A stretch of DNA of 64,000 nt from Isosphaeraceae bacterium EP7. GTDB taxonomy: Bacteria > Planctomycetota > Planctomycetia > Isosphaerales > Isosphaeraceae. The translations under genes were made by a program, and so were the position numbers. The notes under the pieces are model-generated. The model did no database searches and was not told the DNA's origin. It saw only the letters and a list, made by a program, of their open reading frames with translations. The stretch spans positions 4,537,174-4,601,173 of the forward strand of contig CP151667.1 of NCBI GenBank assembly GCA_038400315.1, read 5' to 3'. Below, one piece after another: positions 1-64,000 of this stretch (the first letter of the stretch is position 1; every line of letters starts with the position of its first letter).

Positions 1-1599
1 AAGCCGCAAGAGCAGGGGGGGGCCGACGAGGGCAAGGCCCCGGATGCCAAGGAGTCGCTGGCCCAGGCCGAGACCAATCAGAAGGCGATCGCCGGCGAGC
101 TGAAGAAGATGCTCGACGGCCTCAGCGAGTTCGAGACCTATCGAGGCGTGGTCAAGGACGCCCAGGAACTTCTGAAGGCCCAGGAGCAGGTGATGAAGCA
201 GGCGGCCGAGGCCGCCGCCAAGCCCGAACTCACCGGCAAGACCCCCGAGAAACTCGACGACGCCCAGAAGGCCGAGCTAGGCAACCTGGCCGGTCGCCAG
301 AACGAGGTCGCCCGCAACCTCCAGGGGCTCATGGAGAAGATGGCCGAGATGGCCAAGAAGCTCGACGCCGAAGACCCGCTCGCCGCCTCCGCCATGAGGG
401 GCGCCGCCGAGGAGTCTCGCGCCAAGGGGACCGCGGGCAAGATGGGTGAGGCCGCCGAGCAGCTCGAGAAGAACCAGATGGGGTCCGCCCGCGCCGGCCA
501 GGAGAAGGTGCGTGACGAGCTGAAGGAACTGGTCGACTCCATCCAGGACCGCAAGGGCCGCGAGCTCTCCAGGCTCGTCAAGGAGCTGAAGAACGCCGAG
601 GAACGACTCGAGCAGATCAAGAAGCGCCAGACCGAGAACCTCAAGAAGACCCAGCAGGCCCGCGCCGAGAAGGACCCGAAGAAGAAGTCGGACTCCCTGA
701 AGAAGCTCGCCAAGGAGCAAGCGGAGATCGAGAAAGAGCTGAAGAAGGAGTTACAGAAGCTCGCCAAGCTCAACGCGGGCCGGGCCGCCCAGAAGGGGGA
801 GGAGGCCGCCGCCAAGATGAAGAAGTCGGAGCAGGGGCTCGACCAGGACCAGGGTGAAGAGGCCGAAGAGGACCAGGAAGACGCCCTGGCCGACCTTGAA
901 GAGGCGCAAGAGGAAGTGGCCGAGGCCCGCAAAGAGGCCGAGGAGCAACTCGCCATGGAAGAGCTGGCCAAGATGACCGACGAGCTCAAGTCTCTGGCCG
1001 AGCGGCAGGAGAAGGTGGCCGTCGAGACGGTCGACTACGACAAGAAGCGGCTCGCCGCCGGCGGCAAGCTGACCCGGGGCGAGAGCATCTCGGTGCGTGA
1101 CCTGGGCAAGACCGAGCTCGGCCTGAAGTCGGAGACCGCCGAGCTGGTCAAGAAGCTCGAAGGGGCCCCCGTCTTCGCCCTCACGCTGAAACGAGCCACC
1201 GAGGGGATGGACTCCGCAGGCCAGCGGCTCCAGGGGCTCAAGACCGACGCCGAAACCCAGCGCCCCGCGCGGGCTGCCGCCGACCGGTTCAAGCAACTCG
1301 TCGAATCCCTCAAGCCCGACAAGCCCAAGCAGGGTGGCGGCGGGGGCGGCGGTGGTGGCGGTGGCGGCGGAGGGGGCAACAACGACGGAATTCCCGCCTC
1401 GGCCCAGCTCAAGATCCTCAAGTCGCTCCAGCAAGAGATCAACGACCAGACCGACTTCTTCGAGACCCTCAAAGAGCGCAAGAAAGAGCTGACCGACGCC
1501 CAGACGGCCGAGGTCGAGCGGCTGAAGATCGAGCAAGGCGCGCTGGCCGACCTGGTCCGCGACATGACCAAGCCCAAACGTGATGACGGGGAGGACTGA
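1..1599 (+). CDS. Coiled-coil Glu/Lys/Ala-rich protein, 5' end outside window
   Basis: The frame is open from base 1, so the true start lies upstream; the first in-window ATG is at 109. The product is almost entirely charged heptad-like sequence (runs of Glu, Lys, Ala, Leu), which predicts long alpha-helical coiled coils. A tract of 15 consecutive glycines (bases 1333-1377) separates the long helical part from a final short helical domain of about 70 residues. No enzymatic motif is visible. The stop at 1597-1599 is followed two bases later by the next ATG, so the genes are translationally linked. Coiled-coil proteins of this type occur in planctomycete operons with BatA/VWA and squalene-cyclase-like proteins, which fits the downstream neighbours. 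The function is unknown; a structural or scaffolding role in the envelope is inference. Confidence 0.8.
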   Translation, partial: KPQEQGGADEGKAPDAKESLAQAETNQKAIAGELKKMLDGLSEFETYRGVVKDAQELLKAQEQVMKQAAEAAAKPELTGKTPEKLDDAQKAELGNLAGRQNEVARNLQGLMEKMAEMAKKLDAEDPLAASAMRGAAEESRAKGTAGKMGEAAEQLEKNQMGSARAGQEKVRDELKELVDSIQDRKGRELSRLVKELKNAEERLEQIKKRQTENLKKTQQARAEKDPKKKSDSLKKLAKEQAEIEKELKKELQKLAKLNAGRAAQKGEEAAAKMKKSEQGLDQDQGEEAEEDQEDALADLEEAQEEVAEARKEAEEQLAMEELAKMTDELKSLAERQEKVAVETVDYDKKRLAAGGKLTRGESISVRDLGKTELGLKSETAELVKKLEGAPVFALTLKRATEGMDSAGQRLQGLKTDAETQRPARAAADRFKQLVESLKPDKPKQGGGGGGGGGGGGGGGNNDGIPASAQLKILKSLQQEINDQTDFFETLKERKKELTDAQTAEVERLKIEQGALADLVRDMTKPKRDDGED

Positions 1600-1601
1600 T
1601 C

Positions 1602-2630
1602 ATGAACGCGGCCTACATCCGACACCGAGGCTCAGCACCGTCCAGGCTCACCGTCCTGCTGGGCGGCCTCCTCCTGACCGCCTGCCTCGCACCGTTCGCC
1701 CCGGCGCAGGACGCCCCCAAGAAGGACGACGCCCTGGACAAGCTGCTCCAGGAAATCGACGAGTCCAAGGCGGACAAGCCAGCCGCCGAATCGAAGCCCG
1801 AAGCCAAGGCTCCCGAGCCCGCCCAGGATAAGCCGAAGACCAAGGCCGACGAGACGCCCAAGCCCGACCCCGAGAAGGCGAAGGTCGCCCCCAAGGATGA
1901 GGCGCTCGACAGCCTGCTGGAGAAGCTCGGCCAGGCCGAGGACGCGCCGGACACGAAGGAGAAGCCGAAGTCCAAGTCCCCCGACGAGCCCATGCCTCCC
2001 GACGAGAACACGCCCAAGCCCGACGACCAGCCGCAGCCCGGCCAGGACAAGAAGCCCGGCGAGCCCAAGCCCGACGATCTTAAGGGGGAGTCGAAGCAAC
2101 TCGACGAGCACCTCGAAGAACTCACCGGGCGCAAGAGCAAGCGTGACAAGCAAAAGCAGAAGGGCGGGGGACAGGGGCAGGGCGAAGACCAGGGGCCGAT
2201 GGGCGAGGTGACCAAGCGGATGCGCGAGGTTGAGCAACGCCTCGGTCAGCGAGATACCGGCGAGCAGACCCGCCAGCGGCAGACCGAGATCGTCAAGAAC
2301 CTCGAACAGCTCATCGAGCAGGCCAGGGCCACCGAGAGCAAGTCGCAGGGCAAGCCCTCCAAGCAGATGGCACAAGGCAAGCCCAAGCCGGGAGGCAAGG
2401 AGGGCGACCAGCCGGGGGCCAATGCCCGAGGCGTGGGCCTCCAGAAGCCCTCCAAGCCCGAGAGCCGGCACGCAAACGCCAACGGCAAGGACGAGTGGGG
2501 CCACCTCTCGCCCATGATGAGGGCCGAGATGGAGAACACGTTCAAGGAAGACCCGCTCCCCTCTCGCGAGGAGCTCATCAAGCGGTACTACACGGCGGTG
2601 GCCAAGAAGGCGCTCGCACGGGAGGAATGA
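1602..2630 (+). CDS. Exported Lys/Pro/Glu-rich hypothetical protein
   Basis: Product of 342 residues. The N-terminus has a basic stretch, a hydrophobic core (LTVLLGGLLLTACLAPFAPA) and an A-Q-D junction, as expected for a signal peptide. Residues 40-200 are low-complexity (Pro, Lys, Asp, Glu) with a recurring ALDSLLEKLGQ-like phrase: ALDKLLQEI near residue 45 and ALDSLLEKL near residue 100. A short helical, arginine-rich segment around 205-240 and a more ordered C-terminus (PMMRAEMENTFKEDPLPSREE) follow. The ribosome site is the GGGGAGG in the end of the preceding gene. It is the middle member of a three-gene co-directional unit. I recognise no family; the N-terminal linker probably spans the periplasm. 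Confidence 0.75.
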   Translation: MNAAYIRHRGSAPSRLTVLLGGLLLTACLAPFAPAQDAPKKDDALDKLLQEIDESKADKPAAESKPEAKAPEPAQDKPKTKADETPKPDPEKAKVAPKDEALDSLLEKLGQAEDAPDTKEKPKSKSPDEPMPPDENTPKPDDQPQPGQDKKPGEPKPDDLKGESKQLDEHLEELTGRKSKRDKQKQKGGGQGQGEDQGPMGEVTKRMREVEQRLGQRDTGEQTRQRQTEIVKNLEQLIEQARATESKSQGKPSKQMAQGKPKPGGKEGDQPGANARGVGLQKPSKPESRHANANGKDEWGHLSPMMRAEMENTFKEDPLPSREELIKRYYTAVAKKALAREE

Positions 2631-2634
2631 CGCC

Positions 2635-3795
2635 ATGCGGCCCACGATCAGCGCACTCTGCCTCGGATTCGGACTCGTCAGCCTGGCCCAGCCGGCCCAA
2701 GCATGGCAGGCGGCCCAGGATCCGCCTAAGCCCGCCGCCCCGGCGCCGGCCGAGGCCAAGCCAGACACCGCCCAGGCCAAGCCCGCCAAGCCCGCCGACA
2801 AGGACATCGGCAGCTTCGGCGAGGCAACCCGCGGGGGCGACGTGCCCGATGGCGCCGCCGACCAGATCACGCCCGACGCCCAGCGATCGATCGACTCGGG
2901 CCTGGCCTGGCTGGCCAAGCAGCAGAACGCCGACGGCTCGTATGGCAACGGCACCTATCGCGGCAACATCGCCGTGACCAGCCTGTCGGCCCTCGCGTTC
3001 ATGGCCAACGGATCGAGCCCCGGCCGCGGCCCCTATGGCCCTCAGATCGACAAGGCGTTGCTCTATGTGATGGAGAACACGTCGGCCTCGGGGTTCATCG
3101 CGGTGCCGTCGGCGGCCACCCACGGGCCGATGTATTCCCACGGATTCGGCACGCTCTTCCTGGCCGAAGCCTACGGCATGACGCACCGGCCCGAGCTGCG
3201 CGAGAAGCTCCAGAAGGCCATCCGCCTGATCATCGATACCCAGAACAACGAGGGGGGCTGGCGCTACCAGCCCGTCCGCAACGACGCCGACATCTCGGTG
3301 ACCATCTGCCAGATCAACGCCCTGCGGGCCGCACGCAATGCCGGCCTGTTCGTCCCTCGAGAGACCGTCGAGAACTGCATCCGCTACGTCCGCCAGGCGC
3401 AGAACCCCGACGGCGGCTTCCGCTACCAGCTCCAGGGAGGCGCCAGCGCCTTTCCCCGTAGCGCCGCCGGCATCGTCGCCCTCCAGAGCGCCGGCAAGTA
3501 TGACGGCAAGGAGATCGACTCGGGGGTCGCCTATCTCAAGCAATACATGCCCGAGATCAAATTCGGCCAGCGTTATAGCCACTACTTCTACGGCCACTAC
3601 TACGCCGCTCAGGCCATGTGGATGCGCGGCGGCAATGATTGGAACGTCTGGTTCCCCGCCATCCGCGACGAACTCGTCCGCCGTCAGGCACCGCAGGGCT
3701 TCTGGCAGGACAGCATCTGCCAGGAATACGGCACCGCGATGGCCCTGCTCGTCCTCCAGATGCCCAACAACTATCTGCCAATTTTCCAGCGATAA
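2635..3795 (+). CDS. Prenyltransferase/squalene-oxidase repeat protein, secreted
   Basis: Product of 386 residues with a cleavable signal peptide ending near AQA-WQ (residues 1-24), then a Pro/Ala/Lys linker to about residue 65. From residue 80 on it carries alpha/alpha-barrel repeats of the squalene-hopene cyclase/prenyltransferase superfamily, seen as LAWLAKQQNADGSYG, NNEGGWRYQP, AQNPDGGFRYQ and a final QGFWQDS. The DXDD catalytic motif of true squalene cyclases is not visible, so this is a repeat-fold protein rather than a proven cyclase; family members in planctomycetes are of unknown function. It starts 4 bases after the preceding stop, with GGGAGGAA as ribosome site, so it is the distal gene of the same operon. 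Confidence 0.85.
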   Translation: MRPTISALCLGFGLVSLAQPAQAWQAAQDPPKPAAPAPAEAKPDTAQAKPAKPADKDIGSFGEATRGGDVPDGAADQITPDAQRSIDSGLAWLAKQQNADGSYGNGTYRGNIAVTSLSALAFMANGSSPGRGPYGPQIDKALLYVMENTSASGFIAVPSAATHGPMYSHGFGTLFLAEAYGMTHRPELREKLQKAIRLIIDTQNNEGGWRYQPVRNDADISVTICQINALRAARNAGLFVPRETVENCIRYVRQAQNPDGGFRYQLQGGASAFPRSAAGIVALQSAGKYDGKEIDSGVAYLKQYMPEIKFGQRYSHYFYGHYYAAQAMWMRGGNDWNVWFPAIRDELVRRQAPQGFWQDSICQEYGTAMALLVLQMPNNYLPIFQR

Positions 3796-3813
3796 TCCCT
3801 CAGGCCAGGGCCG

Positions 3814-5175
3814 ATGGGCCCGGGGATTGCACTCAACGTGTCAGGCTCAATCCGGACGTCCGACACGCGAGGCCCGACCGCTTTGAGACCGCCCACCGAA
3901 ATCGATCCTGCTGGCGTCGCCCGAGCTTCGAGCCACTCCGTCGAGGTCCCACCTCGCCGCCCGGTGGCCTTGCGGGTCGCGGCGGCCCTGCTCGCATGTT
4001 GGCTCCCCCAGCCGGCCGGAGTTTCCGCAGCCCCGGCCGAGCCGACGTTCACGGCCATTGGAGTCGACGGGAGCCACGTCGGCGGCCGGCTCCGGATCCT
4101 CTCCGAGGCCGAGGGCGTCACGATCGTCGACGAGGCGGGGAAGGACCGAGTCGTCCCCGTCGACCATCTCTTCAAGCTCGAGCGTGACGGGACCCCGCGT
4201 CCAATCACCTCGAAAGAAGCGATTGTCGTCTTCCCGGAAGGCGACCGCCTCAACCGTGTCGAGATCGGCACCGCCGGCGAGGCGAGCCTCATCGTTCAGT
4301 CGACTTTCCTGGGCCAGATTTCGGTCCCCCTGGACGCACCCATTGGCCTGATCACCAACCCGCCCGCGGATCCCGAGGGCCGGCAGGCCCTCATCAATCG
4401 CGTCAGGGCCGACTCCCGCACCTCCGAGGTCCTCTGGCTGGCCAATGGCGACCGACTCCAGGGGAGCTTGCTGGGCGTCGGCGAGAAGTCCCTGACGTTC
4501 CGCGGGGATGCGGGGCAGACAGAGGTCGCCAGATCGGGCCTGGTGGCCATCGGATTCGACCCTGCCCTCGTCTCCTATCCGCGTCCTGAGGGGGTCTGGT
4601 GGGAGCTGAGCCTCAACGACGGATCGCGCCTGGGCATCCTCGGGGCTGAGATCAACGACGGCGTCCTCAAAGCAAGAACACGCTTCGGTGCGACCTTGGC
4701 CGTCCCAATGTCCGAGGTCAGGCGGATCGCGGTCAGGCGGCCCGGCATCGTCTATCTCTCCGACATCGACCCTCTGAAGGCTCAATACATCCCCTATATC
4801 GGCCCGGTCCGGCCCTTTCGCAAGGATGAGTCGGTCGAGGGCCAGCCGCTGAGACTCGGCGGACTGGCCTTCGACCGCGGCCTTGGCACCCAGAGCAGGA
4901 CCCTTCTCGCTTATCGACTGGGACCGGGCGACCGCCGGTTTCAGGCGACCCTCGGGGTCGACGACCGCGCCGGCCCGCTGGGCAGCGTGGTCTTCCGCAT
5001 CTTGGTCGACGGCAAGGAGCGATTCTCGTCGCCGCCGATGTCGGCGCGAGATACACCCCTGAACGTCGATGTTGAGTTGGACGGGGCGAAGTTCCTGATC
5101 CTGGCCACAGAGTTCGGTGATCGCGGCAATGTCCGCGACCTGGCCGACTGGGTCGAGGCGCGTCTAATTCGCTGA
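3814..5175 (+). CDS. NPCBM/NEW2 domain protein, probably secreted
   Basis: The last 120 residues have the NPCBM/NEW2 signature: GLAFDRGLGTQSRTLLAY, then LGVDDRAG, then a VVFRILVDGKERFSS strand and a final WVEARLI. This fold is a carbohydrate-binding beta sandwich found in glycosidases and many planctomycete secreted proteins. The middle (residues 75-300) has repeated short beta strands with GDRLQGSLLGV-like elements. The start is uncertain. ATG 3814 would place about 50 polar residues before a hydrophobic segment (VALRVAAALLACWLPQPAGV) that looks like a signal peptide; GTG at 3964 would place it at the N-terminus. It follows the squalene-cyclase-like gene by 18 bases and is likely cotranscribed. 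Confidence 0.75.
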   Translation: MGPGIALNVSGSIRTSDTRGPTALRPPTEIDPAGVARASSHSVEVPPRRPVALRVAAALLACWLPQPAGVSAAPAEPTFTAIGVDGSHVGGRLRILSEAEGVTIVDEAGKDRVVPVDHLFKLERDGTPRPITSKEAIVVFPEGDRLNRVEIGTAGEASLIVQSTFLGQISVPLDAPIGLITNPPADPEGRQALINRVRADSRTSEVLWLANGDRLQGSLLGVGEKSLTFRGDAGQTEVARSGLVAIGFDPALVSYPRPEGVWWELSLNDGSRLGILGAEINDGVLKARTRFGATLAVPMSEVRRIAVRRPGIVYLSDIDPLKAQYIPYIGPVRPFRKDESVEGQPLRLGGLAFDRGLGTQSRTLLAYRLGPGDRRFQATLGVDDRAGPLGSVVFRILVDGKERFSSPPMSARDTPLNVDVELDGAKFLILATEFGDRGNVRDLADWVEARLIR

Positions 5176-5246
5176 ACGAGACCCGGATGATGACCCGGAC
5201 GGCCGGCTCCCGCGGCGGGGACGGTACGTTCTTCGGAGGATGAGGC

Positions 5247-5954
5247 GTGGCCGAGAACGAATCGGAAGAACGGCGGATGCTGACAGACTTGGGGCATCTC
5301 TCCTCGGCGGTCGGTCATCACGTCATCAACGCCTTCGCCGCGATCGTCGCGAATGCCGAGATCCTCCGCCTCAAGGCGGACAACATCTCGACGCTCGACC
5401 TGGTCGGCGTCTCCGAGATGATGGTCCAGACCGCGCTGGAAGCCTCCGGGGTCGCCCGCCGCCTGATCGATTACACCAGGCCCATCACCACCCCCCGGGG
5501 CGAGAGCGTCTCGCTCGACCGGCTCGTCGCCGAGGTCTATGACCAGGAGCGGGCCAAGGGGCGTGCCGATACTGAATGGGCCATCGACTTCGCGCCGATC
5601 CCTCCGATCGTCGGCAGTCCCGAGCAACTCCGGCAGATGGTCCGGCTGTTCCTGGCCAACTCGTACGAAGCCGCCCTCGAGAAGCCGCTGAAGATCAAGG
5701 CCAAGGGCATGGTCGACGGCCGTGGGTGGATCGTCATCGAGTTCACCGACGATGCCACCGGGATGCGTCACGAGGAGTCGGGTCGGGCTGTCGAGCCCTT
5801 CTTCACTTCCAAGCCGGCCCACATCGGCGTCGGCCTGAGCATCGCCAACGGCATCTGGAGGCGTCACCGGGGTACTCTCTCCGTCCGGAGTATCCCCGAC
5901 GAGGGTACCTGCATCCGTCTCTCGATCGAGCCCCCGCGCCTCCGGACTGCATGA
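5247..5954 (+). CDS. Small orphan sensor histidine kinase, no sensor domain
   Basis: Product of 235 residues starting at GTG 5247, preceded by CGGAGGA. The dimerisation/phosphoacceptor box is at residues 21-31 (AVGHHVINAFA), with His24 the likely phosphorylated residue. The ATPase domain shows an N-box asparagine (RLFLANSYEA), a G1 box (EFTDDATGM), an F-box (VEPFFTSKPA) and a G2 box (GVGLSIANGI). There is no transmembrane segment, PAS or HAMP domain, so the kinase is cytosolic and needs a partner for signal input. The NtrB-like arrangement (His kinase A plus HATPase_c) is typical. An ANTAR response regulator lies 1 kb downstream on the other strand and could be the partner, but nothing in the sequence proves it. 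Confidence 0.85.
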   Translation: MAENESEERRMLTDLGHLSSAVGHHVINAFAAIVANAEILRLKADNISTLDLVGVSEMMVQTALEASGVARRLIDYTRPITTPRGESVSLDRLVAEVYDQERAKGRADTEWAIDFAPIPPIVGSPEQLRQMVRLFLANSYEAALEKPLKIKAKGMVDGRGWIVIEFTDDATGMRHEESGRAVEPFFTSKPAHIGVGLSIANGIWRRHRGTLSVRSIPDEGTCIRLSIEPPRLRTA

Positions 5955-6343
5955 TCGTCGACGGGCTGCCCGGGGAGCCGACGAAGGTTCCTCGTCGATC
6001 GGGTTGAGGTCCCCGAGATGCACTCTGATCGGCGCGAGCAGGTCATCGCCCGACGTGCCGAGGCTCGCCAGCAGGGGTAGACCCTGCTGAGGTGTCATCA
6101 ATCAGGTCACGCCTCGAGCATTGCCGAGGATCGCGCCAACGCATTTCCCGCGCGATCTCGAGCGGGCAGCGAATTTCTCGACACGACAGACCGGACCCGA
6201 GTTCGTCCACGACAACGGTGTCGGGCGGCCGCTGATACGCCTTGCCCGTCTGATTTCCTGGCTGCATGGAAATCAGTGGGGGCGTGACCTGTGGCCGAGG
6301 TGAGGAGAGGAGGACGTGATCCGCCCCTCCGTCCCCAGTTAAA
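5955..6343. other. Intergenic gap with no convincing gene
   Basis: About 390 bases between the end of the histidine kinase and the end of the minus-strand BON-like gene. Several short open frames exist on both strands, but none has a ribosome site, a recognisable motif or the codon pattern of its neighbours. A 9-bp inverted repeat lies at 6250-6276. Confidence 0.5.
6250..6276. terminator. Inverted repeat, possible terminator
   Basis: CTGATTTCC and GGAAATCAG form a perfect 9-bp stem around a 9-base loop between two convergent genes. There is no T tract on either side, so Rho-independent termination is only a possibility. Confidence 0.3.
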
Positions 6344-6604
6344 TCAGCAAACGATGATCTGATTGGTCAGCACGGTGTGGCTGTCGGTCAGGTCGAGGGC
6401 GGCCTGCTGGGCGAGTTGCTTCGCGTGGTATGTCCGAGCTCGACCCTGAAGGATGATCGTCTCCTCGAAGCATACGACGTGCAGGTCGCGGATCCGGCCG
6501 CTGGCTATCCGCTCGATGTAGTCTTCGATCTGCAGGGCCAGTTCGGCCGGCAATTGGTCGCACGCGAGCTGCCGGTAATCCATCCCGGAGAGATGCGTCG
6601 CCAT
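6344..6604 (-). CDS. BON-like domain small protein
   Basis: Product of 86 residues. The pattern is an N-terminal helix (LALQIEDYIERIA), a strand pair (IRDLHVVCFEETIILQGRA), a second helix (YHAKQLAQQAALDL) and a final strand. This alpha-beta-beta-alpha-beta order with a central Gly fits the BON fold, a short domain thought to bind phospholipids or act as a regulatory module; here it stands alone with no signal peptide. Small free-standing BON-like proteins are common in planctomycetes. It lies downstream of the ANTAR regulator on the same strand, separated by about 330 bases. Assignment rests on fold pattern only, so the exact role is unknown. Confidence 0.6.
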   Translation of the reverse strand: MATHLSGMDYRQLACDQLPAELALQIEDYIERIASGRIRDLHVVCFEETIILQGRARTYHAKQLAQQAALDLTDSHTVLTNQIIVC

Positions 6605-6936
6605 GATCCCAGGCTCCCTAGTTGCGGGCGATTCCGGCGTGGCTTCCGTTGCCGAGTGGTCGGGGAGTTAATCCGGGCGGTTCATGAAATGAGGTCGGCC
6701 GGGGACAGCCGGCTTCGTCCATCCGGATCGAGGCGTCGCGTCCGCCTGCTTCCACTCGACAAAGGCTGAAGAGGGCGTTCCAAGGCCCCCTCCACCCCGT
6801 CATATTTCACGCTATCCTGGGCGTCGATCCCAGTCAATCATCGGACGTCGAAAAAATCCACGAATTTCGACGCCACGATCCGTAACGCGGAGCCGGCTAG
6901 GGTCTCGGGGCGAATCGACGGCGGCAGATTCACCGC
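6605..6936. other. Intergenic gap between ANTAR regulator and BON-like gene
   Basis: No gene is supported. The right half (6800-6880) is AT-richer than its surroundings and has a short inverted repeat, CGTCGAAA near 6847 with TTTCGACG near 6866, that may end the ANTAR gene on the minus strand. A promoter for the BON-like gene must lie here if that gene is transcribed separately, but I see no clear -35/-10 pair. Confidence 0.4.
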
Positions 6937-7554
6937 TCAGGCGAGGCCGCTTGTCCCCTCCAGCAGCTCGTCCGCCTGGACGATCGACTCGGCCAGCTTG
7001 GCCATGGGCATCCGCCGGTCCTGGCTCTGGCGCTGGAGGAAACGAAATGCCTCGGGCTCGGAGAGCCCTTTGCGGGCCATGAGAATCCCCTTGGCGCGCT
7101 CGATCAGCTTGCGATCGCGAAGGCTCACCTCGAGTGCCTGCACGCTGTCACGCAGCTCACGGACTTCCCTCGAGCGCGCGACCGCCATCTGGATGGCGGC
7201 GTGCAGGTCGGGGCTGGTCACCGGCTTGAGTTTATAAACGAACACGCCATCTTCGGCCGCCTGGTCGATGAGGTTGGGATGTCCGTGCGCCGTCAGGATG
7301 ATGACGGGGGTCCCCGGATCTTTGGCGATCTGGCGGGCCGCGGAGAGGCCGTCGAGGCCGGGCATCTCGATGTCGAGAAGGGCCACGTCGGGCAGTTGCC
7401 GGCGGCAGACCTCGATGGCCCTGTGGCCGTCGTCGACCACCGCCACGACGTCATAGCCCAGCGCCTCGAGCTGGCCTTGCAAGCCGGTGGCCACCGGCTT
7501 TTCGTCGTCGGCGACGAGGACTTTCAATGCGCGATTCAATTGACTCGAAGGCAT
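6937..7554 (-). CDS. ANTAR-domain response regulator
   Basis: Product of 205 residues. The receiver domain (residues 10-125) has the acidic pair in VLVADDEKP, the phosphoacceptor Asp in DVALLDIEMPGLDG, the Thr in VIILTAHG and the Lys in VYKLKPV. The C-terminal ANTAR domain (about 145-200) shows LIERAKGILMARKGLSEPEA, the hallmark of RNA-binding antiterminators that bind paired hexaloop hairpins in leader RNAs. I chose ATG 7554 because GGAGGAAA lies 8 bases upstream; a longer frame to 7656 gives an unrelated N-terminal tail. The control target is not visible; the histidine kinase at 5247 is a candidate phosphodonor by proximity only. Confidence 0.88.
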   Translation of the reverse strand: MPSSQLNRALKVLVADDEKPVATGLQGQLEALGYDVVAVVDDGHRAIEVCRRQLPDVALLDIEMPGLDGLSAARQIAKDPGTPVIILTAHGHPNLIDQAAEDGVFVYKLKPVTSPDLHAAIQMAVARSREVRELRDSVQALEVSLRDRKLIERAKGILMARKGLSEPEAFRFLQRQSQDRRMPMAKLAESIVQADELLEGTSGLA

Positions 7555-7691
7555 CTGGCAATTTCCTCCACGGCAGGCATGGCCGAACACGGCCTCTCGC
7601 AACCGAGTGCCGACCGCCAAGTGCAACTCTCGTAGGGCGACCCGTCGACCACGCACGTTTTCGGCACCCTACGGCGCGTGCCGGCCCCGCC

Positions 7692-7721
7692 TTGACGACT
7701 CGGGGTAAGAACTAGCACAAT
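7692..7721 (+). promoter_or_regulatory. Candidate promoter for MaoC-like gene
   Basis: TTGACG at 7692-7697 is followed after 18 bases by CACAAT, which matches four of six -10 positions. It lies in the divergent gap, about 80 bases before the TTG start of the hydratase gene. Confidence 0.3.
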
Positions 7722-7797
7722 CCGTACCTAAACCCAAACGCATTTTCGCCGGCCGACTCGTCGCGCCGGCAAGTTCCACACGACCGAAGGTGCCGAC

Positions 7798-8277
7798 TTG
7801 AGCCGCCGGTCGATCACAGCCCTCAGGTTCCAGGATCTCGCCGTGGGCGACGAGTGGGAAAGCCCCGCCCGGACGATTACCCAGGCCGACGTGGCCGCCT
7901 TCGCGGGCCTTTCCGGCGACTATAATCCGCTTCACATGGATCACGAGGCCGCGGCGGCCGGGCCCTTCGGCGCCCCGGTGGCGCACGGCCTGCTCGGCCT
8001 GGCGGTCTCCTCGGGGCTGGCCAGCAACGCGCCTCGCGTGGAGACTCTGGCCTTCCTTTGCGTCATCCGCTGGGAATTCCTCAGGCCGATCCGCTTCAAT
8101 GATACCGTACACGTCCTGACGCGGGTCGAGGCCCTGGAGTCCAGGGCGAGGGGACGCCGGGGACTGGTCACCTGGCGACGCCAGGTCATCGACCAGGCGG
8201 GCCAGGTGCTTCAGGACGGGACGATCCAGACCCTCGTCCGCGGCCGGGATGCGGTCGAGCCCGAATCCGGCGAATGA
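7798..8277 (+). CDS. MaoC family dehydratase (R-hydratase-like)
   Basis: Product of 159 residues with a TTG start at 7798. The single hot-dog domain carries the hydratase-2 motif: FAGLSGDYNPLHMDHEAA, with catalytic-type Asp and His, followed by APVAHGLLGLAV. This family hydrates trans-2-enoyl thioesters to (R)-3-hydroxyacyl thioesters, or acts on related CoA thioesters. The C-terminal strands (GRRGLVTWRRQVIDQAGQV) complete the fold. It is divergent from the ANTAR regulator and is followed by a small unknown gene and an SDR, so a role in acyl-CoA or polyketide-like metabolism is possible. The substrate cannot be told from sequence. Confidence 0.85.
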   Translation: MSRRSITALRFQDLAVGDEWESPARTITQADVAAFAGLSGDYNPLHMDHEAAAAGPFGAPVAHGLLGLAVSSGLASNAPRVETLAFLCVIRWEFLRPIRFNDTVHVLTRVEALESRARGRRGLVTWRRQVIDQAGQVLQDGTIQTLVRGRDAVEPESGE

Positions 8278-8296
8278 CCCGCGGTGTCGTCCTCCG

Positions 8297-8551
8297 ATGC
8301 CGGTCAAACACCACGAGCCCCATCCCGTGATCGAATATTCCACCCGGGTCGTCGTGGCCAACGACCGCTACGTTTGCCTGCAACTTCCCCCGGACTGGCC
8401 CGAGGGCGAGGCTTCAATTACCGTCACAGTCCGGGCTGCAACGGCCGCCGACGGGGTCGAGGCGGAGGCCGAACCCCCCCTCGAATCGTCGTCCTGGTCC
8501 GATCCTGTCGAGCCGGTGCGCGACGAGGTCGAATGGTGGGATGAGGGGTAG
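8297..8551 (+). CDS. Small acidic hypothetical protein
   Basis: Product of 84 residues from ATG 8297; an in-frame upstream extension to 8249 would overlap the hydratase and is not favoured. The N-terminal half looks ordered (STRVVVANDRYVCLQLP and ITVTVRAA strands), while the C-terminal third is acidic and ends in a WWDEG tail. There is no signal peptide, membrane segment or known motif. It sits 19 bases after the hydratase stop and 44 bases before the SDR, in the same direction, so it is probably in one transcript. I do not recognise it. Confidence 0.55.
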   Translation: MPVKHHEPHPVIEYSTRVVVANDRYVCLQLPPDWPEGEASITVTVRAATAADGVEAEAEPPLESSSWSDPVEPVRDEVEWWDEG

Positions 8552-8595
8552 GCAGACCGTTTCTCAATGCGTCGGATCGAGATGGCCCCGAGGGT

Positions 8596-9408
8596 ATGGC
8601 TGCGATGACGAGCATGTTCGACGTACGAGAGATCGCCCTCGTGACGGGCTCGGGCCGGGGCATCGGCCTGGGGATCGCTCGGGCGCTGGCCGGTGCGGGA
8701 CTGAAGGTCATCCTGGCGGACCTCGACATTGCCTCGGCCCGGGAATCGGCCGCCGAGCTTGGCCCTGATGCCCTTGCCCTGGAACTTGACGTCTCGAAAT
8801 CAGCCGGCTGGGTCTCGGCAATCGAAGCGATCCGCGCCCGGTATGGGCGGCTCGACGTCCTGGTTAATAACGCCGGGATTAGCCCGCGAGGCACGCCCGA
8901 GACCACCGATGAAGAGCTCTGGGATAGGACGATGGGAATCAACCTGAAGGGGGCCTGGCTAGGAATCAAGGCCGCCCTGCCGCTGCTCAAGGCGACCCGT
9001 GGGACCGTCATCAACATCGGGTCGACGCGGGCCACTCGCCCCTTGCCCGGCCTGTTCGCCTACGGCACGAGCAAGGCGGGTCTGCTCGGCCTGACCCGCC
9101 AGATGGCGGCGGAATATCTGGCCGAAGGTGTCACCTGTAACATGGTCGCGCCAGGCTGGGTTGACACCCCCGGCGAGCGGATCCTCCAGCGCAGCCACGG
9201 AGTCGCCAATTTCCCGGAGGGGCTCCAGAATCTCATCACGACCGATGAGGTGGGGGCCGCCGTCGCCTACCTCATCTCGCCGCTGGCGCGCAAGATCAAC
9301 GGCATCATCCTCTACCTGGACGCCGGCCTCCACGTCGCAGACGACGCCGGGATGGTTTACCTCCCCGGCATCTCCCACGGCCGTTACACCCAGACTGGGA
9401 TGGATTGA
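8596..9408 (+). CDS. SDR family NAD(P)-dependent oxidoreductase
   Basis: Product of 270 residues with the classical short-chain dehydrogenase plan. It has the cofactor motif TGSGRGIGLGIARAL near residues 17-31, an acidic residue after strand 2 (LADLDIAS) that favours NAD(H), the NNAG motif (VLVNNAGIS), a catalytic-type Ser and the YGTSK pair (FAYGTSKAGL). The C-terminus keeps the usual PGWVDTP loop. This matches 3-ketoacyl-reductase-like and sugar-dehydrogenase-like SDRs; the substrate is not predictable. The start may be ATG 8596 or ATG 8605; GAGGG lies closer to optimal spacing for the second. It converges on the aldolase gene with only 21 bases between stops. Confidence 0.9.
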   Translation: MAAMTSMFDVREIALVTGSGRGIGLGIARALAGAGLKVILADLDIASARESAAELGPDALALELDVSKSAGWVSAIEAIRARYGRLDVLVNNAGISPRGTPETTDEELWDRTMGINLKGAWLGIKAALPLLKATRGTVINIGSTRATRPLPGLFAYGTSKAGLLGLTRQMAAEYLAEGVTCNMVAPGWVDTPGERILQRSHGVANFPEGLQNLITTDEVGAAVAYLISPLARKINGIILYLDAGLHVADDAGMVYLPGISHGRYTQTGMD

Positions 9409-9429
9409 TTCGCACTGCCGGCGGCGGCC

Positions 9430-10227
9430 TCAGTATTTGGCAAGCTCGGTGACGTCGCACCCTGGGTTCGTCGCTCGGACCAGCTCGGTGGCCCCGTCGA
9501 GGATCATCTTCAGCTCGCTGCCGACGGCGATGAACTTCCAGCCCTGCTCGACCCGCTTCTTGGCGGCTTCGATCGAGGTGACGTGCAGGCCGCACGGGAC
9601 CCCCTGACGATCGGCTGCTTGCTTGATGCGGGTCAGGGTCTGCTCCATCAGCTCGGCGGAGGGCGGGGTCCCGTCGGGGTCGCGGAGTGTGGCGGCCAGG
9701 TCGTTGGGACCGACGAAGATGGCATCGATGCCGGGCACCGCATAGATCTCGTCGGCGATGTTCACGGCATCGATGTGCTCGGTCTGGATCACGACGAGGA
9801 TCTCGTCGTTGGCACGCCGGTAATACTCGTCGGCGGTGGCCCCGTAGTTCATCGCGTGCAGACCGCCCCCGACCGACCGATTCCCTTGGGGGGCGTAGCG
9901 GGTGGCCGCGACCATGGCGGCGGCCTCAGCGGCGGTCATCACCATGGGCACAACAATGCCCATAGCCCCGCAATCGAGGACTTGCTTCACGTACTCGTGC
10001 TTCGAAGCCGGAATCCGGGCCAGCGGGACGCAGCCGGCATCGGCGATGGCGCCAAACATCATCGCGGCAGTCTGGAGGTCGACGTGCGAGTGCTCCATGT
10101 CGACGGTCAGCCAGGGGAGGCCCGTCCGGGCCAGGAACCGGGCGGCCACCACGCTGCCCAGCGATAGCCAGGTGCCCACCTGGGGCTCGCCCCGCTTCAA
10201 TGCCTGCTTGACCTGATTGACCTTCAC
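9430..10227 (-). CDS. HpcH/HpaI family aldolase
   Basis: Product of 265 residues from a GTG start with GGGGG upstream. The fold is a class II pyruvate aldolase barrel: GTWLSLGS near the N-terminus, DMEHSHVD, GAMGIVVPMV, VVIQTEHIDA with the metal-binding Glu, and IDAIFVGPNDLAATL with the metal-binding Asp. Family members cleave 4-hydroxy-2-oxo acids such as 2-dehydro-3-deoxyglucarate or 4-hydroxy-2-oxoheptanedioate to pyruvate and an aldehyde. All key residues appear present, so it is likely active. It precedes nothing obviously related on this strand; TspO and YjbQ lie upstream. Confidence 0.9.
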   Translation of the reverse strand: MKVNQVKQALKRGEPQVGTWLSLGSVVAARFLARTGLPWLTVDMEHSHVDLQTAAMMFGAIADAGCVPLARIPASKHEYVKQVLDCGAMGIVVPMVMTAAEAAAMVAATRYAPQGNRSVGGGLHAMNYGATADEYYRRANDEILVVIQTEHIDAVNIADEIYAVPGIDAIFVGPNDLAATLRDPDGTPPSAELMEQTLTRIKQAADRQGVPCGLHVTSIEAAKKRVEQGWKFIAVGSELKMILDGATELVRATNPGCDVTELAKY

Positions 10228-10311
10228 GGCGCGATCCCCCGCGGCTTACTCGGCTTGCCTGCGACTCGGCCGGCGAGTCTGCCACGTCACCGGTGCCGAC
10301 GCAACCGGCCT

Positions 10312-10812
10312 TCAGGAGTTAAGGCGCCAGATCGTCAGGTTCAAGACCCCTGCAAAGCTGACCCATGCGAGGTAAGGAACGAGCAGCGCCGCGGCCGGCC
10401 GGCTGATTGGGGCGAACCTGGCGATCGTCGCGGCGATCGCCAGCCAGAGCAGGACGATGTCGACGAATGCAAGGTCGGGCCGGTGCAGGCCGAAGAAGAG
10501 CCCCGACCAGGCGACGTTCAATGCGAGCTGGATGCTGAAAAGCCCCAGGGCGACCATGCCCGTCCGGCTCCAGCCCTCACGCCGCCAGATGATCGAGGCC
10601 GAGACTGCCATCAGGAAATAGAGGGCCGTCCAGACCGGCCCGAAGATCGAGTTCGGCGGATTCCACGACGGCTTGCGAATCCCTGCGTACCAGGTCGGGA
10701 TGCTCTCCAGCGTCCAGGCCGATCCCAGCCCCGCCGCGGCGAAGCAGATGAGGAGGCTCACGGCCAGGGCGATCAGGTCCGTGGCCAATCCGCGTTGTCG
10801 CATCGTTCGCAT
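10312..10812 (-). CDS. tspO: TspO/MBR family membrane protein
   Basis: Product of 166 residues with five hydrophobic segments, the size and topology of bacterial TspO (tryptophan-rich sensory protein). It has the conserved tryptophan/proline motif PSWNPPNSIFGPVW after helix 1 and the W-Asn-rich stretches (NVAWSGLFFGLHRPDLA) of the family. TspO binds porphyrins and related ligands in the membrane and affects tetrapyrrole or stress responses. The start at 10812 is preceded by GGAACGGGA; a second ATG lies 9 bases inside. The YjbQ gene ends 12 bases upstream on the same strand, so the two are probably cotranscribed. Confidence 0.92.
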   Translation of the reverse strand: MRTMRQRGLATDLIALAVSLLICFAAAGLGSAWTLESIPTWYAGIRKPSWNPPNSIFGPVWTALYFLMAVSASIIWRREGWSRTGMVALGLFSIQLALNVAWSGLFFGLHRPDLAFVDIVLLWLAIAATIARFAPISRPAAALLVPYLAWVSFAGVLNLTIWRLNS

Positions 10813-10824
10813 TCCCGTTCCAGG

Positions 10825-11241
10825 TTACTCGCCGAGGACCGTCACGGTGACCTTCCGTCGGTGAGGAGCCGTCCGGTGCTCCCAGAGGAAGATCCCCTGC
10901 CAGGTGCCGAGGTCGCATCGACCCTCGGCGATGGGCAGGCTCAGCGAGTTCTGCGTCAGGATGGTCCGGATATGCGCAGGCATGTCGTCGGGCCCTTCCG
11001 CGGTGTGGCGGAAAAGGGGATCGCCGTCGGCCACGAGCCGCGCGAAATATCGCTCCAGGTCGCGCCGGACGCTCGGGTCGGCATCCTCGCAGAGGATCAA
11101 TGAAGCGCTCGTGTGGTGCAGGAAGGCCACGCAGAGCCCCCTCGTCGCCTCCGACTCGCGGACGACCGCCTGGACGCGGTCGCTGATCTCCAGCGTCCCG
11201 CGTCCGGTGGTCGTGATGACAAAGCTCTCGGCGTGGATCAT
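10825..11241 (-). CDS. YjbQ family (UPF0047) protein
   Basis: Product of 138 residues, full length for the UPF0047/YjbQ family. Family features visible are FLHHTSASLILCEDADPSV, HTAEGPDDMPAHIRTILT, LPIAEGRCDLGTWQGIFLWEHR and the C-terminal HRRKVTVTVLG. The His-rich first motif and the Glu/Asp cluster form the metal site in solved members. YjbQ of Escherichia coli has been linked to thiamine-phosphate synthase-like activity, but the physiological role is not settled. It sits 12 bases upstream of tspO on the same strand and 31 bases downstream of the LRR protein gene. Confidence 0.9.
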   Translation of the reverse strand: MIHAESFVITTTGRGTLEISDRVQAVVRESEATRGLCVAFLHHTSASLILCEDADPSVRRDLERYFARLVADGDPLFRHTAEGPDDMPAHIRTILTQNSLSLPIAEGRCDLGTWQGIFLWEHRTAPHRRKVTVTVLGE

Positions 11242-11272
11242 CGTGGTGCCTTGAGCGTGAGGGGCCGATCCA

Positions 11273-11977
11273 TCAACGCACGACCTTGAGGTTGGCCTTC
11301 CCCTCGGTCAGCTTCTTGACGCCTTCGTCGGTGACTTTCGTGCCGGCGACGAAGACCTCGCGGATCTCGGGCAGTTCCTTGATCGACTCGAGCGCCTTGT
11401 CGCTGATCTGGGTGCCGACGAGGCTGAGGACCTTCAGCTTGGCCAGCCCCTTCAGCCGCTCGATCCCGGCATCGCCGATCTTGGTGTCGACGAGATAGAG
11501 CTTCTCCAGGTGGGCCACCCCTTTGATGTGGTCGAGCCCCGCGTCGGTGATCTTGGTGCCGTTGAGCGTCACCTTCAGCAGGGTGAACAGCAGGGGGATC
11601 GGCGCAAGGGCCTCGTCGCCGACGCCGGTGGTGGCGAAGTTCACGCCGACGACCGGCTTGCCCGGCTTCGTTTCGTCGCGGTCAATCTTGCCGCCCAACT
11701 TCTGGATCGCCTCGATGGCCTTGGCCTCATCCGGGCCGGGCTTGACCGGCTCCTCTTTCGGCTTCTCCGCTTCCTTGGGCTTCTCTTCGGCCTTGGGAGC
11801 GTCTTCCTTGGGCTTCTCCTCGGCCTTGGGGGCGTCTTCCTTGGGCTTCTCCTCGGCCTTGGGCTTTTCGTCCGGCTTCTTCTCGTCCTTCTTGGGCTCG
11901 TCGTCGGCCAGGGCACCGTTGGCGAAGGAGGCGAATGGGAGGGCGAGTCCGAGGAGGGCGCTGCGGCGGGTCTTCAT
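11273..11977 (-). CDS. Secreted leucine-rich-repeat protein with Lys/Glu/Pro linker
   Basis: Product of 234 residues. A signal peptide (residues 1-24, ending ANGALA-DD) is followed by a low-complexity linker (about 25-80) with a repeated 11-residue unit AEEKPKEDAPK: two full copies and a partial third, 33-bp repeats near 11765-11857. The C-terminal half has four to five leucine-rich repeats of the form LTKVTLNGTKITDAGLDHI and LKVLSLVGTQISDKALESI, a type frequent in planctomycete secreted proteins. The linker probably spans the periplasm, and the LRR part likely binds a protein or glycan. The partner is unknown. Confidence 0.85.
   Translation of the reverse strand: MKTRRSALLGLALPFASFANGALADDEPKKDEKKPDEKPKAEEKPKEDAPKAEEKPKEDAPKAEEKPKEAEKPKEEPVKPGPDEAKAIEAIQKLGGKIDRDETKPGKPVVGVNFATTGVGDEALAPIPLLFTLLKVTLNGTKITDAGLDHIKGVAHLEKLYLVDTKIGDAGIERLKGLAKLKVLSLVGTQISDKALESIKELPEIREVFVAGTKVTDEGVKKLTEGKANLKVVR
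11765..11857 (-). repeat. 33-bp coding tandem repeat (AEEKPKEDAPK units)
   Basis: Two full and one partial copies of an 11-codon unit inside the LRR protein gene. The copies differ by synonymous changes (for example GGAGCG against GGGGCG), so the duplication is not brand new. Confidence 0.75.
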
Positions 11978-12638
11978 GGGGAGGGGTCCTGCGTGGGGCG
12001 CGTCGCTCTCGCGACGTCTGGAATCAACGCATGTTCGATGGAACGGCCGAAGTCAGGGCTTCCACACGACGCCGAAGTGATGGAATGAATGCCTCGCCAA
12101 ATCTCGATCCTTAAGCCGTCGGTCAATCGGGGACCTGTTTTCGAGCCCGGCCGCGTCGTGCACACCATCGGCCACCGACACCCGGACCGGTCGCATCAAA
12201 CGATTCGTGGGCTGCCTCGCTGGACATCGCAGAGCAGGCCGATGCCGAATTCCGGAGTCGTTCAAGGATCGAGGGTTGGGTCGAGGCATGAATTCCGGAT
12301 TGGGCGAGGATCGCGGACTTTCCGTGCTTGACCGTGCATGAAGCCCGGCGAAGTTCCCTGGATTGTCCCTCGCTCGGGCTCGTATTTCAATGGACCGGGA
12401 TCCGAGTACCGTCCGGCTTGGGCCTGCCGAGCGGGGCAATCCACCTCCCTCACGCAGCGAGGTCGCCCCGGCCCCGGGCCTTGCGGTTATCATCCAGCGT
12501 CAGTTCGGCTCGTTGCAGCCATGCGAAGCACGTTGCAGAAACGCCGACGGCTCACGCCGTCAGAATCGTTTCCAGGCGATTTTCCTCGGCGTTCGTTAAA
12601 CTCTCTTATATTGCCCGCCGATATCGGAGTGACCAGGT
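11978..12638. other. 660-base gap between divergent genes, no gene supported
   Basis: The region lies between the start of the LRR gene (minus) and the GTG start of the PadR gene (plus). Short frames on both strands have no ribosome site and encode arginine/proline-rich nonsense typical of GC-rich noncoding DNA. Its right end carries the PadR upstream elements listed separately. The length is unusual for this window, so a leader RNA or decayed gene is possible but not seen. Confidence 0.5.
12607..12627 (+). promoter_or_regulatory. TATATT box and CCGATATCGG palindrome upstream of padR-like gene
   Basis: TATATT (12607-12612) could be a -10 box, and the perfect 10-bp palindrome at 12618-12627 sits 11 bases before the GTG start. 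Its position is suitable for an autoregulatory operator, although it does not resemble the published ATGT-N8-ACAT PadR site. No convincing -35 box is seen. Confidence 0.3.
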
Positions 12639-12998
12639 GTGAGCGATTTGCTGACCAGGATGTTCTTCGGCGGATTCGTGCGGATGCACATCCTTTACCA
12701 TGCGACGAAAGAGCCCATCTTCGGCGTGGAGATGATGGAGGAGCTTGCCCGGCACGGCTACGAAGTCGGGGCGGGCACCCTCTACCCGATGCTCCATCAG
12801 CTCGAACAGGTCGGCTACCTCACGTCGCAGGGCGAAGTCGTGGCGGGCAAAACGCGGAAGTATTACCGGGCGACTGCCGAAGGGGCCGCAGCCCTGGAGG
12901 CGATCAAGGGCAAGCTCCGCGAACTCGTCAGAGAGGTCGTCGACGACAGGCCCCCGCAGCCGTCCATCAAGTCCGACCGGCGGGACGAATCCCCTTGA
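12639..12998 (+). CDS. PadR family transcriptional regulator
   Basis: Product of 119 residues starting at GTG 12639. The winged-helix PadR domain is evident: [24 protein letters not shown], then [15 protein letters not shown] as the recognition helix region, and the wing [12 protein letters not shown]. It lacks the long C-terminal dimerisation helix of PadR subfamily 1 and so resembles the short subfamily. It lies 76 bases upstream of a complete RND efflux set in the same direction. PadR proteins often repress adjacent drug transporters, so control of this efflux operon and of itself is the natural inference. Confidence 0.9.
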
Positions 12999-13074
12999 GG
13001 GAACCGGTCTACGGCGTTACGACCCTCCAGGCTCCGACCCTCGGCGGCAGCCCTCCCCGAAGAGACTTCGAGCC

Positions 13075-16000
13075 ATGAACCCGATTGTCTTCGCCATGAG
13101 GCGGCCGCTGACCGTGATGGTGGCCGTCGTCGCCGTCGCCCTCGGGAGCGGGCTCGCCGTCCTGCGAATGCCCGTCGACATCTTCCCCAACCTCAATCTG
13201 CCGGTCGTCTACGTCTGCCAGCCCTACGGCGGCATGGACCCCGCCCAGATGGAGGGGCTGCTCACGAATTATTACGAGTACCACTTCCTCTACATCGGCG
13301 GCATCCACCACGTCGAGTCGAAGAACATCCAGGGCATGGCCCTGATGAAGCTGTTCTTCCACCCGGGCACGAACATGGCCCAGGCGATGGCCGAGACCAT
13401 CGGCTACGTCACGAGGTCGCGGGCCTTCATGCCGCCGGGGACCGTCTCCCCGTTCATCACGCGCTTCGACGCCGGCAGCGTGCCCGTCGGCTACCTCGTC
13501 ATGTCGAGCGAGACCAAGAGCATCGGCGAGATCCAGGACCAGGCCCTCTTCAAGGTCCGGCCGATGTTCGCGAGCTTGCCCGGCGTCTCGGCGCCGCCCC
13601 CCTTCGGCGGGAGTCAGCGGACCGTCGTCGTCCGCGTCGACCCGGACAGGCTCCGCTCCTACAAGATGTCGCCGGATGAGGTCATCAAGGCGCTGACCGC
13701 GGGGAACGCGATCAGCCCTTCGGGGAACGTCCGGATCGGCGATGAGATGCCCATCGTCGCGGTCAACTCGCTCGTCAAGCAGGCCGACGAGTTGAAGACT
13801 ATCCCGATCCGCCCCGGCGTGAGCCCGACGGTCTACCTGCGCGACGTCGCCACGGTCCAGGACGCCTCCGACACCACGACCGGCTACGCACTCGTCAACG
13901 GCCGACGGGCCGTCTACATCCTCGTCACCAAGCGGGCCGACGCCTCGACGCTCTCGGTGGTCGAGAACGTGAAGGCCGCGCTCCCCTCGATGCAGGCGGT
14001 CCTGCCCGACGACATCAAGGTCAGCTTCGAGTTCGACCAGTCGCCGACCGTCACGAACGCGATGTCGAGCCTCGCCACCGAAGGGGCCCTCGGGGCCGTG
14101 TTCACCGGGCTCATGGTGCTCGTGTTCCTGCGCGACTGGCGGAGCGTGGTCGTCGTCGTCCTGAACATCCCGTTCGCCCTCTGCGGGGCCGTCGTCGCCC
14201 TGTGGCTCACGGGCCAGACCATCAACCTGATGACCCTCGGCGGGCTCGCGCTCGCCATCGGCATCCTGGTGGACGAGGCGACCGTCGAGATCGAGAACAT
14301 CCACGCGAAGATGGATCACACGGAGAGCATCCCGCGTGCGGTCAGGCAGGGCAACCTCGACACGGCCGTGCCCAGGCTCCTGGCGATGCTCTCCATCCTC
14401 GCCGTCTTCATCCCGTCGTTTTTCATGCAGGGGGCGGCCCAGGCCCTCTTCGTGCCGCTCTCGCTCGCCGTCGGCTTCGCGATGGTCGCGTCCTACGTGC
14501 TGTCGAGCACCTTCGTTCCGGTCCTCTCGGTCTGGCTCCTCAGGCACAAGGCCGGCGGACGCTCGGCGAAGCGTTCGGTCTTCGAACGGGCGCGGGACGC
14601 CTACGGGATCGGGCTCGGGCGGGTCGTCCGGCTCCGCTGGCTCGTCGTCCCGGCGTATCTCGCCGTCGCCGGGCTGGTCACTTACGGCGTGGGTCGCCAG
14701 CTCGGCCTGGAGATCTTCCCGAGGGTCGATGCCGGGCGGTTCCAGCTCCGCATCAAGGCGGCGGCCGGCACGCGAATCGAGAAGACCGAGCAGATCGCGA
14801 AGGCCGCCCTGGCAGCGGTGAAGGAAGAGGTCGGCGAGGACGGCGTGGAGATTTCCGTCGGCTACGTCGGGGTCATCCCGTCGAGCTACCCGATCAATGC
14901 CATCTACCAGTGGACCGCCGGGCCCGAAGAGGCGCTGCTCAGGGTCGCCCTCCACGAGAAGGGTGGCGTGGACGTCGAGGCGCTCAAGCGGCGGCTCCGC
15001 GACACCCTCTCGGGCCGGATGCCCGACGTGCATTTCTCCTTCGAGCCCGCCGACATCGTGAGCGACGTCATGAGCTTCGGCTCCCCCACGCCCGTCGAGG
15101 TCGCCGTCAGCGGCCCGGCCTACGCGGACGTCCGGGCCCATGCGGCGAAGGTCAAGGAGGAGCTTGCCAAGGTCGAATCGCTCCGCGACCTCCAGTACGC
15201 CCAGTCGCTCGACTACCCGACGGTGAGCGTCGACATCGACCGCGAGCGGGCGGGACTCAGCGGGGTCACGGCCGAGGAGATCGCCCGCTCGCTGGTGACC
15301 GCGACCTCGTCGAGCCGGTTCGTCGTGCCGAATTACTGGCCCGACCCGAAGTCGGGCATCGGCTACCAGGTCCAGGTCGAGATCCCGATCGCCCTCATGG
15401 ACTCGGTGAAGCAGGTGGAGACCATCCCCGTCCAGCGCGCGGGCGGCCCGTCGCTCCTCCTGAGAGACGTCGCCAAGGTCGGCCGCGGCACGATGCCCGG
15501 CGAATACGACCGCTACAACATGAAGCGGTCCATCAGCCTGACCGCGAACATCGTTGGCGAGGACCTGGGCAGGGTCGCGAGCCGCGTCACACAAGCCATC
15601 GAGCGGGCAGGCGCCCCGCCGAAGGGCGTGAATGTCGACATCCGCGGCCAGATCGTCCCCATGCGGGAGATGCTCAACGGTCTCTCGGTGGGGCTCGCGA
15701 TGTCCATCGCGGTCATCCTGCTGCTGCTCACCGCCAACTTCCAGTCGCTGCGGCTCGCCCTGGTCGCCATCTCGACCGCCCCGGCCGTCATCTGCGGGGT
15801 CGTCACTGCCCTCTGGCTCACCGGGACGACGGTCAACATCCAGTCGTTCATGGGGGCGATCATGGCCATCGGCGTCGCCGTCGCCAACGCCATCCTGCTC
15901 GTCACCTTCGCCGAGCGTCATCGTCGCGAGGACTCCGCCGGGGCGACCGAGGCCGCGGTCTTCGGGGCGAAGGGGCGACTCCGGCCCATCCTCATGACGA

Positions 16001-16338
16001 GCTGCGCGATGACGGCCGGCATGGTACCGATGGCCGTCGGCTGGGGCGAAGGGGGCGGGCAGACGGCCCCGCTCGGGCGGGCCGTCATCGGCGGCCTCGT
16101 CGCGGCGACCTTCGCCACCCTGCTCGTCCTCCCCTCCATCTTCGCCCTCGTCCAGGGGTGGGCCGGCCGAGATTCCGCGTCCCTGGACCCGGACGACCCC
16201 GAGAGCCGCTACTTCGACCAACCCGCCGAACTCACTCCCGTCGTGCACGCGAACGGGGACGGTCGCGAGGCCGCGACCTGGGATGCGATCGAGAGTGGTC
16301 GTGCCCACGATGCACGCGATGACCGGGGGCACCAATGA
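13075..16338 (+). CDS. RND family efflux transporter permease (HAE1-like)
   Basis: Product of 1087 residues from ATG 13075, close to the usual 1020-1100. The N-terminus [20 protein letters not shown] is the first membrane helix, and two large periplasmic loops each follow a TM1/TM7-type helix. Helix 4 has [15 protein letters not shown] near residues 397-410. The proton-relay pair, Asp-Asp in AcrB, is Asp400-Glu401 here. The second half repeats the plan, with [18 protein letters not shown] and [18 protein letters not shown]. Substrate is unknown; the residues resemble multidrug/heavy-molecule exporters rather than metal CusA. Its stop overlaps the start of the adaptor gene by 4 bases, so the two are translationally coupled. 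Confidence 0.93.
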
Positions 16339-17726
16339 ACCGCCTGCGCCTCCGAAACGGGAGACACACGATGCCGATGAAACCTCACCTCGTCGGGTCG
16401 GGCCTCGCCTGTCTGGGCGTGCTCGCCGCGCTCGGCTCCGGCTGCGGGAAGACGCCCATCGAGGCCACCGCGAAGGCGACCTCGGCCGGCCCGCCGCCGG
16501 TTGCCCGGGTCACCACGATCGTCCCCGAGCGGATGACCATCCGGCGGGTGAGCGAGCAGCCGGGGCAGATCGAGGCGGCCGAGGTCACCCCCATCCATTC
16601 GAAGCTTTCCGGCTATGTGCGCAGCGTCGCCGTCGATATCGGGGACCGCGTGACGCAAGGCCAGGTGATGGCCGAGCTGCGGATGCCCGAGGTCGAGGCG
16701 GACCTCAAGCAGAAGCGGGCCACGATCGAGCAGGCCCAGGCCGAGGCGAAGCAGGCCGAGGCGGCTGTCGCGGTGGCGCTAGCGGGGGTCGCCAGTGCCG
16801 AGGCGAAGGTCTCGGAGATTCAGGCCGGCATCCGCAGGGCCGAGGCCGACGCGAGCCGCTGGCAATCGGAGTTCGCCCGCGTGCAGCAGCTCGCCCAGGA
16901 GCGGGCCCTCTCCGGGAGCCTCGTGGACGAGACGCGGAGCAAGCTCGGGGCGGCCCAGTCCGGCCTCGACGAGGTGAAGGCCAGGGTGAAATCCGCCGAG
17001 GCCGCACTCGCCGAGTCCAGGGCACACCTCGACAGGTCTCGCTCGGACGTCCAGGCGGCCATCTCGCACGTCGAGGTCACCCGCTTCGACGCCGAGCGGG
17101 CCGAGGCGATGGCCGGCTACATGAAGCTCGAAGCCCCCTTCGACGGCGTCGTCACCCGTCGCAAGCTCGACACCGGCCAGTTGACCACGCCGGGCACGGC
17201 GGGCGAGCCGTACTTCGTCGTCGCCCGCTCCGGCATCGTCACCATCGCCGTCGGCGTGCCCGAGGCCGACGCGCCGTTCGTCAATGCAGGCGACCCCGCC
17301 CAGGTCCGCCTGGTCGCCCTCGACGGCCTGAAATTCGAGGGCAAGGTGACGCGGACCGCCTGGGCCCTGGAATCGGCGACCCGGACGCTGCTCGCCGAGA
17401 TCGACCTTCCCAACCCGGACGAAGTCCTGCGACCGGGGCTCTACGCCTACGCGACGATCGTCGCCGAGGAGCGCAAGGACGCCCTGACGCTCCCCTCGAC
17501 CGCCGTGTTCAAGGACGGCGGGAAATCCTTCTGCGTCACCGTCGCGGACAAGCGGGCGAAGCGAAGGGAGATCAAGCTCGGCCTGAGCGAGGGTAAGCGG
17601 ACCGAAGTCGTCTCGGGCCTTTCCGATGGCGAGATGGTCGTCGAGGCCAACGCAGCCTCGCTCGCCGACGGCCAGCCCGTCGAGCGGAATCTCCCGCTAA
17701 GTGACACCCCGAAGCCGAAGAGTTGA
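16335..17726 (+). CDS. RND efflux periplasmic adaptor (membrane fusion) lipoprotein
   Basis: Product of 463 residues. The N-terminus has a hydrophobic segment ending at a lipobox-like LGSGCG (Cys near residue 37), so it is probably a lipoprotein. Then come the barrel-sandwich/lipoyl half-motif ([21 protein letters not shown]), a long alpha-helical hairpin (residues 110-250, Ala/Glu/Gln-rich), the second lipoyl half ([20 protein letters not shown]) and a beta-barrel domain. This is the HlyD/AcrA plan. Start choice is uncertain: ATG 16335 overlaps the pump stop as ATGA, while in-frame ATGs at 16371 and 16377 would give shorter signal peptides. It links the pump to the outer-membrane channel encoded next. 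Confidence 0.9.
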
Positions 17727-17844
17727 CCCAGGCGTCATAGAGCGAAGCCGCGACATTCTCATCGATGCAATCCGATGATGCGGCCGGACCGACGCGAACG
17801 ACCTATTGAAGCGAGCCCGGAACCGTTTGGCCAAGGAGGGCCCG

Positions 17845-19476
17845 ATGAAAACCAGGATGCCAGTGAACAGGGCCGGTTTCATCGGGGGGGCGGTCGCGCT
17901 CCTCATGCTCGGGGCCGTCGAGCCGCAGGACGGTCTGCCGCCCATGCCGGCAACGCGAGCCGGGACGGATGCACGTCAGGATTCTCTTCCCCAGGCCCTC
18001 CCCGGCGACGCACGGAGGGCCGAGCCCGAGGCCCTGGCCATGCCGCCCGGGGAGCCCCTGGGGACGCCGCTTGTCCCCGGGCAGGTCATCCAGCCGATTG
18101 ATCTACCTGGGGCCCTCCGGCTGGCGGGGGCGAACGACCTCGACATCGCGATCGCCCGCGAGCGCGTCGCTCAATCCCTCGCCGAGTTGCAGCAGGCCCG
18201 CGTGATGTGGCTCCCGAGCATCTATATCGGGCCAAACTGGATTCGCCACGACGGCCAGGCCCAGGTCGTCGAGGGCCAGGTCCGCACCATCAGTAAGAGC
18301 TCGCTGTTCCTCGGGGCGACCGCCGCGGCCGGCTCCAGCGTCTCGGGCCCCGTCCCCGCGGGCGGCCCCGCGCAGGTTTCCGGGCTCACCTCCATCCTCC
18401 GCTTCTCGGATGCCATTTTCGAGCCGCTCGCCGCGAGCCAGGTCCTGGAAGCGAGGAAGGTCGGAATCCGGACCGTGACCAACGACTCCCTGCTCGGGGT
18501 CGCCGAGTCTTACATGGACATGCAGCGTGCGGCCGGGACGCTCGCCATCGCCCGCGAGGCCGCGACAAACGCGGAGACCCTGGCGAGCCTCACGGAATCG
18601 TATGCCCGGAGCGGGGCCGGGCTCGACGCGGATTATCGCCGGGCGGTCACCGAGCGGGACCGACAGCGGAAGAACGTCGAGGCAGCGGTGGGCGAGCTCG
18701 AGATGGCCTCCGCCGACCTGATTCGCCGAACGCGGCTCGACCCGAGGCTCGTCGTCGCCCCGGTCGAGCCGCCCGAGACCGTGCTCCGCATCGTCCCCGA
18801 GAATTACCCGATCGATGAGCTGATCACGGCAGGGCTCCGGTGCCGCCCCGAACTGGCCGAGGCCCAGGCCCTCGTCCAGGCGACGCTCACCCGTCTCAAG
18901 CAAGCGAAGCTCAGGCCGTTCATCCCGAGCCTCGCCCTACGATACTCCGGCGGCGGATTCGGCGGCGGCACGAATGGTTTCTTCGGCAACTTCAACGGAC
19001 GCAGCGACGCCGACGTGAACCTCTACTGGGAGGTCCAGAACCTGGGATTCGCCGACCGGGCCATCGCCAGGCAGCGGGCCGCCCAGCAGCGGACGGCGAC
19101 CCTGGAAATGATGAAGATCCAGGACCGTGTGGCCTCCGAGGTGGTCCAGGCCGAGAAGGGCCGGATCGCCGCATCGAGGCAGATGGAGCGGGCGGGCCAG
19201 GCCCTGCCCGAGGCTCAGGCCTCGCTCGCCCTGAATCTCACGAACATCCGACGAGGTGCGGGACTTCCCGGTGCCACCCGTCCCATCGAGGTACTCCAGC
19301 CCATCCAGGCACTCGCCCAGGCACGGGCGGACTATCTCGAAGCCGTCCTCAATTACAACCGATCCCAGTTCCGCCTCTACCGGGCCCTCGGTCGGCCGCC
19401 TGCCCTGAACACGCCCCTGATCGCGACCGCCCCACCGACCGAAACGCCTCCCGGCCCCAAGCCCGTCCGGCGGTGA
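17845..19476 (+). CDS. TolC family outer-membrane efflux protein
   Basis: Product of 543 residues. ATG 17845 is chosen because AAGGAGGG lies just upstream; a TTG at 17806 would add 13 residues. After the signal peptide and a Pro/Ala-rich stretch, the protein has two homologous halves of long amphipathic helices (ARERVAQSLAELQQARVMWLP; ALVQATLTRLKQAKLRPFIP) and short beta strands, as in TolC/OprM. Phrases such as LAIAREAATNAETLASL and VLNYNRSQFRLYRALGRPP are typical of OEP domains. It is the third gene of the efflux set and completes an inner-membrane to outer-membrane channel. A gap of 118 bases separates it from the adaptor. Confidence 0.9.
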   Translation: MKTRMPVNRAGFIGGAVALLMLGAVEPQDGLPPMPATRAGTDARQDSLPQALPGDARRAEPEALAMPPGEPLGTPLVPGQVIQPIDLPGALRLAGANDLDIAIARERVAQSLAELQQARVMWLPSIYIGPNWIRHDGQAQVVEGQVRTISKSSLFLGATAAAGSSVSGPVPAGGPAQVSGLTSILRFSDAIFEPLAASQVLEARKVGIRTVTNDSLLGVAESYMDMQRAAGTLAIAREAATNAETLASLTESYARSGAGLDADYRRAVTERDRQRKNVEAAVGELEMASADLIRRTRLDPRLVVAPVEPPETVLRIVPENYPIDELITAGLRCRPELAEAQALVQATLTRLKQAKLRPFIPSLALRYSGGGFGGGTNGFFGNFNGRSDADVNLYWEVQNLGFADRAIARQRAAQQRTATLEMMKIQDRVASEVVQAEKGRIAASRQMERAGQALPEAQASLALNLTNIRRGAGLPGATRPIEVLQPIQALAQARADYLEAVLNYNRSQFRLYRALGRPPALNTPLIATAPPTETPPGPKPVRR

Positions 19477-19868
19477 TCGGTCGACGAGGCCGAAGATCGC
19501 CCGGTGCCCCTCCGCATTAAATGCCTACGCTTGGGCAGACGCTTTTACACCGATTTCTGTTCAACCACCTGGCAGACGGACATCGAACCCAATCCGACGA
19601 TGAAGTCTGAGCGACTCATCGTCTGCATCCGACCACAATTTTTTCCCCGTTTTCGACCCGATCTGCGGTGATCGTCGATCGAAGGCGAGGAAAGTCGCTC
19701 AAATCCTACAAGAAAGGTAGAATTAGTCGGAGATTAATCTTGACCATTCCAATCGAATAAGAGAGTATTCCCCTCCGTCGGGCAAGTCGTCCTCGTCCGG
19801 GACATCCTGGACGGTGCCCCGGCTTGGTTCCCGCATGCTTGAGTCATGCCTTACGCAGGGAGAAATCC
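19477..19868. other. Intergenic gap with DUF1559 gene upstream region
   Basis: About 390 bases, AT-richer than the coding DNA, without a gene. It contains the candidate promoter listed at 19740-19769; a run of seven T near 19640 is not preceded by a strong hairpin. Confidence 0.5.
19740..19769 (+). promoter_or_regulatory. Candidate promoter for DUF1559 gene
   Basis: TTGACC at 19740-19745, an 18-base spacer and AGTATT at 19764-19769. It lies about 100 bases before the ATG at 19869. The -35 box is strong and the -10 box is moderate. Confidence 0.4.
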
Positions 19869-20966
19869 ATGTCGAAGCGATCGATCGGTTTGAAGGGAGT
19901 CGATCCCAACCGACTGCGGCTTCCAGGGGCTGTGCGCCTCGGATTCACGCTCATTGAGCTGCTGGTCGTCATTTCCATCATCGCGGTCCTGATCGCATTG
20001 CTGCTCCCGGCCGTGCAATCGGCCCGCGAAGCGGCTCGCAGGATCCAGTGCGTCAATAATCTGAAGCAACTGGGGCTTGCTGCCCATAATTATCAGAGCG
20101 TCAACGGCACACTGCCGATGGGCGAGGCTCCGGGGGTCATCTCCCCATTCGTGTCACTGCTCCCGTACGTGGAACAGACGCAGGTCTTCAACTCGCTCAA
20201 CTTCAACACGAACTTCATCACGCTCTACTCGCTCGACTTCCTGAGCAACAACCTCGACAGCCTGACCGCCGGCCGGACTCGCATCTCGGCCTACGTCTGC
20301 CCCTCGGAAGTGAACACCGGGGTCGACAACTTCGGCTTCGGCTACTGGGCCGCCACGTACGGGTGGAATGCGGGCCGATGGCACATCCAGACGAAGCAGT
20401 GGGACGGCCTCTTCGGCCGGTCGATCGACTCCACCACGGGTGGCCAGCTTGTTCCCAAGCTCCCCGTCGTCGGGTTCGAAGGGGTCACCGATGGCCTGAG
20501 TAACACGCTCCTCGTCGCCGAGGTGGCCGCGGGGCCGATCAACCAGGGCGTCGCCCCGACCCGAGTCTCGGAATGCTATGGGCTGTCGAATGTCGGCGGG
20601 CCCAAGAGCGGCACCGACCCCGCCCTTCTGGTCGAATATTGCCGCAACTTCGACTGGAAGAACCCGGCCGGCATCGCCATCAACGCGGGCCTGCAATGGC
20701 GCTACAAGGGCTATAGCTACATGGACGGGACGATCGGCAGGACCTGGTTCAACACCATCCTCGGCCCCAACAAGCTCTGCTGCGCTTACGGCGGGACGAA
20801 CATGACTGCCGCCATCAAGCCGGCGTCTTCATATCACCCCGGTGGCGTGAACACCGCCTTCGCCGACGGAAGCGTCAAGTTCATCAAGGACACGGTCAAC
20901 AAAGACGTCTGGACCGGACTCGGCACCCGAACCGGTGGCGAGGTCATCTCGGCCGACTCGTTCTGA
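19869..20966 (+). CDS. DUF1559 domain protein with type IV pilin-like N-terminus
   Basis: Product of 365 residues. ATG 19869 has a CAGGGAGA ribosome site; an earlier TTG is not supported. The N-terminus has the prepilin cleavage/methylation motif [20 protein letters not shown], followed by [16 protein letters not shown], diagnostic of the DUF1559 (SBP_bac_10) family, which is hugely expanded in planctomycetes. The C-terminal signature [17 protein letters not shown] (H-x-G-G plus DGS) is present. These proteins are probably exported through a type II/IV-like system and form pseudopili or surface-attached proteins. Its role in this cluster is not known. Confidence 0.9.
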
Positions 20967-21036
20967 CTCGAGAAATCGCGGGCTAATTCCTACTAAATCG
21001 ACGGGAATACTTTAATGTGTCCCGGGAGCTTATCTC

Positions 21037-22449
21037 ATGCTGAGTGTGGAAGCGAGTGACGGGGTCAGGCTCTGCGACGGCCTGACTCGTCGCGAGGCCT
21101 TGCGGGTGGGCGGGATCGGGCTTGGAGGCCTGACTCTGCCGGGACTTCTGCGTCATCAGGCGCTTGCCGCCGAGTCGGGGGGCTCGGGACGTGGGCCCTC
21201 CTTCGGCCGGGCAAAGTCGGTGATCGTCTTCTGCACCAATGGCGGCACCGCCCAGATGGACTCGTTCGACCCCAAGCCGGACGCTCCGGCCGAGGTCAAA
21301 GGGCCCTACAAGTCGATCTCGACGAGCGTCCCCGGGGTCTCGCTCAACGAGTTCCTCCCGCGGCTGTCGAAGCTCCAGCACAAGACGGCGATTCTCAGGG
21401 CGATCCATCACAACCAGACGCTGCACCCCACGGCGATCTACCTGACGCTCTGCGGCGACACGATCACACGCGTCGTGACGCCCGACTCCGCCACGATGAG
21501 CCGCGAGGACCGGCCGCACTTCGGCTCGGTCGTCGCCAAGATGCTCCCCGTCCCCAAGGATCTCCCCGGTTGGGTCATGCTCCCCGAGGCAATGGGCCCC
21601 AACGGGCCGGAATGGCCCGGCCAGTTCGCCGGGTTCCTGGGGTCCGCCTATGACCCGTATCGGATCAACAGCTTCCCGGGCAGTCCCGGGTTCTCGCCCG
21701 GCGCGGTCGCCTCGAATACCGAGGTCTCGGGCGACCGGGTGCACGACCGTCGCGCCCTGCTCGAGCAACTTGGCCGCGGGGCTCGCTACCTCGACGGCGT
21801 CGCCGCGACCACCTCGCTCGATCCCCACTACGTCAAGGCGTTCGACGTCATCTCCTCGCCCAGGGCGCAGAAGGCGTTCGACCTCGAGGCCGAGTCCCCC
21901 GAGACCCGCGATCGCTACGGCAAGCATTACTTCGGCCAGTCTTGTCTGATGGCCAGGCGTCTGGTCGAGGCCGGCGTCAAGCTCGTGCAGATCAACTGGC
22001 TGAGGAGCAACATCGGCGGGCCGGGCGGGCCGGGTTACGACACCCATGCCAACCACTTCGCCATCACCCGTGACCAACTCTACCCGCCGACCGACCAGGC
22101 CTTCTCGACCCTGATCGAAGACCTGGAGGAGCGGGGCCTGCTCGACGAGACCCTGCTCGTCTTCCACAACGAGTTCGGCCGGACGCCCAAGGTCAATCCG
22201 CGTGGCGGGCGAGATCACTGGCCGCAGTGCTACAGCACGCTCCTGGCGGGCGGCGGCATCAAGGGCGGCGTCGTCTATGGAGCGTCCGACAAGATCGGCG
22301 CCTATCCCTCGGCCGACCCGGTCACGCCCAAGGACGTGCTGGCCACCATCTATCACCTGCTGGGCATCGACGTCGAGTCGATCCTTTACGACAAGCTCAA
22401 TCGCCCCCACAAGCTGGTGCATGGCGAAGCGATTCAGGCGTTGATCTGA
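21037..22449 (+). CDS. DUF1501 domain protein, Tat substrate
   Basis: Product of 470 residues. A twin-arginine signal occupies the N-terminus (TRREALRVGGIGLGGLTLPG, Arg18-Arg19), so export is by Tat. DUF1501 is a sulfatase/alkaline-phosphatase-like fold: MDSFDPKPDAPAE, NEFGRTPKVNPRGGRDHWP, and LLAGGGIKGGVVYGASDKIG near the C-terminus are conserved family blocks. In planctomycetes these genes are paired with DUF1549/DUF1553 genes, as here (next gene 34 bases downstream). The biochemical activity is unproven; the fold suggests a metal-dependent hydrolase. Confidence 0.92.
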   Translation: MLSVEASDGVRLCDGLTRREALRVGGIGLGGLTLPGLLRHQALAAESGGSGRGPSFGRAKSVIVFCTNGGTAQMDSFDPKPDAPAEVKGPYKSISTSVPGVSLNEFLPRLSKLQHKTAILRAIHHNQTLHPTAIYLTLCGDTITRVVTPDSATMSREDRPHFGSVVAKMLPVPKDLPGWVMLPEAMGPNGPEWPGQFAGFLGSAYDPYRINSFPGSPGFSPGAVASNTEVSGDRVHDRRALLEQLGRGARYLDGVAATTSLDPHYVKAFDVISSPRAQKAFDLEAESPETRDRYGKHYFGQSCLMARRLVEAGVKLVQINWLRSNIGGPGGPGYDTHANHFAITRDQLYPPTDQAFSTLIEDLEERGLLDETLLVFHNEFGRTPKVNPRGGRDHWPQCYSTLLAGGGIKGGVVYGASDKIGAYPSADPVTPKDVLATIYHLLGIDVESILYDKLNRPHKLVHGEAIQALI

Positions 22450-22483
22450 GCCCTGCCCGCACCCGACCTCGTGACAAGGGGAC

Positions 22484-25084
22484 ATGCGTCCGATGCAAGC
22501 CACACGCCGTTTTCCCAGGGTTGCGCGACTGGCCGGGATGCTCGCGGCGATCTTCGCCGCGGCGTACCCGGCCGTCGGGGCGGAGCAGGGGGGGGCCGTC
22601 GAGTTCCTCGGCAGGCCCGCCCAACTCGTCGTCTCTCCCCCGTCGATCACGCTGCGCGATCGTCGCGAATCCGTTCAGCTCATCGTCTCCGGCCGATTCG
22701 GCGGCGGCGTTGACCGCGACCTGACCCATCTGGTCAAGGTGGAAGTGGTCCCCGCAGGCATCGTCGAGGTCTCTCCCACCGGCTACGTCAGGCCGCTGGC
22801 GGACGGGAGTGCGAATCTCGTCGTCCGTCTCGGGGACCGCGAGGCCAGCATCCCCGTCGAGGTCGCGAGCCACGGCCTTCCCTCGCGGGTGAGCTTCCGA
22901 CGCGAGGTGATCGCCGCTTTCAGCGTCGCGGGTTGCAACGCTGGGGCCTGCCATGGCACTCCCTCCGGCAAGAACGGGTTCAAGCTTAGCCTGCGCGGGT
23001 TCGACCCCGCGGCCGATTTCGCCCAGCTCACCCGCGACCAGTCCGGCCGCCGGGTCAATACGCTCGACCCCGACGCCAGCTTGATTCTCGAGAAGGGTGA
23101 GGGGCGGGTTCCCCACGAGGGGGGCCAGCGGCTCGTCCCGGACGGCGATTACGCCACCCTCCTCCGCGACTGGCTCAACGGCGGTGCGCCGGCCGACCCG
23201 GTTGACCTTCCCGGTCTGGTGTCGATCCAGGTCAACACCGGCACCCGCGTGCTGCACGCGCCGGTCGCCCGCCAGCAGCTCAGCGTCGTTGCCAGCTTCG
23301 CCGACGGAGGTTCACGCGACGTTACCAGGCTGACCGTCTTTAGCAGCAGCGACGAGGACGTGGCCAAGGTCGACGGCGATGGCCTGGTCACGTTTGGCCG
23401 GCCGGGAGAGGTCGCCATCCTGGCCCGCTACCTCGGGCAGCTCGTCCCCATCCAGCTCACCTATGTTGACCCGGGTTCCAGCAAGCCCTGGCCCGATCCG
23501 CCGGTTAATAATCATGTCGACAAACATCTCTACGCCAAGATGAAGCTGCTGGGCCTGGCTCCGGCCGACCTCTCGACCGACGACGTCTTCATCCGTCGAG
23601 CATCGCTCGACCTCCTCGGCGTCCTGCCGAAGCCCGAAGAAGTCCGCGCCTTCCTGGCCGACGGCGGCGCCGACAAGCGATCCAGGCTGATCGATTCGCT
23701 GCTGGAACGCCCCGAATACGCCGACTTCTGGGCCCTGAAATGGGCCGACTTGCTGGGCGTCAACCGGCGTTCGATCCAGGCCAAGGGGACGTACTCGTTC
23801 CACCTCTGGCTCCGCGATCGGATCGCGCAGAACAGGCCGTTCGACGAGGTCGTGCGAGAGATCGTTGCCGCGAAGGGGAGCACGTTCGTCAACCCGCCCG
23901 TCAACTTCTTCCGCAACGATCGAGTGGCCAAGGACCCCCAGCTCCTGGCGCAGAACACCGCGCAGGTCTTCCTTGGTGTGCGGGTCTCATGCGCCCAGTG
24001 CCACAACCACCCGTTCGAGCGCTGGACGACCGACGATTACTACGGCTTCACCGCCTTCTTCTCCAGGGTGACGTCGAAGTCCGATCCGCTTTATCCTCGG
24101 ATCGCCCGGTTCAACACCGGTGCGCTCGTCATCGAGGATGATCGGAGCGGCGAGGCGATCGACATCCGGACCGAGAAGGTCGTTGCCCCCAAGTTCCTCG
24201 GAGGAGAGGCCCCCGAGATCAAGCCCGACCAGGAGCGCAGGGCGGTTCTCGCCTCGTGGATGACCTCGGAGGGGAACCCCTTCTTCGCCCGCCAGCTCGC
24301 CAATCGGACGTGGCATCACCTGCTCGGGCGGGGGATCATCGACCCCGTGGACGACGTGCGAGACTCCAACCCGGCCGCTAGCAAGGAACTGCTCGACCAG
24401 CTTGCGAAGGAGCTGATCTCTTCGTCTTACGACGTCAAGAAACTGATTCGCACGATCATGAATTCGCGCATCTATCAGTTGGGGACGCTGTCCGATGCCC
24501 AGGCCCTGGGGGGCGAGAAATACTTCGTCGGGGCGGTCGTCAAGATGCTCCCCGCGGAGGCCCTGCTCGACGCCCTCTCGGCGGCGACCGACTCGCCCGA
24601 GGTCTTCGGCGACCCCGACAGGCGCAATGCCGACGTGGGCCAGCGAAGGGCCGACAAGGCGGCGGCGGTTCGCGAGACCTTCGGTGACCTGCCCGTCGGC
24701 ATGCGTGCAACCCAGCTCTCCGACGGCGACGTGCTCCAACATCCGTTCCTCTCTGCCTTCGGCCAGCCCGCCCGCGAGACCTCCTGCGAGTGCGAGCGGA
24801 CCGGGGACGCGGGCCTCGGCCACGCCCTCCAGCTCGTCAACGGCCCCAGCATTTTCCAGAAGCTGAGCAAGCCGGACAACCGGATCGGCAAGCTGATCGG
24901 CGCGGGCCAGGAGCCCCCCGCGATCCTCGAGGAGCTGTACCTCGCCAGCCTCAGCAGGCCGCCGACCGACGCCGAGCGAGCCGCCGGCCTCGCCTACGTC
25001 GTTAAGGCCGGCGATGCGCGGAAGGCCTGGGAAGACGTGCAGTGGACTTTGCTCAACTCCAAGGAATTCCTCTTTCGCCACTGA
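22484..25084 (+). CDS. DUF1549/DUF1553 protein with Big2 domains and CX4CH motif
   Basis: Product of 866 residues with a signal peptide (cleavage near VGA-EQ). Domain order: bacterial Ig-like (Big2) strand set at about 45-125; a CNAGACHG motif near residue 151 that may bind haem or metal; a second Big2-like part near 255-330 (ASFADGGSRDVTRLTVFSSS); DUF1549 at about 345-560 with CAQCHNHPF near residue 503; DUF1553 from about 590 to the end. These cytochrome-type planctomycete proteins are proposed to act with the DUF1501 partner upstream on extracellular substrates. Function is unproven. ATG 22484 or 22493 may be the true start. Confidence 0.9.
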   Translation: MRPMQATRRFPRVARLAGMLAAIFAAAYPAVGAEQGGAVEFLGRPAQLVVSPPSITLRDRRESVQLIVSGRFGGGVDRDLTHLVKVEVVPAGIVEVSPTGYVRPLADGSANLVVRLGDREASIPVEVASHGLPSRVSFRREVIAAFSVAGCNAGACHGTPSGKNGFKLSLRGFDPAADFAQLTRDQSGRRVNTLDPDASLILEKGEGRVPHEGGQRLVPDGDYATLLRDWLNGGAPADPVDLPGLVSIQVNTGTRVLHAPVARQQLSVVASFADGGSRDVTRLTVFSSSDEDVAKVDGDGLVTFGRPGEVAILARYLGQLVPIQLTYVDPGSSKPWPDPPVNNHVDKHLYAKMKLLGLAPADLSTDDVFIRRASLDLLGVLPKPEEVRAFLADGGADKRSRLIDSLLERPEYADFWALKWADLLGVNRRSIQAKGTYSFHLWLRDRIAQNRPFDEVVREIVAAKGSTFVNPPVNFFRNDRVAKDPQLLAQNTAQVFLGVRVSCAQCHNHPFERWTTDDYYGFTAFFSRVTSKSDPLYPRIARFNTGALVIEDDRSGEAIDIRTEKVVAPKFLGGEAPEIKPDQERRAVLASWMTSEGNPFFARQLANRTWHHLLGRGIIDPVDDVRDSNPAASKELLDQLAKELISSSYDVKKLIRTIMNSRIYQLGTLSDAQALGGEKYFVGAVVKMLPAEALLDALSAATDSPEVFGDPDRRNADVGQRRADKAAAVRETFGDLPVGMRATQLSDGDVLQHPFLSAFGQPARETSCECERTGDAGLGHALQLVNGPSIFQKLSKPDNRIGKLIGAGQEPPAILEELYLASLSRPPTDAERAAGLAYVVKAGDARKAWEDVQWTLLNSKEFLFRH

Positions 25085-25189
25085 GCCAGACGAGACCCGC
25101 CCCACCCCCCCGTGAGCCTCGGAAATCGGACAAGAAGCCCCGCAGGCCCGGGGGGCAATTCCCCACGCGATCCCTTTGAAAGGAGCGAT

Positions 25190-27226
25190 ATGTCTGACTA
25201 TTCTCACTCAACCGGAATCATCCTTCGATGCGTCGCGATCGGGGCCCTGACATTCCAGACCCTCGCCACGTTGGCTCAGGAACCGGCCAAGTCGCCGGCC
25301 GAAAAGCCCAAGGAACCGATTCCAGCCGCAAGGGCCGAGGCCCCCGAACTGAAGCCGGGCGAGCTGCCCAACGGCGTCGTCTCGGTGCTCGGCGGCGGGT
25401 CTCGCCAGTGGGACGTCGTCCGCTCCGTCGCCTACAGCCCCGACGGGAAGATTCTCGTCTCCGGCTGCGATGACGGCTCAATCTCCAGCCATGACCCGCT
25501 CACCGGGGCGCTCCTGAAGATCATCAAGCCGAAGCGAGTGGCCGCCGGCGAGGGGACGCAGGGGGGCTCCTTCGGCGCCCTCTTCGGCCTCGTCTTCAGT
25601 CCCGACTCGGGCGTTCTCGCCATCGCCTCGGGCGACCAGCAGGTGAAGATCCTGGAAGTCGAGGGCTGGAAGCAGCGCGATAGCCTGACCGGACATACGG
25701 ATGCCGTCATCAATGCCATCTTTACTCCCGATGGCAAGACGATTGCCTCGACTTCGGATGACCACACCTCACGCGTCTGGGACCTGGCCACCGGCAAGGC
25801 ACGCCTGGTGCTCCCCCATCCGGTCGGGTTCTTGTCCTCCTCGGCCATCAGCCCCGACGGCAAGACGCTCGCCCTGGGGGGCTGGGACCACAAGATCCGG
25901 ATCTTCGACCTGGCCGACGGTTACGAGGTGCGAACGATCTCCGGCGGCGATGGCCGCGCGATGTCGCTGGCCTTCTCACCGGACGGGCAGATGCTGGCCG
26001 CCGCCTGGCTCGACGGCTCGATCAGGCTGCTCGACCCGGCCGATGGATCCACGCGCAAGAACCTGAGCGGGCATCGCGGGCCGGTCCTCGCGCTGGCCTT
26101 CACCTCTGACGGTCGGTCCCTCGTCACGGGGGGCTCCGACGGCTCGCTCCGGGTCTGGTCGCCCGCATCCGATCAGCAGCCGAAAGTCATCACTGGCCAC
26201 TCGGGCCCGGTCCTTGCACTATCGATCCACCCCGACGGCAAGCTCCTGGCGACCGTGGGAGCCGACCGTTCGATGCAGGTCTGGGACCTCTCCACCGGTC
26301 TTCCCGCGGCCGGCCCCTCCAAGGTGACGGGTGCCATCCTGTCCGTCGCCTACAGCGCAAACGGTCGGACCGTGGCCACGGGCGATTCCCTCGGCAAGGT
26401 CACGATCTGGAAGGCCGACACCGCCGAATCAAGGATCACCCTGGACGGACATGCAGGGTCGGTCGACGCCGTCGCCTTAAGCGCAGACGGCAAGACGCTT
26501 GCCTCCGCCGGCGAGGACGCAATCGTCCGACTCTGGTCGGTCGCCGACGGCTCGCCGCTCGCCACGCTCGCCGGACATAAGGATTCCATCGCTTCGCTCT
26601 CGTTCTCGCCCGACGGCAAGAGCCTCGCGTCGGCCGGCGCGGACAAGACGATCATTTTCTGGGATGTTGCCGCGGGTGCCAGGAGGCTCGGCTTCTTCGC
26701 CCACACCGGGGCCATCACCTCCGTCGCTTATAGCCCAGACGGCCAGTCAGTCGCCTCGGCCTCCAAGGACCGAGCGATCAGGGTCTGGGACCAGGCCGAG
26801 GGACGCAAGCGGCTGGAGATCGAGCCCGACGAGGATGACGATCCCGACGTGATCGCCTACAGCCCCGACGGCTTGATCCTCGCCGCAACCGGCCACCGCG
26901 ACCTGAGCGTCAAGCTCTGGGACGCTTCCACAGGCGCCCCGAAGCGGACGCTCATCGGTCACCGGATTCGCACCGTGGGGGTCGCCTTCAGCCCCGATGG
27001 CAAATCACTGGCGACCACCGCCGGCGACGGCACGGCCAACCTCTGGGACCTGGCCACCTACAAGCCAACCCGCCAGTTCGCCCTGCACGCGCCCCGCGGC
27101 GAGATCAGCCAAGTCGCCTTCAGCAAGGATGGCCACCTCGCCACCGTCAACGGCAACGGGACCGTCTATCTGATCGACCCGTCAATCCCCGCTCCCACCG
27201 AGCCCGTCCAGGCCGCGGGTCGGTGA
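25190..27226 (+). CDS. Exported WD40 protein, 14 repeats (two beta-propellers)
   Basis: Product of 678 residues starting at ATG 25190 after AAAGGAG. A signal-like hydrophobic stretch (GIILRCVAIGALTFQTLATLA) precedes a Pro/Glu/Ala linker. From residue 60 I count 14 WD40 units, each with a DG-[KQR]-x-LA core and a final [VL]W[DS]-like strand (for example DGKTIASTSDDHTSRVWD and DGKSLASAGADKTIIFWD). That is enough for two seven-bladed propellers. Such propellers are protein-protein interaction platforms. It is the third gene of the DUF1501-DUF1549/1553 run, so it may bring secreted components together. The cytochrome-WD40 fusion further on has a related propeller. Confidence 0.9.
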   Translation: MSDYSHSTGIILRCVAIGALTFQTLATLAQEPAKSPAEKPKEPIPAARAEAPELKPGELPNGVVSVLGGGSRQWDVVRSVAYSPDGKILVSGCDDGSISSHDPLTGALLKIIKPKRVAAGEGTQGGSFGALFGLVFSPDSGVLAIASGDQQVKILEVEGWKQRDSLTGHTDAVINAIFTPDGKTIASTSDDHTSRVWDLATGKARLVLPHPVGFLSSSAISPDGKTLALGGWDHKIRIFDLADGYEVRTISGGDGRAMSLAFSPDGQMLAAAWLDGSIRLLDPADGSTRKNLSGHRGPVLALAFTSDGRSLVTGGSDGSLRVWSPASDQQPKVITGHSGPVLALSIHPDGKLLATVGADRSMQVWDLSTGLPAAGPSKVTGAILSVAYSANGRTVATGDSLGKVTIWKADTAESRITLDGHAGSVDAVALSADGKTLASAGEDAIVRLWSVADGSPLATLAGHKDSIASLSFSPDGKSLASAGADKTIIFWDVAAGARRLGFFAHTGAITSVAYSPDGQSVASASKDRAIRVWDQAEGRKRLEIEPDEDDDPDVIAYSPDGLILAATGHRDLSVKLWDASTGAPKRTLIGHRIRTVGVAFSPDGKSLATTAGDGTANLWDLATYKPTRQFALHAPRGEISQVAFSKDGHLATVNGNGTVYLIDPSIPAPTEPVQAAGR

Positions 27227-27277
27227 CGCCCTCCATCACCGCGAACATCGAGCCATCTACTTCAGGAGGTTCCCGAC

Positions 27278-27475
27278 ATGCGACGTCTCAAGCTCCTCTG
27301 CCTGGCCAGCTTCCTCGCCGCCCCCGTCCTGGCCGCCGCCCCTGGCTGCAGTGATGAATGCGTGGTTGCCGCCTCTGCCGACGAACTTGTCGACGCCCAG
27401 AAGCAGCGTAACGCCAGCCTCGTTGGCGAGACCGGCGGCGCGGCGCCGAGCAAGTCCAAGTTCCGCCGGCGATGA
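27278..27475 (+). CDS. Tiny secreted protein between two WD40 genes
   Basis: Product of 65 residues from ATG 27278 with CAGGAGG 9 bases upstream, a strong ribosome site. The N-terminus LKLLCLASFLAAPVLAAAPG is a signal peptide; the Cys after PG is in a lipobox-like position, though with Pro at -2 it is not canonical. The mature part (about 40 residues) has two cysteines spaced CSDEC, a short acidic part (SADELVDAQ) and a basic tail ending in RRR. It has no detectable family. It sits 51 bases after the first WD40 gene and 84 bases before the second. Its short length and clear Shine-Dalgarno make it a real but uncharacterised gene. Confidence 0.7.
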   Translation: MRRLKLLCLASFLAAPVLAAAPGCSDECVVAASADELVDAQKQRNASLVGETGGAAPSKSKFRRR

Positions 27476-27559
27476 CCTGACCGCGGGGAGGACCGCTTGA
27501 AACCCGGTCTCCTCGCCCGTCTCCACATTCTCAGCTCAGCCCGAAGGAGCCCAGGTCTC

Positions 27560-28951
27560 ATGCATCTCATCAGGCTCTCCGTCGCCGCCGGGATGATCGC
27601 CGCGGCGCAGGCCGCGTCGGCCGGCGAGGCCCCGCCCGAGCCCGCGGGCGTCAGCTTCCTCGGCGACGTGGCCCCCATCCTCCGCAAGCATTGCGTGGGC
27701 TGCCACAACCCGAGGCGTACGGAGGGCAGGTACGATCTGACCACGTTCGCGGGCCTGTCCGAGGGCGCCCGCGGAGGCGAGTCGGCCTTCGCCCCCGGCG
27801 ACCCCGCCGGCAGCCATCTGGTCGACTTGATCCGGCCCGACGGCCAGCCAAGGATGCCCTTCAAGCAGCCGCCGATCTCCGAAGCCAAGCGACAAGTCCT
27901 GGAACGCTGGATCGCCCAGGGCGCACGGTACGACGGCGAAAAGCCTTCCGAGGACTGGCTCGCGCTGCTCCGCAAGCGATCCCCGGCCGCGGTCCCCGAC
28001 TCCTACCCCGCGCCCGTGGCCATCGCCGCCCTGGCATTCCGCCCCGACGGCCGGGCCCTGCTCGCATCGGGATACCACGAAGTGAATACGTGGGACGTCG
28101 CCGATGGGCGGTTGGGCCCACGCCTTCGGGGCTTCGGCGAGCGGGTCCATGACATCGCCGTCAGCCCCGATGGCAAGCTCGTGGCCGTCGCCAGCGGCGA
28201 TCCCGGGCAGGGAGGTTCCGCCCGCATTCTCAGGTTCGTCGAGGGAACGATCGATGAAGGCCGCTCCCTCGTCGAGACCGCCGACGGCGTCTTCGCCATC
28301 GCCTTCAGCCCGGACAGCAGGCTCGTCGCCGCCGCGGGCGCCGATCGGACGGTCAGGATCTGGGAGGCCGAGACGAGCAAGCTTGTCAGGACCATCGAAG
28401 ACCACGCCGACTGGATCCTCGACCTCGCCTTCAGCCCGGACGGCAAGCGGATCGCCACCGCCAGCCGCGACAAGACGAGCAAGGTCTTCGACGTCGCCGG
28501 TGGCGAGACCGTCGCCACCTTCCCGGGCCATGCCGAGACCGTCTCGGCCGTTGCCTATAGCCCCGACGGCAAGTTCATCGCCACCGGCGGCGACGACAAT
28601 CAGGTACGCCTGTGGAACCCCGACAATGACGCCAAGCAGGCAGGCTCACTCACCGGATTCGGCGGCGGTGTCTTCCGTATCGCCTATACGGCCGACGGCC
28701 GGGACCTGGTCGCCACCTCGGCCGACGGCATCGTCCGGGTCTTCCGCGACGGCGCCCGACGCCTGGAGTTGAAGGGTCACACCGACTGGGTCTACGCCCT
28801 TGCAATCTCGCCGGACGGCGCCAGACTGGCCTCTGGAAGCTGGGACGGAACGGTCCTCGTCTGGGATCTGGCCGAGGGCAAACCACTGCTCAATTTCCAG
28901 GCGCGGCCCGGGCCCAAGACGGTCTCCGGCGTGACTGCCGCACAGCCTTGA
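27560..28951 (+). CDS. Secreted cytochrome c-like/WD40 fusion protein
   Basis: Product of 463 residues. ATG 27560 follows GAAGGAG; TTG 27497 is a weaker alternative. After a signal peptide (RLSVAAGMIAAAQAASAGEA) comes a planctomycete cytochrome c-like domain: VAPILRKHCVGCHNPRRTEG with the CXXCH site near residue 45, and RMPFKQPPIS as a possible distal Met. The rest is one seven-bladed WD40 propeller with seven clear units (for example DSRLVAAAGADRTVRIWE and DGARLASGSWDGTVLVWD). A single-haem domain followed by a propeller is a known planctomycete arrangement of unknown function. Gene spacing places it in the same operon as the preceding WD40 gene. Confidence 0.88.
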   Translation: MHLIRLSVAAGMIAAAQAASAGEAPPEPAGVSFLGDVAPILRKHCVGCHNPRRTEGRYDLTTFAGLSEGARGGESAFAPGDPAGSHLVDLIRPDGQPRMPFKQPPISEAKRQVLERWIAQGARYDGEKPSEDWLALLRKRSPAAVPDSYPAPVAIAALAFRPDGRALLASGYHEVNTWDVADGRLGPRLRGFGERVHDIAVSPDGKLVAVASGDPGQGGSARILRFVEGTIDEGRSLVETADGVFAIAFSPDSRLVAAAGADRTVRIWEAETSKLVRTIEDHADWILDLAFSPDGKRIATASRDKTSKVFDVAGGETVATFPGHAETVSAVAYSPDGKFIATGGDDNQVRLWNPDNDAKQAGSLTGFGGGVFRIAYTADGRDLVATSADGIVRVFRDGARRLELKGHTDWVYALAISPDGARLASGSWDGTVLVWDLAEGKPLLNFQARPGPKTVSGVTAAQP

Positions 28952-29010
28952 ATCAACCCACGCAAGTCCGACAGGACGCGACGACGTCGACCTAGGAATA
29001 GGACCCGCCC

Positions 29011-29841
29011 ATGACTCGAACCTCGTGCCCAGCCTGGGCCTTCTCGATCCTGATCCTCGCCTCGCTCCCCGCCGTCGCCGCGGACAAGCAGGCCGCAGAC
29101 GGGGTGACTGTCATCCCCGATGTGGCCTACGCCGCCGGTGGAGACCGCCAGAAGCTCGACCTCTATCTGCCCAAGGGGCGGACGGATTTCCCGGTGGTCT
29201 TATTCTTCCACGGCGGAGGATTCAAGGCGGGCGATCGCAAATCGGCCGCGAACATCGGCGAGACCTTCGCCCGACGCGGCGTCGGCGTCGCATCTGTTGG
29301 CTACCGCCTCTTCCCCGAGGTGAAGCATCCCGTCCCGGCCGCCGACGGGGCCGCGGCCTTCGCTTGGATCAAAAAGAATATCGGCACGTATCACGGACGT
29401 GCCGACCAGATCTTCGTCGCCGGCCACTCGGCGGGCGCCATCCTCGCGGCGCAGATCGCCACCGACGACCGCTACCTCCAGTCCGCCGGGGCCTCGACCG
29501 GGGACATTCGGGGGGCAATCCTCCTGAGCGGCACCTACAACCTTCCGGAGAATCGTACCGACGTCTTCGGCGACGCCGAGGAGCGCAAGGCGGCGTCGCC
29601 GTTCAGCCATGCCCGCTCCGGCCTTGCCCCGTTCTTCCTGGCCTACGCCGAGCGTGACAATCCCGGGATCGAGGACCAGACCAAGGCCTTTGCCGCCGTG
29701 CTCAAGGCTGCCGGCGACGAAACCGTCGTCGTGCTGGCGAAAGATCGAAGCCACGGCACGATCGCGTCTCACGTCGATGAGAACGACCCCACCGCGGACC
29801 AGGCCCTCGCCTTCGTCAAGTCTCGCCTGGACAATCGTTGA
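29011..29841 (+). CDS. Alpha/beta hydrolase, carboxylesterase-like, secreted
   Basis: Product of 276 residues with a signal peptide (CPAWAFSILILASLPAVAA-DK). The esterase/lipase (HSL-like) oxyanion-hole motif is FFHGGGFKAGD and the nucleophile elbow is GHSAGA. A late Asp (EDQTK or AERDNPG region) and the His in KDRSHGTIAS complete the triad. Family members hydrolyse carboxylic esters, for example of sugars or lipids. It is the sixth gene of the cluster that starts with the DUF1501 gene, and 59 bases separate it from the cytochrome-WD40 gene. Substrate unknown. Confidence 0.88.
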   Translation: MTRTSCPAWAFSILILASLPAVAADKQAADGVTVIPDVAYAAGGDRQKLDLYLPKGRTDFPVVLFFHGGGFKAGDRKSAANIGETFARRGVGVASVGYRLFPEVKHPVPAADGAAAFAWIKKNIGTYHGRADQIFVAGHSAGAILAAQIATDDRYLQSAGASTGDIRGAILLSGTYNLPENRTDVFGDAEERKAASPFSHARSGLAPFFLAYAERDNPGIEDQTKAFAAVLKAAGDETVVVLAKDRSHGTIASHVDENDPTADQALAFVKSRLDNR

Positions 29842-29893
29842 CGATCCTGATTTCGAGACCAGTGACCCTCAAGCACAGAAACGAGACCAGACC

Positions 29894-30256
29894 GTGAAAA
29901 TCGCATCCCCCGTCAAGTTCCTCGCCGCCACCGCCGCCGTCGCCCTGGGCCTCATCGCGGGCACTGCCCTGGCCGACGAGTTCTTCGGCACGATCATCAA
30001 GTCCGACGCCGAGGCCAAGACCGTCACGGTCGTGGACAAGGAGACCGGCAAGGAAATCGTCGTGAAGACGACCGACAAGACCGAGTACGTCACGAAGAAG
30101 GGGAGCTCCCCCATCGACTACGAGAAGGTCGCCAAGAACATCGAGAAGGCCATCTCCAAGGGCCGCAAGGGCATCTCCGTCAAGGTCGAGCACGAGAACG
30201 CCGTGGCCACCAAGATCCACAACGTCCCGCCCAAGGACGCGCCCGCCAAGAACTAA
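29894..30256 (+). CDS. Small secreted hypothetical protein
   Basis: Product of 120 residues from GTG 29894. The N-terminus (KFLAATAAVALGLIAGTALA-DE) is a clear signal peptide. The mature part has a strand-rich segment (FFGTIIKSDAEAKTVTVVDK, then EIVVKTTDKTEYVTKK) resembling small OB-like or DUF5666-type domains, then a Lys-rich helix (YEKVAKNIEKAISKGRKG) and a final strand. No catalytic residues stand out. It follows the esterase by 53 bases and ends before a strong hairpin, so it closes the transcript. Confidence 0.7.
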   Translation: MKIASPVKFLAATAAVALGLIAGTALADEFFGTIIKSDAEAKTVTVVDKETGKEIVVKTTDKTEYVTKKGSSPIDYEKVAKNIEKAISKGRKGISVKVEHENAVATKIHNVPPKDAPAKN

Positions 30257-30291
30257 GACTCGCGCCGACCCGTCCCGCCCATACAAAGATC

Positions 30292-30333
30292 GACCGCGAG
30301 CCCTGGACCAAGGTCGGACCAGGGCTCGCGGTC
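30292..30333 (+). terminator. Hairpin terminator after small secreted gene
   Basis: A perfect 15-bp stem (GACCGCGAGCCCTGG pairing with CCAGGGCTCGCGGTC) closes a 12-base loop. It lies 36 bases after the stop and lacks a T tract, so it may need Rho or act as an RNA-stability element. Confidence 0.55.
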
Positions 30334-30373
30334 AATCGCCCTCGAATAACGCCAAATCAGGCGAGAGTCGGCT

Positions 30374-30820
30374 ATGCGTCATCTGCTCGGTTCGATTCCC
30401 CTCGTCGCGATCTTCGGCCTGGCGTCGCTCGACTCGCCGACCCCCGGCCAGCCCGCGCCAGCCGGCACGCTTTCGTCCGCCGAACAGGCGAAGTTCGCGG
30501 ACCGATTCGAACGCGACGTCTGGCCCCTGCTTATCGAGCCCGCCGACGCGAGGAAGGCCTGCGGCGCCTGCCACCACGACGACGGATCGAATACCTCCAC
30601 CCTTGTCCTCGCCGAAGACCCCAAGGAGGCGTTTGATACTCTCCTCGACGAGGGATTCTTCGACCGCGAGAATCCCGATGCCCTCCTCGCTCGCATCGCC
30701 CGCAAGGCAACCTCTCCGAAGCGGATGCCCCCGGAGCCCGCTCCGTCCTGGTCGGAGCAAGAGATCGAGCAGCTCCGACGTTTCGTCAGTGCGCTGGAGG
30801 AGGCGCAGGCGTCTCGTTGA
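30374..30820 (+). CDS. Small secreted cytochrome c-like protein
   Basis: Product of 148 residues with a signal peptide (RHLLGSIPLVAIFGLASLD). The single haem-type motif is CGACHH in the segment ARKACGACHHDDGSNTSTL near residues 62-67, followed by a helical remainder with MPPEP near residue 122 that could give the distal ligand (Met). The size and single CXXCH fit a class I-like mini-cytochrome or planctomycete cytochrome domain alone. It follows the hairpin at 30292 and is in the same direction as the cluster, so it may be a separate transcript. Haem binding is inferred from the motif only. Confidence 0.75.
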   Translation: MRHLLGSIPLVAIFGLASLDSPTPGQPAPAGTLSSAEQAKFADRFERDVWPLLIEPADARKACGACHHDDGSNTSTLVLAEDPKEAFDTLLDEGFFDRENPDALLARIARKATSPKRMPPEPAPSWSEQEIEQLRRFVSALEEAQASR

Positions 30821-30878
30821 CCATCGTCGGCCGTCCCGAGCCGGGCGTTCAATTCACGCATCGACTGCGGCGCGAGAG

Positions 30879-30906
30879 TTGACAAGACTTAGCTGATCGC
30901 TAACAG
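30879..30906 (+). promoter_or_regulatory. Candidate promoter for Rrf2 gene
   Basis: A perfect TTGACA (30879-30884) precedes TAACAG (30901-30906) after 16 bases. The -10 box is weak and the start codon of the Rrf2 gene is about 125 bases further on. Confidence 0.35.
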
Positions 30907-31031
30907 TGATTGGAGGAAGACCGGCAAATCACTCACACCAAAGAATCTCGGCGGGCACGGGCTGTTTTGTCCTGAAAGCCACGAGACTGGCCCAGGCGTT
31001 TCCCCCTGCGGTTGGGCGACAATGGGACGAT

Positions 31032-31475
31032 ATGCAACCTTCCGCGAAGTGTGATTACGCCCTGCTTGCACTGTACGCCCTGGCCGAACACACGGACCCG
31101 TCCCCTCTCAAAGCAGGCGAGATCGCCCACCGCCACAACATCCCGATCAAATTCCTCGAGGCGATCCTCAACCAGCTCAAGGGCGGAGGGTATGTCATCA
31201 GCCGTCGAGGCGCCGAAGGTGGCTATCACCTGGCCCGACCGGCCGCCGACATCAGCCTCGGGAACATCATCCGGCTGATCGATGGCCCCGACGCCACCGG
31301 GCGGCCGAAGTCCTCGCTCTCCAGCAGAAGCTCACGTCTCGAGCCGTCGCCGTTCGCCGGTTTTTGGGGGCGTATCGGGGAGTCGATCGCCCGATTGACC
31401 GATCAAACGACCCTGGCCGACATCGTGAAAGAGCAGGCTCAGAGCGAGAGTTACAGCCTGGATTGGGTCATCTGA
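31032..31475 (+). CDS. Rrf2 family transcriptional regulator
   Basis: Product of 147 residues from ATG 31032. The Rrf2 winged helix is clear: KCDYALLALYALAEH, IAHRHNIPIKFLEAILNQLK (recognition region) and GGYVISRRGAEGGYHLARP. The usual cysteine cluster for an iron-sulfur cluster (as in IscR) is absent: one Cys lies at the N-terminus only. It therefore resembles the CymR type without a cluster. The C-terminal linker is Ser-rich. It is followed by a DinB gene at 132 bases; control of neighbours is not shown. Confidence 0.9.
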   Translation: MQPSAKCDYALLALYALAEHTDPSPLKAGEIAHRHNIPIKFLEAILNQLKGGGYVISRRGAEGGYHLARPAADISLGNIIRLIDGPDATGRPKSSLSSRSSRLEPSPFAGFWGRIGESIARLTDQTTLADIVKEQAQSESYSLDWVI

Positions 31476-31607
31476 AGTCCTCGACATTCCAGCAAAGGGA
31501 TGGCACGTCTGCATGTCCGAACCGGCATGCAACCCGCCCCGAACCTGCGTGATGGTGCGCGTGTCCGACCGGTTCTCAGAGCCCCTGATACCGGAGGACA
31601 CCCCACG

Positions 31608-32111
31608 ATGGACGCGTCGACTCCCCTGATCGACCCTCTCGGCCTCATCGAAGCCTATCTCGGCGGGACGCAGACGCTGCGACGTTCGCTGGATGGCCTG
31701 AGCCTCGAACAGATGCGGGCCCATCCCATCCCGGGGACCTGGAGTTGTCTTCAGGTGCTCGGGCACCTGGTCGACTCCGAGATTGCCTGGTGCCATCGGA
31801 TCCAGCGGGTCGCCTCCGAGCCCAGGCCGTTGCTCATCGGCTACGACGAGACCCATTTCGCCGCGACCCTGGGTTATCAGGATCTCGACCCGGCCAGGGA
31901 GCTCGACCTCATCGACCGCTTGCGCGCTCGGCTTGCCGGGATGCTCCGCGGCCTGCCTGCGGAGGCATGGACTCGGACGGGGGTGCACAGCGAGCGTGGC
32001 CTGATCACGCTCGCGGAGATGGTCCGGGTCGAGGCCGAGCACATTCACCACCACGTCCGATTTCTCGAGGCCAAGCGTGCCGCGATGGGCCTTGCACCGG
32101 CGACGACCTGA
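31608..32111 (+). CDS. DinB family protein
   Basis: Product of 167 residues; ATG 31608 has GGAGGAC upstream. The four-helix DinB/YfiT fold shows WSCLQVLGHLVDSEIAWCHR in helix 2 (His of the metal triad) and the HIHHHVRFLEAK motif in the last helix. Three His positions suggest a metal-binding, thiol-S-transferase-like active site as in YfiT/DinB proteins. Substrate unknown. It is convergent with a second DinB gene; only 11 bases separate their stops. Confidence 0.85.
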   Translation: MDASTPLIDPLGLIEAYLGGTQTLRRSLDGLSLEQMRAHPIPGTWSCLQVLGHLVDSEIAWCHRIQRVASEPRPLLIGYDETHFAATLGYQDLDPARELDLIDRLRARLAGMLRGLPAEAWTRTGVHSERGLITLAEMVRVEAEHIHHHVRFLEAKRAAMGLAPATT

Positions 32112-32122
32112 TCGATCCGTAC

Positions 32123-32623
32123 TTACCAGCGAGGGGCCGCCCCGAGTGCCCGACGCAGCAGGCCGATCTGGCCCGCGTGCAGCATCTCGTGGGCGGAGCA
32201 CCAGTCGTAGATCTCGGCCTTTGTCGAGCAGAAGGCGTGCGGGGTGTGGATCGGCTCGGCCAGGAGCGGATCATCGATCTGGTCGAGCAGTGACAGAGCG
32301 GCCTCATGAACGCGGGCCATCACGGCCCGGATCTCGGCGGGCGACGGCCGGCCCTCGTCGGCCTCTCGGGGTGTTGAGTCGCGGTGGAACCGAGCGATGA
32401 ACTCGGGCGAAATGAGGGCTGCGTCCTCGGGCCTGGGGCCTCGGACTCGTTCGAGGCAAAGGCGATATTCGGCCATCGCCAGGTGCCCGGCCTGCCAGGC
32501 AATATTTGTCGGACAGCCCCCCGGCATCCGTGACCAGTCGGCATCGTCGACGCTGTCGAGGAGGCCCAGGGTGTAGCGGCGCGCGAAGCTGATCCTGCGT
32601 ATGATCGAGTTGACCTGGGACAT
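32123..32623 (-). CDS. DinB family protein, second paralogue
   Basis: Product of 166 residues. The helix order matches DinB/YfiT: AWQAGHLAMAEYRLCLER carries the first His, and DWCSAHEMLHAGQIGLLRRAL carries two more, giving a likely three-His metal site. A longer loop between helices 2 and 3 (PEDAALISPEFIARFHRD) distinguishes it from its convergent neighbour, so it is not a recent duplicate. GGAG lies upstream of the ATG. Function unknown; in other bacteria such proteins detoxify thiols or act in damage response. Confidence 0.82.
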   Translation of the reverse strand: MSQVNSIIRRISFARRYTLGLLDSVDDADWSRMPGGCPTNIAWQAGHLAMAEYRLCLERVRGPRPEDAALISPEFIARFHRDSTPREADEGRPSPAEIRAVMARVHEAALSLLDQIDDPLLAEPIHTPHAFCSTKAEIYDWCSAHEMLHAGQIGLLRRALGAAPRW

Positions 32624-32728
32624 GATCGGGGCTCCGAGCTTGAGGAGTCGCCGGGCGAAGCGGCTCGTCTTTCCTCTTCAGAGATTCCCGCTGACAGGTC
32701 GGTTCGCGCCAGAGATCGGCAGGGCTCT

Positions 32729-33373
32729 TCAGACGCGGCTGGTCGCTCGCCGGCGTCGGGTGTGCCAGCCCATGCCGATGAGAGCGGCGGAGAATGTGGC
32801 GAGCGTTGAAGGTTCGGGGACGACGACGGCGTCGCCCGGGGTTTTCGGCTGCGCGGCCAGGGCGATGTCCATGGTCGGGTTGTTGCTGCCGAAGGAGATG
32901 GTCCGGATCCAGTCGGGGTGAGCAATCATGCGCTGGAAGATCGGCGGATAGAGCGCGAGCTGCGCTTCGTTGGCCGTCGTTGCGACCTTCGGGTTGATCA
33001 GCGACTCCATCGGGTTGTACGCCAGCCACCTGACGCGTCCGTCGAGATTGATGGACGGAAGTCCGTTGTTGAACTGGAACTGGAGGTGGAGGATCCCCGC
33101 CCAGGGGTTGTCATTGCGCTGGCCGACGGCGATTGAGCCCAGCTTGATTCCGTCGCCGGAGGCGTCGGCATTGGCCACGCCGATCAGGGTCCTCGGACCC
33201 CAGCTCGTCTCGAGCGTTCCGGAGGTGGAGACGAGGACGGCCTGGACCGCCGCGTCCTGCGTGGGCGATTCGAGGACCGCCGCGGCCGACGCCGAGGTGG
33301 CCTGGATTGAGCCCAGGACGAGGGTGGCGAGCAAGGGCCACGCGAGACGGATCCAGGGACGTCGATCGGTCAT
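32729..33373 (-). CDS. PEP-CTERM sorting domain protein
   Basis: Product of 214 residues. A signal peptide (WIRLAWPLLATLVLGSIQATSASA) opens it and the PEP-CTERM tail closes it: VVPEPSTLATFSAALIGMGW followed by HTRRRR, i.e. a PEP motif, hydrophobic segment and basic end. Such tails direct processing by exosortase and attachment to the cell surface or exopolysaccharide. No exosortase gene occurs in this window. The body is a beta-rich domain of unknown function with a possible strand core (LHLQFQFNNGLPSINLDG). It lies alone, oriented opposite to the Rrf2 gene. Confidence 0.85.
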   Translation of the reverse strand: MTDRRPWIRLAWPLLATLVLGSIQATSASAAAVLESPTQDAAVQAVLVSTSGTLETSWGPRTLIGVANADASGDGIKLGSIAVGQRNDNPWAGILHLQFQFNNGLPSINLDGRVRWLAYNPMESLINPKVATTANEAQLALYPPIFQRMIAHPDWIRTISFGSNNPTMDIALAAQPKTPGDAVVVPEPSTLATFSAALIGMGWHTRRRRATSRV

Positions 33374-33488
33374 GGTCGGCCCATCCTTGGGTCTTATAGG
33401 CGGGCGGGGTACGGGCCCCCGGTCCCTGTGCGGCCATACTTTACGTTTTCAGGGGACTCCTTCAAGATCAAAGCGATCGGGCCGGAAT

Positions 33489-34922
33489 TCAGGCCAAAAT
33501 CTCCCGGACGACCTCGCCGTGGACGTCGGTCAGGCGGAAGTCGCGCCCCGCGTGACGGAAGGTCAGGCGGGTATGGTCCAGCCCCAGCAGGTGCAGGATG
33601 GTGGCGTGCAGGTCGTGGACGTGCACCTTGTTCTGGACGGAGTAATAGCCGTAGTCATCGGTGGCCCCGTGCACCATGCCGGGCTTGATGCCGGCCCCGG
33701 CCATCCACATCGTGTAGCCGTGCGGGTTGTGGTCGCGACCGTCCCCCTGAGAGGTCGGGGTCCGGCCGAATTCGCCCCCCCAGAGCACGAGCGTGTCGTC
33801 GAGCAGCCCGCGTGACTTCAGGTCGGTGAGCAGTCCGGCGATGGGCCGGTCGACTTCCTTGGCATTGCGGGCGATGTCGGCCTTAAGATTGCCGTGCTGG
33901 TCCCACTTGTAGCTGTGAGACGCCTGGATGAATCGCACGCCGCGCTCGGCGAACCGCCGGGCCATCAGGCACATCCGGCCGAAGTCGGAGGTCACCGCGT
34001 CGTCCAGGCCGTAAAGCGCCCGGGTTGCGGGGCTCTCGCCGGCGATGTCCTGAAGCTCGGGCGCGGCGGCCTGCATCCGGTAGGCCAGCTCAAGTGCGTT
34101 GATCCGCCCTTCGAGCGCCTGGTCTTCGCCCGAGCGGCCGAGGTGGTCGCGGTTCAGGCCTTGCGCCAGGTCCAGTTCCATGCGCTGGAGGTCGCGGGGC
34201 GTGTCGTGGGCGCTCTTGATGAACGGGATCACGGCGCGGTCGGAGGGGATTCCGGTCGTGCCCAGGGGCGTCCCCTGGTAGGCGGCCGGCAAGAAGGCGC
34301 TCGACCAGTTGTTCACGCCGCCGTGGCTCAGGTTCGGGCAGATCGTCACATAGCCGGGGAGGTCCTGGTTCTCGGTCCCCAGGCCATACGTGATCCAGGA
34401 GCCCATGCTGGGCCGCACGAACGTGTCGCTGCCGGTGTGCAGCTCGAGCAGGGCGCCGCCGTGCCTGGAGTTCGACCCGTGCATCGAGTTGATGATGCAG
34501 AGGTCGTCGACCCGCCGCGCCACCTCCGGGAACAATTCACTGACCCAGGCGCCCGACTGGCCGTGCTGCTGGAACTTGAACGGCGAGCCCAGCAAGTTCC
34601 CGGTGTCCGAAGAGACAACCCTCGGCTTGGCGAAGGGGAGCGGCTTGCCGTGGTCACGGGTCAACAGCGGCTTGTGGTCGAACGTGTCCACCTGTGACGG
34701 GCCGCCGTGCATGAACAGGAAGATCACCCGCTTGGCCTTGGCCGGGAAGTGCGGCGACCTGACGGCGAGCGGCATCGTCGGGTCGGGGCGGCCGACCTCG
34801 ACCGCCCCGACCTTCGTCTGTTCCGCGATCAGGCCCGCCAGGGCGAGCCCTCCGAATCCCGCGGCGCTCGATCGCAGCAGGCTCCGGCGCGAGAACGAGG
34901 GGATGAGTCGGTCGCTTGACAT
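33489..34922 (-). CDS. DUF1501 domain protein, Tat substrate (second copy)
   Basis: Product of 477 residues from ATG 34922; further ATGs at 34946 and 34949 would lengthen the N-terminus. The twin arginines in FSRRSLLRSSAAGFGGLALAG mark a Tat signal. Family blocks include RVIFLFMHGGPSQVDTFDHK, a HGSNSRHGGALLELHTGSDT stretch and LVLWGGEFGRTPTSQGDGRD. The partner DUF1549/DUF1553 gene ends 40 bases upstream, so the order is partner first, the reverse of the 21037 locus. Sequence differs enough from the first copy to be an older paralogue. Confidence 0.92.
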   Translation of the reverse strand: MSSDRLIPSFSRRSLLRSSAAGFGGLALAGLIAEQTKVGAVEVGRPDPTMPLAVRSPHFPAKAKRVIFLFMHGGPSQVDTFDHKPLLTRDHGKPLPFAKPRVVSSDTGNLLGSPFKFQQHGQSGAWVSELFPEVARRVDDLCIINSMHGSNSRHGGALLELHTGSDTFVRPSMGSWITYGLGTENQDLPGYVTICPNLSHGGVNNWSSAFLPAAYQGTPLGTTGIPSDRAVIPFIKSAHDTPRDLQRMELDLAQGLNRDHLGRSGEDQALEGRINALELAYRMQAAAPELQDIAGESPATRALYGLDDAVTSDFGRMCLMARRFAERGVRFIQASHSYKWDQHGNLKADIARNAKEVDRPIAGLLTDLKSRGLLDDTLVLWGGEFGRTPTSQGDGRDHNPHGYTMWMAGAGIKPGMVHGATDDYGYYSVQNKVHVHDLHATILHLLGLDHTRLTFRHAGRDFRLTDVHGEVVREILA

Positions 34923-34962
34923 CGCGGAGGCTCCCGGTTCGGACATCAAAAGTCGATCCGAT

Positions 34963-37900
34963 TCAGTCGATGGTCAGGAACTCGCTCGACGCCAGCAGGG
35001 CATGGCAGAAGCCCCGCCATGCCCTCTGCCGCCGCGCGGCAGGGTCGGCCTCGCGTGGCCCGATCGCGGTCTCGTAGCGGCCGAGGAAGTCGATCGCCCC
35101 GGACACTTCAGTTTCGGAGGCCGGCCTTGAATAGGCCAGCTCGTAAGCTCTTCGGACCCTTGCCGGGTCCTCGGGCTGGCACGTGCTTGCGTCGAAGAGG
35201 CGGGCGGCGAGGGCCTTCGACTCGCTCAGGATCAGGTCGTCGTTGAGCAGGAAGAGGGCCTGAGGGGCGACGGTGGTCGTCGCCCTCGATCCGTTCGGCG
35301 CGCTCGGGTCGGCGAAGTCGAACGCCTGGAAGACGTCGTAAACTCCGCTGCGGATCACGGGCATATAGACCGAACGACGTGGCATGGCGTAGCGGCCGGC
35401 GCCCGACTCCGAGGCCGTGCTGCTGACGTAGGCGTGATTCCCCGTCGGCAGAAGGTTACCCCCCATCGTCGTGTCGAGGTCGCCGCCGACGCTGAGCAGG
35501 GCGTCGCGGATCGCCTCGGCCTCCAGACGGCGCCGGCTCATCCTCCAGAGGAGGCGATTCTCGGGGTCGATTCGTACCGCCTCGGGGTCGAGCTTCGTGC
35601 TCATCTGGTAGGCCGATGACGCCATAATTCGACGATGCATCGCCTTGATCGACCACCCGTCCTCGACGAATCGGAGTGACAGCCAGTCGAGCAGCTCGGG
35701 GTGGTCAGGACGCTCTCCGAGCCGGCCGAAGTTATCGGTGGTGCGGACCAGGCCTTCACCGAAGTGCCATCGCCAGAGGCGGTTGACCATCACGCGGGCC
35801 GTCAGCGGGTTGCTCGGCCCGGCGATCCAGCGGGCAAGCTCGCCCCGACCACTGGTCCCCTCGGCGATCGATGGGGGGGCATCTCCGGCAACGACCCGCA
35901 GGAATCCGCGCGGGGCCTTCGTGCCAAGCGTCAGGTGGCTCCCTCGGATGTGGATCTGTAAGTCCGTCGGCGTCTGGTCCTGGACGGCCAGCGCCATCGG
36001 CGTTGCCGCGGCCTTCGCGTCGAGTGCATCGCTCTCGATCTTCAACGCCCCGAGCTTCGTCCGAATCTCCGCCGGATAGGAGGCCGTCGGATCGACGGGG
36101 AGGGCGGCCGGCGCACCGGGTTGGTTCAGGAACGCGTGCAGCGGGCTGCCCTCGGCGGACGTCCCGGACGAAGCGATGAGGACGCTTTGATATCGATCGG
36201 CCAGTTCGCGTTTGGTCCCGGGCCGGGGGTCGGCGGTCAGGGCGGCGTGCCAGGAGGTTTCCGGGCCGATAAATCCGGGATTCGTCTCGCCGGTGAGCTC
36301 ATGCCAGGCCGACAGGATCGAGTCGGGGTGACCTGCGGACGACTCGAGTGCCGTCGCCCAGCGTCCGACCGCGTCGGGGTGGAGTCCGGCGAACGCTTCG
36401 ATCGGATCCGTGCTTTTCGGACCGGTCTCCACGACCGGGATGAGTGCGATCTTGTCGATGTGGGGAAGGGGGCCGTCGCGTTCGATCACGAGCGTCGAAG
36501 GGCCGGCGGTCAGGACGTCGACCGCCACGACCGACCAGGTCTGATGCTCGGGATTCCAGCCGCCTGTCACCTTGGCCGCGACCTCCTGGCTGAGGGTTCG
36601 CCCCGCCAGGGTCAACCGGACGGGCCTCGTCTCCTCGGCGGCATAGCGGAGTTCCACCTGATAGGCTCCCGACGTGGGGACCGTCAGGTCGTATTCCGCC
36701 CGGTTGGGAACCGGGCCGGCGTTCAGGATCACGCCGATCCCCTTGCCGTAGGTGGCCGTGTCCTTGGCCACGTTCCCCCTCTGAAATGCCTCGGCCTCCA
36801 CCATCAACGAGCCGGCGGAGGCGGATTCGGCCAGCGGGGCCGTCGTTGGTGCCACGACCCGGCTCCGAGCAACACGTGCGTCCGCGGCCAGAAGAGTGTC
36901 CGCGATCCGGCCTCGGAGTTCGTCCAGCACTTTCCCGTTCGAAGCGGCGGAGATCGTCGCGGCCTCGGACCGCTTGGCGTTGGCCTGCGACTTGAAGGCG
37001 GCCGCATCGGCGATCTGGGCAGCCGTTGGTACGGGACGCTCGTTCCACATGGCAACCACCTTGTGGTTGGCCATCGTCCGGGTGCTCTTGAAGATGCCCG
37101 CCAGCGCGTAATAGTCGGCCGTCGGGATGGGGTCGAACTTGTGGTCGTGGCAGCGTGCGCAGCCGATCGTGAGGCCGAGGAACGTGCGGCCGATGGTGTC
37201 GACCTGCTCGTCGATGATGTCCATCTCCATCTTCTGCGGGTCGTCCTCGGCCAGCATCTTCGGGCCAATCGAGAGGAAGCCCGTCGCCACGAGCCGCTCG
37301 ACCCTGCGTGCACCGCCGTCGGCCTCCGCGGCGAGGTCGCCGGCGATCTGCTCGCGGATGAACTGGTCGTAGGGGAGGTCGGCGTTGAAGGCCCCGATGA
37401 CGTAGTCTCGGTAGCGATAGGCGTTGGCCATCGCCACGTTCTCATCCATCCCGTTGGAGTCGGCGTAACGCGCCACGTCGAGCCAGTGCCTGCCCCAGCG
37501 TTCGCCGTAACGCGGGCTCTCGAGCAGCCGATCGACGACTCGCGCGAAGGCACCCGGGCGGTCATCAGACAGGAATGCGACAACTTCCTCGGGGGTCGGC
37601 GGCAGCCCGGTCAGGTCAAACGTCGCGCGACGGATCAGGGCCCTGCGCTCGGCGGGAGGGGCCGGCGTCAGAGCCTTCGCTTCCAGGCCCGCGATCACGA
37701 ATCGATCGATGGGGGAGCTGGGCCACGAGGTGTCGCGGACCGGGGGGGCTGGGACGTCGACCGGGGGTCTGAAGGCCCACAACGAGGCGTCTTCGGCCGG
37801 GTTTGCACCCGGGGACATCCCCTCGGATTTCACCCCGGCATCGGCCTCGTTCGCCGGCTCGACCACGGTCCCCTTGGCGGCCGGCCAGGGGGCTCCCTGC

Positions 37901-38283
37901 TGAACCCAGTTGGTCAGGGCGGCCAGGATCGGCGCGGGAAGCTTCCCCTTGGGGGGCATCTTCAATTCCTGGCCCGGGGCATGATGGAGGGCCGTGATGA
38001 GCAGGCTCTCGCCGGCCTGGCCCGGCACGATGGCCGGCCCGTTGTCTCCGCCCTTCAGCAATGCCTCCCGCGAGTCGACCCTCAGCCCACCGCGATCCTT
38101 TTTGGGACCGTGGCAAGCCTGGCAATGCTCGATCAGGATCGGCCGGACGTTCTTCTCGAACGAGCTGATCGCCTCGGGACTGGCGGAAGACTCGTCGGCG
38201 AGGACGATCGAGCCTCCACCCAAGAGTGCTGAGGAGACGCACCAGGCTGCGACAGGTCGGACCCAATCCCGGGGAGTGCGCAC
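34963..38283 (-). CDS. DUF1549/DUF1553 protein with N-terminal planctomycete cytochrome domain
   Basis: Product of 1106 residues from a GTG start with AGAGGTGA upstream. It has a signal peptide, then the planctomycete cytochrome domain (IEHCQACHGPKKDRGGLRVD, haem motif near residue 53), DUF1549 from about 185 (SPIDRFVIAGLEAKALTPAPP) with CARCHDHKF near residue 378, a carbohydrate-binding-like insertion at about 490-620 (VPTSGAYQVELRYAAEE), and DUF1553 from about 810 to the end (NPLTARVMVNRLWRWHFGEG). The length suits this subtype. It is the promoter-proximal gene of a two-gene unit with the DUF1501 gene. The insertion suggests glycan binding. Confidence 0.9.
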   Translation of the reverse strand: MRTPRDWVRPVAAWCVSSALLGGGSIVLADESSASPEAISSFEKNVRPILIEHCQACHGPKKDRGGLRVDSREALLKGGDNGPAIVPGQAGESLLITALHHAPGQELKMPPKGKLPAPILAALTNWVQQGAPWPAAKGTVVEPANEADAGVKSEGMSPGANPAEDASLWAFRPPVDVPAPPVRDTSWPSSPIDRFVIAGLEAKALTPAPPAERRALIRRATFDLTGLPPTPEEVVAFLSDDRPGAFARVVDRLLESPRYGERWGRHWLDVARYADSNGMDENVAMANAYRYRDYVIGAFNADLPYDQFIREQIAGDLAAEADGGARRVERLVATGFLSIGPKMLAEDDPQKMEMDIIDEQVDTIGRTFLGLTIGCARCHDHKFDPIPTADYYALAGIFKSTRTMANHKVVAMWNERPVPTAAQIADAAAFKSQANAKRSEAATISAASNGKVLDELRGRIADTLLAADARVARSRVVAPTTAPLAESASAGSLMVEAEAFQRGNVAKDTATYGKGIGVILNAGPVPNRAEYDLTVPTSGAYQVELRYAAEETRPVRLTLAGRTLSQEVAAKVTGGWNPEHQTWSVVAVDVLTAGPSTLVIERDGPLPHIDKIALIPVVETGPKSTDPIEAFAGLHPDAVGRWATALESSAGHPDSILSAWHELTGETNPGFIGPETSWHAALTADPRPGTKRELADRYQSVLIASSGTSAEGSPLHAFLNQPGAPAALPVDPTASYPAEIRTKLGALKIESDALDAKAAATPMALAVQDQTPTDLQIHIRGSHLTLGTKAPRGFLRVVAGDAPPSIAEGTSGRGELARWIAGPSNPLTARVMVNRLWRWHFGEGLVRTTDNFGRLGERPDHPELLDWLSLRFVEDGWSIKAMHRRIMASSAYQMSTKLDPEAVRIDPENRLLWRMSRRRLEAEAIRDALLSVGGDLDTTMGGNLLPTGNHAYVSSTASESGAGRYAMPRRSVYMPVIRSGVYDVFQAFDFADPSAPNGSRATTTVAPQALFLLNDDLILSESKALAARLFDASTCQPEDPARVRRAYELAYSRPASETEVSGAIDFLGRYETAIGPREADPAARRQRAWRGFCHALLASSEFLTID

Positions 38284-38433
38284 GATCTCACCTCTTGCGG
38301 AGCGGGCGGGGCGGTGCAGGTGGGGCGTCTAGACACTGCGGTCAGGGGCGCAACGTCTTCAACGAGTGCTCGCCGGGGAGGGCGAATGGCGGAGGAGTGT
38401 ATTCTTGTTGGATTTTAATCGGATAGCAAGGAC

Positions 38434-38469
38434 AAACGGGCTGAAACCCTTGGTGGGTCTCGCCCGTTT
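38434..38469 (-). terminator. Hairpin terminator of kinase gene
   Basis: AAACGGGC and GCCCGTTT pair, with an inner stem GAAACCC/GGGTCTC. On the minus strand it follows the kinase stop by 60 bases and ends in CCCGTTTGTCC, a weak T run. Confidence 0.55.
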
Positions 38470-38528
38470 TCCGGAAATCAGGACCGTGAGGGTGACCGAT
38501 TGATCGAGGAGGAAATCTCGTTGGGCGG

Positions 38529-39446
38529 TCAGCCCTTGGCGGGTTCTTTGGTCTCGGTCTCGCGGATTTCCGCCAGAGCGACGGCGAGGGTGGCGAAGCT
38601 CGGCCAGCGATCTTCCTTGCGTGCCAAGGTTTTGCGGAGTACTTCGCAGAGCGAGGCCGGTAGCTTCGGATTGGCGATGGCGGGGTCGATGGGGGGCGAA
38701 TTGACCCGCTGGATCATGGCCGCCATCTTGTTGCCGACGGTCGGATTGCCGTACGGAAGCGCATTCGTCAGGAACTCATACGCCATCGCGCCGAAGGCGA
38801 AGATGTCGATCGTCTCGTCGATCGCCTCGCGACGAATGACTTCGGGGGCCATGTAGGCGAGCGCCCCCGTGCGGTTGCCCGGCTTGCGGAACGCCGCGGT
38901 GTTGGGAATCGTCAGTCCGAAGTCGATGACCTTGACGATGTTCTGACGGTTGACCAGGACGTTGCGTGGGTTGATGTCGTGGTGGATGAAGCCAGCTTCC
39001 ACTACTGCGTTGAAGCCTTCGGCGGCCTGGATCAGGAGTTTCAGGCGACCGCGGAGGTTCAGGCGGATCGTCTCGCGGACGTGCTGGAGGCTGACGCCGT
39101 CGATATGCTCCATGAGCATGTAATGCTCGTCGCGGGTCGTCAGTCCGTATTCAATCGTCCGGACGACGTTGGGGTGAACGATCGCGGCGCCGATCGCCCC
39201 CTCGGCGGGCCGTTCCTCCTGGGTCGTTCGGGCGCCCGCGGCGGCATTCTTGTCGCGATCCTGGATCTTCAAGCAGGCGGTCTGCCCCGACTCGTTATCC
39301 AGGACGCGATAGACCTTCGACATGGTCCCCTGACCGGTCACGTCGGCGAGGGTCACGAAGCGGCTGGAGACGTCGACGCGGCCCTTGCGTGCGCCGGGAT
39401 GAGCCGGCTCGCCCGATCCCAGAATTCCCTTGAGTTTAGCGAGCAT
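38529..39446 (-). CDS. Hanks-type Ser/Thr protein kinase with altered catalytic loop
   Basis: Product of 305 residues from ATG 39446 (AGGAGA upstream; the longer frame to 39548 lacks one). No membrane segment. Kinase subdomains: glycine loop GQGTMSKV (38-45), Lys60 in ACLKI, Asp-Phe-Gly at 175-177, and APE in YMAPEVI. The catalytic loop reads HHDINPRN (155-162) instead of the usual HRDLKPxN: Asp157 and Asn162 are kept but the loop lysine is Asn159. Activity is therefore uncertain; a reduced or altered activity is an inference. The next minus-strand genes are a cytidine deaminase and a lipoprotein, with no evident substrate nearby. Confidence 0.85.
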   Translation of the reverse strand: MLAKLKGILGSGEPAHPGARKGRVDVSSRFVTLADVTGQGTMSKVYRVLDNESGQTACLKIQDRDKNAAAGARTTQEERPAEGAIGAAIVHPNVVRTIEYGLTTRDEHYMLMEHIDGVSLQHVRETIRLNLRGRLKLLIQAAEGFNAVVEAGFIHHDINPRNVLVNRQNIVKVIDFGLTIPNTAAFRKPGNRTGALAYMAPEVIRREAIDETIDIFAFGAMAYEFLTNALPYGNPTVGNKMAAMIQRVNSPPIDPAIANPKLPASLCEVLRKTLARKEDRWPSFATLAVALAEIRETETKEPAKG

Positions 39447-39777
39447 GCCCGTCTCTCCTGAGTGCCTCGATCGATCCTCGAGACCGACCCAGTCGTCATT
39501 CTCGCCGTTCGACGCGAACGAGTTTCGGACCAGTTCACGCTCCATCAATCTGCATTGCCATCAATCCACGAGTCGCCAAGGCTCGTCGGATAGCCTGGCA
39601 TTTCGGGCGCATACCCTCAGGCACCAGAATACGTGATGGAAATCGATTTGTGACGACCCCCGGACGAGAATTCCTCGGGATGCTCACGAGACCGCCCGCC
39701 GTTTGCTCACGGAGTCGACGAGGGTCTCGTGTTGTCATCCATTTCAAGGAGGGTCACCATCGGCCGGCGGGTCGATT
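39447..39777. other. Intergenic gap between cdd and kinase gene
   Basis: About 330 bases without a supported gene. It must hold the kinase promoter on the minus strand, but no good -35/-10 pair is seen. Confidence 0.45.
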
Positions 39778-40173
39778 TCAGGACAACCTGAAGGCGAGCG
39801 GGAGCAGTTCGGCCAGAGTGAAGCGGCCGACGCGGTCGACCAGGATCGGGGTCTCCGGGCCGCAGAACTCGGCGAGCACTTGCCGACAGGCGCCGCAGGG
39901 CATCGCGTGCGTCGGCTCCGAGCCGTCCTGGGCATCAACGCATGCGACGGCGACGGCTTCGATGCGTGTCGCTCCGTCGAGGATCGCGCGAAACACCGCC
40001 GTACGCTCGGCGCAGACGGTCAGGCCATAGGAGGCGTTCTCGATGTTCGCCCCCGGGTAGATCCGGCCGCCGGCGAGGACGGCCGCGCCGACGTGGAACC
40101 GCGAATAAGGGCAGTAGGCCGAGCGGCTCGCCTCGCGTGCGGCCTGCATCAACTCGTCGAGGAGATCGGGCAT
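39778..40173 (-). CDS. cdd: Cytidine deaminase
   Basis: Product of 131 residues, the normal length of the tetrameric class. The zinc-binding motifs are intact: CAERTA with catalytic Glu, and PCGACRQVLAEF. The N-terminal AYCPYSRFHVGAAVL and ENASYGLTVC segments are typical. It deaminates cytidine and deoxycytidine to uridine forms in pyrimidine salvage. GAGG lies upstream of the ATG. It is followed on the minus strand by an intergenic gap and then the kinase gene; the two are probably not cotranscribed. Confidence 0.94.
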   Translation of the reverse strand: MPDLLDELMQAAREASRSAYCPYSRFHVGAAVLAGGRIYPGANIENASYGLTVCAERTAVFRAILDGATRIEAVAVACVDAQDGSEPTHAMPCGACRQVLAEFCGPETPILVDRVGRFTLAELLPLAFRLS

Positions 40174-40234
40174 CGGCGACCTCGGTCCTGGGTCATGGTC
40201 GTTTTACGTACCTCAGCACCCTTGAAACGACGAC

Positions 40235-40269
40235 GGCAGATGCCACGCCGGCTGGGCGTGGCATCTGCC
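40235..40269 (-). terminator. Strong inverted repeat after lipoprotein gene
   Basis: GGCAGATGCCACGCC pairs perfectly with GGCGTGGCATCTGCC around a 5-base loop. It lies 37 bases beyond the lipoprotein gene stop on the minus strand and before the cdd start. A T-rich run (CGTTTCAAG) follows only weakly. Confidence 0.6.
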
Positions 40270-40305
40270 AGGTGGTGTCGGCGAATCGGCCGGCCGGCGC
40301 GATCC

Positions 40306-41028
40306 TCAGTTGTTATTGAACTTCACGTCCTGGATGTCGTCGCCCGGTGCGTGTTCGACGAAATGCCATGAGATCTCGGCAGCGACGACCTTGACGAACT
40401 TCTTTTTGAAGGACGCGGGGCTGACCCCGCTCTCGACCGAGACGGGCCCGCGTACAGGGAAGACGGTATCTCGGTAGTCGTCATACGCCGTGTTGACTTC
40501 CTTGGGCTGGTCGGTCATCCGCTTGCCCTTGGAATTCTTCGGGTGATCGATCTCGATGAGCTGGATGTGGGTCCTGGAATTGCCCTGGAGCAGGCCAGGG
40601 CTGTTGGAGTTCTGGTACTCGAAGGCTTCGAGTTCCAGGACGATGGCGACGTCGGCTTCGAAGGCCTTGATGGCCTCGGACGGGTCGGTCCAGTTGGGAT
40701 GGGCCTCCACCCAGTCGGCGACCTTCTTCTCGTCGACGATCTCGATCTTCTTGACCTTCTCGCGGAAGATGCGCCGCAGCTCCCGGTTGATCTCGGTGTC
40801 GATGCCGAGCGAGTCGGCCTGCGCCGCGGGGGTGGCGTGGGTGAGGATGATGATCTTCCTCCCCTTGAGCGACGGCCCCGGCGCGGGGATCGTTGGCTCG
40901 AAAGGCTGGAGGAAGTAGAGGAGTGTGCGGGGATCGCAGCCGGCCCCGGGGAGCAGGACCAGCGCCCCGAAGGCGATCATGGCTGCGAGACGAGTCGTGC
41001 GATTGCGGGGCCGATTCCGAGGGGCCAT
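40306..41028 (-). CDS. Predicted lipoprotein, hypothetical
   Basis: Product of 240 residues. The N-terminus has TRLAAMIAFGALVLLPGAGC, a lipobox with Cys near residue 31, so it is anchored to a membrane. AGGAGGG lies upstream of the ATG. The mature part looks like a mixed alpha/beta domain: IIILTHATPAAQADSLGIDT, then a helix-rich LRRIFREKVKKIEIVDEKK and a core strand VAIVLELEAFEYQ. It may belong to a planctomycete family of unknown role. It ends at the strong inverted repeat at 40235. Confidence 0.75.
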   Translation of the reverse strand: MAPRNRPRNRTTRLAAMIAFGALVLLPGAGCDPRTLLYFLQPFEPTIPAPGPSLKGRKIIILTHATPAAQADSLGIDTEINRELRRIFREKVKKIEIVDEKKVADWVEAHPNWTDPSEAIKAFEADVAIVLELEAFEYQNSNSPGLLQGNSRTHIQLIEIDHPKNSKGKRMTDQPKEVNTAYDDYRDTVFPVRGPVSVESGVSPASFKKKFVKVVAAEISWHFVEHAPGDDIQDVKFNNN

Positions 41029-41048
41029 CCGTGTGCCCTCCTGTCAGG

Positions 41049-41492
41049 TCAGGTCGTTCGTAGGATTCGAATGGTCCAGGCCAGCAGGCTGATCGCCGCG
41101 ATGGCCACCACCAGCCGGACGAGCGGCTCCGCCACGGTCCGGGTGCCCCAAGGCCTGCCCCGCAGGGCCGACGCTAGGAGCCAGGGGACGATCACCAGGC
41201 AGGTCGGGGCGAGCAGGACCCCGGCCGCGTTGGCCGAGAAGGCTCGGTCGAGACGCCCCCGGGCGAACCAGGCGAACGACGTGGTCATCCCGCACGACGG
41301 GCAGGGCTTGCCAGTCAGGGTCAGGAAGGCGCACGGCGAGAGTCCGAGCCGCTCATGGGTGCCATATCCGCGCGGGTCGGGCTCGACAAGTCGGGCCACG
41401 GCCAGCACGGCGATCAGGCCCAGGGCCGCCGCTGCGAGGGCCCCTCGGCACCAACCGCCCAGTAGATGCGAATCGCAGGTGGGATGACTCAT
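41049..41492 (-). CDS. DUF2752 membrane protein
   Basis: Product of 147 residues from ATG 41492; a TTG at 41588 would add a polar tail. Three hydrophobic helices are present, the first at LAAAALGLIAVLAVARL. The DUF2752 motif CAFLTLTGKPCPSCGMTTS lies after it, with three cysteines (CX11CX2C if the first is counted) that could form a metal or disulfide site in the membrane. The family is widespread and uncharacterised. It is followed by the lipoprotein gene 20 bases on. Confidence 0.82.
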   Translation of the reverse strand: MSHPTCDSHLLGGWCRGALAAAALGLIAVLAVARLVEPDPRGYGTHERLGLSPCAFLTLTGKPCPSCGMTTSFAWFARGRLDRAFSANAAGVLLAPTCLVIVPWLLASALRGRPWGTRTVAEPLVRLVVAIAAISLLAWTIRILRTT

Positions 41493-41618
41493 GGGGAGGG
41501 AGGAATCGCGAGGGGGCCGTCCCGCGTCGGGAATGGCCTCCGGGTCGATGGGCGGGCGGAATCTAACCCAACTCACGAAGGACGGCAAGCCCGATCGGGC
41601 CGCCGCTCAGGAGGCGAT

Positions 41619-41653
41619 CCCGGCCTGCAAATCCGAGGGGATTGCAGGCCGGG
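41619..41653 (-). terminator. Hairpin after large membrane/TPR gene
   Basis: CCCGGCCTGCAAATCC and GGATTGCAGGCCGGG pair with one bulged A and a GAGG loop. On the minus strand it starts 30 bases past the TPR-gene stop and lies before DUF2752. No T tract. Confidence 0.55.
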
Positions 41654-41683
41654 CGAGCGAACGGAGGGATGCCCGTGCGAAGG

Positions 41684-44600
41684 TCATTTCGGGTCGGGCG
41701 CGACTTCGGGTTTGGCGGCCGGCGCTGTCGGCTCGACTGGGGCCGGGGCCGGAGTTGCAGACTCCGGAGTTGCAGGCCCCGTCGCAGCGGGCTCCGGCGT
41801 GGTCGCGACCACGCCGGAATTTTCGTCGGATTTTAGCGGGGGGACGGGCTTCCCCAGTTTCTCCAGGTAATAGGCGATGATCGGGCGATTGGGGTTGTTG
41901 GGTTGAAGGGTCAGGGCGTTCGTCAGGTGCTGGGCGGCCTGCTCGGGGTTGATCCCCCCCTCCAGGAGCGCCATTCCCAGGTCATTCTCCCAGGCCGACT
42001 CGTTGCCGATCTTCGCGGGGAGCTCCAGCAGCGAGTTCGTCGCATTCTTCAACTCGCCTCTCAGGCTGAAGACCCCGGCGATGAGGCTCTCATTGGCGGC
42101 GAACGACTGGATCTGGCGGATCGCGTTTGTGCCCCAGCAGTCGGCGGCATTCTGATAGTTGCCGATGAGCAATGAGACCAGGCCGTTGCGATAGGCCGAT
42201 GTTCCAGGCCCGTCGCTGAGGGTCGGGTCGTCGATCGAGGCGCCGCCGAGCAGCTCGATCGCCCGGTCGGGCCGGCCCGACTGGCAGTAGAGGTCCAGCA
42301 GCATGGGCTTGATTCCTTGCTGGCTAAGGCCCGACTGCTCGGCCTCTTCGAGTTCGCGGATGGCCAGCCCGATCATTCCCTGGCTCATTGCCACCGACGC
42401 TCGCTGATAGGGGCCCGCCTGCTGGTCGATCTGCAGGTCGCTGATGGCTTCCTGGGCCTTGGCGATCGCCTCATTCAGGGGGATGAGTTGCTGGCTGATC
42501 TGGATGCGCATGTCGGAAGGCAGCTCCTTCCTCGAGTCCACGTCGAGTGCGGCCTGGAACCTGTCCCGCGCCTCGTCGGCGTAGCCCATATCGAGGTAGA
42601 GCTGTCCGAGCTCGATATTGCGCTCGGCCAGCTCACGCCTCGACTCGCGGTCGATGGGCTTGGCCGAGGTGAGGATCGCGTAGCGAAGGGCCGCGACGCG
42701 CTGGCGATAGCGGTTGATGAGCAGGGTGATGGGGATGGGGTTCTGCTGGATCTTGGCCAGGTTCTCGGGAATCGGCTGGAGCCCGCTGAGCAGGGCGCCC
42801 TCCTGGATCATGAGGAGGCGATAGGCCTCCGCAAGGATCCGGTAAGCCACCGTGTCGTTCGGATTCTTCGACAGGGCGATCCGGCATTCGCGGACGGCGA
42901 GGAGGCAACGCGCGGGCTCGGGGATGTACGACACGCCGGGAAGGGTGTCGGCGCCGGCCTGGAGCCATCGCCTGGCCGCCTGGACGTGCGGCTGCGCCCG
43001 GACCGGGCCTTCCGAGGAGACGACGCTATCGATGAGCGTCTTCTCGGTAGGCGGCAGGTCGGGCGGCGGCACCGCCCTCGGATTCTTGTAGGCCCTGGAC
43101 TCGGGCTCGAGCCTCTCGGCCTGGAAGTAGGCGACATCCTCGGCAGGAGCCCCCTCATCCAGCCGTCCGAAGAGCACGACGGCGCCGTCATCATAGAAGG
43201 GGGACCAGTTGACGCTGCGACTGAGCGACTCGTAGGTCTTCGGTGAGCCGAACTGCTGGATCATCACGGCGCTGATCTTGTGCTGGTCGAGCAGCGGCTT
43301 CCAGACCTCGATCGCGTCGTCGCTGAGAGCCTTCTTGAGATCCTGGAACTCGCGGCGCAGTTCGGCCGGGAAGAGGTTCCGGCGCTCGTCGATGAAGGGC
43401 TTACGGAGCGGGTAGGCCCGCCAGTTCAAGGCGTCGGCCTGAGACAGGCTCGTGTTCAGGACATTGCCGCTGAACTTGGCCGACTTGAGATAGTCGGCCG
43501 CCTCGAAGACGAAATCGTCGGGGTTGAAGCCGAAGCCGAACTGCGGGTCTTGCGCTTCTTTCCACCAGGGGGTGACCGCATGGGTCGCGGCGGCGAACAC
43601 GACCATGATTGTGATCGCACGTCCGCCGACCGACCAGATCCCCCAGGATCGTTCGATGCGGCCCTCGACCCCGAAGGTCTCCTGATACCACTCCTGCCCA
43701 TTCAGCGCGAGCATCGAGGCCCAGACGAGCGCGAATTCGCCATTCTTGCGGAACATCATCGCCCAGACCAACGACGCGATCAGGTACGTCGCCAGCCTCC
43801 AGGCCGAGAAGTTCCGGCGGTTCAGCCAGAACGAGGCGAGCCCGATGCCAACGACCGCGACATAATAGACGCGAACCTGCGTGAGCAGCGCCCCGAAGAA
43901 GTCGACGGCCTGCGCCCCGAAAATCGAGGCCTGATCATTCGTGGCCGGCGCGACCGTGCTGAAGAAGAGGTGTGAGTAAGAGTCGAACGCGGCCGGGAAG
44001 ATCCGGAAGAGGGCCGGGTTGACCACGCAGGCGGCTATGGAGAGGCCCAGGACCAGTGCCCCGCGAGTCGAACGCATTCCCAGAAGCGTCCCCGAGGCCA
44101 GCACCAGCAGGCCGATCAGGAACGAGTCGTCTACATTGGCCCAGATCGCGAAGATCGGGATGAGCCAGAACGCGGCGCCCGACTGGCCCCGATCCGTCGC
44201 CCGATGGAGCAAGAAGAGCTCGGCGGCGAGAAAAAGCAGACCGACCGACTCGGGTCCAACAGCGGCCGGGCCGGCGATTCCGCCCAGGCTGATCCACGAG
44301 AGCCGTCCGCCCGCGCTCGACACACTCAGCGGCGAGAAGAAGACACCCAGCGCCGCGGCGGCGCAGCTGGCCGTCCACCAGAGTCCCGTGCCCGGACGGC
44401 GGATACTCAAGATGAGGAACGCGGTGGCACAGCGAGCCAGGGCCGTCAGGGCCACCAATGTCCCGGCGGCAAGCTGCTCGCCGCTCCAGGCACCTGTGCC
44501 CGCGGACGGGTCCACTGCGGCGTTGGCGCCGCCCGCATCGCCGACCGGATTGGCCGTTGCCGGAGCCATTCCATACGCGAGTTGATAGACCGTCGCGGCG

Positions 44601-44911
44601 CCCCACTCGTAGAGCCAATGCACGTCCACCCAGGGCGTTCCCGAGCGGGTCGCCGAGAGCGGGTCGGACGGCAAAGGACCCCCTCGCTCGGCGATGAGCT
44701 GGCCCAGCTTCAGCTGGGTCCAGATCGACGAGTCGGCGATCCGATTGGACGAGGCCAGGAAGGCGAGCACCAGCACGCCCAGCACGACGTATTTGTCGTA
44801 GTAGCGGTTCCAGACCAGGGCCCGCTCGGGGGTCCAGGGCTCCGGCGGAGGGGCCGGTTCGGGGCTCGTCTCGGCGGGCTCGGGCACCGCGGGCAGTACG
44901 GGTTCGGTCAT
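41684..44911 (-). CDS. Large membrane protein with C-terminal TPR domain
   Basis: Product of 1075 residues. The N-terminal 70 residues are Pro/Glu-rich and cytoplasmic; about ten hydrophobic helices follow to about residue 460 (for example YVVLGVLVLAFLASSN and VGLLFLAAELFLLHRATDRG). The layout resembles planctomycete integral membrane proteins of the dolichyl-mannosyltransferase/O-antigen type, although no catalytic motif is recognised. The C-terminal half (about 600-1030) is TPR-like: helix pairs such as LYLDMGYADEARDRFQAALD and LEEAEQSGLSQQGIKPMLLD. A Pro/Ala-rich tail ends it. It is divergent from the glycosyltransferase gene at 45148, and a role in surface glycan or protein assembly is possible. 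Confidence 0.75.
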   Translation of the reverse strand: MTEPVLPAVPEPAETSPEPAPPPEPWTPERALVWNRYYDKYVVLGVLVLAFLASSNRIADSSIWTQLKLGQLIAERGGPLPSDPLSATRSGTPWVDVHWLYEWGAATVYQLAYGMAPATANPVGDAGGANAAVDPSAGTGAWSGEQLAAGTLVALTALARCATAFLILSIRRPGTGLWWTASCAAAALGVFFSPLSVSSAGGRLSWISLGGIAGPAAVGPESVGLLFLAAELFLLHRATDRGQSGAAFWLIPIFAIWANVDDSFLIGLLVLASGTLLGMRSTRGALVLGLSIAACVVNPALFRIFPAAFDSYSHLFFSTVAPATNDQASIFGAQAVDFFGALLTQVRVYYVAVVGIGLASFWLNRRNFSAWRLATYLIASLVWAMMFRKNGEFALVWASMLALNGQEWYQETFGVEGRIERSWGIWSVGGRAITIMVVFAAATHAVTPWWKEAQDPQFGFGFNPDDFVFEAADYLKSAKFSGNVLNTSLSQADALNWRAYPLRKPFIDERRNLFPAELRREFQDLKKALSDDAIEVWKPLLDQHKISAVMIQQFGSPKTYESLSRSVNWSPFYDDGAVVLFGRLDEGAPAEDVAYFQAERLEPESRAYKNPRAVPPPDLPPTEKTLIDSVVSSEGPVRAQPHVQAARRWLQAGADTLPGVSYIPEPARCLLAVRECRIALSKNPNDTVAYRILAEAYRLLMIQEGALLSGLQPIPENLAKIQQNPIPITLLINRYRQRVAALRYAILTSAKPIDRESRRELAERNIELGQLYLDMGYADEARDRFQAALDVDSRKELPSDMRIQISQQLIPLNEAIAKAQEAISDLQIDQQAGPYQRASVAMSQGMIGLAIRELEEAEQSGLSQQGIKPMLLDLYCQSGRPDRAIELLGGASIDDPTLSDGPGTSAYRNGLVSLLIGNYQNAADCWGTNAIRQIQSFAANESLIAGVFSLRGELKNATNSLLELPAKIGNESAWENDLGMALLEGGINPEQAAQHLTNALTLQPNNPNRPIIAYYLEKLGKPVPPLKSDENSGVVATTPEPAATGPATPESATPAPAPVEPTAPAAKPEVAPDPK

Positions 44912-45035
44912 CGCGGAGGTCGCCGGGTCGGGATGAGGTGCGAGCGTCGTACGCCCCTGGAAAGAATGGACTTGATGCTAAGACTGGGCCGACGCCCCGG
45001 TCAAGGGGGCGGCACGCGCGGCGCGACCCACTCCG

Positions 45036-45063
45036 TTGACTTCGCACCCATGGCGCATAAAAT
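45036..45063 (+). promoter_or_regulatory. Sigma-70-like promoter before GT2 gene
   Basis: TTGACT at 45036-45041, a 16-base spacer, and TAAAAT at 45058-45063. This is one of the best matches in the window and lies 84 bases upstream of the GT2 start. Confidence 0.65.
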
Positions 45064-45147
45064 GCGTGGGCCCCGGCGGACGCGGGCCGCATCAACGCCG
45101 CCCACTCAGGATCTTCGCGGACCGACCCCTGGAAGGCCCAAGCCTCT

Positions 45148-45864
45148 ATGCGCCTGCTCACCGCGATCCCCGTCTACAACGAAGAGGCACACCTCGCGCC
45201 TGTGCTGGCCGAGGTTCTGAGATACGTCGACGACGTCCTCGTCGTCGACGACGGCTCCTCCGATGGTACGCCCGAACGGCTGGCCGAGTTTCCCGGGGTT
45301 AAGGTCGTCCGCCACCCGGTCAACCAGGGCTACGGCGCCGGGCTGCGGAGCGCCTTCAAGTACACGCTCGAGCATGGATACGATGGCCTCGTCACGCTCG
45401 ACTGCGATGGCCAGCACGAGCCGAGGCGGATCCCCGACATCGCGGCCCCGCTCGCCAACTTCGACGTCGTCTCCGGCAGCCGCTACCTACAGGTCTTCGA
45501 CCCCGGCCAGAGGCCGCCCGAGGCACGCAGGAAGATCAACGTCGAGGTCACGCGCTGGCTCAATGAGTGCCTCAACCTGAACCTGACCGACGCCTTCTGT
45601 GGGTTCAAGGCCTACCGGGCGAGCGCCCTGGCCAAGTTCGACATCACCGATTTGGGCTACGCCATGCCCTTGCAGGCCTGGGTGCAGATGGTCGAGCACG
45701 GCATGTCCGTCGTCGAGGTGCCGGTCGAATTGATCTACCTCGACGAGAACCGGGCCTTCGGCGGCGCATTGGACGATGCCGAATTTCGCCTGAACCACTA
45801 TCGGTCGGTGTTCCAGGAAGCCATGCAGCGTGCGGGTCTTGAAGTGGGCGGGGGGTGTCGTTGA
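45148..45864 (+). CDS. Family 2 glycosyltransferase (dolichol-P-mannose synthase-like)
   Basis: Product of 238 residues. The GT-A signature is strong: TAIPVYNEEAHL at the N-terminus, VLVVDDGSSDGTPERLAE (nucleotide site), TLDCDGQHEP with the DXD-like metal site, and VVSGSRY. No C-terminal membrane segment is seen, so the enzyme is peripheral or soluble, unlike DPM1 forms with tails. It probably transfers a sugar to a lipid or polymer; the acceptor is unknown. Its stop overlaps the next ATG (TGATG), so the two genes are coupled. Confidence 0.9.
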   Translation: MRLLTAIPVYNEEAHLAPVLAEVLRYVDDVLVVDDGSSDGTPERLAEFPGVKVVRHPVNQGYGAGLRSAFKYTLEHGYDGLVTLDCDGQHEPRRIPDIAAPLANFDVVSGSRYLQVFDPGQRPPEARRKINVEVTRWLNECLNLNLTDAFCGFKAYRASALAKFDITDLGYAMPLQAWVQMVEHGMSVVEVPVELIYLDENRAFGGALDDAEFRLNHYRSVFQEAMQRAGLEVGGGCR

Positions 45865-47477
45865 TGGAAACGCACCGCCTGCGAGCCCCCTCCGGCGACG
45901 GCGCCCTGCTGGCCTCGCCCTCGGTGGCCGAAGCCTCCGCGCTCCTGGTCCGAAACTCGTCGACCCTATCGGGCTGGCAGCACGACTTCCAGGGAAGGTC
46001 CGCCGATCGCCTCCGCGCCATGGCGCGTTCGCAGGCGCTCCAGGCGTCTCGCCGCTACCTGGAATCACATGGGCTGGATGTCCCCGCGATGCCCACTCGG
46101 GCGGAATTCCCGATCGTGGTGACCGGCCACCAGCCGGAACTTTACCACCCGGGTGTCTGGGTCAAGAATTTCTGCGTCGCCCGGCTTGCCCGACAGCAAT
46201 CGGGCGCCGGCCTCAACGTGATTGTCGACGACGACACGCCCAAGTCCTCATCGATCCGCGTCCCCGTCGAGCTCGACGGGGTGCTGAACGCCGGCCGAGT
46301 TGACTTCGATCGATGGGAGGGGGAAGTTCCCCACGAAGACCTCCCGGTCCGCGACGAAAGCCGCTTCGCGAGCTTCGCCGATCGGGTTCGTGCCGCGCTT
46401 CCCCGGAGCGTGGCCGACCCCTTGATCGGCGAGTTCTGGCCGCGAGTCCTGAGGTTCCGAGGAACCACCGACCGCAGCGGGCTCCGCATCGCCCTGGGTC
46501 GTCGCGCTCAGGAGGCCGCCTGGGGCGTCCACAACTTTGAAGTTCCGCTGAGCGCCCTGTGCGAGACCGAGGCCTTCACCTGGTTCGCCTCGCACATCAT
46601 GGCCAACCTGCCGAAGTTCCAGGACGTCCACAATCAAGCCCTGGATCGCTACCGAGAGGCGTACGGGATCCGCAGCAAGAATCACCCCGTCCCCGCGCTC
46701 GGCGGCAAGGACGGCTGGCTCGAGGCCCCCTTCTGGGCCTGGCGAGCCGCGTCGCCTCGACGCCGACCCCTGCTGGTCCGGCAACTGAGCCACACGCTGC
46801 AAATCAGGCTCTCCGGCGAGGATGCGCCGCTGATGGAGCTGCCGCTCTCGCCCGACCGCGAGGCGTGCTGTGCCGTCGATCAGCTCATGGAATTGCCCTC
46901 CATGGGGGTCCGGCTCCGGACGCGTGCGCTCACCACGACCATGTTTACCAGGCTCCTCGTCGGGGATCTCTTCCTCCACGGAATCGGGGGAGCCAAGTAC
47001 GACGAACTCGGAGACGAGGTCGTCCGGGGCTTCTTCGGCGTCAGGCCGCCCGACTTCCTCACCCTCTCACTGACCCTCTGGCTCAATCTCGGGGCCGAGC
47101 CCGCCACACTCGGACGACTCCACGAGGTCGAGCGAGACCTGCGCGAGACGGTGTACAATCCCGACCGACACCAGGCCGATCCGGGATCGCCCGCGGTCCG
47201 TGACCTGATCGGACGGCGACTTGCCGAGATCGAGCGACCGGTCGAGCGGCCCGCGGAGAAGCTGGAACGATTCCGCAACCTTCGCCAAATCAACGAGTTG
47301 CTCCAGCCCGGCGTGGAGTTGGAGCGGGTGTTCCTGATCGCCGAGCGGGCGCGCCTCGCCGAGGGTGTCCGGCGCAATCAGATCGCGCAGAGCCGGGAAT
47401 TCTCGTTCGTCCTCCACCCCGCCGAGCGTCTCCGTCGGGCATTCGAGCTTGAGGGCAAGGGGCCCGGGGCGGCCTGA
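45864..47477 (+). CDS. BshC-like hypothetical protein
   Basis: Product of 537 residues from ATG 45864 (overlap TGATG with GT2; a GTG at 45855 is possible). The segment FPIVVTGHQPELYHPGVWVK near residues 85-105 resembles the VVTGQQ-type start of BshC, the cysteine-adding enzyme of bacillithiol synthesis, and the overall length matches. The rest does not match BshC clearly by eye: other phrases such as LVRQLSHTLQIRLSGEDAPL are unfamiliar. So this is a low-confidence relation; it could be any Rossmann-like enzyme. Coupling with the GT2 gene suggests a common process. Confidence 0.55.
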   Translation: METHRLRAPSGDGALLASPSVAEASALLVRNSSTLSGWQHDFQGRSADRLRAMARSQALQASRRYLESHGLDVPAMPTRAEFPIVVTGHQPELYHPGVWVKNFCVARLARQQSGAGLNVIVDDDTPKSSSIRVPVELDGVLNAGRVDFDRWEGEVPHEDLPVRDESRFASFADRVRAALPRSVADPLIGEFWPRVLRFRGTTDRSGLRIALGRRAQEAAWGVHNFEVPLSALCETEAFTWFASHIMANLPKFQDVHNQALDRYREAYGIRSKNHPVPALGGKDGWLEAPFWAWRAASPRRRPLLVRQLSHTLQIRLSGEDAPLMELPLSPDREACCAVDQLMELPSMGVRLRTRALTTTMFTRLLVGDLFLHGIGGAKYDELGDEVVRGFFGVRPPDFLTLSLTLWLNLGAEPATLGRLHEVERDLRETVYNPDRHQADPGSPAVRDLIGRRLAEIERPVERPAEKLERFRNLRQINELLQPGVELERVFLIAERARLAEGVRRNQIAQSREFSFVLHPAERLRRAFELEGKGPGAA

Positions 47478-47659
47478 TCGTCAGAGACGGTCGAAAAATC
47501 GCGGCGCGGGGGCTCCAGCTTGCAGCAGTCGGGGCCCCGCCCGCCTAGAATGTGCAGACGGACCTCGGGCCCTCGGTGGCCCGGCCGACATCCCTTTCGA
47601 TGGGGACGTCGTCGCCAAGGTCCGAGCATAGAAGGGACGAGCCCGAGGTGGTCGTTTCG

Positions 47660-48928
47660 ATGAAAGCACCCGAGCCGGGCGTCCGGCTGCCCTTCCGCCG
47701 AGGTCCCGTCGAGTTCAGCGTCGGCTCCGAGGCGGATCATGAGGCAGTCTACCAATCGCTCCTCCACGTCTTCCACGGGCCAGACCGGGAGTCGTTCCTT
47801 GGCGCACTGAATGACCCCGTCTATCAGCCCTATCAACGCCTCCTGGCCAAGGTCGACGGCCGCGTCGTCAGCCATGTCCACCTGACCGAGCGGATCATCC
47901 GCTATGGCTCGTCCACGCTGCCGATGAACGGGGTCATGTGGGTCGGCACCCTCCCCGAGTATCGAGGCCTGGGGTTCGCGCAGAACTTGATGCGGCTGGC
48001 GGCGACTCGGGCCAAGGAGTCGGGTGTCGCGGTCCAGGCCCTGACCACGGGCATGCCGCAGTTCTACCGCCCTCTCGGCTGGGGTGTCTGCGGTCGGGTG
48101 ACCTTCGCACAGACGCTCAGTCGTAACCTTCCGGCGGTCTCCGACGGGATCGCCGACGGGAAGGGAGGCCCCTGGCAGGTCCGCCCCTGGCGCCAGGTCG
48201 AGCTGAGTAATCTGATCCGGCTCTATGATGCCCAGTACGCCCACACGACTGGGGCCGTCCTGCGATCCGAAGACTATTGGCGCTGGATCATCGGCCGGAA
48301 ATATGCCCATGTCATCTGGGTCGCCTGCCAGGGTGAGGAAGTCCGGGGCTATGCGTTCGTGAAGGACCACCGGGTCCTGGAGATTGCATCCGACCCGGCG
48401 CACCCCCAGGCACTTCGCGCCCTGCTCGGGCGGGTCCGCGCAGAAGCCCTCGAACGCGCCTATCCCGAGGTGGTCGTCTACGCCCCGGCCGACCATCCTG
48501 TGATCGACGCCTTCCGGGCGGCGTCCGGAAAGCTGGTCGACCAGGAAGACTGGGAAAATTCGGTCTCGATGTATCGGACCGTCTCCCCGGACACCTTCCT
48601 CAAGGCGGCCCTTCCCGAGCTGACCAGGCGTGCGAAGGCTGCCTCGTCCCACTTCCCGATGGAGCTGGGGCTGACGGTCGACGACAAGCGATGGATGCTC
48701 CACCTGACCGAGGAGGGGAGCCGGGTCGAGCCCGAGAAATCGAGCCGCCGCTATCTGACTCTCACCACGTCGGCCTTCACCCGCCTTGTGATGGGCCACA
48801 CCGGGATTGACCGGGCCATCGCCGAGGACGGTGTCGAGGCCTCGACCGGGACGGCCGTCGATGCCGCGAGGGTGCTCTTCCCCGTGGCTCCCATCTGGCG
48901 GAGCCCGCTCGATAGTGCAACGGCCTGA
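47660..48928 (+). CDS. GNAT family acetyltransferase, Eis-like
   Basis: Product of 422 residues; ATG 47660 is chosen, and a GTG at 47648 or a start further up is possible. The acetyl-CoA site is in MWVGTLPEYRGLGFAQNLMR, a classical GNAT V-x-x-x-x-RGxG-x[GA] loop, with QALTTGMPQFYRPLGWGVCG after it. The large C-terminal half with AVYQSLLHVFHG and a SCP2-like end suggests an Eis-type two-GNAT plus sterol-carrier layout. Eis-type enzymes acetylate amines. The substrate here is not known. It is followed convergently by the zinc-ribbon membrane gene 23 bases away. Confidence 0.8.
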   Translation: MKAPEPGVRLPFRRGPVEFSVGSEADHEAVYQSLLHVFHGPDRESFLGALNDPVYQPYQRLLAKVDGRVVSHVHLTERIIRYGSSTLPMNGVMWVGTLPEYRGLGFAQNLMRLAATRAKESGVAVQALTTGMPQFYRPLGWGVCGRVTFAQTLSRNLPAVSDGIADGKGGPWQVRPWRQVELSNLIRLYDAQYAHTTGAVLRSEDYWRWIIGRKYAHVIWVACQGEEVRGYAFVKDHRVLEIASDPAHPQALRALLGRVRAEALERAYPEVVVYAPADHPVIDAFRAASGKLVDQEDWENSVSMYRTVSPDTFLKAALPELTRRAKAASSHFPMELGLTVDDKRWMLHLTEEGSRVEPEKSSRRYLTLTTSAFTRLVMGHTGIDRAIAEDGVEASTGTAVDAARVLFPVAPIWRSPLDSATA

Positions 48929-48951
48929 GTCGAAGAAAGTTCCCCCGGTCC

Positions 48952-49935
48952 TCAGCGGTTGAAGTGCCGCCGGACCGGGGGGCTGTTCAGGTAGATTGAG
49001 GCCGCCGCGTAGCCGAGCAGGATCGTGATCCCCCAGGTCACCTGGTTGATCGGGAATTGCTCGGTCAGTGGGGGTGCCACGCCCGTCTCGTCGAAGGAGA
49101 CCACCTCTTCCTTCGCGCCGAGGAGCGGCTCTTGCATCTGCACCTGGTAAATCGGCATCACGATCAGGGCCAGCACGGCCACCAGGGCCCCGAGGGTCAG
49201 GGCGATCGCCAGGAGTTTGATCGACTTGCCGCGGAGGAACTGCACCGCGGCGAAGATGCCGAAGGCGCAGATCAGCATGAGCATCTGGAAGCCGAGGGCC
49301 AGCTCGGGGTTTCTCGTCGACTGGACGAGCGCAATGATTCCCAGGCCCAGGCCAAGCAGCAGCGAGATCCCGCCGAGCAGCATGACGCCGATCGGAGAGC
49401 CCGACGGTCGGGCCGGCCCCGAGATTGGGACGAGGTCCTCCTCGAGGTCGACCCGCTTGCCCGTGTCCATGTCGAGTCCGCATGTCTGGCAGATTGACAT
49501 GCCGATGGGGACCACACCGCCGCAGGTCGTGCACCTCCGCGCCTTCGACCTACCTTCGGCCATGGTCGTCCGACGTCGCTCGGGGCCGGGCTCGGCGAAG
49601 AGGGCGAGGGCGTCGGATGTCTGCCGCGCGGGCTGACCCGACCCTCCCACCAGATCCCCCTCGCCGGTCATCGAGGTCAGGTCGAACGTCTCGCGTAAGT
49701 CCCCCTCGGACGTTGCCATCGGTAGGTCGAAAACGGCGGGGCTCGCCGTCTCCATCATCGACGACGAGGCCCGGACGTCCTGGACGCCGGAAGGGGCCGA
49801 GGTCGCGGTCCCCTGGCCCTCGCCGATGATCGGCATCCGAGTCCCGCACCGCGGGCACTTCAGGCGCTTGCCGATCGCCCCGGGGGGGACATTCAGGACC
49901 ACACCGCATTGGGGGCACTGCGTTGTGAGAGCCAT
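48952..49935 (-). CDS. Zinc-ribbon membrane protein, hypothetical
   Basis: Product of 327 residues from ATG 49935. Two zinc ribbons are visible: CPQCGVVLNVPPGAIGKRL followed by KCPRCG (residues 6-31, the planctomycete MJ0042-like type), and CTTCGGVVPIGMSICQTCG near 140-160. Four hydrophobic segments occupy residues 190-310 (GVMLLGGISLLLGLGLGIIALV and others). Ribbons at the cytoplasmic side plus a membrane tail suggest a scaffold or regulatory anchor. No enzyme motif. The gene converges on the acetyltransferase gene. Confidence 0.75.
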   Translation of the reverse strand: MALTTQCPQCGVVLNVPPGAIGKRLKCPRCGTRMPIIGEGQGTATSAPSGVQDVRASSSMMETASPAVFDLPMATSEGDLRETFDLTSMTGEGDLVGGSGQPARQTSDALALFAEPGPERRRTTMAEGRSKARRCTTCGGVVPIGMSICQTCGLDMDTGKRVDLEEDLVPISGPARPSGSPIGVMLLGGISLLLGLGLGIIALVQSTRNPELALGFQMLMLICAFGIFAAVQFLRGKSIKLLAIALTLGALVAVLALIVMPIYQVQMQEPLLGAKEEVVSFDETGVAPPLTEQFPINQVTWGITILLGYAAASIYLNSPPVRRHFNR

Positions 49936-50166
49936 CGAGGGGTCGCCGAGACCAGGGAGACGGGGCAGATTCTGGGCGAGAGGAACGCGGCAAGACGCCG
50001 CGAGCCGATGCGCCAGCCACGTCAAGCATCATGTGATCTTACATCGAAGTTCGAAGGCAGGCCCAGCCTAAAACCCCGAAACCAGGGGCTTCGCCCGTAC
50101 AGTCCACGTCGCCGGCGCATCCCAGGTTACGCCGACATCTCGAGGAATGTTCGTCCGTCATGGGAA

Positions 50167-50514
50167 TTATTGGGGAGGATCACGCCATCGGTCGCGCCTC
50201 CTGATCAGCATCCTGCCAAGGAGTTCGTCGTAATCGGCCTCATTACGGCGACGCTTCGGGTCCCAGCGTTGCCCCTTCTCCCAGTTGCAGCGGCCGTGTA
50301 CGACGGCCAGATTACTCAGATCCTCGGTCCCGCCCCGCGACTTCGCCCGGATATGCTCGACGGTCCCCCCCTCGCCGGTCCCGGCGTCGAACGCGATGGG
50401 CCCGTTGCAGATCAGGCACTTGCCCACCCAGTTTCCTCCCGACCGGCGGAAAGTCCGGTCGGTCGCCGCGATCCGGCACATCAAATCCGACGTGGCCACT
50501 GTCCTCGCCCTCAT
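50167..50514 (-). CDS. HNH endonuclease domain protein
   Basis: Product of 115 residues. A zinc knuckle CLICNG comes first, followed by the HNH core: GGTVEHIRAKSRGGTEDLSN (His-Asn-type catalytic element) and LAVVHGRCNWEKGQRWDPKR. All positions needed for a beta-beta-alpha metal nuclease are present. The size and absence of extra domains fit a stand-alone HNH nuclease, a type sometimes found near restriction or mobile genes; none is adjacent here. It is divergent from the FHA-GGDEF gene. Confidence 0.87.
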   Translation of the reverse strand: MRARTVATSDLMCRIAATDRTFRRSGGNWVGKCLICNGPIAFDAGTGEGGTVEHIRAKSRGGTEDLSNLAVVHGRCNWEKGQRWDPKRRRNEADYDELLGRMLIRRRDRWRDPPQ

Positions 50515-50578
50515 GCTTGTCCCGGCGGATCAATTTGGCATCGTCCCGGATGGAATTTCGATCCCCGTCCGCGACGGT

Positions 50579-50606
50579 TTGACACCCCCTACGCGTGACC
50601 TACTCT
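50579..50606 (+). promoter_or_regulatory. Sigma-70-like promoter before FHA-GGDEF gene
   Basis: Perfect TTGACA at 50579-50584, a 16-base spacer, and TACTCT at 50601-50606. TACTCT is the same -10 box as tRNA copy 3. It lies about 115 bases upstream of ATG 50722. Confidence 0.65.
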
Positions 50607-50721
50607 TGCCTCGGGTCGGCCGGGCGGGCCGTCATCGACTCGGGTTATGTCGCGGGCCAGAGACGGCACGAGGCAATGATGGGTCCCCAATCTCTCGCGG
50701 GACCGGACCAGGGCGGGGCTC

Positions 50722-51696
50722 ATGGACAAGAACAGCTCGACGCAGGTCTGCAAGATTCCGCGGGCCGCAGATCTGGACCCACCCGGCGGACCGCTTCGCC
50801 ATTATCTGATCGTGCTTCGCGGCCCGGCAATGGGGGCCATGATTCGCCTGAATGCCGGCTGCGTGACCGTGGGAAGGTCTCCCGAAAGCCTCGTCCAGTT
50901 CGCCGACTCGAGCATCTCGCGGCATCACGCCACTCTCACCACCGGCGAAGGGGGCCGAGTCAGGCTCGTCGACCTGGGCAGCACCAATGGGACATTTCTG
51001 AACGGCAAGAGAATCGGGGCGATGGAGATGGTCGAGCTGGCCGATGGTGACCGGCTCCAACTTGGCACGTCAACTCTGTTGAAATTCGCCCGCCCCGACG
51101 CGCTCGAGGAGAAATTCTGCCGCGAGCTGTTCGACCGGTCGGTCCGCGATCCCCTGACGGGCCTCTACAACCGGGGCTACTTCGTCGACGAGGTCCGCGC
51201 CCTCTACGACCGTGCCGCCCTGTCGGGCCTCGGCCTCTGCCTCATCCTCCTCGACATCGACCACTTCAAGAAAGTTAACGACAGCCACGGCCACGACGCC
51301 GGGGACGCTGCGTTGAGAGAGGTGGCGGCGGTCCTCCGGCAATCGACCCGCCCCGACGACCTGGTCTCACGCTACGGCGGCGAGGAATTCGTGTTAGCCT
51401 TGCCCGTCGGCGGCACCGATGCCGCGATCGAACGCGCCGAGCATCTTCGCAAGATGGTCGGTGCACGGAGGATCCGATTGCCCGAGGGCGAGACCCTATT
51501 GCTCACCGGCAGTCTCGGCGTGGCCTATGCCGCGCCGGACCTCCCGTTCGATCCGCCCGAGATCATCTCGCTGGCAGACAGGGCCCTCTACCTCGCCAAG
51601 CAGAACGGAAGAGATCGCGTCGTCATCCTGCGCGAGCGGAGGTTCGCCGAGGCGGCCGGTGTCACACAATCGATCACCCTCGAGATCGAGACCTGA
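50722..51696 (+). CDS. FHA-GGDEF diguanylate cyclase
   Basis: Product of 324 residues. The FHA domain (about 45-115) contains GRSPESLVQFADSSISRHHATL and GSTNGTFLNGKRI, the phosphothreonine-binding loops. The GGDEF domain (about 130-310) has a GGEEF active site near residues 217-221 and an RxxD inhibitory I-site (RPDD) five residues before it, so it should make c-di-GMP and be product-inhibited. The DP-L-TGLYNRGYF entry is intact. The fusion suggests that c-di-GMP synthesis responds to protein phosphorylation, such as by a Hanks-type kinase (one lies at 38529, not adjacent). Confidence 0.9.
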   Translation: MDKNSSTQVCKIPRAADLDPPGGPLRHYLIVLRGPAMGAMIRLNAGCVTVGRSPESLVQFADSSISRHHATLTTGEGGRVRLVDLGSTNGTFLNGKRIGAMEMVELADGDRLQLGTSTLLKFARPDALEEKFCRELFDRSVRDPLTGLYNRGYFVDEVRALYDRAALSGLGLCLILLDIDHFKKVNDSHGHDAGDAALREVAAVLRQSTRPDDLVSRYGGEEFVLALPVGGTDAAIERAEHLRKMVGARRIRLPEGETLLLTGSLGVAYAAPDLPFDPPEIISLADRALYLAKQNGRDRVVILRERRFAEAAGVTQSITLEIET

Positions 51697-51846
51697 ACGA
51701 GGGGGCTGCAAGGACATCACACCGGGCCTTGAACGCAGGGGATCGACCGAGACCGATGGCGCTGGGATGTGGTATATTGCCACCCCCGGAGCCACGGAGG
51801 GCCGCACCAGACGACGGCCAACCGGGCCCGGATCTCAGGTGACCCG

Positions 51847-52506
51847 ATGAGCGTCAAGGCAATCCTCTTCGACTTCGACGGCACCCTGGCCGACACGGCC
51901 AACATCCACGTCGCCGCCTGGGAGCGGACCTTCGCCGAGATCGGCTTCGTGATCCCCCAGGATGTCTGCCTCCGCGCCGTCGAGGAGGATGATCGACGCT
52001 TCCTCGTAGACGTGTTCGCCAGCAAGGACGTCCTCGACGGCGACGTCGAAGGCTGGCTTCGCCGGAAACAGGACGTCACCGCGACGATGCTCGCCGACGC
52101 CCCCCAGATTTATCCCGGCGTCATCGAGCTCATCACGAGACTCCGCGATCATTATCGCCTCGCCGTCGTCACCACGACCTGGCGTGAGAATGTCGTCGCC
52201 ACTCTCGAAGCCGCCGGCATCGCCGACGCGTTCGAGGTCGTCGTGGCCAAGCAGGATGTCGCCTCCCAGAAGCCCGACGCCGAGGCTTACACACTGGCCC
52301 TGTCGCGGCTCGGCGTCGACGCTTCGTCGGCCTGGGCCGTCGAAGATTCCCCGAGCGGAGTCCGTGCGGCAATCGCCGCGGGCCTGAGGGTCGTGGCCGT
52401 CGGTCACCGAAGCCCGCGCGGCGACTGGTCGGTCGACGCCACGTATCTGGAAAGCCTGGTAAACGAACTCGATTTCCTCGAGGTCGTGCGCGCAGAGCCG
52501 AGCTGA
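51847..52506 (+). CDS. HAD superfamily hydrolase (beta-phosphoglucomutase-like)
   Basis: Product of 219 residues; ATG 51847 begins the motif MSVKAILFDFDGTLADT, with CAGGTGA upstream. The HAD motif I is DFDGT, the Thr/Ser of motif II is in LAVVTTTWREN, the Lys in VVAKQDVASQKPDAEAY (motif III) and the acidic pair in VEDSPSGV (motif IV). The cap is the helical C1 type, between motifs I and II. Members include phosphoglycolate phosphatase and beta-phosphoglucomutase; substrate unknown. The gene precedes purB by 42 bases and may be cotranscribed. Confidence 0.88.
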   Translation: MSVKAILFDFDGTLADTANIHVAAWERTFAEIGFVIPQDVCLRAVEEDDRRFLVDVFASKDVLDGDVEGWLRRKQDVTATMLADAPQIYPGVIELITRLRDHYRLAVVTTTWRENVVATLEAAGIADAFEVVVAKQDVASQKPDAEAYTLALSRLGVDASSAWAVEDSPSGVRAAIAAGLRVVAVGHRSPRGDWSVDATYLESLVNELDFLEVVRAEPS

Positions 52507-52548
52507 ACGACCGCGATCGATCCATGTCCACGCCCGAAGGTTGCCGCG

Positions 52549-53979
52549 ATGTCCAACCCCAACGTCTACGAAAATCCGCTGATCACCCGCTACGCCTCGC
52601 GGACCATGGCCGAGCTCTGGTCGTCGCAGCGCAAGTTCTCCACCTGGAGACGCCTCTGGGTCGCCCTGGCCCAGGCCGAGCGTGACCTGGGTCTGCCGAT
52701 CTCCTCGGAGCAGGTCGCCGAGCTGCGGGCCCACGTCGACGATATTGATTTCGCCGCCGCCGCAGGCTACGAGCGCAAGTTGCGCCATGACGTGATGGCG
52801 CACGTCCACACATATGCCGACGCCGCGCCCGGCGCCCGGGCCATCATCCACCTGGGTGCCACAAGCTGCTATGTGACCGACAATACCGACCTGATCCTGA
52901 TCCGCGACGCCCTCACCCTCGTCCGCGATGGTTTGGTCCAGTCCATCGACGCCCTCGCCGATTTCGCGGTTCGTTACAAGGATTTGCCCTGCCTGGGCTA
53001 CACCCATTATCAGCCCGCGCAACTCGTCACGGTCGGCAAGCGTGCCACCCTCTGGTGCCACGAGTTAATCCTGGATCTCAGCGAGATCGAGCGCCGGATC
53101 GAGACCCTACGATTCCTCGGCGTGAAGGGGACCACCGGCACCCAGGCCAGCTTCCTGGCCCTCTTCGACGGCGACCACGGCAAGGTCGAGGCCCTTGACG
53201 CGGCTGTCGCCCATGCCTTCCGCTTCGACTCCACTTATCCTGTCTCCGGGCAGACGTATTCCCGCAAGGTCGACTCCCAGGCGCTGGCGGCGCTCGGCGG
53301 CTTCGCCGAGAGCGCCCACCGATTCGGCTCCGACTTGCGGCTGCTCGCCCACGAACGCGAGGTCGAAGAGCCGTTCGAGTCCGACCAGATCGGCTCCTCC
53401 GCCATGCCGTATAAACGTAATCCAATGCGTGCCGAGCGAATGTGCTCGATCGCCCGGTTCGCCATGGCACTCCCGGCCACGCTCGCGCAGACCGCCGCGA
53501 CGCAGTGGCTGGAACGGACGCTCGACGATAGCGCGGTGCGGCGCATCGCGATCCCGCAAGCGTTCCTGGCCGTCGACGCCCTGCTGACGCTCTACCTGAA
53601 TGTTGTCCCGGGCCTGATCGTCAATCCGGCCATCGTGGCCAGGCGGGTGGCCGAGGAACTCCCCTTCATGGCCACCGAGAATATCCTGATGGCCGGGGTC
53701 AGGGCCGGCGGCGACAGGCAAATCCTCCACGAGTCGATCCGGAACCACTCCATCGCGGCCGGCCTCCGCTTGAAGCAAGGGGCTGCCGACAACGACCTGA
53801 TTGCCCGGATCCGCGGAGACGCCGCGTTCGGGGCGGTCGACGTCGATGGGGTTCTCGACCCGACTCGTTATATCGGCCGATCTGCCGAGCAGGTCGTCGC
53901 GTTCATCAAGACCGAGGTCGAGCCGATCCGCCTGCGTTATCCCGGTCAGAAGGCCAGGGCGCGCGAAGTTCACGTCTGA
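52549..53979 (+). CDS. purB: Adenylosuccinate lyase
   Basis: Product of 476 residues, matching family length. The signature [19 protein letters not shown] (fumarase/aspartase superfamily loop with the catalytic Ser) is intact, as are the helix-1 start [11 protein letters not shown] and [15 protein letters not shown]. It cleaves adenylosuccinate and SAICAR in purine synthesis. Ribosome site GAAGG lies upstream of ATG 52549. The HAD gene precedes it in the same direction; the DUF2171 gene that follows is convergent. Confidence 0.94.
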
Positions 53980-54078
53980 CCTGGCGGTATTTCGGGCCAG
54001 CGGGTCGGCCGTCGATCGCCCGGAGAGGCGTCATCACGGCCGGCTCGAGGCTCGTTTCCTACCGGATCCGACCCGGGG

Positions 54079-54324
54079 TCAGCATGGCGTGGTCGACCAG
54101 AGGCCCATGACTTCCGCGGCGCCTTTGGAGAGATGGATCTTCGAATCGACCGATTGCACGAGGCTTATGGGAATCTCATGGAGCCTGCCGTCGATCGAGT
54201 CAATCTTCGTCAGCCTGATGTGCGAGCCGGTGATATGATCGACCTTGCCGATCAGCTGGCCGCACGATGTGATCACCTCCATGTGCACTGCAATCCGGCC
54301 GATTTCCTGCATTGAAGTCGTCAT
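54079..54324 (-). CDS. DUF2171 domain protein
   Basis: Product of 81 residues. A strong GGGAGGA ribosome site lies upstream of the ATG. The family pattern is a small beta-rich domain: EVITSCGQLIGKVDHITGSH, IRLTKIDSIDG and LHEIPISLVQSVD, with the conserved Gly-Lys-Val turn of PRC-barrel-like proteins. Function unknown. It is convergent with purB and upstream of the desaturase on the same strand. Confidence 0.8.
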   Translation of the reverse strand: MTTSMQEIGRIAVHMEVITSCGQLIGKVDHITGSHIRLTKIDSIDGRLHEIPISLVQSVDSKIHLSKGAAEVMGLWSTTPC

Positions 54325-54365
54325 GATGATCCTCCCGGATGGTGCTCGCTCGACTTCGTCGACGA

Positions 54366-55436
54366 TTAATTCTTGGCGTGCAAGCCTCGTGCCGCACTCA
54401 GATATGGCCTCCGGATCGCCCCGCCTCGTGGCCTGGACAGTACGTCGAGTACCGAAGGGCCTTGCGTGCCCAGGGTCCTGAAGAAATAGCCCCGGCAGAC
54501 GACGACCGAATCTCGATAGGGGACGTGTTCGCCCAGGATTTCGTGCGCCCGTGCGACCCGGTAATGCGGCACCATGGCGAACAGGTGGTGCGTCAGGTGG
54601 AACGCCTGTCCATAGGGGAAGATGGCCGCAGAGAGCAAGGGATTGATCAGGAAGACACGCGAGTTGGTCAGGTCCCCATCGTCGGGGGCATTCGAGTGGT
54701 GCGCGATCTCACGCAACTGCATCAGGATCGGATACGCGGTCAGCAGCGGGACGATCCAGAACAGCCCGAAGGTTGCCCACGAGCCCGAGAGGTGGACCGC
54801 TGACAGCAGGCTCAACCAGTAGGCCCCACGCATGCAGCGGGCCACCCGCACCGAGTAGACCCCGCGAAGGGTCTTCGAACCGTCAACTCCCAGATTAGCC
54901 GCCTTGGCCCTGCCGAACAAGTAGCGCAGGATCGAGGGAGGCCAGAGACCGAGCACGACGTATCGATGCCAGAAACCCGATTTGGTGATCGGGAAATGCT
55001 GGGGATCGGGATGATTCAGGCGCATCAGATCGGGGTCGCGTGCCGGGTCGTTGACGAACTGATGATGACCCAGGTGCGCGGCCCGATATTTCTGGGTCAT
55101 CGCCACGATGGGGAACATCAGCAGCAGGTCGGAGACAAGCTCGTTCGCCAGCTTGTTCCGGAACAAGACTTGATGGCTCGCGTCGTGCGCCAGGCCGGAG
55201 AGCCGATGCTGGCCGATGGCGACGAGGAGAACGCCGAGCATGGCCAGCGGCGCGAACAGCCCGGTCGACAATGAGTCGGTTGACCGGGTCGCCATCAGCA
55301 TGTGGCAGCCGGATAGGACGACCGCCAGGAAGAGGTATTCCCTGGCGATAAAGCCGATGTTCGTTCGATTGTCGGGCTTCATCAGGGGAACGAGCCGGCG
55401 ATGAGCATCGTCCCAACTCAGGTCGTTCTTGGGCAT
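54366..55436 (-). CDS. Fatty acid desaturase family protein
   Basis: Product of 356 residues from ATG 55436 (an earlier ATG at 55460 is possible). Four hydrophobic helices and three His boxes are seen: HDASH, HLGHH (in AHLGHHQF) and a HLTHH near the end. These bind the di-iron centre of membrane desaturases/hydroxylases. It could desaturate fatty acids or long-chain bases; the nearby ceramide-glucosyltransferase-like gene (minus strand, 57982) makes sphingolipid metabolism a possibility. Proof would need biochemistry. Confidence 0.85.
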   Translation of the reverse strand: MPKNDLSWDDAHRRLVPLMKPDNRTNIGFIAREYLFLAVVLSGCHMLMATRSTDSLSTGLFAPLAMLGVLLVAIGQHRLSGLAHDASHQVLFRNKLANELVSDLLLMFPIVAMTQKYRAAHLGHHQFVNDPARDPDLMRLNHPDPQHFPITKSGFWHRYVVLGLWPPSILRYLFGRAKAANLGVDGSKTLRGVYSVRVARCMRGAYWLSLLSAVHLSGSWATFGLFWIVPLLTAYPILMQLREIAHHSNAPDDGDLTNSRVFLINPLLSAAIFPYGQAFHLTHHLFAMVPHYRVARAHEILGEHVPYRDSVVVCRGYFFRTLGTQGPSVLDVLSRPRGGAIRRPYLSAARGLHAKN

Positions 55437-55581
55437 CGTCGGCATCCGTGCACTCGGCATTGGGGGCGTTCCGAGGCGCCCCTCCGTCGGGCTCGCCTAC
55501 TCATGGACCGGCTTATTTCATCGGCCCGGGAGGGAGGCCTGCACGAGTTGTGGGCTTCGCAACCCGGCCGGTCATCGAGAC

Positions 55582-56304
55582 TCAGGCGGCTTCGATGGCG
55601 GCGGTTTCCGGGGCGAGCACCTCGTCTGGCGGCCCCGAACGAGCGACCCGGCCTCCTTCAAACACGTGGACGGTCTGGGCCACGCGGCGAGCGAATTCCA
55701 TGGCGTGCGTCACCACGATCATCGTCAGGCCGTCGCGGGCCAGGTCATTGATCACGGCCAGGACCTCACCGGCCATGCGCGGATCAAGCGCGCTGGTCGG
55801 CTCATCGAACAGGATCGCCACGGGTTGCATCGCCAGTGCTCGGGCAATCGCAACCCGCTGCTGCTGGCCTCCGGAAAGCTGCCCGGGCCTGGACTCGACC
55901 TTGTCCGCCAGCCCGACCCTGGCCAGAAGTGTCCGGGCCAGCTCCTCGGCCTCGAGTCTGGGCAGGCCGAGGACCGATCGAGGACCCTCGGCCACATTCT
56001 GGAGCGCCGTCTGGTGCGAGAACAGGTTGAACGCCTGGAAGACCATACCCACGCGCCGCCTGATCGAGAGCAAGGTCGTCTCCCGAACCTTCGCCGTCAT
56101 CGTCGAGGTCAGGACCTGGCCGTCGATCTCGATTCGGCCCCCTTCAATCGACTCGAGGCCGTTAAGGCAGCGCAAGAACGTGCTCTTCCCCCCGCCGGAA
56201 GGGCCGACGATCGCTGCCACCTCGCCTCGCTCCACCCGCAAGTCGACGCCTCGGAGCACGTCCGACGCCCCGTGCCGCTTGATCAGACCGCGGACCTCGA
56301 TCAT
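55582..56304 (-). CDS. Amino acid ABC transporter ATP-binding protein
   Basis: Product of 240 residues, all ABC motifs intact: Walker A GPSGGGKST, the Q loop, signature LSGGQQQRVAIARA, Walker B VAILFDEPTSALDP and the H loop VVTHAMEFA. It belongs to the GlnQ/HisP/ArtP group. Its start overlaps the stop of the permease gene by 4 bases (ATGA) with GGAGGT upstream, so the two are coupled and probably form one transporter. Confidence 0.93.
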   Translation of the reverse strand: MIEVRGLIKRHGASDVLRGVDLRVERGEVAAIVGPSGGGKSTFLRCLNGLESIEGGRIEIDGQVLTSTMTAKVRETTLLSIRRRVGMVFQAFNLFSHQTALQNVAEGPRSVLGLPRLEAEELARTLLARVGLADKVESRPGQLSGGQQQRVAIARALAMQPVAILFDEPTSALDPRMAGEVLAVINDLARDGLTMIVVTHAMEFARRVAQTVHVFEGGRVARSGPPDEVLAPETAAIEAA

Positions 56305-57950
56305 GCGGGAGACCTCCGCTCGGATTGCTCGCCCGAGAGACGACGTTCGGACCAGCGCGAGAGCCAGGACAACGGGAGGCTCATCCCCAGGTAGAGCAAG
56401 GCCGAGGCGGCGGCGAATTCCAGGACACCACCCGTGCTGTTCGCCAGGATCGAGTATTGCTTCGTCAACTCCACGAGGGTGATGACCGAGCAGACCGAAG
56501 TATCCTTGAACAGCGCGATGAAGTCATTGGTCACAGGCGGGATCACCATCCGCACCGCCTGAGGAATCACGATCCGACGCAGGCCCTGCGCCCTGGTCAT
56601 TCCCAGGGCCAGTGCCGCCTCCATCTGGCCTCCGGGGATCGCCTGCAATCCGGCCCGGTAAATCTCCGCCTCGTAGGCCGAATAATTGATCGCCAGCCCG
56701 GCAATTCCCGCCATGATCGGCGGCAGCGAGACGTCCAGCTCCGGCAGCAGGAAGAACAGGACGTAAAGCTGGAGCATCAAGGGCGTCCCGCGAATGAGCT
56801 CGACATAAGTCGCGAGGATCCAACGGGCGGGCGGCGGCCCGTAGAGCCTGCCGAGAGCCACGGCCAAGCCAATCGCGATCGCGAGAGGCATCGATGCCGC
56901 CGCGAGGAACACCGTCATCGCGGACGCCTTCAGCAAGGTTGATCCGTATCGCCAGATTAGGGCCAGGCCTCGGCTCGTCTCGTGTGCCGCCGACTCCGAG
57001 TCACCGGTCGCTTTCCGGGCGGATTGACCGGGGGTCTCGGCCTTGGCGAGATCCTCCTGAAGCGCGGTCCAGATCCCGTATTTCTCGTAGAGCCGCCTGA
57101 GTTCGCCGGAGCGGATCAGGCGGGCCAGTCCTCGGTCGAGTCGATCGCGGAGCGGGGCGTCCTGGCGCCTCAAGTACATCACGTAAGAGCCTCCGCCCAG
57201 CGGCGGCCCGACGACTTCCAGCGCGGGATAATTGGGCGCGTAGAACCGCGCCGCGGGCAGGTCTTGCAGCGTCGCGTCGATCTGCCCGTTCTTGGCCGCC
57301 ATCATCGCGTCGGTCGCGCCGTTGAACGAGAGGACCTCGACGCTCCCTCCGCCGTGATCACGCGCGTAAGTCTCGGCCGACGACCCACCGAGAACGCCCA
57401 CGCGCCAGCGAACTCCGTCTGGCCTCGCGACTCTCAGGCTCTCCCAGCCCCGCACGAGTCCCCCGCGGGGGACCATCAATTCCATCTGGAAGAGGTAATA
57501 GGGCCGCGTCGCCAGGTACTGGTCGAGCCGAGGCGAAGTCAACTCGTAGCCGTTAACGACGACGTCGACACGGCCCGTCTCCAACACTGGCAGCAGCGTA
57601 TCCCACTGGCCCTGGACGAGGACCGGAGTCGGGCCGAACTCCCCTGCAAGCAGGCTCATCAACTCGACTTCAAAACCCGTGACCCGGCTCGGGTCTATGG
57701 GATCGGGATAAGCATAGGGGCCGCCCCCTTCCTGGTCGCAGCCGTACCGCAGCTCACCGCTCGATCGGATCCGATCCAGCGCATCGCCGCGGCAAGGCAC
57801 ACCGGCCAAACATGCCAGGATGAATGCGAGCAGGAATCGACCAGAGCAAGAAATCCGTGACAATGAATCGACGATCGAGTCGTCCCCGGCGACGAGGGCC
57901 TGATCAGAACCGCTCCGAGATCGTGGAGCGTCGGCCGCATCATCGTCCAT
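56301..57950 (-). CDS. Fused substrate-binding protein and permease of amino acid ABC transporter
   Basis: Product of 549 residues. A hydrophobic signal (FLLAFILACLAGVPCRG) near residues 38-55 opens a solute-binding domain (about 60-310: ELRYGCDQEGGGPYAYPDP, then YYLFQMELMVPRGGL), followed by a linker and a permease with five hydrophobic helices (about 335-540) and the EAA loop LGMTRAQGLRRIVIPQAVRM. Fused binding protein-permeases of this polar amino acid family are known. The sequence predicts uptake of an amino acid. The ATPase gene follows with a 4-base overlap; the ceramide-glucosyltransferase-like gene ends 31 bases upstream. Confidence 0.9.
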   Translation of the reverse strand: MDDDAADAPRSRSGSDQALVAGDDSIVDSLSRISCSGRFLLAFILACLAGVPCRGDALDRIRSSGELRYGCDQEGGGPYAYPDPIDPSRVTGFEVELMSLLAGEFGPTPVLVQGQWDTLLPVLETGRVDVVVNGYELTSPRLDQYLATRPYYLFQMELMVPRGGLVRGWESLRVARPDGVRWRVGVLGGSSAETYARDHGGGSVEVLSFNGATDAMMAAKNGQIDATLQDLPAARFYAPNYPALEVVGPPLGGGSYVMYLRRQDAPLRDRLDRGLARLIRSGELRRLYEKYGIWTALQEDLAKAETPGQSARKATGDSESAAHETSRGLALIWRYGSTLLKASAMTVFLAAASMPLAIAIGLAVALGRLYGPPPARWILATYVELIRGTPLMLQLYVLFFLLPELDVSLPPIMAGIAGLAINYSAYEAEIYRAGLQAIPGGQMEAALALGMTRAQGLRRIVIPQAVRMVIPPVTNDFIALFKDTSVCSVITLVELTKQYSILANSTGGVLEFAAASALLYLGMSLPLSWLSRWSERRLSGEQSERRSPA

Positions 57951-57981
57951 GAAAGGGGGTTCCCCGTCGTTGGCCTGTCAA

Positions 57982-59199
57982 TCAGATCGAAGGACTCTCG
58001 CCCCGTGCGCGGAAGCGGACGACTCGCCGGACTCGCTGACGAACCACTCGCGGGACCCGGGCCAATCGTAGCCGCGTGAATCGCCCGATGATCAGCCGAT
58101 GCCCACGCCAGACGACTCGCTTGTTAACCAGCGCGTCGAACCAGACCGGCAACAGGAACAGATCCTTCACGGGACTCAACCAGAGGTGCCGGGCCTTGGG
58201 CCAGGTCCCACGCAGCCAACGAGTCTGCACCGAGTCGCGGACCACACCGAGGCCGACCAGTACCAGCAATCCGCCCCAGGCCAGTCCGGATTCGCCCGAG
58301 AGCGCCCAGATCAGGCCGACTCCCGCGAGATTGGCCGCGGGCTCGATCATGAACGCCGGCCAAGCGAGTCTCGCGCGGATCTTGTACCACCGAGAGTGGC
58401 GGTTGAGGAACCAGTGCAAGTCTCGGTCGTAGTTCACGTTATCGATGACGTGATGGCTCAGGCGGACCTTGTAGCCAGCCTGCCGAACGCGCATCCCGAT
58501 GACCTGGTCTTCGGCGAGCAGGTTTCGAACCCGAGCGAAGCCACCGATGGCATTCAGGGCTTCGGCTTTCATGAGCATTGATTTGCCGACGACACACGTC
58601 AGGCCGAACACCGAGGCCATCGCCACTCCGCCGGCGATGAAGCCGTTGAGCTGCAAGTTCTCGATCGCCGCCCCGGACTGCCGTTCGCCCACCCCGGTGA
58701 AGAGGTTGGTGACCAGCCCGACTCCAGGCTCCGACAGGTAGCAGACCGTCTCGCGCAGATAGCTCGGCCGGGCACGCACGTTGGAGTCGCTGATGAGCAG
58801 GACGGCGTGCTTGCGGAACCGATCCATGGCCGCCAGATTTTCCACCTTCGGGTTGAGCCCGAAGACGGGGCTGCCGACGATCAGGCTCGCATCGCGACCA
58901 GGGTACTCATCCAGCAATTGCCTGACGATGGGGATTGCCGGGTCGTCCTCGTCGGCGACGCCGAAGAGCAGCTGATACTCGGGATAGTCGAGCAGGAAGA
59001 AACTCCGGAGATTCTCCTCGAGCCCTTCATCGACCCCTTTGAGCGGCTTGAGGATCGTCAGCGGCGGCAGGTAGTCGGGGGAGCCGATGGAGCCGGTGCG
59101 ACGCGGGCGGATGACCCACGCGAGCGCGGCCATCGAGAGCAGCGTCGTAGTGACGGCGAACCCCGCGACGATGAGCAGCAGCACGTTACCCGGGACCAT
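57982..59199 (-). CDS. Ceramide-glucosyltransferase-like (GT21/HpnI-like) protein
   Basis: Product of 405 residues from ATG 59199 (AGGAGA five bases upstream; a TTG at 59259 is weaker). An N-terminal membrane helix (VLLLIVAGFAVTTTLLSMAAL) precedes the GT-A domain: PPLTILKPLKGVDEGLEENL, LLISDSNVRARPSYL with the Asp of D2, LLAEDQVIGMRV, and HSRWYKIRAR as the (Q/R)XXRW motif. A membrane-associated C-terminus follows. GT21 enzymes glucosylate ceramide; the related HpnI acts on hopanoid precursors. Neither product is proved here. The amino-acid transporter genes follow closely on the strand. Confidence 0.87.
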   Translation of the reverse strand: MVPGNVLLLIVAGFAVTTTLLSMAALAWVIRPRRTGSIGSPDYLPPLTILKPLKGVDEGLEENLRSFFLLDYPEYQLLFGVADEDDPAIPIVRQLLDEYPGRDASLIVGSPVFGLNPKVENLAAMDRFRKHAVLLISDSNVRARPSYLRETVCYLSEPGVGLVTNLFTGVGERQSGAAIENLQLNGFIAGGVAMASVFGLTCVVGKSMLMKAEALNAIGGFARVRNLLAEDQVIGMRVRQAGYKVRLSHHVIDNVNYDRDLHWFLNRHSRWYKIRARLAWPAFMIEPAANLAGVGLIWALSGESGLAWGGLLVLVGLGVVRDSVQTRWLRGTWPKARHLWLSPVKDLFLLPVWFDALVNKRVVWRGHRLIIGRFTRLRLARVPRVVRQRVRRVVRFRARGESPSI

Positions 59200-59423
59200 G
59201 ACGGTCTCCTGGCCGGTGACCTTCTCGAGCAGGGAGTCGCCGGCTTCCACGCCGACCAACGTCCCGAGATCGGTGGCAGTCCGGGCGAAGGCAACGGCGG
59301 CGTCACCTCGGCGGGTGCCTTGGGGCGCACAAGGTCACCATCCCGGCCCTCGGCGTCAATCTCAATCTTGGATTGCACAATCGTCGCGAAGTGAGGCGTG
59401 CAATCTGTCGCGTGAACTTCTCG

Positions 59424-59891
59424 TCAGGGAGCTTCGGGCTTCATCCGAAGCTCCATCGACCCCTGACAGCACGGACAAATCTGTGGATATCGTACCGAAA
59501 TTGTGCAGATGTCGCAATAATATTCGGGCGTTCGCCAATGTCCCTCTTCTTTGACTCGAAACGACATGACCTGGAGGAAGGGGAGCCCGGCGTGTCGTCG
59601 GCCGATGAGTTCGATCTCGCGATCGCGCATTCGTGCGTCGAGGATGAGGGCCCGACTCGCCGTGTCGGGTAGCAACGCTTCATACTGGTCATTCGGGCGT
59701 TCGAGGACGACCTGCTTGGCGATCGCGTCCTCATCCGCCGTGATTCCCAGTTCTTTGAGGCGTGACTCGAGCAGTCTCGCCTTGCCCGTAATCGTGATCA
59801 GGCCTGAGGGAGGCTCGGTTGCGTCACAGACCGAAGCCATAAGCAGGGAGGCTAGGATCCATCTGAGCAGTAGTTCGGGTCGGAGTAACAT
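59424..59891 (-). CDS. Secreted zinc-ribbon hypothetical protein
   Basis: Product of 155 residues. AAAGGA lies upstream of the ATG. A signal peptide (LLLRWILASLLMASVCDATE) starts it. The mature part has a helix-rich middle (LESRLKELGITADEDAIAKQV) and ends in a cysteine module: YYCDICTISVRYPQICPCCQ (C-x2-C-x10-C-x-C-C), a likely zinc ribbon. Exported zinc-ribbon domains are unusual but occur in planctomycetes. Its function is unknown. Confidence 0.7.
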   Translation of the reverse strand: MLLRPELLLRWILASLLMASVCDATEPPSGLITITGKARLLESRLKELGITADEDAIAKQVVLERPNDQYEALLPDTASRALILDARMRDREIELIGRRHAGLPFLQVMSFRVKEEGHWRTPEYYCDICTISVRYPQICPCCQGSMELRMKPEAP

Positions 59892-59935
59892 CGGATGTCA
59901 TTCCTTTCCCTGATCGAGCTTTCGTAGCAGGTCTT

Positions 59936-59974
59936 CGAAACGCAAACGGGCCGTGCATCGAAATGCACGGCCCG
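59936..59974 (-). terminator. Terminator of tRNA copy 1
   Basis: Perfect 12-bp stem (CGGGCCGTGCAT/ATGCACGGCCCG) with CGAA loop at 59947-59974, then a T-rich run (GTTTGCGTTTCG) on the minus strand. It lies 8 bases after the tRNA 3' end. Confidence 0.75.
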
Positions 59975-59982
59975 CTCGCTCA

Positions 59983-60054
59983 TTGCGCCGGCGGGAATTG
60001 AACCCACTGCCTCCAGGTTATGAGCCTGGCGAGCAACCGTTACTCCTCGACGCA
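59983..60054 (-). tRNA. tRNA-Met(CAU)-like, copy 1
   Basis: 72 nt without encoded CCA. The cloverleaf is: 7-bp acceptor stem (UGCGUCG with CGGCGCA, one G:U pair), D stem GAGU/GCUC with loop AACGGUU, anticodon stem CCAGG/CCUGG, anticodon loop CUCAUAA with anticodon CAU, 5-base variable loop AGGCA, T stem GUGGG/CCCGC with loop UUCAAUU, and A73. G2:C71, C3:G70 and A73 fit methionyl-tRNA synthetase recognition. A11:U24 and the CUCAUAA loop are initiator-like, but position 8 is A (not U), position 21 is U (not A), and the anticodon stem has A29:U41 instead of three G:C pairs. A lysidine-modified Ile tRNA is an alternative. Confidence 0.75.
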
Positions 60055-60059
60055 AAGGA

Positions 60060-60087
60060 ATAGTACCAGGGATCGGGGGCACGTCAA
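60060..60087 (-). promoter_or_regulatory. Promoter of tRNA copy 1
   Basis: On the minus strand, TTGACG (60087-60082), 16-base spacer and TACTAT (60065-60060) are 6 bases before the tRNA 5' end. Confidence 0.75.
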
Positions 60088-60217
60088 GAAATACTCCGAA
60101 ACGCCGACCTCGAGAATGTCCGAAGTGACGTCTCTTCCTGATGTTGGATCTGAAGCTTTCTGACTCGAACGCCCCAGGCTTTGATGCATCGGGCGTCTCG
60201 TGTGGGGCGAAACGTTC

Positions 60218-60259
60218 GAAAACGAAAAAGGCCCAAGCGTTGGTCAACGCTTGGGCCTT
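60218..60259 (-). terminator. Terminator of tRNA copy 2
   Basis: A long perfect stem (AAGGCCCAAGCGTTG/CAACGCTTGGGCCTT at 60228-60259), then TTTTTCGTTTTCG on the minus strand: a good intrinsic terminator. Confidence 0.85.
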
Positions 60260-60275
60260 GAAGATCGGATCGAAA

Positions 60276-60347
60276 TTGCGCCGGCGGGAATTGAACCCAC
60301 TGCCTCCAGGTTATGAGCCTGGCGAGCAACCGTTACTCCTCGACGCA
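60276..60347 (-). tRNA. tRNA-Met(CAU)-like, copy 2
   Basis: Identical in all 72 positions to copy 1, including the U:A first pair (T1:A72), the A8 and the A29:U41 anticodon-stem pair. Exact identity over 293 bp shows recent duplication or strong gene conversion. Confidence 0.75.
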
Positions 60348-60352
60348 AAGGA

Positions 60353-60380
60353 ATAGTACCAGGGATCGGGGGCACGTCAA
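60353..60380 (-). promoter_or_regulatory. Promoter of tRNA copy 2
   Basis: Same TTGACG-16-TACTAT as copy 1, at plus 293 bases. Confidence 0.75.
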
Positions 60381-60510
60381 GAAATACTCCGAAACGCCGA
60401 CCTCGAGAATGTCCGAAGTGACGTCTCTTCCTGATGTTGGATCTGAAGCTTTCTGACTCGAACGCCCCAGGCTTTGATGCATCGGGCGTCTCGTGTGGGG
60501 CGAAACGTTC

Positions 60511-60552
60511 GAAAACGAAAAAGGCCCAAGCGTTGGTCAACGCTTGGGCCTT
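60511..60552 (-). terminator. Terminator of tRNA copy 3
   Basis: Identical to the terminator at 60218-60259, with the same T-rich tail. Confidence 0.85.
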
Positions 60553-60568
60553 GAAGATCGGATCGAAA

Positions 60569-60640
60569 TTGCGCCGGCGGGAATTGAACCCACTGCCTCC
60601 AGGTTATGAGCCTGGCGAGCAACCGTTACTCCTCGGCGCA
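60569..60640 (-). tRNA. tRNA-Met(CAU)-like, copy 3
   Basis: Differs from copies 1-2 at one acceptor-stem base: the 5' strand is UGCGCCG, which replaces the G:U pair by C:G and gives seven Watson-Crick pairs. Its upstream promoter also differs, so this is the oldest or independently evolving copy. A stem-preserving change supports functional constraint. Confidence 0.75.
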
Positions 60641-60645
60641 AGGGA

Positions 60646-60674
60646 AGAGTACCAGAGATGGCCGGAGAGGTCAA
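60646..60674 (-). promoter_or_regulatory. Promoter of tRNA copy 3
   Basis: TTGACC (60674-60669), 17-base spacer, TACTCT (60651-60646). The spacer is one base longer than in copies 1-2 and the -10 box differs. Confidence 0.7.
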
Positions 60675-60786
60675 GAATTGGGGAGCGAATCCGCGGGTGA
60701 ATATCGAAAGTCGGTCCGAGACACTCGGATCTCGGGAGGAAGTCATATGGAGCCACCCGTCCCCGGGCGAAGTCGCTCGGGCCCGT

Positions 60787-61428
60787 TCAGGTTCGGAATG
60801 GCGACCCGGCGATCATCTCGCAGAAGTTGGGGCGTACGTAACCCGGCAGGAGCTTCTCGAGCACGTCGGCCTTGACATTGCCGAAGGCGGTCTGGGGCTT
60901 GTGGGCAATCCCGTCGGCAAACGCCCGGACGATCCCCTGTTTGAAGTCCACACGCGGGAATGCCGCCAGGACCTGCTGTCGGGAGTCCGCATCGATGTCT
61001 TCGTATCCCATGCCCAGGACGTCCAGCTCGACGCCGGCCGTGACCAGGGCGACTTCGGGTTTCTTCCATCGAGGAATTCCCGGCGTGGTATGCAGGGCGA
61101 TCGCGTCCCAGACGATCTCGATCGAGGCCTCGGTCAGTCCGTGCCGCGTCATGAATTGCTTTGCCGCGTTGGCGCCGTCGACCTCGAACCGCTCGTCCGG
61201 GCTGCGAAACTTTTCTGTCAGGCCGAGGTCATGGAAAATGGCGCCTAGATAGAGGAGTTCGGCGTCATAGCTCAGGCCGAGGCGCTTTCCCTGCAACGCT
61301 CCAAAGAGGTAGACACGCAACGAATGATCGAAGAGCAGATCCGACTCATTGTCGCGCACCAACTCCGTCGCCTCGGTCGTCAGCGAGCTATCCGGGATGG
61401 GAATGCCGGCAATTTGCTTGGGGAGCAT
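60787..61428 (-). CDS. HD-domain protein (cyanamide-hydratase-like)
   Basis: Product of 213 residues; ATG 61428 has AGAGGA upstream, while a longer frame to 61584 has no such support. The HD metal site is spread over FDHSLRVYLFGALQG (first His), LYLGAIFHDLGLTEKF (His-Asp), WDAIALHTTPGIPRW (His) and a late Asp in LDVLGMGYED. This resembles cyanamide-hydratase and other small HD proteins that hydrolyse nitriles or phosphodiesters. Function unknown. It reads away from the tRNA array and is divergent from the cytochrome protein gene at 61998. Confidence 0.82.
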   Translation of the reverse strand: MLPKQIAGIPIPDSSLTTEATELVRDNESDLLFDHSLRVYLFGALQGKRLGLSYDAELLYLGAIFHDLGLTEKFRSPDERFEVDGANAAKQFMTRHGLTEASIEIVWDAIALHTTPGIPRWKKPEVALVTAGVELDVLGMGYEDIDADSRQQVLAAFPRVDFKQGIVRAFADGIAHKPQTAFGNVKADVLEKLLPGYVRPNFCEMIAGSPFRT

Positions 61429-61997
61429 CGACCGTCCTCTGCCAGTTCGGCAACTCGATGTGTCAGCCTCTGCGGATCGACGCCCGATAATTCGACCCTG
61501 GAGATGACCTGAATGACGCGACTTGCTCACGACCTCGCCCGGAATGCCTTCGGTCTCCGGGAATGACACGACCTGACTGCTCAAAGTTCGTTAAGGACGG
61601 TATGTCCGCGATCAATTCGATGAGGAACGCGCCGCAGGGCTTGAATCTCGTCGCCCGCACGGAAAAAATCGAGACAACTGCCCTACCAAAGAGATTCGCA
61701 TTCGTGCCGCCAAATCCGCTGCAACGCCGTTCCTGTCCTAATTTTCGCCGGTTGTCGGCAAGAAGTCTCCGAAGGATTTCGCATAGGTTATCCTGACAAG
61801 CTCAGGTTGACCGAAGATTCAGGGGATCAGCCCGCCTCAGCCCATGCATCGGGCCTTCGAGAATTCTTTTCGCAGAAATCCGGTCGGGCACGAGGACGTC
61901 TCTTTCGCCCCGCCTGAGTTTCGCCCGACGGAATCGGCCGACGAGGTGACCGTTGCGAGATCCGATCCGACAGATTTGCCGTGTTGCTCATTCCCGC
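61429..61997. other. Divergent intergenic gap (570 bases), no gene supported
   Basis: The region separates the HD gene (minus) from the planctomycete cytochrome gene (plus). Short open frames lack ribosome sites and motifs. Promoters for both genes should be here, but I found no convincing one; TTGACC at 61807-61812 has no matching -10 box at 16-18 bases. Confidence 0.5.
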
Positions 61998-64000
61998 ATG
62001 CTCGCGAGGATGGCGACGCTCCTCGCATTCGGAATCTGGGGCTGCAACCTCGCGACCGCGGCGGAGTCGTTCGTGGAGCAGATCCTTCCGATTCTCGAGG
62101 ATCACTGCTTCGCGTGCCACGGCAACGGGATCAAGAAGGGGGGCGTTGACCTGGAGTCGGCGACTCCCAGGGATTCGAAGCTATGGTGGGCCGTCCTGAA
62201 GAACGTCCGCTCCGGCCTGATGCCGCCGGGCGATTCGCCGCAGCCATCCGCTCAAGAACGTCGACAGCTTGAATCCTGGATCAAGCTGGATGCATTTGGG
62301 ATCGATCCGGAACATCCCGACCCGGGCCGCCTGACGGTCCACCGGCTCAATCGGGTGGAATATCGCAATACGATCCGCGACCTCATGGGCGTGGATTTCG
62401 ACACGACCGCCGAGTTCCCATCAGACGACTCCGGCCACGGATTCGACAACAACGGCGACGTGCTGACGCTGTCTCCCCTGCTGATCGAGAAGTACCTGGC
62501 CGCGGCGAAGTCGATCGTGGCCAGCGCGGTTCCTTCGACCTCGAAGGTGGTCGCCCGGCGAGAAATCCTCAGCCGTGACTTTCGTCGCGAAGGCGTTGCG
62601 GAGCCTGCCTCCAAAGATCTCTCTCTCTCGTATTACGAGGCGGCGACTGTCAAGGCTGACATGGCAGTGGAGCATGGCGGCCAATACCGGCTGCTCCTCG
62701 AAATGTCCGTGAGCGAGAAATATGTCGACGGCATGAACGACGAAAACCGGTGCCGACTTTTGGTGCGGATTGATGCCGAGGAACTGCACCGGGAGGAATT
62801 CGGCCGGAGAGATGGGCGAACGATGAGGCTCGAGTTCGACCGCGAATTGGCGGCCGGCCCGCATGAGCTGTCGATCGAAATCCAGCCGCTTACCCCCGAG
62901 AAGAAGCAAGTCCGGGCCCTGGCGATACGATTTAGGTCGATCGCGCTGGAAGGCCCTCAAGGCGAGAGATTCGGCGTCAAGCCTCCGAATTACGCCCGAT
63001 TCTTTCCGGGAACGGTGCCGGAAGACGGGGCCGGCCGTCATTCCTCCGCCCGCGAGATCCTGGGTCGGTTCGCGGAAAAGGCCTACCGACGACCGGTTGA
63101 CGAGCGGACGAAAGACCGACTCGCCGACATGGCGGAGGCGACCTGGGAATTGGATGGACAGACGTTCGAGGCGGGCGTTTCGCAGGCCATGACCGCGGTG
63201 CTCACCTCCCCGCGGTTCCTCTTCCGCGAAGAGGATGTCGATCCCGACTCGCCCGGCCGATATCCGCTCGTCGGAGAATATGAGCTGGCGTCGAGATTGT
63301 CGTATTTCTTGTGGTCAACGATGCCCGACGACGAGCTCTTCCGGCTGGCGGCCGAGCATCGTCTGCGTGAAAATTTAGGCCAACAGGTCGCTCGGATGCT
63401 CGCCGACTCCCGTTCTGGCGAATTCAGCCGCCACTTCGTCGGCCAGTGGCTCCAGGCACGCGACATCGAGACCGTGCTCATCAACGGCTCGGCGATTGCC
63501 GCACGCGATGAGCCGCCCGACCCGAGCGCCGAACGCCTCCGTGCCCGCTTTCGCCTCCTGAACCGCAAGGCCCCAGGCGAATTATCCGAGGAAGAAAAGA
63601 AGGAGCTCAGAGAGTCCCGGGAGGCCTTCCAGAAGTCGTTCCGCAGATTTCGTGAGTTCGAGCTCACGTCCGACCTTCGCAAGGACATGCGCCACGAGAC
63701 CGAGATGCTGTTCGAGCATGTCGTGCGCGAGGATCGGCCGTTGCTGGATCTCCTCGACGGCGATTACACGTTCCTCAATGAGCGGCTCGCTCGCCATTAT
63801 GGCATCGAGGGGATCAAGGGAGTTGAGCTGCGGCGTGTCGAACTGCCGGAGGGCAGTCCCCGAGGCGGCGTCCTGACTCAGGGCACAATCCTGGCAGTGA
63901 CGTCGAACCCGGACCGGACCTCGCCGGTGAAGCGTGGGCTGTTTATTCTCGAGAATATCCTGGGCTCTCCGCCCGCCCCTCCGCCGCCGAACATCCCCTC
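61998..64000 (+). CDS. Planctomycete cytochrome protein with DUF1587, DUF1595, DUF1592 and DUF1588, 3' end outside window
   Basis: Frame 3 is open from ATG 61998 to the window end, at least 667 residues. A signal peptide (ARMATLLAFGIWGCNLATAAE) is followed by a cytochrome-type domain (ILEDHCFACHGNGIKKGG, CXXCH near residue 40). DUF1587 follows (TVHRLNRVEYRNTIRDLMG, FDNNGDVLTLSPLLIEKYLA), then a carbohydrate-binding-like part around 210-310 (EHGGQYRLLLEMSVSEKYVD), DUF1595 (RFAEKAYRRPVDERTKDRLA), DUF1592 (EYELASRLSYFLWSTMPDDEL) and DUF1588 (GVLTQGTILAVTSNPDRTSP). A DUF1585 end would be expected beyond the window. This is a third copy of the planctomycete cytochrome theme here. Confidence 0.88.
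   Translation, partial: MLARMATLLAFGIWGCNLATAAESFVEQILPILEDHCFACHGNGIKKGGVDLESATPRDSKLWWAVLKNVRSGLMPPGDSPQPSAQERRQLESWIKLDAFGIDPEHPDPGRLTVHRLNRVEYRNTIRDLMGVDFDTTAEFPSDDSGHGFDNNGDVLTLSPLLIEKYLAAAKSIVASAVPSTSKVVARREILSRDFRREGVAEPASKDLSLSYYEAATVKADMAVEHGGQYRLLLEMSVSEKYVDGMNDENRCRLLVRIDAEELHREEFGRRDGRTMRLEFDRELAAGPHELSIEIQPLTPEKKQVRALAIRFRSIALEGPQGERFGVKPPNYARFFPGTVPEDGAGRHSSAREILGRFAEKAYRRPVDERTKDRLADMAEATWELDGQTFEAGVSQAMTAVLTSPRFLFREEDVDPDSPGRYPLVGEYELASRLSYFLWSTMPDDELFRLAAEHRLRENLGQQVARMLADSRSGEFSRHFVGQWLQARDIETVLINGSAIAARDEPPDPSAERLRARFRLLNRKAPGELSEEEKKELRESREAFQKSFRRFREFELTSDLRKDMRHETEMLFEHVVREDRPLLDLLDGDYTFLNERLARHYGIEGIKGVELRRVELPEGSPRGGVLTQGTILAVTSNPDRTSPVKRGLFILENILGSPPAPPPPNIP

Follow-up and report, generated by a model that had tools for sequence, protein, structure and literature searches.

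Tandem initiator tRNA genes with promoters abutting the tRNA 5' end in Isosphaeraceae bacterium EP7, a candidate case of leaderless tRNA-fMet

Why should a bacterium keep three tRNA genes of one kind in a row, each with signals of its own for starting and stopping transcription, and how are the 5' ends of their products made? RNase P is regarded as the enzyme that forms tRNA 5' ends almost everywhere, and the placement of the promoters in this array bears directly on whether it is needed here. The array lies near one end of the window, by which is meant the whole 64,000-nucleotide stretch that was analysed. ARAGORN identifies three tRNA-Met(cat) genes in the window, all on the minus strand and spaced at 293 bp; all three pass the Rfam RF00005 cut-off of 29 bits, with scores of 55.5, 55.5 and 57.7, and the 293-bp repeat has a TRF score of 1328. 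A sequence-only reading had proposed three tandem tRNA(CAU) units at this spacing, each with a 72-nt cloverleaf, and both tRNA searches, the repeat finder and alignment of the units bear this out. The features are as follows.

60669..60674, minus strand: -35 element TTGACC of copy 3, with a 17-nt spacer (sequence)
60646..60651, minus strand: -10 element TACTCT of copy 3, ending 5 nt before nucleotide 1 at 60640 (sequence and alignment)
60569..60640, minus strand: initiator tRNA-fMet(CAU) copy 3, with U1:A72 and C5:G68 (ARAGORN, 60568-60641; RF00005, 57.7 bits)
60521..60552, minus strand: intrinsic terminator after copy 3 (terminator scan; fold z -7.3)
60375..60380, minus strand: -35 element TTGACG of copy 2, with a 16-nt spacer (promoter/terminator scan)
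60353..60358, minus strand: -10 element TACTAT of copy 2, 5 nt before nucleotide 1 at 60347 (promoter/terminator scan)
60276..60347, minus strand: initiator tRNA-fMet(CAU) copy 2 (ARAGORN, 60275-60348; RF00005, 55.5 bits)
60228..60259, minus strand: intrinsic terminator after copy 2, identical to that of copy 3 (alignment, terminator scan, fold)
60082..60087, minus strand: -35 element TTGACG of copy 1 (promoter/terminator scan)
60060..60065, minus strand: -10 element TACTAT of copy 1, 5 nt before nucleotide 1 at 60054 (promoter/terminator scan)
59983..60054, minus strand: initiator tRNA-fMet(CAU) copy 1 (ARAGORN, 59982-60055; RF00005, 55.5 bits)
59942..59979, minus strand: stable hairpin after copy 1 with a poor T run, a probable terminator (fold -34.2 kcal/mol, z -8.8)
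60275..60567, no strand assigned: 293-bp repeat unit B, 100% identical to unit A (alignment)
59982..60274, no strand assigned: 293-bp repeat unit A (alignment)

Units A and B align at 100% identity over 293 bp, and the third, upstream tRNA gene (copy 3, the first in transcription order) has 92 nt in common with the unit at 96% identity. The claim of a recent duplication is supported for these two units, which differ at none of 293 positions. Within the tRNA, copy 3 departs from the others at nucleotide 5 only, where U5.G68 becomes C5:G68, the single stem-preserving change that had been described. None of the three genes encodes CCA. The identity of the two units might suggest a single unit duplicated by misassembly; this is very improbable, as the array is internal to a contig of 7.0 Mb in an assembly of five contigs, copy 3 differs from the others, and relatives carry diverged tandem copies of their own.

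The tRNAs are of methionine type, as had been supposed, and the D stem, the anticodon stem and loop, and sequence identities identify them more narrowly as genes for initiator tRNA-fMet. They have A11:U24 (GAG...CUC), G30G31:C39C40, CAU in a CUCAUAA loop, and a weak 1:72 pair. A pattern search of the genome for CAU tRNAs finds only the three of the array, one of elongator type and a truncated copy of the latter. The elongator CAU tRNA has GCUC...GAGC (C11:G24) and is 59% identical to the window tRNA, which is 82-84% identical to Isosphaeraceae initiators and 73% to the initiator of another Planctomycetia family; D stem and identities together rule out an elongator Met or Ile2 identity. A mobile or phage origin is likewise excluded by the presence of the gene in nearly all Isosphaeraceae genomes. 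Two positions differ from the usual initiator. Instead of three G:C pairs at 29-31:39-41 the genes have A29:U41, G30:C40 and G31:C39, and since the initiators read from other Planctomycetia families also carry A29:U41, it is a variant of the clade. Instead of the lack of a Watson-Crick 1:72 pair (usually C1xA72) they have U1:A72, which is typical of Isosphaeraceae initiator genes and, being a known 1.4% variant in the tabulation of Ardell and Hou (PMC5143459), does not bar them from the initiator class. All three window copies also have A8 in place of the near-universal U8, which relatives retain, and A48 (in our own numbering).

Each gene has its own -35 and -10 elements on the minus strand, TTGACG-16-TACTAT for copies 1 and 2 and TTGACC-17-TACTCT for copy 3, so that the assignment of a separate promoter to each copy, that of copy 3 having diverged, is confirmed; the promoter scan returned 2 promoter-like sites against 0.3 expected. 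Copies 2 and 3 are followed by the same 14-bp terminator stem with a T run (fold z -7.3). The hairpin 3' of copy 1 is different and stronger (z -8.8), its T run is broken (TTTGCGTTTC), and it gave no match in the terminator scan; it is probably a terminator. A stem-loop with a T run had been ascribed to every unit, which is fully true of copies 2 and 3, while copy 1 has the stem-loop with an interrupted run.

The unusual part of the array, passed over in the sequence-only reading, is that the promoters abut the tRNA: the -10 element stands at a fixed distance that would place the start of transcription at the mature 5' end. Among Isosphaeraceae, 62 of 72 initiator genes have a -10 TANNNT at exactly -11 to -6 from tRNA nucleotide 1, and 7 more have it at -12; the copies that depart from this are a minority (L063, L114, L168). 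When upstream regions are aligned on nucleotide 1, the -10 and the -35, with TT conserved at -34/-33, are among the few conserved positions. None of the 51 other tRNAs of the genome shows the arrangement, their -10-like sites lying mainly further upstream. In the other Planctomycetia families it occurs in 2 of 47 initiator genes, these being the only two with U1 (2/2, against 0/45 C1 genes). A further sample, from genus g38 of family f3, has three abutted genes, two U1 and one C1; since some C1 genes abut, U1 is not strictly required. There are also U1 genes without abutment (G055, G111).

The genome encodes RNase P RNA (RF00010, 285.5 bits), so the abutment is not due to loss of the enzyme, and this match together with the 0 of 51 other tRNAs rules out genome-wide leaderless tRNAs of the kind that follow such a loss. 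The presence of RNase P RNA also leaves room for an ordinary leadered tRNA, whose real promoter is some other one (reached by read-through from copy 3, or used by a different sigma factor), whose 5' end is made by RNase P, and whose repeat is merely a recent duplication. The copies do share one orientation with short spacers, and matches to a promoter consensus are by themselves no evidence of function. We consider this account unlikely: terminators separate the copies, the -10 and -35 are conserved across Isosphaeraceae in fixed register with the tRNA, and the same arrangement recurs in Acidobacteriota and Burkholderiales, as described next.

A scan across bacteria, with one genome per species and a query of U1 plus a -10 at -11 that did not include the -35, matched at least 119 stretches in many phyla. 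The matches listed include Acidobacteria, Acidimicrobiia, Nitrospira, Elusimicrobia, Bacteroidota and Janthinobacterium (where two copies stand in tandem), and among these matches a -35 of at least 4/6 lies at 16-18 nt in 62 of the 85 genes read, where chance would give about 11%. When an Acidobacteriota order was sampled regardless of promoter, 83 of 93 initiator genes had the -10 at -11, with TTGAC -35s; nucleotide 1 was U in 61, A in 23, C in 9 and G in none, and 6 of the 61 U1 genes lacked abutment. In the Burkholderiales family of Janthinobacterium, abutment is found in 7 of 7 U1 genes against 11 of 107 C1 genes (Fisher 8e-7, a value that overstates the case because related genes are not independent samples). 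U1 and abutment thus go together in several separate groups, and abutment recurs in unrelated clades. According to the title of a 1995 paper by Meinnel and Blanquet, as cited in PMC5143459, a guanosine of the 5' flanking sequence reportedly directs the maturation of pre-tRNA-fMet by RNase P. Most genes of this Burkholderiales family are C1 and leadered; G stands at -2 in 95 of 96 leadered genes, and the abutted U1 genes lack it, a loss of the -2 guanosine constraint.

We infer from promoter placement that the initiator tRNA of this bacterium is probably leaderless and bypasses RNase P. Three separately transcribed genes would supply tRNA-fMet, RNA polymerase starting each transcript where the mature tRNA begins, on nucleotide 1 or 2; with no 5' leader, RNase P would not be needed for this tRNA, and the cell would keep the enzyme for its other tRNAs. 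The initiator would then carry a 5'-triphosphate. A separate hairpin would terminate each transcript, whose 3' end would then be trimmed and given the CCA that the genes do not encode. A leader of 1-2 nt, from a start just upstream of nucleotide 1, is less probable.

The nearest parallel is in the archaeon Nanoarchaeum equitans, where strict promoter placement makes transcription begin at, or right beside, the mature 5' end and yields leaderless tRNA (PMC10100707, PMC10941002). The likeness is in that placement. N. equitans, however, has no RNase P and all its tRNAs are leaderless, whereas here a bacterium has RNase P RNA and the arrangement is confined, within this genome, to the initiator; moreover, its RNA ends have been measured, while those of the window genes are read from the promoter sequence. 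To our knowledge, the main known case of leaderless tRNAs is that of an archaeon which has lost RNase P, and no description of leaderless bacterial initiator tRNA genes was found in the open-access literature.

The leaderless reading also offers an explanation for a rare class of initiators. Ardell and Hou (2016) counted 66 U1-A72 tRNAs among 4438 bacterial initiators, every initiator with a matched pair being U1-A72, the same rare 1:72 combination as in the window genes; in their discussion of CCA templating and of how poorly RNase P processes C1-A72 precursors, U1 is not linked to the promoter, and the word 'leader' is absent from the text (PMC5143459). In our proposal the C1 to U1 shift would accompany loss of the leader because nucleotide 1 becomes part of the promoter and start region, and U1 may in addition offer a way around the inefficient maturation of C1xA72 precursors by RNase P. 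If this is right, several bacterial lineages have independently removed the initiator tRNA, whose C1xA72 end makes it a poor substrate, from the RNase P pathway while keeping RNase P, and have done so by moving the promoter.

As to which nucleotide is first, the -10 ends 5 nt before nucleotide 1, so a start 6 nt after the -10 would fall on nucleotide 1 and a start at 7 nt on G2. Bacterial RNA polymerase prefers to start about 7 nt after the -10, at a pyrimidine-purine step. In leadered planctomycete initiator promoters the frequency of such steps peaks at position 7 after the -10 (0.51, against mostly 0.1-0.35 over positions 2-9), and C1 genes with abutting promoters have often shifted to a 6-nt spacing. 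The usual preference and the peak at 7 favour G2 over U1 as the start, and the 6-nt spacing of abutted C1 genes lends G2 further support; the commonness of A1 in Acidobacteriota counts against it and fits a start at nucleotide 1 at least as well. That transcription begins at G2, giving a mature initiator tRNA without nucleotide 1, is a tentative suggestion to which we give somewhat less than even weight. Were it true, T1 would be the -1 base of the promoter (a T before G, with G 7 nt after the -10), A72 would always be unpaired, the departure of U1:A72 from the usual initiator end would be moot, and the 'U1-A72 Watson-Crick' initiators of bacteria would in part be an illusion of annotation.

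There remains the question of why there are three copies. In E. coli, initiator tRNA is encoded by metZWV (three copies) and metY, and initiator copy number is tied to the rate and fidelity of initiation (PMC7949028). The window resembles this in having several initiator genes per genome, and differs in that every gene of the array comes with an abutting promoter and a terminator of its own, in that CCA is not encoded, and in that the tRNA has U1:A72 rather than C1xA72 and A29:U41 rather than G29:C41. The array was sought in relatives, as the earlier reading would lead one to do, and tandem initiator copies (2-5 in a span of about 1.1 kb), every one of them preceded by a separate promoter region, are present in at least 17 of 45 Isosphaeraceae genomes; copy number ranges from 1 to 5 and flanks are lineage-specific, the counts being drawn from the matches listed and hence possibly lower bounds. 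Upstream flanks are usually more alike within a genome (similarity mostly 0.55-0.98) than between genomes (mean 0.41), which indicates that the duplications are local and recurrent, and the lineage-specific flanks of these tandem copies likewise point to recurrent amplification. An identical unit B, a diverged first copy and a different last terminator fit unequal crossing-over between tRNA repeats, which may be how the extra copies arose; these copies would raise initiator dosage.

The copies might instead be the product of neutral tandem duplication, with copy number drifting and the extra genes redundant or decaying. The range of 1 to 5 copies among relatives and the altered promoter of copy 3 speak for this, as does the neighbourhood: tblastn with four neighbouring proteins of the window found none within about 4 kb of the relatives' arrays, and a conserved neighbourhood is rejected. 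Neutrality is nonetheless doubtful, if less so than the leadered account, because cloverleaf and promoter are intact in all three copies, tandem copies with promoter regions of their own occur in 17 of 45 Isosphaeraceae genomes, and fidelity of initiation in E. coli depends on several initiator genes (PMC7949028). Of the raised gene dosage that had been suggested, the three gene copies are plain to see, and a rise in expression may follow from them; with leaderless transcripts, initiator supply would depend directly on how strong the promoters are and how many copies the genome has.

Several further observations concern initiator-like genes. Five-copy tandem initiator arrays occur at L083 and L084 (genomes G009 and G026), with a type B tRNA (TAGAGCACCGG..AGGTA) and a strongly conserved promoter core, TTGACA-17-TAATGT-ACGTG. 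At L114 3791-3864 (G031), outside the main array, is a second, diverged initiator-like gene with a C29.A41 mismatch (TGGAGGAACGG) and a D-loop similar to that of the window tRNA. At L079 139-210 (G000:C1:6894638-6894709) is an initiator-like tRNA whose 3GC stem is complete and which has the loop CTAATCC (anticodon AAU) and the T-loop TGCGAAT; a 97% identical copy is found in G040 and an 86% identical one in G037, with otherwise patchy occurrence in Isosphaeraceae, and it is possibly a mobile-element or pseudo-tRNA.

Among other tRNAs, no clear gene for tRNA-Ile2(CAU) or tRNA-Lys(UUU) was found genome-wide, though TilS is encoded; these genes may have been missed or be interrupted by introns, or one of the CAU genes may be Ile2. 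At G000:C1:5595668-5597421 (L068), divergent tRNAs (Cys, Tyr, Ser, Ser and Ile-AAT) are packed closely together, several of them with low Rfam scores, and the group has the look of tRNAs carried by a phage or element. A second copy of the 3' portion of the elongator CAU tRNA stands at a distance of 13.6 kb (G000:C1:6117353-6117395 and 6130936-6131009), the pattern that an integrated element would give at its attachment sites.
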